Below are positions 1-24,733 of a stretch of 24,733 nt of DNA, in pieces. Under the pieces are notes generated by a model. It saw only the letters and a program-made list of their open reading frames with translations. It was not told the origin of the DNA and did no database searches. Made by a program: the position numbers and the translations under genes. This DNA comes from a virus, in IMG/VR virus record IMGVR_UViG_3300015603_000020, positions 1-24,733 of that record; one strand, written 5' to 3'. The stretch's first letter is position 1, and each line of letters starts with the position of its first letter.

Positions 1-32
1 TAAAAACCTTGTAGACTAACTACCATGCTTTT

Positions 33-83
33 GTGATTGTTCCGCTTTGCCATTGTGGTAGCGGGAACCGTGGCGTCAATCAC
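33..83. other. Long imperfect hairpin at left edge of tRNA cluster
   Basis: GTGATTG (33-39) pairs perfectly with CAATCAC (77-83). Inside, TTCCGC (40-45) can pair with GCGGGAA (61-67) with one bulge, and TGCCA/TGGTA closes a short loop. It lies 10 nt beyond the CCA end of the tRNA-Leu gene on the leftward transcript. It has no T-loop, so it is not a tRNA. It may be a processing or stability element; function unknown. Confidence 0.5.
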
Positions 84-93
84 ATAATTTAAG

Positions 94-177
94 TGGTGCC
101 CTGGGCGAGATTCGAACTCGCAACCCTTTCGGGGACGGCTTCTTAGACCGCTATGTAAACCGTTCCATCACCGGGGC
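94..177 (-). tRNA. tRNA-Leu (anticodon AAG as read)
   Basis: Class II tRNA of 84 nt with encoded CCA. The acceptor stem is 7 bp with a C5/A68 mismatch, the T-arm GCGAG-TTCGAAT-CTCGC is perfect, and there is a long variable arm (CCC/GGG). Aligned to bacterial tRNA-Leu, the anticodon loop reads CTAAGAA, giving AAG at 34-36. A34 in a Leu tRNA is rare in bacteria. The anticodon stem contains two wobble pairs, so the anticodon is less certain than the Leu identity. Confidence 0.85.
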
Positions 178-182
178 ATTAT

Positions 183-258
183 TGGTACGACCTACAGGAA
201 TCGAACCTGTTTCATGTGCTCTTCAGGCACCTGCTATAACCATATCAGCTAAAGTCGC
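183..258 (-). tRNA. tRNA-Phe (GAA)
   Basis: 76 nt with encoded CCA. Acceptor GCGACTT/AGGTCGT, anticodon loop CTGAAGA (GAA) and T-loop TTCGATT are all canonical. The next tRNA upstream on the leftward transcript (Trp) ends 7 nt away. Confidence 0.93.
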
Positions 259-265
259 ATTATTT

Positions 266-339
266 TGGCGGGCCGACTAGGACTCGAACCTAGACTAACG
301 GTTTTGGAGACCGCAATGCTGCCATTACACTACCAACCC
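266..339 (-). tRNA. tRNA-Trp (CCA), copy 1
   Basis: 74 nt with encoded CCA. The anticodon stem GCGGT/ACCGT encloses the loop CTCCAAA, so the anticodon is CCA. Discriminator G73 agrees with Trp. The T-arm CTAGG-TTCGAGT-CCTAG is perfect. Confidence 0.92.
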
Positions 340-358
340 TTAAAATATCTATAAAACA

Positions 359-434
359 TGGCAAGCCGTGAGCGATTCGAACGCCCATCACGCAGGATTG
401 GAATCTGCTGTTCTGCCAATTGGAACTAACGACT
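359..434 (-). tRNA. tRNA, Trp-like (CCA), copy 2
   Basis: 76 nt with encoded CCA, acceptor AAGTCGT/ACGGCTT, D-stem GTTC/GAAC and T-arm GGGCG-TTCGAAT-CGCTC. Counting from the D-arm, the 7-nt anticodon loop is TTCCAAT, so the anticodon reads CCA (Trp). A1-U72 and G73 fit bacterial Trp identity. The pair closing the anticodon loop is an A/C mismatch, so this may be a diverging second Trp tRNA or a changed-specificity tRNA. Duplicate Trp tRNAs side by side are unusual. Confidence 0.75.
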
Positions 435-440
435 TATATT

Positions 441-516
441 TGGCTCCACAAATAGGATTCGAACCTATCTCTTCGGATTAACAGTCCGGGGTACTCACCA
501 AGAATACGATTGTGGA
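441..516 (-). tRNA. tRNA-Asn (GTT), copy 1
   Basis: 76 nt with encoded CCA, perfect acceptor TCCACAA/TTGTGGA, anticodon loop CTGTTAA (GTT) and discriminator G73 typical of Asn. A second Asn-GTT tRNA lies at 2574-2648. Confidence 0.93.
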
Positions 517-524
517 ATAGAAAC

Positions 525-600
525 TGGTATCCAGAGTAGGGTTCAAACCTACAACCTCTCGCCTATCAAGCAAGTACTCTATCAATTGAGTTATCCGGAT
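525..600 (-). tRNA. tRNA-Ile (GAT), copy 1
   Basis: 76 nt with encoded CCA, acceptor ATCCGGA/TCTGGAT, anticodon stem CTTGC/GCGAG and loop TTGATAG (GAT). The T-arm GTAGG-TTTGAAC-CCTAC is perfect. Its 5' end is 6 nt from the stop codon of the DUF3307-like gene, so mRNA and tRNA are probably on one transcript. Confidence 0.92.
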
Positions 601-606
601 AAAATA

Positions 607-987
607 TTAAACTAAAACTAATATAAATGTCAAACAAGCATAGACAACTGAGTGTAAAAACTGATCCATGTTTACTATCCAACTAAATCTTCTGCTATAT
701 TCTAGATTGTACCTACACTTAACCCCGAAGAAAGCAGATACTGAATCTATTAAATAATGCGATATCAGATCTAGCATACCCAGTGATACACAGACCAGAA
801 ACGGAAAAGACATCATATAAAGTATAAACATTGTTGCTATACCGTGTAATACGATATGTATATACCAGATGGGTCGATGCGGCGTGGTTATATCTCTTGA
901 TCCATAGGATGAATAAACAGGAAAATCTATGATTAGGTGTTTTAGCAATAAAGCGAATAATACATAAAAAATAACACCGATAGACAT
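607..987 (-). CDS. DUF3307-like integral membrane protein
   Basis: This 126-residue protein is almost entirely hydrophobic, with about four membrane segments. It matches the DUF3307 pattern of phage and bacterial membrane proteins: HLIID at 17-21, H44 and H48 in the second helix, H77 and D81 near the end of the third, and DQFLH at 108-112. The conserved His/Asp residues lying in or near membrane helices suggest a metal site or a catalytic centre, but no activity is known for the family. Start at 987: AGGA lies 8 nt upstream, and a late-type motif GATAAATA (1007-1014) ends 19 nt before the ATG. The gene sits between tRNA-Gly and tRNA-Ile. The family call rests on remembered motif spacing, not a search. 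Confidence 0.75.
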   Translation of the reverse strand: MSIGVIFYVLFALLLKHLIIDFPVYSSYGSRDITTPHRPIWYIHIVLHGIATMFILYMMSFPFLVCVSLGMLDLISHYLIDSVSAFFGVKCRYNLEYSRRFSWIVNMDQFLHSVVYACLTFILVLV

Positions 988-1006
988 TATCTATTTCCTA
1001 AATATA

Positions 1007-1014
1007 TATTTATC
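1007..1014 (-). promoter_or_regulatory. Late-type promoter motif GATAAATA
   Basis: GATAAATA on the minus strand ends 19 nt before the ATG of the DUF3307-like gene. It resembles the T4 late promoter TATAAATA except for the first base. The same spacing is seen at 9180-9187 and 10658-10665. Confidence 0.6.
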
Positions 1015-1028
1015 GATAATCCATGTTT

Positions 1029-1100
1029 TGGAGCGGGCGACAGGATTCGAACCTGCATCTTTCAGCTTGGAAGGCTAAACGTATTCCACAAACCGCACGC
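1029..1100 (-). tRNA. tRNA-Gly (TCC)
   Basis: 72 nt with encoded CCA, acceptor GCGTGCG/CGCCCGC with one central U/C mismatch, anticodon loop CTTCCAA (TCC), discriminator U73 as in Gly, and T-arm GCAGG-TTCGAAT-CCTGT. Confidence 0.88.
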
Positions 1101-1102
1101 AT

Positions 1103-1345
1103 TTATTCTGTAATTATCAACTGATACGTTGAATTTTGTGTTTCGACGATAAGAGAATCATCTTGTTCTGTGATATTCTTTACACAACTTGTTGTGATAA
1201 GCCGTACACCACCGGCAAAGGCCAGTGATTCACCGATTAAGGCAAATGATTCGCCAATAACTGGGTAATCTTGGCAGGTTCCGTGGACAGTATCGGTCCT
1301 AACTCTTGTACCACCCTTGACTTTGCTCATCGTAACATTATACAT
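1103..1345 (-). CDS. Conserved-looking small phage protein, function unknown
   Basis: An 80-residue protein ends 3 nt before the 5' end of tRNA-Gly. The open frame extends further upstream, but that extension runs through the tRNA-Val gene. I chose the ATG at 1345 because AAAGGA lies just upstream; a second in-frame ATG is at 1330. The body contains GTRVRTDTVHGT followed by paired GES segments and ends in a polar strand-rich tail, suggesting a small all-beta domain. I recognise the general style from myovirus genomes, but no function can be assigned. It has no signal peptide or membrane segment. Co-transcription with the flanking tRNAs is likely. Confidence 0.65.
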   Translation of the reverse strand: MYNVTMSKVKGGTRVRTDTVHGTCQDYPVIGESFALIGESLAFAGGVRLITTSCVKNITEQDDSLIVETQNSTYQLIITE

Positions 1346-1395
1346 AAGTTTCCTTTGTGTTGCTACATTATAGTATAGATAAACACACTTGTCTA

Positions 1396-1510
1396 TGGTG
1401 CCGCTGCCGGGAATCGAACACCGGATCAACTCCTTGTAATGGAAATTGAATGCTGTACGGATCCTTGACAGGATCACTTTATAGTGGTTTTACCATTAAA
1501 CTACAGCGAC
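1396..1510 (-). tRNA. tRNA-Val (TAC), interrupted by about 40 nt in the anticodon stem
   Basis: The ends form a good tRNA: acceptor GTCGCTG/CAGCGGC, A73 and CCA, D-arm GTTT...AAAC, and loop ATTACAA (anticodon TAC, U33 present). The 3' half of the anticodon stem is GGAGT (1429-1433). Its partner ACTCC is split into ACT (1483-1485) and CC (1441-1442) by 1443-1482. Without the insert the molecule is a normal 75-nt tRNA-Val. The T-stem carries one extra base (CCGGTG against CCCGG), so the gene may instead be decaying. The insert folds as GATCC-TGTCAA-GGATC. Confidence 0.7.
1443..1482 (-). other. 40-nt insert within tRNA-Val (intron-like or mobile hairpin)
   Basis: This segment separates bases 29 and 30 of the tRNA-Val anticodon stem; the boundaries are uncertain by a base or two. 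It is far too short for a group I or II intron and has no ORF. A 16-nt stretch of it matches the spacer hairpin at 3601-3654 at 14 positions (AAGRATCCGTNCAGCA), suggesting a shared origin. Confidence 0.55.
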
Positions 1511-1677
1511 ATTATCGGAGATCGACTAATAATATATCATAGTGATCATCAGTCCATATTGGTGTCCCGCTTATACCCTACAATATGCATCAAGAGACAC
1601 AGGAGATCATAGGAGCCGAACATAAAGTGGTCCCAACAGTTAGTGTATAACATAGTAACTAAGTAGTCGAGATAAAG
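1511..1677. other. Spacer between tRNA-Val and tRNA-Lys
   Basis: No convincing ORF or tRNA here. Two tRNA-3'-end-like pieces appear on the minus strand: GGGACCA ending at 1628, followed by CTTTAT just as tRNA-Lys is, and GGGACACCA near 1559-1567. They may be relics of lost tRNAs. An inverted 7-mer TCGACTA/TAGTCGA sits near the two ends. Confidence 0.4.
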
Positions 1678-1753
1678 TGGTGGGTTGCAGGGGAGTCAAA
1701 CCCCTCTAGTACTGGGTAAGAGCCAGTTGCATCAGTCGCTCTGCCAACAACCC
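1678..1753 (-). tRNA. tRNA-Lys (CTT)
   Basis: 76 nt with encoded CCA, acceptor GGGTTGT/GCAACCC, anticodon stem ACTGG/CCAGT and loop CTCTTAC (CTT), discriminator A73. The T-arm GGGG-TTTGACT-CCCC is well paired. Confidence 0.92.
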
Positions 1754-1757
1754 GAAA

Positions 1758-1832
1758 TGGTACTGCTGAACGGTTTCGATCCGTCTTCCACTGATTGAAG
1801 GTCAGTTATCCTAGCCATTAGACGACAGCAGT
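1758..1832 (-). tRNA. tRNA-Glu (TTC), with C33
   Basis: 75 nt with encoded CCA, perfect acceptor ACTGCTG/CAGCAGT, D-arm like bacterial Glu (GTCT...AGGA) and a perfect 5-bp anticodon stem ACTGA/TCAGT. The loop is CCTTCAA, so position 33 is C where U is nearly universal, and the T-loop starts with A rather than T. The first 15 nt overlap the end of the PQ-loop gene, whose TAA stop is in the D-arm. Confidence 0.82.
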
Positions 1833-2069
1833 ATTAAATTTGTATCTAACTACGACAATCAAACACACAATGTTTAATCCGTAATTAAGGAGTAATGGGT
1901 AATCTTGCTTAGGTAATACATATGCGGCAGTCAATAATTCACCGACCAACCACATTGTTAAGAATGCGTTAGATATCCCGTCTGAATGTTTTTGCTTATA
2001 TGATTCCCAGGCAAGCGGTACAGAACATAATGCAAGAAATATACTACCTATCCAGCCTATTATTTCCAT
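1818..2069 (-). CDS. PQ-loop / SemiSWEET-like small membrane protein
   Basis: This 83-residue protein has three predicted membrane helices (about 4-20, 35-52, 58-75), the size and layout of a bacterial SemiSWEET half-transporter. The stretch CSVPLAWESYKQKHSDGIS (15-33) matches the PQ-loop segment after helix 1, with the usual Pro-Gln here Pro18-Leu19. Family members dimerise and move small sugars or related solutes; a substrate cannot be inferred. AGAGGTAG lies just upstream of the ATG. Only 15 nt separate the start from the CCA end of the preceding tRNA-Ile, so tRNA trimming could create the mRNA 5' end. The stop lies inside tRNA-Glu, so RNase P cleavage of that tRNA would cut the stop codon off the message. 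Confidence 0.75.
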   Translation of the reverse strand: MEIIGWIGSIFLALCSVPLAWESYKQKHSDGISNAFLTMWLVGELLTAAYVLPKQDYPLLLNYGLNIVCLIVVVRYKFNTAVV

Positions 2070-2084
2070 ACTCTACCTCTATAT

Positions 2085-2159
2085 TGGTACCCAGTCAAGG
2101 AGTCGAACCTTGGTTTAACGATTATCGGTCGTTTGTTCTAACCATTGAACTAACCGGGC
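2085..2159 (-). tRNA. tRNA-Ile (GAT), copy 2, with C33
   Basis: 75 nt with encoded CCA, acceptor GCCCGGT/ACTGGGT, D-stem GTTC/GAAC, perfect anticodon stem AACGA/TCGTT and perfect T-arm CAAGG-TTCGACT-CCTTG. The loop is CCGATAA: anticodon GAT with C at position 33. It is not a close copy of tRNA-Ile at 525-600. Confidence 0.82.
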
Positions 2160-2168
2160 AATTAAAAT

Positions 2169-2242
2169 TGGTCAGGGTAGGTAGAATCGAACTACCGCTT
2201 CAACGCTCCGAAGGTCGTATGATACCATTTCATCATACCCTG
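2169..2242 (-). tRNA. tRNA-Pro (CGG)
   Basis: 74 nt with encoded CCA. Perfect acceptor CAGGGTA/TACCCTG with C1-G72 and A73, the bacterial Pro identity elements, and T-arm GGTAG-TTCGATT-CTACC. The anticodon loop reads TTCGGAG (CGG), closed by a C/C mismatch, so the anticodon is somewhat less certain than the amino acid. Confidence 0.75.
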
Positions 2243-2278
2243 AATTAAATTATAGTAGGCGACACACAAGATAATTAA

Positions 2279-2342
2279 GTTGCGCTTCGATCTTTAACGA
2301 CAGCAAGCTATCCGCAACACCTTCTCTGAAGCTAACCGCTTC
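2279..2342 (-). other. Structured spacer downstream of tRNA-Pro(TGG)
   Basis: GAAGC-GGTTA-GCTTC (2328-2342) is a perfect 5-bp hairpin. It is followed on the transcript by GTTGCG/CGCAAC (2279-2284 with 2313-2318) enclosing GATAG-CTTG-CTGTC. No T-loop, so not a tRNA. It starts about 11 nt after a tRNA CCA, as other spacer hairpins do. Confidence 0.45.
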
Positions 2343-2353
2343 ACTATAAAAAT

Positions 2354-2429
2354 TGGTCTCCGTACCAAGATTTGAACTTGGACCGCCTGGCTCCAGACCA
2401 GCTACGCTACCAGATTACGCCATACAGAG
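2354..2429 (-). tRNA. tRNA-Pro (TGG), with C33
   Basis: 76 nt with encoded CCA, acceptor CTCTGTA/TACGGAG with C1-G72 and A73 as in Pro, T-arm CCAAG-TTCAAAT-CTTGG. The anticodon arm aligns with bacterial Pro-UGG: CTGG-TCTGGAG-CCAG, giving TGG. Position 33 is C, and the outermost anticodon-stem pair is G/G. Confidence 0.82.
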
Positions 2430-2440
2430 ATTAAAAAATT

Positions 2441-2491
2441 GTTTAGTTAGGTAGAGTAAATTCAAAGTCTACTAGTTATACTTAACTAAAC
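2441..2491 (-). other. Spacer hairpin with TTAAGTATAA motif (element 1)
   Basis: GTTTAGTTA (2441-2449) pairs perfectly over 9 bp with TAACTAAAC (2483-2491), with an inner GTAGA/TCTAC stem. The minus-strand 5' arm contains TTAAGTATAA (2476-2485), shared with two other spacer hairpins. On the leftward transcript a T-run follows 3 nt later, so weak termination is possible. Confidence 0.5.
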
Positions 2492-2498
2492 GAAAGAA

Positions 2499-2569
2499 AT
2501 TGTTAGTAGGTTACAGGCAAGTTATGCGCCTTGACTCACGATCAGGCCGTGGGCCTTATACTTAACAAT
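2499..2569 (-). other. Spacer hairpin with TTAAGTATAA motif (element 2)
   Basis: ATTGTTA (2499-2505) pairs with TAACAAT (2563-2569). The minus-strand 5' arm carries TTAAGTATAA (2556-2565) and the interior holds a perfect AGGCC-GTG-GGCCT hairpin (2544-2556). It begins 4 nt after the CCA of tRNA-Asn copy 2. Confidence 0.5.
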
Positions 2570-2573
2570 AAAT

Positions 2574-2648
2574 TGGCTCCCCAGGGTGGGATCGAACCAC
2601 CGACATACGGATTAACAGTCCGGCGTTCTACCTCTGAACTACTAGGGA
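2574..2648 (-). tRNA. tRNA-Asn (GTT), copy 2
   Basis: 75 nt with encoded CCA, acceptor TCCCTAG/CTGGGGA, anticodon loop CTGTTAA (GTT), discriminator G73, T-arm GGTGG-TTCGATC-CCACC. Anticodon arm nearly matches copy 1 but acceptor and T-arm differ. Confidence 0.93.
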
Positions 2649-2655
2649 ATTGATT

Positions 2656-2729
2656 TGGTGGAGGATGCGAGAATCGAACTCGCGAATGAGCCTTGCAAAG
2701 GCACCGGTTTCCCGCTAGCCTAATCCCCC
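2656..2729 (-). tRNA. tRNA-Ala (TGC), copy 1
   Basis: 74 nt with encoded CCA, acceptor GGGGGAT/ATCCTCC, anticodon loop TTTGCAA (TGC), discriminator A73, and perfect T-arm GCGAG-TTCGATT-CTCGC. One T/T mismatch in the anticodon stem. Confidence 0.88.
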
Positions 2730-2748
2730 AGAACATTACTTATACATA

Positions 2749-2823
2749 TGGTGCCCAATGTCGGAATCGAATCGACGATCTTCTCTTTACGAAAGAGCTG
2801 CTGTACCACTAAGCTAATCGGGC
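2749..2823 (-). tRNA. tRNA-Thr (CGT)
   Basis: 75 nt with encoded CCA, acceptor GCCCGAT/ATTGGGC, anticodon loop TTCGTAA (CGT) on a 4-bp stem with one outer mismatch, and T-arm GTCGA-TTCGATT-CCGAC. Complements the Thr-TGT tRNA next to it by reading ACG. Confidence 0.84.
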
Positions 2824-2827
2824 AAAC

Positions 2828-2894
2828 GACTTAAGTAGTGGGTTCAATACTCCCATTTTGTTGCTATTGTCAGTAACACGCTTATACTTAAATC
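2828..2894 (-). other. Spacer hairpin with TTAAGTATAA motif (element 3)
   Basis: GACTTAAGTA (2828-2837) pairs with TACTTAAATC (2885-2894): 10 bp with one wobble. The interior can form two arms: a 4-bp stem TGGG/CCCA and a GTTACT...AGCAAC stem with one mismatch. The minus-strand 5' arm has TTAAGTATAA (2882-2891). It begins 5 nt after the CCA of tRNA-Thr(TGT). Confidence 0.55.
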
Positions 2895-2899
2895 AGAAT

Positions 2900-2973
2900 T
2901 GGTGCCCCCAAGACGAATCGAACGCCTATAGACTGATTACAAAACAGTCGTAATACCTTTATACGATAAGGGC
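2900..2973 (-). tRNA. tRNA-Thr (TGT)
   Basis: 74 nt with encoded CCA, acceptor GCCCTTA/TGGGGGC with two wobble pairs, anticodon loop TTTGTAA (TGT) closed by a T/T mismatch, T-arm AGGCG-TTCGATT-CGTCT. The 5' end is 5 nt from the stop of the next gene. Confidence 0.86.
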
Positions 2974-2978
2974 TAAAT

Positions 2979-3248
2979 CTATTGTAATTGTTGTAGCATT
3001 TCTGCTAATCTAACTTTGATCTGTTCTATATCAGGATCTTCATAAAATTGTGTAGATAGAAATTCATTTAATTTTTGTCTGAACGGGATAATCTTACTAT
3101 TAAGAAAACTATTGAGGCGTATACCTCTCAATTTCTTAAACATCTGTAAATCTGCATATAAGACGGAAAATTCTTTTTCATAATCTTCTGATAATTGTTT
3201 TATTACAATTATACTGCGATTTATATTTTCGATCTCAAATAATCTCAC
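2979..3248 (-). CDS. Small charged protein of unknown function
   Basis: An 89-residue, highly charged, mostly helical protein (KQLSEDYEKEF near residue 17, C-terminal KVRLAEMLQQLQ). It has no membrane segment or recognisable motif. The start is a GTG at 3248 that overlaps the TGA of the upstream gene (GTGA), a classical translational-coupling arrangement. Downstream is tRNA-Thr, 5 nt away. Its pairing with the equally small upstream protein suggests the two act together or are produced in fixed ratio. I do not recognise the family. Confidence 0.65.
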   Translation of the reverse strand: MRLFEIENINRSIIVIKQLSEDYEKEFSVLYADLQMFKKLRGIRLNSFLNSKIIPFRQKLNEFLSTQFYEDPDIEQIKVRLAEMLQQLQ

Positions 3249-3409
3249 TTAATGTCATCCTCTATCACAACGTTATATTCATTTATTTCGTCTTCTGTGA
3301 GACTCTCTCTTATGAATTTACTTCTATCTTTTCTAAATTCCTTCAACCACGCAATCTGTTCTTCACAGAATTCGACCAGTTGTTCTTCATTTTCTATAGT
3401 TCTTTGCAT
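3245..3409 (-). CDS. Small acidic protein of unknown function
   Basis: A 54-residue, Glu-rich helical protein (EEQLVEFCEEQIAWLKEF at about 8-25; acidic C-terminus). The open frame extends upstream through a hairpin spacer and tRNA-Asp, but GGAG lies 5 nt before the ATG at 3409, so I start there; another in-frame ATG is 18 nt upstream. Its TGA overlaps the GTG of the following gene. No family recognised. Confidence 0.62.
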   Translation of the reverse strand: MQRTIENEEQLVEFCEEQIAWLKEFRKDRSKFIRESLTEDEINEYNVVIEDDIK

Positions 3410-3450
3410 ACTATCTCCATAGTTCATGCAAGTACTTATCAAGATAAAGC

Positions 3451-3504
3451 AGACTACACATTTGGTTTCATTTACAGTGAATTTTAAAGTGCTGTAGGTA
3501 GTCT
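3451..3504 (-). other. Spacer hairpin, CAGCAC type (copy A)
   Basis: AGACTAC (3451-3457) pairs with GTAGTCT (3498-3504), with an inner minus-strand TTCA-CTGTAAA-TGAA loop. It begins 8 nt after the CCA of tRNA-Asp. It aligns with copy B at 3601-3654, sharing CAGCAC and TAAAATTCA on the minus strand. The outer stems differ in sequence but both pair fully. Confidence 0.6.
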
Positions 3505-3512
3505 TTGAATAT

Positions 3513-3588
3513 TGGCGCCGTAGACGGGAATTAAACCCGCCGCGAACTGATAGACAGTCAGTTATCACCATCAGGTGGACTCTACGGC
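3513..3588 (-). tRNA. tRNA-Asp (GTC)
   Basis: 76 nt with encoded CCA, perfect acceptor GCCGTAG/CTACGGC, perfect anticodon stem ACTGA/TCAGT, loop CTGTCTA (GTC), discriminator G73 as required for Asp. The T-loop is TTTAATT. Confidence 0.91.
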
Positions 3589-3600
3589 ATAAATTAAAAC

Positions 3601-3654
3601 AGAATCCTTATTTTTCAATTAAAAGTTGAATTTTATAGGTGCTGAACGGATTCT
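3601..3654 (-). other. Spacer hairpin, CAGCAC type (copy B)
   Basis: AGAATCC (3601-3607) pairs with GGATTCT (3648-3654), and the inner stem is TTCAA-CTTTTAA-TTGAA on the minus strand. It begins 7 nt after the CCA of tRNA-Ala copy 2. It is homologous to copy A with compensating changes in the outer stem, and part of it resembles the insert in tRNA-Val. Confidence 0.6.
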
Positions 3655-3661
3655 TTAAATT

Positions 3662-3737
3662 TGGTGGACCTGTGGAGGATCGAACTCCAATCTAAGCATT
3701 GCAAGTGCCTCGTGTACCCCAGTATCACTACAAGCCC
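3662..3737 (-). tRNA. tRNA-Ala (TGC), copy 2
   Basis: 76 nt with encoded CCA, acceptor GGGCTTG/CAGGTCC, anticodon stem AGGCA/TGCTT, loop CTTGCAA (TGC), discriminator A73, T-arm TGGAG-TTCGATC-CTCCA. Confidence 0.9.
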
Positions 3738-3742
3738 ATATT

Positions 3743-3828
3743 TGGTGATGCATGATGGTAACGATCCATCAGAGCTATCAAGCGCCGACTTTACAGGCCG
3801 GACCGTCTCCTTAACGGTATAATGCACC
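3743..3828 (-). tRNA. tRNA-Tyr (GTA)
   Basis: 86-nt class II tRNA with encoded CCA, acceptor GGTGCAT/ATGCATC, anticodon stem CCGGC/GTCGG, loop CTGTAAA (GTA), a long variable arm as in bacterial Tyr, and T-stem GATGG/CCATC. The T-loop begins with A. It is the first tRNA of the leftward cluster. Confidence 0.9.
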
Positions 3829-4113
3829 AAATATATTACGCACTCTGCCACGGACTTTTCACTCCCATTTGGTTCCGAATGCGTATATTAAAACATACAA
3901 GGATTACTGTGGACGCGGTCGATATCGGCGGTGCGCCAAGTCACTTACAACCCATTTTCAAACTTATATGCTTTAATATATCGGATTTTTTTATCTACAA
4001 AAAGATAAGCCATCACCGATACCGCCCGTTTACCCCATGTTTAAAGTGCAGGGCCCGGTCCTCGTTACCGGAGTGCTTCACACTAACTAACATCACGCTT
4101 CACAGCGATCAAC
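3829..4113. other. Non-coding leader-like region upstream of tRNA-Tyr
   Basis: No convincing gene. Three very short leftward frames occur in series (about 26, 22 and 18 codons, the first two joined by TGATG), which could be tiny ORFs or a broken gene. The GC-rich part 4045-4076 has a hairpin CCGGT (4055-4059)/ACCGG (4067-4071) flanked by direct AGTGC repeats. It could hold a small RNA or the 5' leader of the tRNA transcript. No clear promoter was found in it. Confidence 0.35.
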
Positions 4114-4140
4114 AAAAAAGCCGCTTAGTTTCCTAGCGGC
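4114..4140. terminator. Bidirectional Rho-independent terminator
   Basis: GCCGCTTAG and CTAGCGGC (4120-4140) form a stable stem with a very short loop. On the minus strand it is followed directly by six T (4114-4119). On the plus strand it is followed by TTCCTTTT. It sits just after the 55-residue ORF and before the tRNA cluster. Confidence 0.85.
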
Positions 4141-4166
4141 TTCCTTTTATAAATTTACTAGCTTTC

Positions 4167-4334
4167 TTAGTTGCTAGAGTCCTTATAGAAGGAAGCTGTC
4201 TTAATCGGATCTTGTTCATTACTAGGTGATGTAAACCCGACTGTCGCCCAATAGCTTGTACCGGCGCGGAGGCATGCTGTGGCTAAATTCGCCATATGCA
4301 TCTCGTTTGCGTGTTTCAAGTTATTTGCAATCAT
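4167..4334 (-). CDS. 55-residue ORF, function unknown
   Basis: A leftward ORF of 55 codons starts at the ATG at 4334 (weak GGA about 7 nt upstream; further in-frame ATGs at residues 12 and 14) and ends 27 nt before the terminator stem. The product is MIANNLKHANEMH followed by a Cys-, Gly-, Ser- and Thr-rich tail (ACLRAGTSYWATVGFTS at about 20-36). It has no signal peptide or clear membrane helix. It forms its own unit: late-type motif at 4391-4398, a TATAAT at 4364-4369, ORF, terminator. I do not recognise it. Coding nature rests on this context and plausible composition. Confidence 0.5.
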   Translation of the reverse strand: MIANNLKHANEMHMANLATACLRAGTSYWATVGFTSPSNEQDPIKTASFYKDSSN

Positions 4335-4390
4335 TTTAAATCCAAAAATTCCGTTAAAGTTATATTATACAAGTAAACCTTGTATAAAGT

Positions 4391-4398
4391 TATTTATC
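4391..4398 (-). promoter_or_regulatory. Late-type promoter motif GATAAATA
   Basis: GATAAATA on the minus strand, 56 nt upstream of the ATG of the 55-residue ORF. Confidence 0.55.
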
Positions 4399-4500
4399 AT
4401 CTGCGTAAAAAATATAGTAGTTAAGCGAGTAGCCCTTCCAGTCTATTTGAAACCGGTAGCAACTAATCTGCATATTCTATTCTCTACATACTATGCCGCA

Positions 4501-4529
4501 AGTTTAGCAAGTTATAGTTAATTTGTCAA
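4501..4529 (-). promoter_or_regulatory. Sigma70-type promoter, leftward (third of three)
   Basis: Perfect -35 TTGACA (4524-4529), 17-nt spacer, -10 TAAACT (4501-4506; 4 of 6 consensus). About 90 nt from the next promoter. Confidence 0.45.
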
Positions 4530-4577
4530 GTCATTCAAGTTATCTTCTTAAGACAAATATATTTGTTGCGACAAACT

Positions 4578-4585
4578 TATTTATC
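4578..4585 (-). promoter_or_regulatory. Late-type promoter motif GATAAATA
   Basis: GATAAATA on the minus strand, at the predicted start site of the sigma70 promoter at 4590-4618. No ORF follows closely. Confidence 0.45.
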
Positions 4586-4589
4586 ATCT

Positions 4590-4618
4590 ACTATAACACT
4601 ACTTTAGATAGGTGTCAA
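4590..4618 (-). promoter_or_regulatory. Sigma70-type promoter, leftward (strongest)
   Basis: -35 TTGACA (4613-4618), exactly 17 nt spacer, -10 TATAGT (4590-4595; 5 of 6). It would drive leftward transcription toward the 55-residue ORF and, if the terminator is read through, the tRNA cluster. Confidence 0.65.
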
Positions 4619-4685
4619 CCGTTAGTGTGGTTGTTTTCGAAACGATAACATCTATCATCTCACCATAAAGTATTGCCAAGTTGCT

Positions 4686-4714
4686 AATGTAACACCAAAT
4701 AGGATAGATGTCAA
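4686..4714 (-). promoter_or_regulatory. Sigma70-type promoter, leftward (first of three)
   Basis: -35 TTGACA (4709-4714), 17-nt spacer, -10 TACATT (4686-4691; 4 of 6). Its -35 region is a repeat of the one at 4613-4618, 96 nt away. Confidence 0.5.
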
Positions 4715-4720
4715 CCTATC

Positions 4721-5512
4721 TTATGGGCCGGTGTGTCCAAATGTCGGAACAGACTGAGTTGAATAGTTTCGCTGTTGTACATTAGATGTATAGGTTCCTG
4801 AATAGGTGTCGGCTATCGTTCCAGATGTACCAACACTAAGTGTTGTCGCAATAGTAAGAACGGTTGCAGCACCTGCCGCAGCATTAGCCCACATGCTTAC
4901 TGAATACGTTGTTGATGAGTACGGATTTCCATCTGTTGTATTGAATAATGTTGTATGTGTTGTTCCAATGTTAGAGCCTCCGACTGCCGCATTGGTTATC
5001 GTTCCACTAGCACCAGTTCTATAATGACCTGCGTCATATATAACAATAGTGCCCATATTCGAAAACATAGTGGCAAGGGTGTTGTCAGCCGTTGTACCCG
5101 TTGACTTGCTGCTCGATAGTTGGATTCGCCCACCATAATAGAAATAGTTTGTCAATGCCGCAGCATTAGCGAACGTAATCGTTATGGTGTGTGTCAATGT
5201 CGTGGGCGAAGTGAATCCAGCGCGGGTTCCTGTTCCGCCCGATGGTGTTGTCAACGAGTATAGTGCTGCATTACCACAGAAGATAGATGCAAGATCGGTG
5301 TTGGCCGACCAACCCGCTGCACTAGTCCTTAGATTGGTCGCTGGGACGCGGGCGCCTGCATTTGCATTTGCAGGGGCGGCTAATGGATCATACCTGGTTT
5401 GAATGTCTACACCTACAACCCGATATCCAGTCGCGTTTGCAGCGTTGTTTGTGACATGGGCCGCAAACAGACTATCTAAGTCTGTTCCGGCCTTTTGGAT
5501 ATTAGCAGTCAT
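4721..5512 (-). CDS. Fibre-associated virion protein (putative)
   Basis: A 263-residue protein rich in Thr, Ala, Ser and Gly, consistent with an extended beta-rich virion protein. It contains the pattern FANAAALTNYFYYGGRIQLS (about 113-132) followed by MFSNMGTIVIYDAGHY (about 149-164). I recall similar blocks in tail or fibre proteins of other large phages, but no function is established for them. The start ATG follows directly on the TAA of the S74 fibre gene (TAAATG, no gap), so translation is coupled and the product is probably made with that fibre as a tip, partner or assembly factor. No signal peptide or enzymatic motif. The stop is 7 nt from a leftward promoter. Confidence 0.65.
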   Translation of the reverse strand: MTANIQKAGTDLDSLFAAHVTNNAANATGYRVVGVDIQTRYDPLAAPANANAGARVPATNLRTSAAGWSANTDLASIFCGNAALYSLTTPSGGTGTRAGFTSPTTLTHTITITFANAAALTNYFYYGGRIQLSSSKSTGTTADNTLATMFSNMGTIVIYDAGHYRTGASGTITNAAVGGSNIGTTHTTLFNTTDGNPYSSTTYSVSMWANAAAGAATVLTIATTLSVGTSGTIADTYSGTYTSNVQQRNYSTQSVPTFGHTGP

Positions 5513-8500
5513 TTACATTGAACCTTTTAACATTTCCATAACCATCGACATCTGTTCTTTTAGTTTATCGATAGTTGACTGTTGCTCCTGCACCTTAGCA
5601 GTTAAGATTGCTGACAGCCTTCCATAATCAATACCAGATGGTAAATTCTCATCGTCTCTACCCACAATTTCTGGATATACGAGTGCCATTTCTTCAGCTA
5701 CGAAGCCAAATTCGTGGCCTACGTAATCCTTTCTGTCATACTCCCTCGGTCGCAAATCATTAAACTTATCAAGATATAACTGACCTAGGTTGGTAATAGC
5801 TTCTTTAACACGTTCAGTAGATGTAGCATTAAACGCACCTGCTGTCATTGTACCAGAAATTGTAACTGCTGATGGTAGACTCACTGTTACACCGCCCGTT
5901 GAGGCTGATAATGTAATTTGATTTGTTGTACCTGCTATCGATGTAACACCTGTATTGTTGACTGTTACTGCACCTGTTCCGCCTGATATCGAAATTGCTG
6001 TTCCTGCCACTATCGAAGTTACGCCGGCGTTCGTTAACGTAACTGAACTACCTAACGCTACTGCGCCACCGCCAGACATACCTGTACCAGCGGTAACAGT
6101 TATAGAGCTGTTAGCTAACTTCGTATTAGCAATTGCTGTTCCATTCCAGACACCAGTTGTAATAGTCCCGACAGATGTCAAGCTAGATGATACTACTGTT
6201 GCATTTAGTTCTGTACCAGTTAGTGTTCCTGCTGCCGCTGTTACTGTACCTGATGCACCTAATGAAATACTTGTTCCATTAATAGTTGTTGAGCTGTTAG
6301 CTAGTGCGCCATTTGGGATACCTGTAAAGTTTGTGCCTGTTAGTGTTGGTGCATTTGTCCAGGCCGGAGTTGCACCCGATACAAGGACCTGACTCGATGT
6401 GCCTGTTGTTAGTTTTGCTGTAGCGCCGTCTGCTGATTGATACAATATATTGCCGGCTGCGCCGCCTGCTATATTCGTCGACGTTGTTGCAGTAGAAGCA
6501 TTACCAGTTAACCCGCCGACAAACGAGGTTGAAGTAACCGATGTTAATCCACCCAATGATGTGCTCGATGAACCCAACGAGATCGATGTTGTACCAACTG
6601 TCAGCGAGCTATTTGTTAGAGCGCTGTTTGGAATACTCGTTAAACTTGCACCAGATCCACTGAATGTACCAGCAGTAACCGTCCCACTAACGCCCAGTGA
6701 TGACAATGTGCCAACACTTGTGATATTTGGCTGTGCTACTGTTGTAACTGTGCCTGCGGTTGTTGAGGTAGAAGCATTACCAGTTAATGCACCAACGAAT
6801 GTTGTTGAAGTAACTGATGATAGTCCGGTAACAGTGGTTGTAGTTGAACCAAGAGCCAAACTCGTTGAGCCAAGTGTCAATGAATTGTTTGTAAGAGCGC
6901 TGTTTGGAACACCTGTAAAGTTTGTACCAGTTAGTGTTGGTGTATTTGACCAACTCGGGGTTGTTCCAGATACAAGGACTTGACTTGAAGTGCCTGTTGT
7001 TAGCTCTGCTGTCGCACCTGCCCCTGATTGATATAGAATATTACCGGCTGCGCCGCCAGCGATATTTGTTGCCGAAGGTACAGTACCTGTCACTGCAATA
7101 GTGACATTCCCTGCTGCGCCTGATACAGAAATATTTGTCCCAGCTATGGTGCTCAATACCCCTGTATTAGCGATAGTGACATTCCCTGTCGCACTTGACA
7201 CTGAGATACCTGAGCCAGCGACATTACTTAACACACCAGCATTGGAAACAACGTTCCCTACAACATCAACCCCGGTTCCGGCGGTAATAACGCCTGCACC
7301 TGTTAGTTGAGTAAAGACAATAGCCGATGAACCAATAACTATCGTACCATATGACACCATTGCCCATTGAGTCCCTGCAAGGTTACCTTCTTCAATATAT
7401 GTGAAGTCACCAGTGGCCACTTCGCCTGATGGGTTATTATCAAAGTCGGCTGCACGAGTCATTACCCATTTAGTGGTAAGAGATCCCTTGTTATTTACAA
7501 CATAAATACCGTTCTCTGCAGGATTGACCTGGTCTTTAATAAGTACACGGCCGGAGGTATCAAACAACGAGTAGCCGCCGATTGCTCCGAGAGCACCATT
7601 TACTGATCCGGTTAAAGTTGCGCCCACGCCGCTGGCGCCGTTGTCGTAGATGCTTGTCGGCAACGGAGCCTGAGAAGCTGTCTCACATGCTGCTTTAACT
7701 ATTAAACCTGCCGAAATATTATCAACGTACTGTTTTGTTACTGCACCTAGTGCCGCTACCGGGTCTGCATTAAGGAGTAAATAGCCGGTCATTGTATCAC
7801 CGGCTTTTAGCACGTTAGAGCTGGCTGCACCAGTTAATGCACCAGTGAACCCTGTTGAAGTGACTGATGTCAATCCGGTAACGGTAGTTGTTGTTGAACC
7901 GAGTGCCATACTGGTTGAACCGAGTGTTAACACACCTGATCCGACTAGAGCGCTGTTTGGAATACTCGTTAAACTTGCACCAGATCCACTGAATGTACCA
8001 GCTGTTACAGTACCAGTCACACCTAGTGATGACAATGTACCAACTGATGTAATGTTTGGTTGTGCCGCTGTTGTTACTGTACCAGCTGTTGTTGCAGTAG
8101 AAGCATTACCAGTTAATGCACCAACGAATGTTGTTGAAGTAACTGATGATAGCCCTGCCAGTGACGTGCTTGTTGCACCTAATGCAGTTGATGTAGAGCC
8201 GATTGTTATTGTATTATTAGATAATGCACTGTTTGGAATACTGATGAAATTTGTACCGGTTAATTCTGGAGCATTTGTCCAACTCGGGGTTGTTCCAGAT
8301 ACAAGAACTTGATTCGAAGTTCCATTTGCTAATGTTGCTGACGTAGATCCTGCGGTTTGATATACAACACTACCAGCGGCTCCGCCTGCTACATTTGTTG
8401 CTGTTGTTGCGGTAGAAGCATTACCAGTTAATGCACCAACGAATGTTGTTGAAGTGACTGATGTTAATCCAGCAACGGTAGTTGTTGTTGAACCGAGTGC

Positions 8501-9160
8501 CATACTGGTTGAACCGAGTGTTAACGAATTGTTTGTAAGAGCGCTGTTTGGAACACCTGTAAAGTTTGTACCAGTTAGTGTTGGTGTATTTGTCCAACTC
8601 GGGGTTGCACCTGACACAAGGACTTGACTTGAAGTACCAGCCGATAGAAAACCTGTTGTCGCTGGTGCTGTTTGGTACGGGAGGGCCCCGGTTGAACCAC
8701 CGGCGATACTTGTTGCCAATGGAGCGGTACCTGCAAATGATTCAGTGGTTACAGAAGTTACTCTGCCTTTAGCATCTACTGTTATAACAGGTATAAGAGT
8801 TGATGACCCAAATGTTCCCACATCTGCCGCAACTGATGCTAGTGTGACTGGTAGAACCCCGCCGGATACACTGCCAGTTGCATCACCGGAGAGTGATAAT
8901 GACAATGAGATACCGACTGTATTTAGGACGGGGTCTTTTGTAAGACTTACACCATTAGCTCCGGTTAGACTTGTATTCAGGTATCCATAAACATCACTAG
9001 TGATATATACATTTTCCCATTCTGATGTGGCTTCGTTGTACCTTAGATATTGCCCGGTGTATGCTGTTGATACAAGCACATCGTGTAAATCTTCAAGATT
9101 TAACGATGATGGTCCACCTGTGATTACGCCTAATTGAGACCCTGAAATTAAAATTGCCAT
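5513..9160 (-). CDS. Long tail fibre/spike with C-terminal S74 intramolecular chaperone
   Basis: A 1215-residue fibre. Residues 1-140 form a unique head. The body is built of Thr/Ser/Gly/Ala-rich repeats (for example TSTTFVGALTGNAST and SSQVLVSGTTPSWTN), interrupted in the middle by a folded domain (KQYVDNISAGL, then NGIYVVNNKG and WVMTRAADFD). The last 102 residues are a peptidase S74 (endosialidase-type) chaperone: STERVK gives the Ser1114/Lys1119 dyad, followed by LRPREYDRKD, HEFGFVAEEM and IDYGRLSAIL, and a terminal coiled coil. In this family the domain trimerises the fibre and then cleaves itself off just before the serine. GGAG precedes the ATG, and two late motifs lie upstream. Confidence 0.9.
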   Translation of the reverse strand: MAILISGSQLGVITGGPSSLNLEDLHDVLVSTAYTGQYLRYNEATSEWENVYITSDVYGYLNTSLTGANGVSLTKDPVLNTVGISLSLSLSGDATGSVSGGVLPVTLASVAADVGTFGSSTLIPVITVDAKGRVTSVTTESFAGTAPLATSIAGGSTGALPYQTAPATTGFLSAGTSSQVLVSGATPSWTNTPTLTGTNFTGVPNSALTNNSLTLGSTSMALGSTTTTVAGLTSVTSTTFVGALTGNASTATTATNVAGGAAGSVVYQTAGSTSATLANGTSNQVLVSGTTPSWTNAPELTGTNFISIPNSALSNNTITIGSTSTALGATSTSLAGLSSVTSTTFVGALTGNASTATTAGTVTTAAQPNITSVGTLSSLGVTGTVTAGTFSGSGASLTSIPNSALVGSGVLTLGSTSMALGSTTTTVTGLTSVTSTGFTGALTGAASSNVLKAGDTMTGYLLLNADPVAALGAVTKQYVDNISAGLIVKAACETASQAPLPTSIYDNGASGVGATLTGSVNGALGAIGGYSLFDTSGRVLIKDQVNPAENGIYVVNNKGSLTTKWVMTRAADFDNNPSGEVATGDFTYIEEGNLAGTQWAMVSYGTIVIGSSAIVFTQLTGAGVITAGTGVDVVGNVVSNAGVLSNVAGSGISVSSATGNVTIANTGVLSTIAGTNISVSGAAGNVTIAVTGTVPSATNIAGGAAGNILYQSGAGATAELTTGTSSQVLVSGTTPSWSNTPTLTGTNFTGVPNSALTNNSLTLGSTSLALGSTTTTVTGLSSVTSTTFVGALTGNASTSTTAGTVTTVAQPNITSVGTLSSLGVSGTVTAGTFSGSGASLTSIPNSALTNSSLTVGTTSISLGSSSTSLGGLTSVTSTSFVGGLTGNASTATTSTNIAGGAAGNILYQSADGATAKLTTGTSSQVLVSGATPAWTNAPTLTGTNFTGIPNGALANSSTTINGTSISLGASGTVTAAAGTLTGTELNATVVSSSLTSVGTITTGVWNGTAIANTKLANSSITVTAGTGMSGGGAVALGSSVTLTNAGVTSIVAGTAISISGGTGAVTVNNTGVTSIAGTTNQITLSASTGGVTVSLPSAVTISGTMTAGAFNATSTERVKEAITNLGQLYLDKFNDLRPREYDRKDYVGHEFGFVAEEMALVYPEIVGRDDENLPSGIDYGRLSAILTAKVQEQQSTIDKLKEQMSMVMEMLKGSM
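6621..8152 (-). repeat. Internal DNA repeats in the S74 fibre gene
   Basis: Blocks recur almost unchanged in frame. The segment starting GCGCTGTTTGGAATACTCG is at 6621 and 7950, and that starting GTAGAAGCATTACC is at 6768 and 8097, both offset by 1329 nt (443 codons). A further copy of the second is at 8412, 315 nt on. Related blocks also occur in the second S74 fibre near 15600-15740. Such repeats can shrink or grow by recombination. Confidence 0.8.
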
Positions 9161-9179
9161 ATATTTCTCCGTTATCTTT

Positions 9180-9187
9180 TATTTATC
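9180..9187 (-). promoter_or_regulatory. Late-type promoter motif GATAAATA
   Basis: GATAAATA on the minus strand ends 19 nt before the ATG of the 1215-residue fibre, with the ribosome-binding site in between. Confidence 0.65.
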
Positions 9188-9196
9188 TAATCGTTG

Positions 9197-9210
9197 GGTT
9201 GCAGGCAACC
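9197..9210. other. Perfect short hairpin between two late motifs
   Basis: GGTTGC-AG-GCAACC lies between the late motifs at 9180 and 9220. No T-run follows on either strand, so it is not a terminator. Confidence 0.4.
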
Positions 9211-9219
9211 ACCTTCATA

Positions 9220-9227
9220 TATTTATC
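9220..9227 (-). promoter_or_regulatory. Late-type promoter motif GATAAATA (distal)
   Basis: Second GATAAATA, 40 nt upstream of the first. The following TATGAA is shared with the motif at 16782-16789 ahead of the paralogous fibre, suggesting the promoter was duplicated with the gene. Confidence 0.55.
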
Positions 9228-9247
9228 AAAAGGTAGATATGTTAACT

Positions 9248-10552
9248 CTATACGTAGAAATTAGGAGCCTTCGATTTGGTCCCGATATTCGTTGACTGAT
9301 ATTGGATATCTACACAATGCAAGAAAGGGCCGGTTGATCCGGTATTGGCGGATAGAGCTATTTTTACGATTATTAAACTTTCTATTTCAATGTTGGCACT
9401 GTTTAATAGTGTGCCACTGCTTCCCCCATTACTGGATAATTGAGTCGCAGCAATCATGTGTCTATATGCGGTTGTCGAACTTACCTGCGATACACCAACA
9501 GTAATAGGTGCCGGGAAAGATGCTTGATTAAATCCTTTGGCAGTAGTTACAGTGGCAGACCAAGTGACGGTTTCGGTTATAGAACCGACAGCAAGGGTCC
9601 AGTGGCAATGGATGTACATATCTGACCCGGGTACATAATCATTCGGAACGTGAAACACGATATCTGCTTCGTTACCAACTGAAAACTTGTACTGATCGAT
9701 ACCTCCATACCAGGCCGAATATACCGGGGGTGATCCACCTGTAGTACCCCTTATAATAATATCACCAACAATATCTCTCCAACCCCAAGTTGGCGTTGTT
9801 GTATCGACCATGATACCGGTATTGATAGTTTTAGGTAATATAAGATTACTGTTCATTACAGATAAATTACCACTCGAATCTATAGTAGCATTTATATTTC
9901 CGGTGCCGGCATTATATGTCACAAACTGCATATTCGAACTATTAGACCCGGAACGTGCAGCGACAAGTCTCATTGCAGACGATGCTGAATTCCAATCTAC
10001 CAATGCTCGATCTGCCGCAGCCCAGTTAGCAGAACTGCCAGACACTGATATCTCTTGAGACGCCTTTGACGCCCCGGTTACAGCAAGGCCGGCTGATGTA
10101 AATACACCGACATCCGCTCCGGCTACCTTAACTCTGGCAGATGTTGTGCCGGCGATTACAGCGCCGGTTATATTATCTTCGGGTGTCAAATATGCATTAG
10201 TGGCATATACTAATTTTTTTCCGACACCTATAACATAGTCACCAGTGGCACTAATACCGCCACTTACAATAACCTGATTGGTTGAAGACACCGCCAATGT
10301 TAAATTTGTGGAACTCGGTGGAGTAATGGTGCTGCCAGAGAAATGTAGGTCTGCCAAACGTGGTGCTTGCCACGTATTTCCTATTATAGTGTAAACCTTG
10401 ATAGCGTTTATAGATGTATCGAGCCAATAATCGCCGTCCTTCATTGAGTACGAAAGACTCGGATCAGTTAGTCCCTGATATATGGTAACGCCCCCTTTGC
10501 CGATTGTAAAGGATGGTACACTCGTACCTTTAGCGTTGAGTGTTACTGACAT
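9248..10552 (-). CDS. Tail fibre / baseplate-associated virion protein (putative)
   Basis: A 434-residue beta-rich protein. The N-terminal part (about 18-70) has GKGGVTIYQG and DGDYWLDTSINAIKVYT, typical of proteins anchored at the fibre base. The middle is Ser/Gly-rich (about 90-240). The C-terminal part (about 260-434) looks like a compact beta-sandwich with GGIDQYKFSVGNEADIVFHV and DMYIHCHWTLA. Such His-rich DMYIHCHW-type segments occur in phage structural proteins of unknown role. It has no enzyme motif and no S74 domain. AGGAG lies 6 nt before the ATG, and a late motif is 58 nt upstream. It is first in the leftward fibre block and divergent from the neck operon, so it is most likely a receptor-binding or adaptor protein. 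Confidence 0.65.
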   Translation of the reverse strand: MSVTLNAKGTSVPSFTIGKGGVTIYQGLTDPSLSYSMKDGDYWLDTSINAIKVYTIIGNTWQAPRLADLHFSGSTITPPSSTNLTLAVSSTNQVIVSGGISATGDYVIGVGKKLVYATNAYLTPEDNITGAVIAGTTSARVKVAGADVGVFTSAGLAVTGASKASQEISVSGSSANWAAADRALVDWNSASSAMRLVAARSGSNSSNMQFVTYNAGTGNINATIDSSGNLSVMNSNLILPKTINTGIMVDTTTPTWGWRDIVGDIIIRGTTGGSPPVYSAWYGGIDQYKFSVGNEADIVFHVPNDYVPGSDMYIHCHWTLAVGSITETVTWSATVTTAKGFNQASFPAPITVGVSQVSSTTAYRHMIAATQLSSNGGSSGTLLNSANIEIESLIIVKIALSANTGSTGPFLHCVDIQYQSTNIGTKSKAPNFYV

Positions 10553-10610
10553 AAGCTCTCCTGTTCAGGTATTACCTGTCTGGCATAAATACCAGTCTGC
10601 TGCTTTGAGC

Positions 10611-10618
10611 TATTTATC
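10611..10618 (-). promoter_or_regulatory. Late-type promoter motif GATAAATA (leftward)
   Basis: Minus-strand GATAAATA, 58 nt before the ATG at 10552. It is one of a divergent pair with 10658-10665. Confidence 0.6.
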
Positions 10619-10657
10619 ATTGAATGAGTATATTATGAAATCACATTGGGTATGATT

Positions 10658-10665
10658 GATAAATA
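10658..10665 (+). promoter_or_regulatory. Late-type promoter motif GATAAATA (rightward)
   Basis: The only plus-strand GATAAATA seen, placed exactly before the only rightward operon and ending 19 nt before the ATG at 10685. This orientation match is strong support for promoter function. Confidence 0.7.
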
Positions 10666-10684
10666 ATAGAAATGAGAACATATT

Positions 10685-11905
10685 ATGTCAAGAATTAGTT
10701 TATGGAATCCCGTCCGTGGTGCCGATTTTAACTTCACTGATCGTACGGTCGGGGAAGTCTTTAGGATTTCGGGTGATGGTATTCTTGTTCATATGTATAC
10801 CGGACCCACAACAAACGAGAACGGTGGTACCGATACTTCTTTAACAACTATTCAAGACGTATTATTCCTAACCAATAATAATCGTAAATATGATCCAAAT
10901 GTTATCGAACTTCGTGGGCACCACGTTCCGCAGGATGTAAACTACGATTTGGCACAGTTCGGAATTTTCCTATCTTCAGATGTGATTCGTGTACAGTTCC
11001 ACTATACAGATATGATTGACTCACTTGGCCGAAAACTTATTGCAGGTGATGTATTAGAATTTCCAAGTTATAGAGATGTTCCAATTTTCGATAATGCAGT
11101 AGGTATAAATCGTTATTATGTTGTGCAGGATGCACTTTATGCTGCTGCTGGATATGGACAAAAGTGGTTTCCACATATCTGGTTAGTGAGAGCAAAACTT
11201 ATGACTGCTTCTGTAGAGTTTACAGAAATATTAGACCAGGCTGCTTCTGGACAGAACGATGGTGGAGTTGGACAAGGGATTGGCATTATGTCCGATGGCT
11301 TCACCAATACAGCTGATGGCAACGGTGATCCGGGTACCGGTCCTAATCCGAATATTACTTCTTCATTGAACCTATTTTGTAAGATTATTGGTATCACAGA
11401 TGCCGTTGTTGCAGAAGCTGAACAAAATGCTTTCTTTGATCCGAAATTCTTTGAGAGTGCAAATCTCTATATCTATCTCGATCCAAATACAAACTATCCT
11501 GTCATTGGTAGTTACTATTTCTCGGGTGATGGAGAACCACCAAATGGTGGGCCACTAGTAGGAGCAGGTATTAGTTTTCCGGAAGGAATGACAGATGGAC
11601 AATATTACCTACGCATAGACTATTTCCCCGAAAGACTATTTCAGAAACAAGGTAATTGCTATAAACTCATCGAGGAGAATGTGTTGAAACACTGGACTGC
11701 CTATAACAGAGTATTAGATAGCTTTATCGATAATAATAAAGATACTATATTATCAGATGGTACTGTTGTACCAGAAAAACAAGCCGTATCGGAAATTGTT
11801 CGCCAGAAGGTTGATTTATATGCAGATCGAAAGAAATCAATTACTGCTGCCGAAACTGCACGATCTAAAATCGCTGACGAAAGAGCAGCAAGGAAGGGCA
11901 ACTAA
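10685..11905 (+). CDS. 14: T4 gp14-like neck protein (putative)
   Basis: A 406-residue protein. Residues 74-130 (IELRGHHVPQDVNYDLAQFG ... GRKLIAGDVLEFPS) and 143-172 (RYYVVQDALYAAAG ... WLVRAKL) follow the order of T4 gp14 blocks: a VP-rich strand, a GDLIYFP-like strand, then a segment contacting an aromatic G-rich loop. A late segment, DGQYYLRIDYFPERLF, resembles a recurring module of cyanophage neck proteins. T4 gp14 is only about 256 residues, so this has extra C-terminal material, ending in a charged helix. In T4, gp13 and gp14 cap the filled head and bind the tail. The gene's stop and the gp15 start overlap (TAATG), and gene order 14-15 is as in T4. A divergent gp13-type role is possible. 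Confidence 0.6.
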   Translation: MSRISLWNPVRGADFNFTDRTVGEVFRISGDGILVHMYTGPTTNENGGTDTSLTTIQDVLFLTNNNRKYDPNVIELRGHHVPQDVNYDLAQFGIFLSSDVIRVQFHYTDMIDSLGRKLIAGDVLEFPSYRDVPIFDNAVGINRYYVVQDALYAAAGYGQKWFPHIWLVRAKLMTASVEFTEILDQAASGQNDGGVGQGIGIMSDGFTNTADGNGDPGTGPNPNITSSLNLFCKIIGITDAVVAEAEQNAFFDPKFFESANLYIYLDPNTNYPVIGSYYFSGDGEPPNGGPLVGAGISFPEGMTDGQYYLRIDYFPERLFQKQGNCYKLIEENVLKHWTAYNRVLDSFIDNNKDTILSDGTVVPEKQAVSEIVRQKVDLYADRKKSITAAETARSKIADERAARKGN

Positions 11906-13356
11906 TGTCAGATTTTTTCTACGACGGTCAGACACGCCGATACCTATTACAATTTATGCGGATTTTTTCTGACATAAAAGTTAGAAATGGTCCTGACGCA
12001 AACGGACTATATACAATTCAACGTGTGCCGATTATGTACGGAGATCCATCGTCTATGGTAGCTCAATTAATCAAAGGTGCAAGCGAAAATACTATGCTTC
12101 CATCACCGATGTTCAGTGCATATATCGACGGCATAAAGATGAACGAGAAAAGACGAATGGACCCACAGTTTGTCGGTAAGTCATCTGTCATGGAAAGAAA
12201 ATTTGATCCACTCACTCAAGAATACGGCGCTGGGTCCGGGGTTCGGCAAGACGTCGAAAGATACATGCCTGTTCCTTATGATTTTACATTCAAGTTAGAT
12301 GTATGGACAACTAATGTAACAACCAAGTTACAGATATTGGAACAGATCCAGATGATTTTCAACCCATCGATACAGCTTATGCAGAACGGCAATACAATGG
12401 ATTGGACAGCCATATTTGAGGTTTGGCTGGAAGACTTTACTTGGACAAATCGCAGTATTCCGCAGGGAGGAACAGAAGACCGAGATGTAATGAGCTTCAA
12501 GTTTAAGATTGAAGGATGGATTAATCCACCTGCTAAACTTAAGAGAAGTGGTCTTATCGCCGAAATTGTTACACAAGTTTTTGATGTTGCTGATGTAAAT
12601 GCTATTAGAGTAGGTGCGGTAGGTGAGTATGACCCGTTCACATGTTTCGGCGGCATTCCTGTGCAGATTGTTACCACAGTCGGCAGTTATCGAATCTCTG
12701 TTGCGAAGAACGGCAGTGCCGAAGAAATCACGTTGCTGAACGAATTTGGACAAGTCGACCCTACATTGAGCTGGCAAGACCTAATACAAAAGTATGGGCA
12801 GATCACTCCCGATATCACCAAAATAAGGCTAAAATTAGACCCTGATCTTGATGTTGACGATTCTGATATTATAGGTGGTATCGCGCAAGACCCGTTGCAT
12901 CAAAACATACTTATATTCACTCCCGATATAGATACCCTCCCCGGAAATACAATTCTACCTATACACGATATTATTGATCCTATGGAAGTTTATCCCGGAA
13001 ACGGATTACCTACTGCTGTAGCTGGTCAGCGATATCTACTAACATCAGCTGACTCTAGAGGAGAAGGTCCGGTAATACCACCTAATGTTCCTACAAGTCC
13101 TTGGGGACAGAATCTTGTAGTATATCCAAATGATATTATACAATTCAATGGTGTAGAGTGGGTTGTTATTTTTGATTCACGAAATTCTATCGGAAAAAAT
13201 TATGTAGTAAATACTACAAACTCAAGTCAATATACATTTGATTCCGCTACGCAGGAGTGGACTTATACCTACTTCGGAATATATCAACCAGGATATTGGC
13301 GAATTGATAATATTATACAAGCGCCAGATGGAACCACAATTAACAATTACGAATAA
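11905..13356 (+). CDS. 15: T4 gp15-like tail sheath stabiliser / tail completion protein
   Basis: A 483-residue protein. The N-terminus FFYDGQTRRYLLQFMRIFSD (4-23) followed by QRVPIMYGDP (39-48) parallels the T4 gp15 start (YFYNSSFRRY..., RVPITY). The core ends in a WINPP-type segment (about residue 210), as gp15 has GWMYPP. The family forms a hexameric ring at the top of the tail that stabilises the sheath and joins the neck. T4 gp15 is about 270 residues. Here about 250 extra residues follow, mostly Pro/Asp/Gly-rich strands (repeated TWT, W and Y residues), perhaps a decoration domain. Translation is coupled to the upstream neck gene through TAATG. Its last 29 nt overlap the Nudix gene start. 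Confidence 0.85.
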   Translation: MSDFFYDGQTRRYLLQFMRIFSDIKVRNGPDANGLYTIQRVPIMYGDPSSMVAQLIKGASENTMLPSPMFSAYIDGIKMNEKRRMDPQFVGKSSVMERKFDPLTQEYGAGSGVRQDVERYMPVPYDFTFKLDVWTTNVTTKLQILEQIQMIFNPSIQLMQNGNTMDWTAIFEVWLEDFTWTNRSIPQGGTEDRDVMSFKFKIEGWINPPAKLKRSGLIAEIVTQVFDVADVNAIRVGAVGEYDPFTCFGGIPVQIVTTVGSYRISVAKNGSAEEITLLNEFGQVDPTLSWQDLIQKYGQITPDITKIRLKLDPDLDVDDSDIIGGIAQDPLHQNILIFTPDIDTLPGNTILPIHDIIDPMEVYPGNGLPTAVAGQRYLLTSADSRGEGPVIPPNVPTSPWGQNLVVYPNDIIQFNGVEWVVIFDSRNSIGKNYVVNTTNSSQYTFDSATQEWTYTYFGIYQPGYWRIDNIIQAPDGTTINNYE

Positions 13357-13780
13357 AGTAGGTGTCGGCACGCTAATTGTGTCCGCTAAAACCTCACGAG
13401 TATTACTAAGTCTCCGTTCTCCACATAAGACACACCCAATGCAGTGGTCGCTATTTGGTGGCATGGTAGAAGAAGGTGAGCAGCCCAAGGAGGCACTATT
13501 ACGTGAACTGTTTGAAGAAATGAATTTTATACCAGATATTGAAAGGATTTACCCGTTTGATATCTATCAGAGTAAAGATAAACAGTTTCGATACTATAGT
13601 TTCGTCTGTGTAGTGGTAGATGAATTTATCCCAGAACTCAATAGTGAAAACTGCGGATATTGTTGGGTTAACCTAGGGCAATTTCCCCGTCCAATGCATC
13701 AGGGTGCCAAAATAAGCTTTTGCAATGCAAAAGCAATCGAGAGGATTCGGCTTATATTAAGCCAACATGTTAGCGTCTAA
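13328..13780 (+). CDS. Nudix hydrolase
   Basis: A 150-residue protein starting at the ATG at 13328, chosen because the first Nudix strand (VGVGTLIVSAKTSRVLLSLR, 11-30) begins right after it; longer frames would overlap gp15. The Nudix box GX5EX7REUXEEXGU is present: Gly45, Glu51, Arg59-Glu60, Glu63-Glu64. Asn66 replaces the usual Gly, while the metal-binding glutamates are intact. Family members hydrolyse nucleoside diphosphate derivatives (oxidised dNTPs, ADP-ribose, NAD, dinucleoside polyphosphates, RNA caps). The substrate cannot be read from sequence. T4 NudE and other phage Nudix enzymes are known, but placement in a late virion operon is unusual. Overlaps gp15 by 29 nt and ends 14 nt from the convergent fibre gene. 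Confidence 0.9.
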   Translation: MEPQLTITNKVGVGTLIVSAKTSRVLLSLRSPHKTHPMQWSLFGGMVEEGEQPKEALLRELFEEMNFIPDIERIYPFDIYQSKDKQFRYYSFVCVVVDEFIPELNSENCGYCWVNLGQFPRPMHQGAKISFCNAKAIERIRLILSQHVSV

Positions 13781-13794
13781 CTTCGCAGGTCAAT

Positions 13795-16758
13795 TCATAG
13801 TGTTTCATTTAGTAAAGTTAATACTCGCGACATTTGATTTTGTAATTCAACAATAATTAATTCTAACTGTTGAACTTTTCCTGTCAATATTGCAGAAAGT
13901 TTACTATAATCTATACTATTAGGAATATTATCCGAATCTCGGCCTACTATTTCAGGATATATGTTCACCATCTCTTCTGCTATAAATCCAAACTCGTGTG
14001 CTGTATAATCTTTTCTATCGTACTCTCGCGGTTTCAATTCAGAAAACCTGCTCAAGTATGCACTACTTAAATCTCTTATCTGTTCCTTAACTCGTTCCGT
14101 CGACGTTGCATTAAAACTACTAGCAACAATCGAGCTGGTCGAGGTTAATATGCCGGTGTCTGGGGCAAATTGTAACTTGGCACTAGTAATTTGCACCTGT
14201 TGCGTCCCGGAACCTAGCGTCCATAGAGGGTATGCGATAGACGGGGATGAATTATCTGCCACTGTAACATTTGATGCGACATTGGCAGTACCAGTGGTCG
14301 ATTGGTTTAACGTAGGCACATCACCTGCTTGTATTGTGCTCATTACTACATTAGATCCGTTTCCTCTTAGATAACTCCCTGGTGTAACTGCTCCGGCCAG
14401 TGAATTCATTGCTAGTTGAGCTGTAATTTCCCCTGTTCCACCGTTCGCTACTGGCAAGGCTGTACCGCTTAAGGTAACCGCAAGTGTACCACTTGTTGTA
14501 ATAAATGACGGGGAGACAGATAAGAAACTTGGTACTGACATACCAACTGAAGTAACTGTTCCTGTATTAGATGTGTACCCCAATGGATTGGTTGCATCAT
14601 ATGGGGTAAACCCGAGGGCAGTCGTTACACTCTCGCTTGTTAGACTCAGCGTTCCACCTAATGTTAGATTACCACTTGTTGTGACTGATCCACTTAATGT
14701 TAGGCCGCTCACCGTACCAGTACCACCCACAGATGTCACTGTGCCGCTAGACGACCCAGGTGTGTATCCAAGTGCAGTTGTTACATCAAGGCTACTTAAG
14801 GTAATAGCACCGGTTCGAGTATTAAAACTCGTTATGCCGCCACCACTTCCGTTTGCCGCACTCGTGATCCTCCCTTGTGCATCAACCGTGATATTGGCTG
14901 CTGTATATGTACCGGCGGTAACTGATGTATTCGCTAAAGAAATAGTTCCACTTCCAGTAATAGTTCCCCCGGATAATCCGGTTCCTGCAATGACAGACGT
15001 AACCGTGCCTACATTAGATGTGTATCCCGATGGATTGGTCGCATTATATGGAGTATATGTAAGAGCAGTAGTAACATCACTACCTGTAAGCAATACATCG
15101 CCGGTTCTCGTATTAAACGATAGGACACCGGTATTAGAAATAGCTCCGCTGCCAATATTGATGCCTGCACCTGCGGTATATGTGCCGGCCGGGCCTGCTG
15201 CACCGCCGCCCGATGTCACAGCGGCATAACCTGACACCGCTGAGTTGAATGTTAACACTAAGTTATTAGTATCTACGAACTGTATTGTTGGATAGTCGTA
15301 TCTTCCGGTATAGCTATATCCAGCACTATCAATTACTTCTACATTAACATACTGAGCGCTCAGGCCGTGATTCACGTTCCAGATTGTTGATGGTGATGTC
15401 TGGGTATACACAAATGCGCCGCCAACTGCCGGTACACCGGCGGACCAACTCAATCCCCCGGAACCATTTGTTGTCAATACATACCCGGCGCCGCCGCCTG
15501 TTATACTTACATTTCCGATAGCTCCGAGATTTGTTGTACCTGTTACCGTTAATCCGGTTAATGTACCAATACTTGTGATACTTGGTTGAGCTGCTATTGT
15601 AACTGTACCTGCTGTTGTTGCAGTTGAAGCATTGCCGGTTAGAGCACCAACAAATGTTGTTGATGTTACTGATGTCAGCCCTGCCAATGTTGTGCTTGAT
15701 GACCCTAACGAGATCGACGTAGATCCGATTGTTAGTGAACTGCTAAGTGTACCCCAACTTGCATTTGCTCCGTTAGTTGTTAAATATTTTCCGTTATTAC
15801 CAGTTTGGGGCGGAAGGCCAGTGATATTAACACTACCACCCAAACTAACTGAACTACCGTTAATAGTTATAGAGCTATTAGATAATGATCCATTTGGAAT
15901 AGCACTAAAATTTGTACCGGTCAATGTTGGCGTTGTTGTCCAAATTGGCGTGCCACCCGTTTCTTGCAAGACTCCGGTGCCTTGTGCTAAAAATGATGTG
16001 GCACCAACACCTGTTTGATATGGAAGACTATTTGTGGTGCCGCCTGCTATGTTTGCCGCCGATGTTGCCGTAGGTACAGTACCTGTAGCACTAATAGTTA
16101 TATTACCTGTAGCGCCAGATACGGAAATATTTGTGCCGGCTATGATGCTCAATACACCAGTATTGGAGATTGTTGTACCAGTGATACCTATGCCGGTACC
16201 ACCCGTGTATGAACCAGCGCCGGCGAACTGAACCCAAACCTGCCCAGAGAAGGACGATAGGTAATGATTAGATTGAGTCCATGCTGTGTTAGCATACACA
16301 GTACCTTCGAGTATAAAAATAGACGCGCCTACCAATTCTTGGTATGTCTCGGCATCAGGTGCGCGATCTAAAGAATAGGAGTTTGCTGCTGGACTATTTG
16401 TAACGGTAGCCGTATATATACCATTCTCACTCTCTGTACTCTGCCCTGTCAATAGTATACGGTAGCCATTGCCATGAGTAGGTGTAAGAGTAGAGTGGCT
16501 GTCTATAGTAAGGTTTGTACCCGTCAGCGGAATAGAGCTGATCGATAGTAAATTTGCAGCCTGTTTCCATGCCAACCCGCTTATAACAGTGTCAACATAC
16601 TTCTTTGATACTGCTGAGGTATCGCTGGTCGGGGTCTCTGGCAAACCTGATATATTATCAACATGCAGTTGTCCGTGGATAGTGAAATCTACATTCTCAG
16701 CAGGGTCTGCTGCCGAATAGACAATAATGCCATCTTGTACTTTAATTTTCTGAGCCAT
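13795..16758 (-). CDS. Second long tail fibre with S74 intramolecular chaperone (paralogue)
   Basis: A 987-residue fibre. The N-terminal 200 residues contain a folded domain (KKYVDTVISGLAWKQAA, then NGIYTATVTN and LDRAPDAETYQELVGA) that corresponds to the mid-molecule domain of the 1215-residue fibre. The shaft is Thr/Ser/Gly repeats including TSTTFVGALTGNAST and several FNTRTGDV/TTALTYTPYNATNP modules. The last 102 residues are an S74 chaperone, exactly the same length as in the paralogue, with STERVK (Ser886, Lys891), LKPREYDRKD, HEFGFIAEEM and IDYSKLSAIL. It should trimerise and self-cleave in the same way. The ATG lies 23 nt after a late motif. It is convergent with the Nudix gene. Confidence 0.9.
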   Translation of the reverse strand: MAQKIKVQDGIIVYSAADPAENVDFTIHGQLHVDNISGLPETPTSDTSAVSKKYVDTVISGLAWKQAANLLSISSIPLTGTNLTIDSHSTLTPTHGNGYRILLTGQSTESENGIYTATVTNSPAANSYSLDRAPDAETYQELVGASIFILEGTVYANTAWTQSNHYLSSFSGQVWVQFAGAGSYTGGTGIGITGTTISNTGVLSIIAGTNISVSGATGNITISATGTVPTATSAANIAGGTTNSLPYQTGVGATSFLAQGTGVLQETGGTPIWTTTPTLTGTNFSAIPNGSLSNSSITINGSSVSLGGSVNITGLPPQTGNNGKYLTTNGANASWGTLSSSLTIGSTSISLGSSSTTLAGLTSVTSTTFVGALTGNASTATTAGTVTIAAQPSITSIGTLTGLTVTGTTNLGAIGNVSITGGGAGYVLTTNGSGGLSWSAGVPAVGGAFVYTQTSPSTIWNVNHGLSAQYVNVEVIDSAGYSYTGRYDYPTIQFVDTNNLVLTFNSAVSGYAAVTSGGGAAGPAGTYTAGAGINIGSGAISNTGVLSFNTRTGDVLLTGSDVTTALTYTPYNATNPSGYTSNVGTVTSVIAGTGLSGGTITGSGTISLANTSVTAGTYTAANITVDAQGRITSAANGSGGGITSFNTRTGAITLSSLDVTTALGYTPGSSSGTVTSVGGTGTVSGLTLSGSVTTSGNLTLGGTLSLTSESVTTALGFTPYDATNPLGYTSNTGTVTSVGMSVPSFLSVSPSFITTSGTLAVTLSGTALPVANGGTGEITAQLAMNSLAGAVTPGSYLRGNGSNVVMSTIQAGDVPTLNQSTTGTANVASNVTVADNSSPSIAYPLWTLGSGTQQVQITSAKLQFAPDTGILTSTSSIVASSFNATSTERVKEQIRDLSSAYLSRFSELKPREYDRKDYTAHEFGFIAEEMVNIYPEIVGRDSDNIPNSIDYSKLSAILTGKVQQLELIIVELQNQMSRVLTLLNETL

Positions 16759-16781
16759 ATGTGTTTACCTACCGTTTCATA

Positions 16782-16789
16782 TATTTATC
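16782..16789 (-). promoter_or_regulatory. Late-type promoter motif GATAAATA
   Basis: Minus-strand GATAAATA ends 23 nt before the ATG of the 987-residue fibre. It shares its following bases with the motif at 9220-9227. Confidence 0.62.
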
Positions 16790-16816
16790 AGAAAGTTATC
16801 AAGATGTTTCGGTCAT

Positions 16817-16840
16817 AAAAAAGCCCCAAATTAAGGGGCT
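16817..16840 (-). terminator. Rho-independent terminator after the capsid gene
   Basis: AGCCCC (16822-16827) and GGGGCT (16835-16840) form a GC-rich stem with a 7-nt loop. A run of T follows on the minus strand (16817-16822). It lies 55 nt past the major capsid stop and ends the head operon before the late promoter of the next fibre gene. Confidence 0.88.
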
Positions 16841-16894
16841 CTTTGTATTTCTATCTCTACAGTGGGAGTACCTGTTCGATACTCCCTTTCTGGA

Positions 16895-18067
16895 TCAATA
16901 AAATTTCAGTGTAGCAGAGTTGATACCAACCTTGCTCAAATAGTCAGCTGCATTACCGAAGGAATTAGCTGTATTTGTAAGTTCCAAGTAACCATAACGT
17001 GTCATAAATGATACGACTGGTTCAAATGTTTGTGGATCCATAACTGGACCAACGCTCATCAATGGAATATATGGGCAGTAGTAAGCTGCTGCGTCTGTTT
17101 CTGTAGGACCTTTATAGCCCATCAAGATTGGATCGCCGTCGCTCGCATATTGGTTAACATAAACGCGCATTGTGCTATTCAATGTTCCAACAAACTTTGT
17201 GTTTGTAGGAGCTTCGAATGTACCTTCTGTGGTACGAGCAAACGATGATGTTGTTGCAGACTGAAGGATTGTTAACGCTGTTGGCGAAACAACACACCAG
17301 TTAGCAGCACCACGACGTGTGCGAGCTGCAATCAAGTTAGCCTGTTGGTTGATCATGACAGCAAGAGCAGCCATTTCATCGCCAACATAAGTTGCTGTAC
17401 CTGATACAGCGGCTTGATTGAATGTTGTTGGAGCAACTGGAACTAATGAACCTAACTTGTAGATCATTTCCTGGTCGATTTCAACTGTGATTTCTTGTGC
17501 AAGTGCTTGCATAATTTCTGCTTCGATGTCAATACCATGAATAGCATTTGCATCTTGAGCAGCTTCAAATGTCCAGCGAGCCGATAGCTTACGAGTTTTG
17601 GCTTCCACTGTCTCTTTCAAGATTTGGATGCTTAACTTGTTACCTGGTACGCCTTCTAAACGTGCTGTGGATGCAGCAGCAGGGTCAGCTTGAACTTCGT
17701 TACCCGAATATGCCTTAGCAATTTCGAATGGACCAAGTGCTTCTGTACCAGCTGTTACGCCAGCTGCGGTATTCGCATAGCGAACACGCAATGTGTGGAT
17801 TTGACCTACAGGACCTGTCATAGGTTGAACACCCATGATTTCGTTCGCAATAACTGTAGGCATGACACGTCGAATTAACGGTAGCATGACTTTGTTAAGT
17901 ACAGCGATATTACCTGCTTGGGTTGCGCCTGCAGTTGCCGATTCAGCCAAGTATCTACGAGTGTTTTCAAACACTACGTCCATTGATTGGCGACGGGTTC
18001 CTGTTAGGCCTTCTAAAAGGGCTTCTTTTGTAGCGCCCCAGTTTGATTCAAATAGCTTTGTTGCCAT
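16895..18067 (-). CDS. 23: Major capsid protein, T4 gp23 family
   Basis: A 390-residue HK97-fold capsid protein of the gp23 family. The diagnostic block LIRRVMPTVIANEIMGVQPM (64-83) runs into TGPVGQIHTLRVRYA (84-98), and ARWTFEAAQDANAIHG lies mid-protein, followed by DIEAEIMQALAQEITVEID. It is much shorter than T4 gp23 (521 residues), with a shorter N-terminal arm and apparently no inserted surface domain. T4 gp23 loses 65 residues to gp21 cleavage after a (I/L)xE motif. Here LAE at 40-42 is at the matching distance before the conserved block, so cleavage after Glu42 is plausible. AGGAG precedes the ATG; 16 nt separate it from the scaffold gene. Last gene before the terminator. Confidence 0.97.
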   Translation of the reverse strand: MATKLFESNWGATKEALLEGLTGTRRQSMDVVFENTRRYLAESATAGATQAGNIAVLNKVMLPLIRRVMPTVIANEIMGVQPMTGPVGQIHTLRVRYANTAAGVTAGTEALGPFEIAKAYSGNEVQADPAAASTARLEGVPGNKLSIQILKETVEAKTRKLSARWTFEAAQDANAIHGIDIEAEIMQALAQEITVEIDQEMIYKLGSLVPVAPTTFNQAAVSGTATYVGDEMAALAVMINQQANLIAARTRRGAANWCVVSPTALTILQSATTSSFARTTEGTFEAPTNTKFVGTLNSTMRVYVNQYASDGDPILMGYKGPTETDAAAYYCPYIPLMSVGPVMDPQTFEPVVSFMTRYGYLELTNTANSFGNAADYLSKVGINSATLKFY

Positions 18068-18083
18068 TATAATTTCTCCTAGA

Positions 18084-19202
18084 TTACTTTCTAATGCCGG
18101 CTAAGGACAAGATGTGATTTAATTCTGAAGAATCGCTAGACTCTTCAACCTGAGTGACCTTCACTCTGTTACCTGTGTTGGAAGACAATGTTGCCTCGTT
18201 CAACTGTGTCGTGGAAGACGCAGGTTTACGTTCAACAGCCTCATTCAGAACGCTTGGCAGATACTTGTTGTATGCACCTTGCAAATTCTTTGTCTGTACC
18301 GATTCTAGTAACTCTTTCATTACCGACTTCTTGTCCTTAGACAATGGTGCTAGTAATTCATTCATGACTTTCTGTCTTTCAACTAAGTCCTGAGTTGCTC
18401 TCAATTTGCCATCTAATCTTTCCATAAGTCCACTGCTCTTTTTAACTGATTCAGTTAAGGAAGCAATTTTTGTATTTTTCGACTCGACAACTTTTTGCAG
18501 TTTCTTCAACTCTGTGCCTTCGTTTAAGTACGAAGTCATAAATTCAGCGGCTACACTTTCAAATATCTTACGGCCGAAATCATTTTCACGAGCAACACGA
18601 ATGTCATCCTTGAATTGTCCAATTTCATTACGCAGTGTCTTTTCAATGTTAGACTCAATAATTTGAGCAGCACGCTTGATAAACTGTGTTTTTGTTTCCT
18701 GCAGCTTCTGTTTACCTTCGGTAACCATCTTGACTTTTTGTTCTACCAGAGACTTCTTGTCTGCACGGAACTCGCGAATTTCTTCAGCAAGTTGCTTCAA
18801 CAAAAAGTTTTCTAATTTTCCAAAGTTTTCCTTCATTGCCTTCTTTTCGGCATAGAATTCTTTCATTTCTTTTGCTACAGCTTCTGTAATGAATGTGTTT
18901 AACATTCCTGTGTGTTGTACTAACTTGCCTTTGTAGGCAATTCGTTCTGCGATAAGTTTTCTCTTATCATCGGCGAATTCTTCGAGTTCAACGCGGACTT
19001 TGTCTGTTAAGAAACGATCCATCGATTCTACTAAAGTACCTTTGTCGTGTTCGAACTTACGTGCAAATTCCTCGCGGAGTGTTGCAGCAACTTCTTCACG
19101 CGCTTCAGATAATCTAGATTCCCATAGACCAACGATCTGGTTTCTGGTATCTTCGGATAGTCCAACGCTTTCGCTCAAGATCTCATCAATTTTTTTAGCC
19201 AT
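18084..19202 (-). CDS. 22: Prohead core scaffolding protein, T4 gp22-like
   Basis: A 372-residue, highly charged protein that is almost wholly helical and coiled-coil in composition (Glu/Lys/Arg/Leu/Ala throughout, few Gly/Pro). Its position between the prohead protease and the major capsid gene is the place of gp22 in T4. gp22 forms the core around which gp23 assembles and is then degraded by gp21. Several LxE or IxE tripeptides (for example LSE at 9-11) could serve as cleavage sites. The extreme C-terminus, SSELNHILSLAGIRK, is a conserved-looking amphipathic tail that may bind the capsid shell. AGGGG precedes the ATG. Identification rests on synteny and composition, since scaffolds diverge quickly. 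Confidence 0.88.
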   Translation of the reverse strand: MAKKIDEILSESVGLSEDTRNQIVGLWESRLSEAREEVAATLREEFARKFEHDKGTLVESMDRFLTDKVRVELEEFADDKRKLIAERIAYKGKLVQHTGMLNTFITEAVAKEMKEFYAEKKAMKENFGKLENFLLKQLAEEIREFRADKKSLVEQKVKMVTEGKQKLQETKTQFIKRAAQIIESNIEKTLRNEIGQFKDDIRVARENDFGRKIFESVAAEFMTSYLNEGTELKKLQKVVESKNTKIASLTESVKKSSGLMERLDGKLRATQDLVERQKVMNELLAPLSKDKKSVMKELLESVQTKNLQGAYNKYLPSVLNEAVERKPASSTTQLNEATLSSNTGNRVKVTQVEESSDSSELNHILSLAGIRK

Positions 19203-19214
19203 CTTGAGTTCCCC

Positions 19215-19856
19215 TTAAATTTTCAACTCTTGAATAAATCTCTGAATGTCTTTAACAAGCTGTTTTTCTGCAGTGGCTTCTGTTAGTGCTTCCCTTGCGG
19301 TAACAAAAACTCGAGATCCACCCTTCATGTTAAAAAGACTTTCATATATTGTTCTCGGAAATGCATTAGGTGCGCTTGGTTGCGCCACAATGTCAACAGT
19401 GATAATTTCGAAGTCCGAAACCGCACCATCATCACCGACATTTCCAGAACCACGGGAAGATACCCCCAACTTTGCACCCGACTGTAACAATGTCTTTACA
19501 ATGTTGCCCATCGGAGTTGGTACAATCTTCAACTTTCCGTATCCATCTGCACCATCCATCCACATTTCTGTAATGAGGTGACTCACGCGGTCCAGGTTAA
19601 TGGATAGCTCTTCCGGGTGGTCGAGTTCTCCCATAACGGATTGGCCACCGCTTAATTTTTCAGTAATAGAATTAACTGCTCTAGCAATTTCGCGAACAGG
19701 ATAAACACGTTGGTTCTGGTTCCTTACGTCACCCTGAATAAAGATCCCTTTCATGCAGAGATCTTTACCACCGACTTTATTATCTTCTTCAAGAAGTTGA
19801 ACGTGCGCCCTATCAAAAGACAGGTACTCGTACAGTTTATTTGCCATTGCCTTCAT
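19215..19856 (-). CDS. 21: Prohead core protein protease, T4 gp21 family (S77)
   Basis: A 213-residue serine protease with the order of catalytic motifs expected of herpes/T4 prohead proteases: His80 in GELDHP (76-81), Ser133/Ser134 in GVSSRGSG (131-138), and Asp155 in VDIVAQPSAP (154-163). GIFIQGDVRNQNQRVYP near the N-terminus is typical of the fold. The enzyme assembles inside the prohead as a zymogen, then cuts the scaffold, core proteins and capsid N-termini after (I/L)xE sites. AAGGA sits 3 nt before the ATG at 19856, so the second Met at 19847 may be the true start. Only 5 nt separate it from the core gene. Confidence 0.96.
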   Translation of the reverse strand: MKAMANKLYEYLSFDRAHVQLLEEDNKVGGKDLCMKGIFIQGDVRNQNQRVYPVREIARAVNSITEKLSGGQSVMGELDHPEELSINLDRVSHLITEMWMDGADGYGKLKIVPTPMGNIVKTLLQSGAKLGVSSRGSGNVGDDGAVSDFEIITVDIVAQPSAPNAFPRTIYESLFNMKGGSRVFVTAREALTEATAEKQLVKDIQRFIQELKI

Positions 19857-19861
19857 ATTCC

Positions 19862-20914
19862 TTAACGTGGCTTCTTAGATAAAGGAGACTTAGAGAATCC
19901 GTCACCTGCTGTCTTACCGCCAGTAAACTTAGCAGTGGTATCAGCATGTACACTATTTCTCTTTGGTTCAATCTTTACATTATCTGTCATGGTCTTATCA
20001 GCTGCGGAATCGCCGTGATACTTTCCATATTCACCACCTGTTCCGCTACCAATTTTAGTTGGCTTTCCACCGTAGTCTTTACGTGCTGGAATATTAGTAA
20101 ATGATGACTTGGTTTGTTCTGCACCAAGTGTCATACCTTTACCTGTTCCTACTAACTTAGCAGTTCCACGTTGACCTGTATCAGCAACTTTATTTAAAAA
20201 TTGTGTTTCTTCGTCAACTTTCTTATCTTTCTTAAGGTCTTTCTTTTCAGGAGCCTTTTCGAGTTTAGCAGCTTTCTTCTTTTCGAACATACTTGCTACA
20301 ACTTCACCGACGACTTTCTCTTCGCCTGCTCCGCTGAAATCTGGCATACCGCCTGCACCTTGTTCGTCATCACCAAATGCTGGTTCAACTTCGTCGGCGC
20401 CGCCGAATTCATCACCCATATCTGCATGTTCTGGTTCTTGCATTTCGTCGCCCATAAGTGCGTCAAATTCTGCGCGAAGCTCGGCAAGTTGAGATTCTAA
20501 GTCTTCAACACGATCTTCGGTAGTACCTTCACCGCCCTCGTCGGCACCAAACTCACTATCGCTATCAGCGTCATCTTCAGATCCAAACTCACTATCACTA
20601 TCGCTATCAGCGTCATCTTCAGTGTCGGCCTCACCATCATTCTGATGATCACCTTCTACTTCATCTTTATCTGCGCTTATTTCTTTAGTGAAATCTTTAT
20701 TTGGTTCGCCGCCCACTTCATCTTCAGATTCATCAAGTTCGTCTTTATCTTCATCTTTGTCTTCATCTTTGTCGGCATCTTCTTCGTCGACAATACTTTC
20801 ATAGATTACACGAGCTTTCTCTACAATGATTTGGTGGAGAATTTCAGAGGCCTGATCCGAATCTTCACTTAGAAGTAGATCTAAAACCCTTTCAAGTTTT
20901 TTTTGTTGTGACAT
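19862..20914 (-). CDS. Acidic prohead core protein (gp67/gp68-like, putative)
   Basis: A 350-residue protein with three zones. A helical N-terminus (1-43, with VEKARVIYESIV) resembles the short helical start of T4 internal core proteins. A very acidic low-complexity zone (about 44-190) contains a doubled EDDADSDSDSEFG motif. A Lys/Gly/Thr-rich basic C-terminus (about 205-350) follows. T4 places the acidic core genes 67 and 68 between portal and protease, exactly this position. The acidic zone may keep DNA out of the immature core or bind basic partners, and the basic tail could bind DNA after cleavage. AAGGAG lies 8 nt before the ATG. The function is inferred from position and composition, not from detectable similarity. 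Confidence 0.7.
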   Translation of the reverse strand: MSQQKKLERVLDLLLSEDSDQASEILHQIIVEKARVIYESIVDEEDADKDEDKDEDKDELDESEDEVGGEPNKDFTKEISADKDEVEGDHQNDGEADTEDDADSDSDSEFGSEDDADSDSEFGADEGGEGTTEDRVEDLESQLAELRAEFDALMGDEMQEPEHADMGDEFGGADEVEPAFGDDEQGAGGMPDFSGAGEEKVVGEVVASMFEKKKAAKLEKAPEKKDLKKDKKVDEETQFLNKVADTGQRGTAKLVGTGKGMTLGAEQTKSSFTNIPARKDYGGKPTKIGSGTGGEYGKYHGDSAADKTMTDNVKIEPKRNSVHADTTAKFTGGKTAGDGFSKSPLSKKPR

Positions 20915-20951
20915 GCAGTCGCTCCTTGATTAATTAAAATATCCAATATAC

Positions 20952-20959
20952 TATTTATT
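20952..20959 (-). promoter_or_regulatory. Late-type motif AATAAATA
   Basis: AATAAATA on the minus strand, 37 nt upstream of the acidic core gene. A variant of the GATAAATA motif. Confidence 0.45.
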
Positions 20960-21047
20960 AGTATTCTAGGTATTTAACTCATCAGAGGGGAATAGTGGGA
21001 GATATGGCCATAAAAGAGCCGTTATTTAAAACTTAGCCTGGTAAGTT

Positions 21048-21055
21048 TATTTATT
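21048..21055 (-). promoter_or_regulatory. Late-type motif AATAAATA (distal)
   Basis: Second AATAAATA about 96 nt upstream of the one at 20952, in the 169-nt gap between the small leftward gene and the acidic core gene. A small hairpin CTCAT-GCAAA-ATGAG directly precedes it. Confidence 0.4.
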
Positions 21056-21083
21056 CTCATTTTGCATGAGATAACTTACTACT

Positions 21084-21320
21084 TTACATGCCGGACATTG
21101 CGCCGAGCCCACCGCTGTCATCTGATGGTGCTTGACCGTACATATCTGGGAGGAATTCTGTGTGTTGAGCTTTTTCATATTTCTCAACATCTCGAGATTT
21201 TCTTAACTTTTGAATATGAAGCATAGTTAATCGTGGCCGACGAGTGTCATCCATCTTAGCTTGACCTAGTTGGTCATCGGCTGGATCGTAAAATTCACAT
21301 AATAATTCTTTTGCGCGGAT
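21084..21320 (-). CDS. Small head-operon protein without an AUG start in its full frame
   Basis: The frame ending at 21084 reads as a convincing protein: RAKELLCEFYDPADDQ, then DTRRPRLTMLHIQKLRK, then a Gly/Ser/Met-rich tail ending GGLGAMSGM. The frame opens just after a TAA with no ATG, GTG or TTG before Met23. AAGAGG lies 8 nt before an ATC at 21320, which would give 78 residues from a rare start codon. The alternative is the ATG at 21254 (56 residues), which would cut off the conserved-looking RAKELLCEFYDPADD part. A late motif ends 27 nt before the ATC. The Arg/Lys-rich middle suggests a nucleic-acid or acidic-partner contact. No function is known to me. It sits where T4 has gene 67. Confidence 0.65.
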   Translation of the reverse strand: MRAKELLCEFYDPADDQLGQAKMDDTRRPRLTMLHIQKLRKSRDVEKYEKAQHTEFLPDMYGQAPSDDSGGLGAMSGM

Positions 21321-21346
21321 TTTGGGTGCCTCTTAATATACTACAG

Positions 21347-21799
21347 TTATTTATCGTCTTTCACGATGATAAACTTATCTGTGTAAGAATCAGATGCTAT
21401 ATCTGCTAGATGATAGCCAGGTAACTTAATCTTCTTGGCCATTCTCTTATATAATGAAGATCTATTGTTATCTGCCTTATGAGACCCAAATATTATTTCA
21501 TCCGGACTATATCGTGATACCAATTCTCTTATCGAATCTATCACAAAAGAAAATACCTGCATCTCACTCCCGGATCCACTCTTGCCGTATGTTGCATTTC
21601 CGGGAGTCTTTTCGGTAAATTCTATTTCCCACTCGCCACCTGTGCGGGCTTCATCAGGTATATATGCTGCTGCGTTAAATACAATTGTTCTATTGCCAAT
21701 ATCGGCCTTAGTCGTAAATGAATCATTGGTGGCACGTACAAGCTTACCTTGCACATTACTATCAAAAGATTCTAATAAACTAAATTCCGATAATTTCAT
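21347..21799 (-). CDS. Conserved-looking phage protein of unknown function
   Basis: A 150-residue protein. The N-terminal half is beta-rich (GKLVRATNDSFTTKADIGNR; GEWEIEFTEKT). The C-terminal half has DEIIFGSHKADNNRSSLYKR (about 105-124), then LPGYHLA and FIIVKDD. A C-terminal NNRSSLYKRM-type segment recurs in myovirus proteins I remember, always without a function. Its ATG overlaps the portal stop (TAATG), so it is made in step with the portal. That suggests a head-assembly or portal-associated role, but this is inference. The last codons form the late motif GATAAATA. Confidence 0.7.
   Translation of the reverse strand: MKLSEFSLLESFDSNVQGKLVRATNDSFTTKADIGNRTIVFNAAAYIPDEARTGGEWEIEFTEKTPGNATYGKSGSGSEMQVFSFVIDSIRELVSRYSPDEIIFGSHKADNNRSSLYKRMAKKIKLPGYHLADIASDSYTDKFIIVKDDK
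21348..21355 (-). promoter_or_regulatory. Late-type motif GATAAATA inside a gene end
   Basis: Minus-strand GATAAATA made by the last codons and stop of the 150-residue gene, 27 nt upstream of the ATC start proposed for the next gene. Confidence 0.45.
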
Positions 21800-23508
21800 T
21801 ATTGCCCACCAAAGTTGCTTGCCTCAACATCAGTAGCACCTGCATCGCCCGTAGGTTCTTCTCCAGTTTCGTCACCTTCCGGGGCCATATCGTCAATACC
21901 GGAACTTGTAATACCCACATCGGATAATCCTGATGGTGCTGAACCACCTTGCGGCTCAGGTGCAAAGGTTTTTGTAAGACGACTGCGCTCTTCTTTCCAC
22001 ATACGCTCGTTCTCTGCAAGTTGTTCTTCTGTCCACCCTAAGTATGTCTTAAGAATAAACCTCTTTGATACGAAAGAAATGTCTGTCAGTGCTGTAAACG
22101 TATTAATACGTGCGGAATCTAGTTCCAGCTGACGATATTCAGAAAAAGATTGTGGTGGAGTAAACCCTATTTCAAATAAACTATTATCAATTGTAACGCC
22201 GCGGAACTTCAAAAATAATTTAAATTCCATATCGAGCGGTTCAATAACTTGTTGTTGATAACGGGTAACAACCTTAGCAAAACGAAACTCTTGAATAAAT
22301 GCTGTACCCACCTTACCATCAGTGACTGATGCGGTCCCATCTTCTGGACCCGTCGGCAAATACGAACTAGGAACACCAAGAGCACGAAGCATCTTGTTAT
22401 TGAAGTAACGTAGGTCGTCAATGTCGCCTAGATTCTCACCGCCTGGCAATACTTCAACCTTAGATCCACGACCTTCACTTGTTACAGCAAAAAAGTAATC
22501 TTCTAAAATAGACATAGGATTATATGTCGAATCAACTACATTGGCGCCACCACCGGTTCTGCTTGGAATGCGCTTTTGTTGAACTTCGTAACGAATACGT
22601 TCAAGATACTGTTGTGCCTTATTAGGAGGCATGGTACCGACGTCAATAAAGAACACACGCCGTTCAGGAGCACGGTGTATGCGATAGATTAAAATAGCGT
22701 CTTCTAAGAGCTCTTTCTGCTTATAAACCTTATAGATTTGCTCTAATATACTAAGCCCAAAGGGCCATGCTGCATTCATACCGTCTGTTAGCGATAATTG
22801 CACAATATGTTCGGCATCCACTGCTGTTGCGCCGCCATCTTGATAGTTTGCGGTGCCGGCACCGCCGTATCCGCCAGAAACATAATTCATGTTCCCTTGC
22901 ATAGGTGGTGAAAATATAATGCTATTGGAGCCAAAAGCTTCATTTGAGAGTTTGTTTAGTTGATTTGTCCCAACCAGACTCTTCATATTGAGATCAATAT
23001 CTTTAACAAAATAACTTTCAATCTTCTTACCATCACTTTCGTTCACAATAACCTTTTCAACCTTAGCCGGATCTATCCAATATAATTTAAAGGTTTCCGG
23101 GTCACGTAAGAAAAACTGATCACCATATATTAACACAGATCGGAACATTCTCCATAATCTACGATTAATCTTATTAAGTCGACACCACTGACCTAACGAC
23201 TTTTCTAATATCTGAATCTCTGAAGGTGTGGGATCATCGTTGAATTTAATGACCAACGGTAGTTTTGTAACTTCGTCAACTTCTGTTCCAAAATCTGCAA
23301 TGGTATCAATTGCTGCGCTAATTTCGTGATCATAATTCATCTGATCATAGACTGCATATCGTTGCAAACGATCGGGTGGGCCCGAGTATACCTCTGGAAG
23401 CCAATTACTATATTTTGCGGTCGAGGCATACGCAGATGTACTATCGACTGCTCGTTGTGCAACCGGAAGAACTGAATTAACGGGGCGAAAAAACTTTTTC
23501 CATGTCAT
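21799..23508 (-). CDS. 20: Portal vertex protein, T4 gp20 family
   Basis: A 569-residue portal, slightly longer than T4 gp20 (524). Clear family blocks: EISAAIDTIADFGTEVD (62-78), WRMFRSVLIYGDQFFLRDP (119-137), WPFGLSILEQIYKVYKQKE (248-266), RAPERRVFFIDVGTMP (279-294), and a segment ending LRALGVPSSYLPTGPEDG (374-391). Twelve copies form the ring at the head vertex that starts prohead assembly, docks the terminase and later the neck. The C-terminal 60 residues are Gly/Pro/Glu-rich and probably disordered. The gene begins 1 nt after the stop of the hydrophobic repeat gene and its stop overlaps the next ATG, so this part of the operon is tightly coupled. No strong Shine-Dalgarno precedes it, in keeping with coupling. 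Confidence 0.97.
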   Translation of the reverse strand: MTWKKFFRPVNSVLPVAQRAVDSTSAYASTAKYSNWLPEVYSGPPDRLQRYAVYDQMNYDHEISAAIDTIADFGTEVDEVTKLPLVIKFNDDPTPSEIQILEKSLGQWCRLNKINRRLWRMFRSVLIYGDQFFLRDPETFKLYWIDPAKVEKVIVNESDGKKIESYFVKDIDLNMKSLVGTNQLNKLSNEAFGSNSIIFSPPMQGNMNYVSGGYGGAGTANYQDGGATAVDAEHIVQLSLTDGMNAAWPFGLSILEQIYKVYKQKELLEDAILIYRIHRAPERRVFFIDVGTMPPNKAQQYLERIRYEVQQKRIPSRTGGGANVVDSTYNPMSILEDYFFAVTSEGRGSKVEVLPGGENLGDIDDLRYFNNKMLRALGVPSSYLPTGPEDGTASVTDGKVGTAFIQEFRFAKVVTRYQQQVIEPLDMEFKLFLKFRGVTIDNSLFEIGFTPPQSFSEYRQLELDSARINTFTALTDISFVSKRFILKTYLGWTEEQLAENERMWKEERSRLTKTFAPEPQGGSAPSGLSDVGITSSGIDDMAPEGDETGEEPTGDAGATDVEASNFGGQ

Positions 23509-23509
23509 A

Positions 23510-24733
23510 TTATGTTTGTACTCTTACGTATTTTAAGATATCTTTGTTAACTGATACCAGGTTATTCGTACTCAGTAAGATTTGTTCTAATACCGAACTC
23601 TGATAGCTAAGTGATGTATTTATACTAGACTCGGGCGCTTCCTTTTCTTTTCCGGCGCCCAACGGCTTACTAGGATCTTTAGGGACTGACTGTGGACTGC
23701 CAGCATCTTTTGTCGTTACTTGTGAAGGACTGTTTAGTGTTGAGGATTTTGGCGTAGTCAGAGGACTAGCACCAGCGGGTGAGGGCGAGGGGGTCGGTAA
23801 AGATACTGTACCTAATTTAGATAATGCACCAAATGTCAGTGCCTTTGTTATGTCAATGCCGTTGACAGTCTGCACAATAGATTTCAATGTATCTAACCCG
23901 GCAAAGGAGCTCAATGTGCTTGATAAGGTTGAAAGACTACTCGTAATAATCGACAGTGAACTAGCAGTTGTTTGCAGACCAGGACCGACCGCAGCGAATG
24001 CTTTTATTTGATCGAGTGCCGATCCGTCGCCAAACAACTTAGATAACCCGCTGCCTAATGTAGCGAATACACCGCCAATTGCACCAATTGCACTACCTGC
24101 AGAAAATGCAATTAATGCGCCGCCGAGTGCTGTAATACCTAGTGCGACATCTAATAAATTCTTACCGTTGATTTCACCGAAGGCCTTAAATCCTTTTGCT
24201 AATGTCTCTACACCAGAACCGACTGCACTCACTGCCTTACCTATAACCCATAATGCCGCGCCCATGGCACCTAATGCAAGAGCACCTAATGCCATAAGTG
24301 GGGCCACTGCCCCGGCTGCCGCTCCGGCTAGCCCGAGCCCGACAAGGGCTACTGTTGCCTTGCCTACATCGTCCCATTTGATGCTAGCGAAAGTTGTTAG
24401 TGCTTTACCTGTTATCCACAGCGATCCTGCCATTAATCCTAAAGAAAGAGCACCTAGTGATATAGTTCCTGCAAACTTTCCGGCAGTAATACCTGCCACA
24501 CCTAGTCCAACAATCGCTGCACCTGCCTTACCCAAGTCATCCCATTTAAGCCCAATAAATTCTTTAAGTGACTTGCCAATAACCCAAAGTGATGCGCCCA
24601 TTGCGACTAGTCCTACAGCCCCTTTTATCATCTGTGGACCTGCACTACCGATGATAATACCTGCCACACCTAGTCCAACAATCGCTGCACCTGCCTTACC
24701 CAAGTCATCCCATTTAAGCCCAATAAATTCTTT
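23510..24733 (-). CDS. Hydrophobic repeat protein, C-terminal part (tape-measure-like candidate)
   Basis: The 3' end of a leftward gene whose start lies beyond the window; 407 codons are visible and the frame is open at the edge. It begins with three 56-residue units built on KWDDLGKAGAAIVGLGVAG followed by a hydrophobic helix ending in LWVIGKAL. A Gly/Ala-rich hydrophobic zone follows, then a Ser/Leu stretch (SSLSIITSSLSTLSSTLSS), a Pro/Ser/Lys linker, and a helical end (VLEQILLSTNNLVSVNKDI). Alternating hydrophobic Gly/Ala helices and a long repetitive build are typical of tail tape-measure proteins, but also of membrane-active virion proteins. T4 has tail-tube gene 19 at this place. Function is therefore open; a virion protein is the best guess. 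Confidence 0.6.
   Translation of the reverse strand, partial: KEFIGLKWDDLGKAGAAIVGLGVAGIIIGSAGPQMIKGAVGLVAMGASLWVIGKSLKEFIGLKWDDLGKAGAAIVGLGVAGITAGKFAGTISLGALSLGLMAGSLWITGKALTTFASIKWDDVGKATVALVGLGLAGAAAGAVAPLMALGALALGAMGAALWVIGKAVSAVGSGVETLAKGFKAFGEINGKNLLDVALGITALGGALIAFSAGSAIGAIGGVFATLGSGLSKLFGDGSALDQIKAFAAVGPGLQTTASSLSIITSSLSTLSSTLSSFAGLDTLKSIVQTVNGIDITKALTFGALSKLGTVSLPTPSPSPAGASPLTTPKSSTLNSPSQVTTKDAGSPQSVPKDPSKPLGAGKEKEAPESSINTSLSYQSSVLEQILLSTNNLVSVNKDILKYVRVQT
24487..24733 (-). repeat. Tandem 168-bp DNA repeat in the hydrophobic repeat gene
   Basis: 24487-24565 is identical to 24655-24733 (79 nt to the window edge), a period of 168 nt or 56 codons. The rest of the unit has diverged. The identity at third codon positions shows recent duplication or gene conversion. 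Confidence 0.85.

Follow-up and report, generated by a model that had tools for sequence, protein, structure and literature searches.

Short RNAs with anticodon loops in a jumbo-phage tRNA cluster: candidate Y-RNA-like partners of a Ro60-like DUF2828 protein

The window (the whole stretch of viral DNA analysed here, an IMG/VR record of 24,733 b) is a fragment of a jumbo phage and contains genes for a major head protein, a portal and a tail sheath, together with a cluster of tRNA genes. Within this cluster two short, similar hairpins lie in the spacers just beyond the CCA ends of neighbouring tRNA genes. Are these signals for the processing of the tRNA transcript, remnants of tRNA genes, or RNAs with a function of their own? 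By head-protein comparison the phage has near relatives of up to 385 kb, the nearest named phages being PA5oct-like (76%), followed by Phosso, BF, CBB and GAP32. The same head protein, at 99% identity, is found on a 3.8-kb contig (L456, CAIYES010000369.1) from a Bacteroidales bin, which is a weak hint at the host or else a case of mis-binning. Elsewhere in the window, a 987-aa protein with an endosialidase chaperone domain (PF13884; 13795-16758) is probably a tail fibre or spike, and a search with a 126-aa DUF3307 gene gave no relative.

The two elements, here called copies A and B, are both on the minus strand and have the same architecture (Table 1): a 7-bp basal stem that joins the ends, a conserved strand UNCAGCA, and an inner hairpin. 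An earlier note made from the sequence had described them as homologous, and its description of the parts is confirmed. The outer stems differ in sequence and are fully paired in both copies; CAGCAC, TAAAATTCA and a TTCA/TGAA inner stem are common to both, the inner stem of B having one extra pair (TTCAA/TTGAA); and the outer stems start 7 nt (B, after tRNA-Ala) and 8 nt (A, after a tRNA-Asp-like gene) past the CCA. The inner hairpins have the features of a tRNA anticodon arm, namely a stem and a 7-nt loop with U33, a purine at position 37 and a sequence known from phage tRNAs. The loop of A is exactly CUGUAAA, on 4 bp, and that of B exactly CUUUUAA, on 5 bp. Copy B occupies the spacer between tRNA-Ala and the tRNA-Asp-like gene. 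The latter was not called by ARAGORN and gave with cmscan only a tRNA-Sec match of 31.9 bits (cut-off 47). The 5' end of a 108-aa reading frame (3245-3571) runs over copy A and the tRNA-Asp-like gene, and the frame probably has its true start further downstream.

Table 1. Positions in the window of copies A and B, their parts, and the tRNA genes discussed
Feature	Position	Strand	Basis or remark
tRNA-Ala	3662..3737	-	ARAGORN; Rfam 48.2 bits; upstream of copy B
Copy B, putative Y-RNA-like RNA with Lys(UUU) anticodon-loop effector	3600..3658	-	R1 72.0 bits (training copy)
B, basal stem 5' arm AGAATCC	3648..3654	-	sequence; covariation in relatives
B, conserved strand TTCAGCAC	3639..3646	-	alignment A1
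B, anticodon stem-loop TTCAA-CTTTTAA-TTGAA	3614..3630	-	loop 3619-3625 = Lys(UUU) anticodon loop
B, basal stem 3' arm GGATTCT	3601..3607	-	sequence; covariation in relatives
tRNA-Asp-like gene, anticodon GTC	about 3513..3588	-	between B and A; repeat family D1
Copy A, putative Y-RNA-like RNA with Tyr(GUA) anticodon-loop effector	3450..3508	-	R1 61.0 bits (training copy)
A, basal stem 5' arm AGACTAC	3498..3504	-	sequence; covariation in relatives
A, conserved strand TACAGCAC after stem	3489..3496	-	alignment A1
A, anticodon stem-loop TTCA-CTGTAAA-TGAA	3467..3481	-	loop 3471-3477 = Tyr(GUA) anticodon loop
A, basal stem 3' arm GTAGTCT	3451..3457	-	sequence; covariation in relatives
Insert-bearing tRNA, CCA end present	1396..1513	-	Rfam tRNA 32.8 bits over 1399-1510

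Taken alone the two copies are not beyond chance, because their folding z-scores (-1.2 and -1.5) are unremarkable and a fixed-spacing motif pattern with up to 3 mismatches, which found B only, also matched 29 of 100 shuffles; significance comes from relatives. Motif searches of viral contigs yielded few of these. An exact scan gave four stretches, chance-like and devoid of tRNAs, and a looser one at least 120, among which 80 (L128-L207) were checked with the covariance model R1 described below and L196 only (32.7 bits), perhaps also L197/L207, looked real. The better phage matches to the Rfam family RF01414 lie within tRNA clusters and look alike, reading UUAAAG, stem, UNCNGCAA, AT-rich interior, stem, CUGUUUU. 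The constant module of the family is a 7-bp stem joining the ends (AAAG...CUGU), followed by the UNCNGCAA strand.

R1 was built from 22 copies of related jumbo phages. In the window and ten fetched cluster loci it recovers 25 short copies at 51.9-76.2 bits; since 22 of these belong to its training set, the weight falls on other tests, namely covariation, anticodon loops, gene neighbourhood and a pairing-free motif test. The basal stem of the training copies has pairing in 99.4% of 154 cells and shows 27 two-sided changes; its covariation is 0.511, as against 0.143 +/- 0.026 when shuffled and at most 0.135 when slid. Among 25 copies outside the training set all 175 cells are paired, two-sided changes number 55, and covariation is 0.873 versus 0.204 in shuffles. 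The copies in the underlying alignments (A1, A2 and A5) came from models or rules that favour pairing, for which the pairing-free test is the control; likewise, lists made with stem-and-motif regular expressions include evident chance folds in coding DNA (e.g. L120:8336, L283:4150). The earlier note had argued from compensating changes between A and B that the fold is under selection, and had proposed a covariance model and a scan of related tRNA clusters as the check. Relatives were found, and the compensatory changes in both sets of copies uphold the argument.

What does the stem enclose? As a reference for anticodon loops we took 210 tRNA calls from the window and the ten cluster loci, which gave 93 different 7-mers, with two from undefined calls dropped. 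Of 24 distinct short copies, 11 contain the exact anticodon loop of a phage tRNA on a stem of 4 bp or more, and the other 13 do not; shuffled interiors gave a mean of 0.06 and a maximum of 1 (300 shuffles), reversed interiors 2, and reverse complements 0. Besides Tyr(GUA) in A and Lys(UUU) in B, the identities in this first set are Lys, Tyr, Asn, Phe, Thr and Leu. A second set comprised 36 hand-picked R1 matches (span up to 80 nt, E<=0.05, same-score repeats omitted) and two copies from contig G046. Exact loops occur in 11 of these 38 (shuffles 0.09, maximum 1) and are absent from 27, and 14 of 38 combine a 5-bp stem with U33 and A37 (shuffles 0.28, maximum 3). A narrower regular-expression count, on a set largely overlapping the second, found anticodon loops in 2 of 27 only. 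When loops were counted first and the stem ignored, 21 of 34 copies had one, versus 5.9 expected, with under half of the occurrences also well paired; over all loop-first occurrences pairing exceeded that with exchanged flanks (70 of 110 versus 46). The stems of these arms vary (TTCAA/TTGAA, TTACA/TGTAA, TTTGA/TCAAA, TTTCA/TGAAA, TTAGA/TCTAA). The anticodons are varied too, and thus imply no single nuclease target.

These loops bear on the function that the earlier note had put forward, a cis signal by which the polycistronic tRNA transcript would be processed, or its 3' ends protected. The position of A and B, 7-8 nt past a CCA, fits such a signal, as does that of many copies in relatives, which also follow closely behind a CCA. 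Anticodon loops, however, are not explained by a processing signal, and most tRNA spacers of the window have no element (two short copies as against 18 called tRNAs). The same elements also occur beside genes for a DUF2828/DUF7788 protein (DUF2828 below) with no adjoining tRNA.

The first such case was contig G046, where two copies with anticodon loops (Ser GCU and Met CAU) lie just upstream of a gene matching PF25043 and PF11443. (A TnpB-like gene, OrfB_IS605, at L457:6348-7586 ends just upstream of the same two elements.) PF25043 is present in 14 of 66 phage records. Among 24 records longer than 200 kb to which both R1 and the PF25043 search were applied, it occurs in all nine with an R1 match (E<=0.05) as against 4 of the 15 others, a Fisher probability of 5e-4 that is uncorrected for kinship, which weakens the count. 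The R1 matches of three records (G037, G041 and G042) were unconfirmed in place by a stem-and-motif scan, and without these records the figures are 6/6 versus 7/18 (about 0.013). No PF25043 gene was found in the window, the record being a fragment. Directly beside the PF25043 gene no convincing element was seen in the isolates BF, CBB, GAP32, XbC2 and Kaldavass or in G037, G038 and G040-G042; BF, GAP32 and G040 have copies among tRNA genes elsewhere, XbC2 and Kaldavass carry copies away from the DUF2828 gene, and CBB has a weak match only. RNA ligase was considered as another possible companion and rejected: PF09511 occurs in 7 of 15 records and is absent from G005, G016 and G018, so that it does not track the elements.

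A wider survey started from the protein. DUF2828-like genes occur in 676 of 50,697 phage records, and from at least 553 viral loci matched by a DUF2828 alignment the best 80 were collected. At E<=1, R1 gave 93 matches in 59 of the 80 loci. The gene's strand carries 91 of these matches, and 76 are no more than 500 b from the DUF2828 gene, a zone that makes up 10% of the non-gene sequence. Because near duplicates occur among the loci, these counts are not all independent, and since loci were fetched with at most 6 kb on each side of the gene, they describe layout within loci and not the share of all elements that lie near the gene. When the 16 loci nearest to the training clade are left out, 57 of 67 matches are within 500 b and 65 of 67 on the gene's strand. 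In the remaining 21 loci R1 found no match at E<=1. Nineteen of these were inspected and several have stem and motif beside the gene (e.g. GGTTCC-TTACAGCAA); others, L504, L514, L518 and L548 among them, have no element by this looser rule.

The pairing-free test used only the motif TNCNGCAA, in 47 of the 64 loci L489-L552, and asked whether each occurrence has an exact 7-bp partner. This is so for 69 of 112 occurrences that share the gene's strand and are no further than 800 b from it; the figures are 2 of 22 near the gene on the opposite strand, 27 of 240 far from the gene and 6 of 73 inside it. One could take A and B for tRNA genes in decay, or for hairpins that arise by chance in AT-rich spacers, which would agree with their unremarkable single-sequence folding and with the tRNA pieces found in some relatives; this reading is contradicted by the covariation, by this positional test and by the anticodon-loop counts, and we reject it as extremely improbable.

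Named phages, with hosts distant from one another, show the same arrangement. Stem and motif are found beside the DUF2828 gene in Mycobacterium phage Faith1 (three elements, after gp55), Listeria phage LP-048 (three) and Campylobacter phage NCTC12673 (two); Felixounavirus ESCO49 has two elements in the tRNA cluster that follows its DUF2828 gene, and Felixounavirus elements are placed at L554:3242 and 3410; in Cronobacter phage S13 elements are beside the gene or in the tRNA genes after it; and phiM12 has one about 1.3 kb upstream. Scanning Aeh1 gave no element, and Munch one fold only, on the opposite strand and inside a coding gene. Given elements beside DUF2828 genes that adjoin no tRNA, anticodon loops, and the permuted tRNA-like domains of longer members (below), a main role in tRNA processing is unsupported, and we consider it very unlikely. 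The reverse is plausible, namely that tRNA end processing would free A and B from the tRNA transcript.

Elements that sit just upstream or downstream of a DUF2828 gene could also simply regulate that gene or its neighbours without any protein partner, in which case the fold of the DUF2828 protein described below would be a coincidence of linkage. Against this, elements occur on either side of the gene and in tandem, and in some phages they are in remote tRNA clusters while the gene is elsewhere. RNA partners that mimic tRNA and are closed by a stem are known for Ro60 proteins (PMC8394870). We regard plain regulation as quite unlikely.

For the DUF2828 protein itself, most of the annotations seen are hypothetical protein or RNA-binding protein, and some members, Faith1 gp55 for example, are annotated as RNA-binding or Ro-like. 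The structure of the G018 protein, predicted with a 56-sequence alignment (pLDDT 86.1, pTM 0.86), has helical repeats and a vWA domain. All ten of its best PDB matches are Ro60/TROVE proteins, at 11-17% identity in the Foldseek rows. With a second aligner the model superimposes on 1yvr with Z 23.3 and rmsd 3.6 over 402 residues, on the Ro60 of phage phiLo with Z 16.0 and on Deinococcus Rsr with Z 13.2; the first non-Ro match has Z 10.2 and is confined to the vWA part. The predicted model thus gives phage DUF2828 proteins the Ro60 fold, a ring of helical repeats plus a vWA domain. A sequence search of the PDB with DUF2828 found nothing. A canonical Ro60 was considered and rejected for the element-bearing phages: PF05731 (TROVE) is present in only one of 26 records, that of Phosso, which lacks an R1 match, and in none of the other 25 (eight of which have PF25043) or of the window's clade. 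Phage Ro60 is under study by others, the Ro60 of Thermus phage phiLo having been released as PDB 9l5y in December 2025, and a review of jumbo phages covers their enzymes for RNA repair and mentions that a few of these phages have a ROT/TROVE protein (PMC7824862). The literature searched, which takes in few subscription journals, gave no report of these phage RNAs or of DUF2828 function.

Anticodon arms are not the only content of the module. Longer copies hold tRNA pieces that are often permuted, with the T-arm first and the D-arm last, and some have an acceptor stem capped by a UUCG or UGUAAA loop (L273:1044, L123:6613). In some permuted domains a CCA lies between the halves (L541, L553). Conversely, some tRNAs that end in CCA carry the same stem within an insert, closed by a 6- or 7-nt loop (mostly UGUMAA), at L116:15407, L117:7056, L122:2658 and L125:15213 and in the window. 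The window example is the tRNA at 1396-1513, whose insert holds the closed stem TGATCC-TGTCAA-GGATCC (1476-1459) followed by GTACAGCA (1458-1451) and, as read from the sequence, probably sits between the D-arm and the anticodon arm.

Such inserts raise an alternative in which the stem and motif are the core of a small tRNA intron or permuted pre-tRNA system: closed forms would be spliced to tRNAs, and open (permuted) forms would give circular RNAs or, once their ends are processed, tRNAs. The closed stems in CCA-bearing tRNAs argue for it, as do the frequency of permuted tRNA-like domains, the CCA between the halves of some, and the fact that the ends AAAG and CUGU would join into the same loop. 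The short copies, however, have no tRNA exon halves, and in many of them the anticodon loop is intact; a functional tRNA end does not result from an acceptor stem with a UUCG or UGUAAA cap; and in DUF2828 loci the elements follow the DUF2828 gene. We therefore hold the intron system to be unlikely.

Several further arrangements were observed. Upstream of DUF2828 genes lie long RNAs, 206-251 nt, that share the basal stem and have a UNCAGCAA-type strand (L473:3974, L476:4972, L478:5408, L482:5121, L485:5115, L486:5410, L487:1265); several share an inner stretch near AACATCCTNGGACGATGTAAAA, and an Rfam scan of two copies (in L273 and L275) gave no match. Seven tandem elements directly upstream of the DUF2828 gene at L541:1529-2504 and L543:4874-5849 mostly contain tRNA-like pieces, some with CCA between the halves, and are joined by one with a Lys(UUU) arm. 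A weak tmRNA match (26.1 bits, cut-off 47) lies in a phage tRNA cluster at L541:7292-7362. At L116:17981 and L117:5238 the closed stem UAAUUC-UGUAAA-GAAUUU sits inside an acceptor-like stem (CGGGACA/UGUCCCG) with CCA after it; this may be an effector of acceptor-minihelix form, a counterpart to the anticodon arms. Downstream of the DUF2828 gene in Cronobacter phage S13 (L553:3378-3620), permuted tRNA-like elements share sequence with, or lie next to, an annotated tRNA-Ser (121 nt) and tRNA-OTHER (113 nt); the tRNA annotation of S13-type phages may be misleading.

The interpretation that we favour, and consider probable, is that A and B belong to a Y-RNA-like family partnered with a phage Ro60-like protein and use an anticodon arm as effector. 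This suggests that such phages carry a Ro-type RNA-protein particle of their own. By analogy, the constant stem and the UNCNGCAA strand would hold the phage Ro60-like ring. The effector is exchangeable by sequence: an anticodon stem-loop in A, B and many relatives, a permuted tRNA-like domain or a longer RNA in others. It is quite probable, we infer, that the RNAs are expressed and that the module binds the Ro60-like protein much as Y RNA stems bind Ro60; A and B would act in trans, their DUF2828 protein being encoded at another place in the genome. More tentatively, the displayed anticodon arm may serve as a tRNA lure or as a gate on the particle: as a lure it would, for example, compete for host enzymes that cut or modify anticodon loops, and as a gate it would occupy the Ro ring until displaced by damaged tRNA. 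If the favoured interpretation is true, DUF2828 gains a fold and an RNA partner, Ro60-Y RNA biology reaches a large set of phages, and there is a kind of tRNA mimic that shows the anticodon arm only. Tracts of tRNA genes in large phages may then hide tRNA-shaped decoys that tRNA finders miss, a point relevant to the question of why these phages have so many tRNAs.

How do these RNAs compare with known systems? Like the tRNA genes of phages, A and B lie in a tRNA cluster and carry anticodon loops, but they have no acceptor, D or T arm and no CCA, and are missed by ARAGORN. With Y RNAs in general they share a basal stem made of the two ends and a separate effector domain. The closest arrangement is that of YrlA with Rsr/Ro60 (RF02553), which also has stem-joined ends and a tRNA-mimic effector. 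The place of the YrlA gene beside a Ro60-type gene is paralleled by relatives in the fetched DUF2828 loci; the record of A and B is a fragment in which no PF25043 gene was found. Longer phage members share the YrlA order of T-arm, sealed acceptor and D-arm, the best scores being those of L273 (41.9 bits), L541 (40.1) and L556 (35.2), all of which cover effector positions 23-89 of 114 only and are below the cut-off of 69. A and B are unmatched by RF02553 and hold an anticodon arm with no D or T arm, neither the phage basal stem nor the UNCNGCAA strand agrees with the consensus of YrlA, and the protein is DUF2828/DUF7788, not PF05731. Plain YrlA RNAs are thus rejected, the good matches being effector-only and all under the cut-off; the one full-length match (26.0 bits) spans two ordinary tRNAs and is rejected also. 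For YrlA, PMC7790460 suggests that the tRNA-like domain could be a competitive inhibitor of anticodon nuclease.

The other likeness is to the Class I RNAs of Dictyostelium (RF01414). In a permissive Rfam scan RF01414 matches B with 24.9 and A with 23.3 bits, the cut-off of 41.5 not being reached. Over 37 related phage records 18 matched at E<=1, with up to 35.7 bits and none above the cut-off, and 5 of 14 control genomes matched as well. At E<=0.1 the model matches 28 times, in 17 of 30 phage records with DUF2828; 26 of these matches share the gene's strand, 13 are no more than 500 b from the gene, and 4 of the 14 control genomes match; the best phage score is 38.6 of 41.5 bits. With every score below the cut-off and control genomes matching, what the sequences indicate is a likeness and not membership. 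PMC7919456 describes Class I RNAs as 42-65 nt long, with a variable interior, a 6-bp covarying end stem, an AAG start, a CUGU end and an 11-nt motif after the 5' arm, and as unique to dictyostelids, with none reported outside; its main text lacks the word 'anticodon'. The phage RNAs have an end stem of this type with compensatory changes, and the ends read AAG...CUGU in B and AAG...CUGC in A. The Class I motif (letters CCUUACAGCAA, from the Rfam RF01414 consensus) is not found in A and B, whose strand is about one nt shorter and ends in CAGCAC; it is present in full in other phage copies, e.g. L505, L509 and L513. Class I RNAs are further marked by a DUSE promoter and by being expressed in dictyostelids. 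Dictyostelids probably have a DUF2828-type protein. A broader scheme, in which hundreds of phages deploy a Ro60-type particle with anticodon arms and permuted tRNAs as interchangeable baits against host anticodon-loop enzymes, and Class I RNAs are its eukaryotic branch with a DUF2828-type partner, is doubtful as a whole. The partnership proposed here for A and B would, if true, provide a testable lead on the Class I RNAs.
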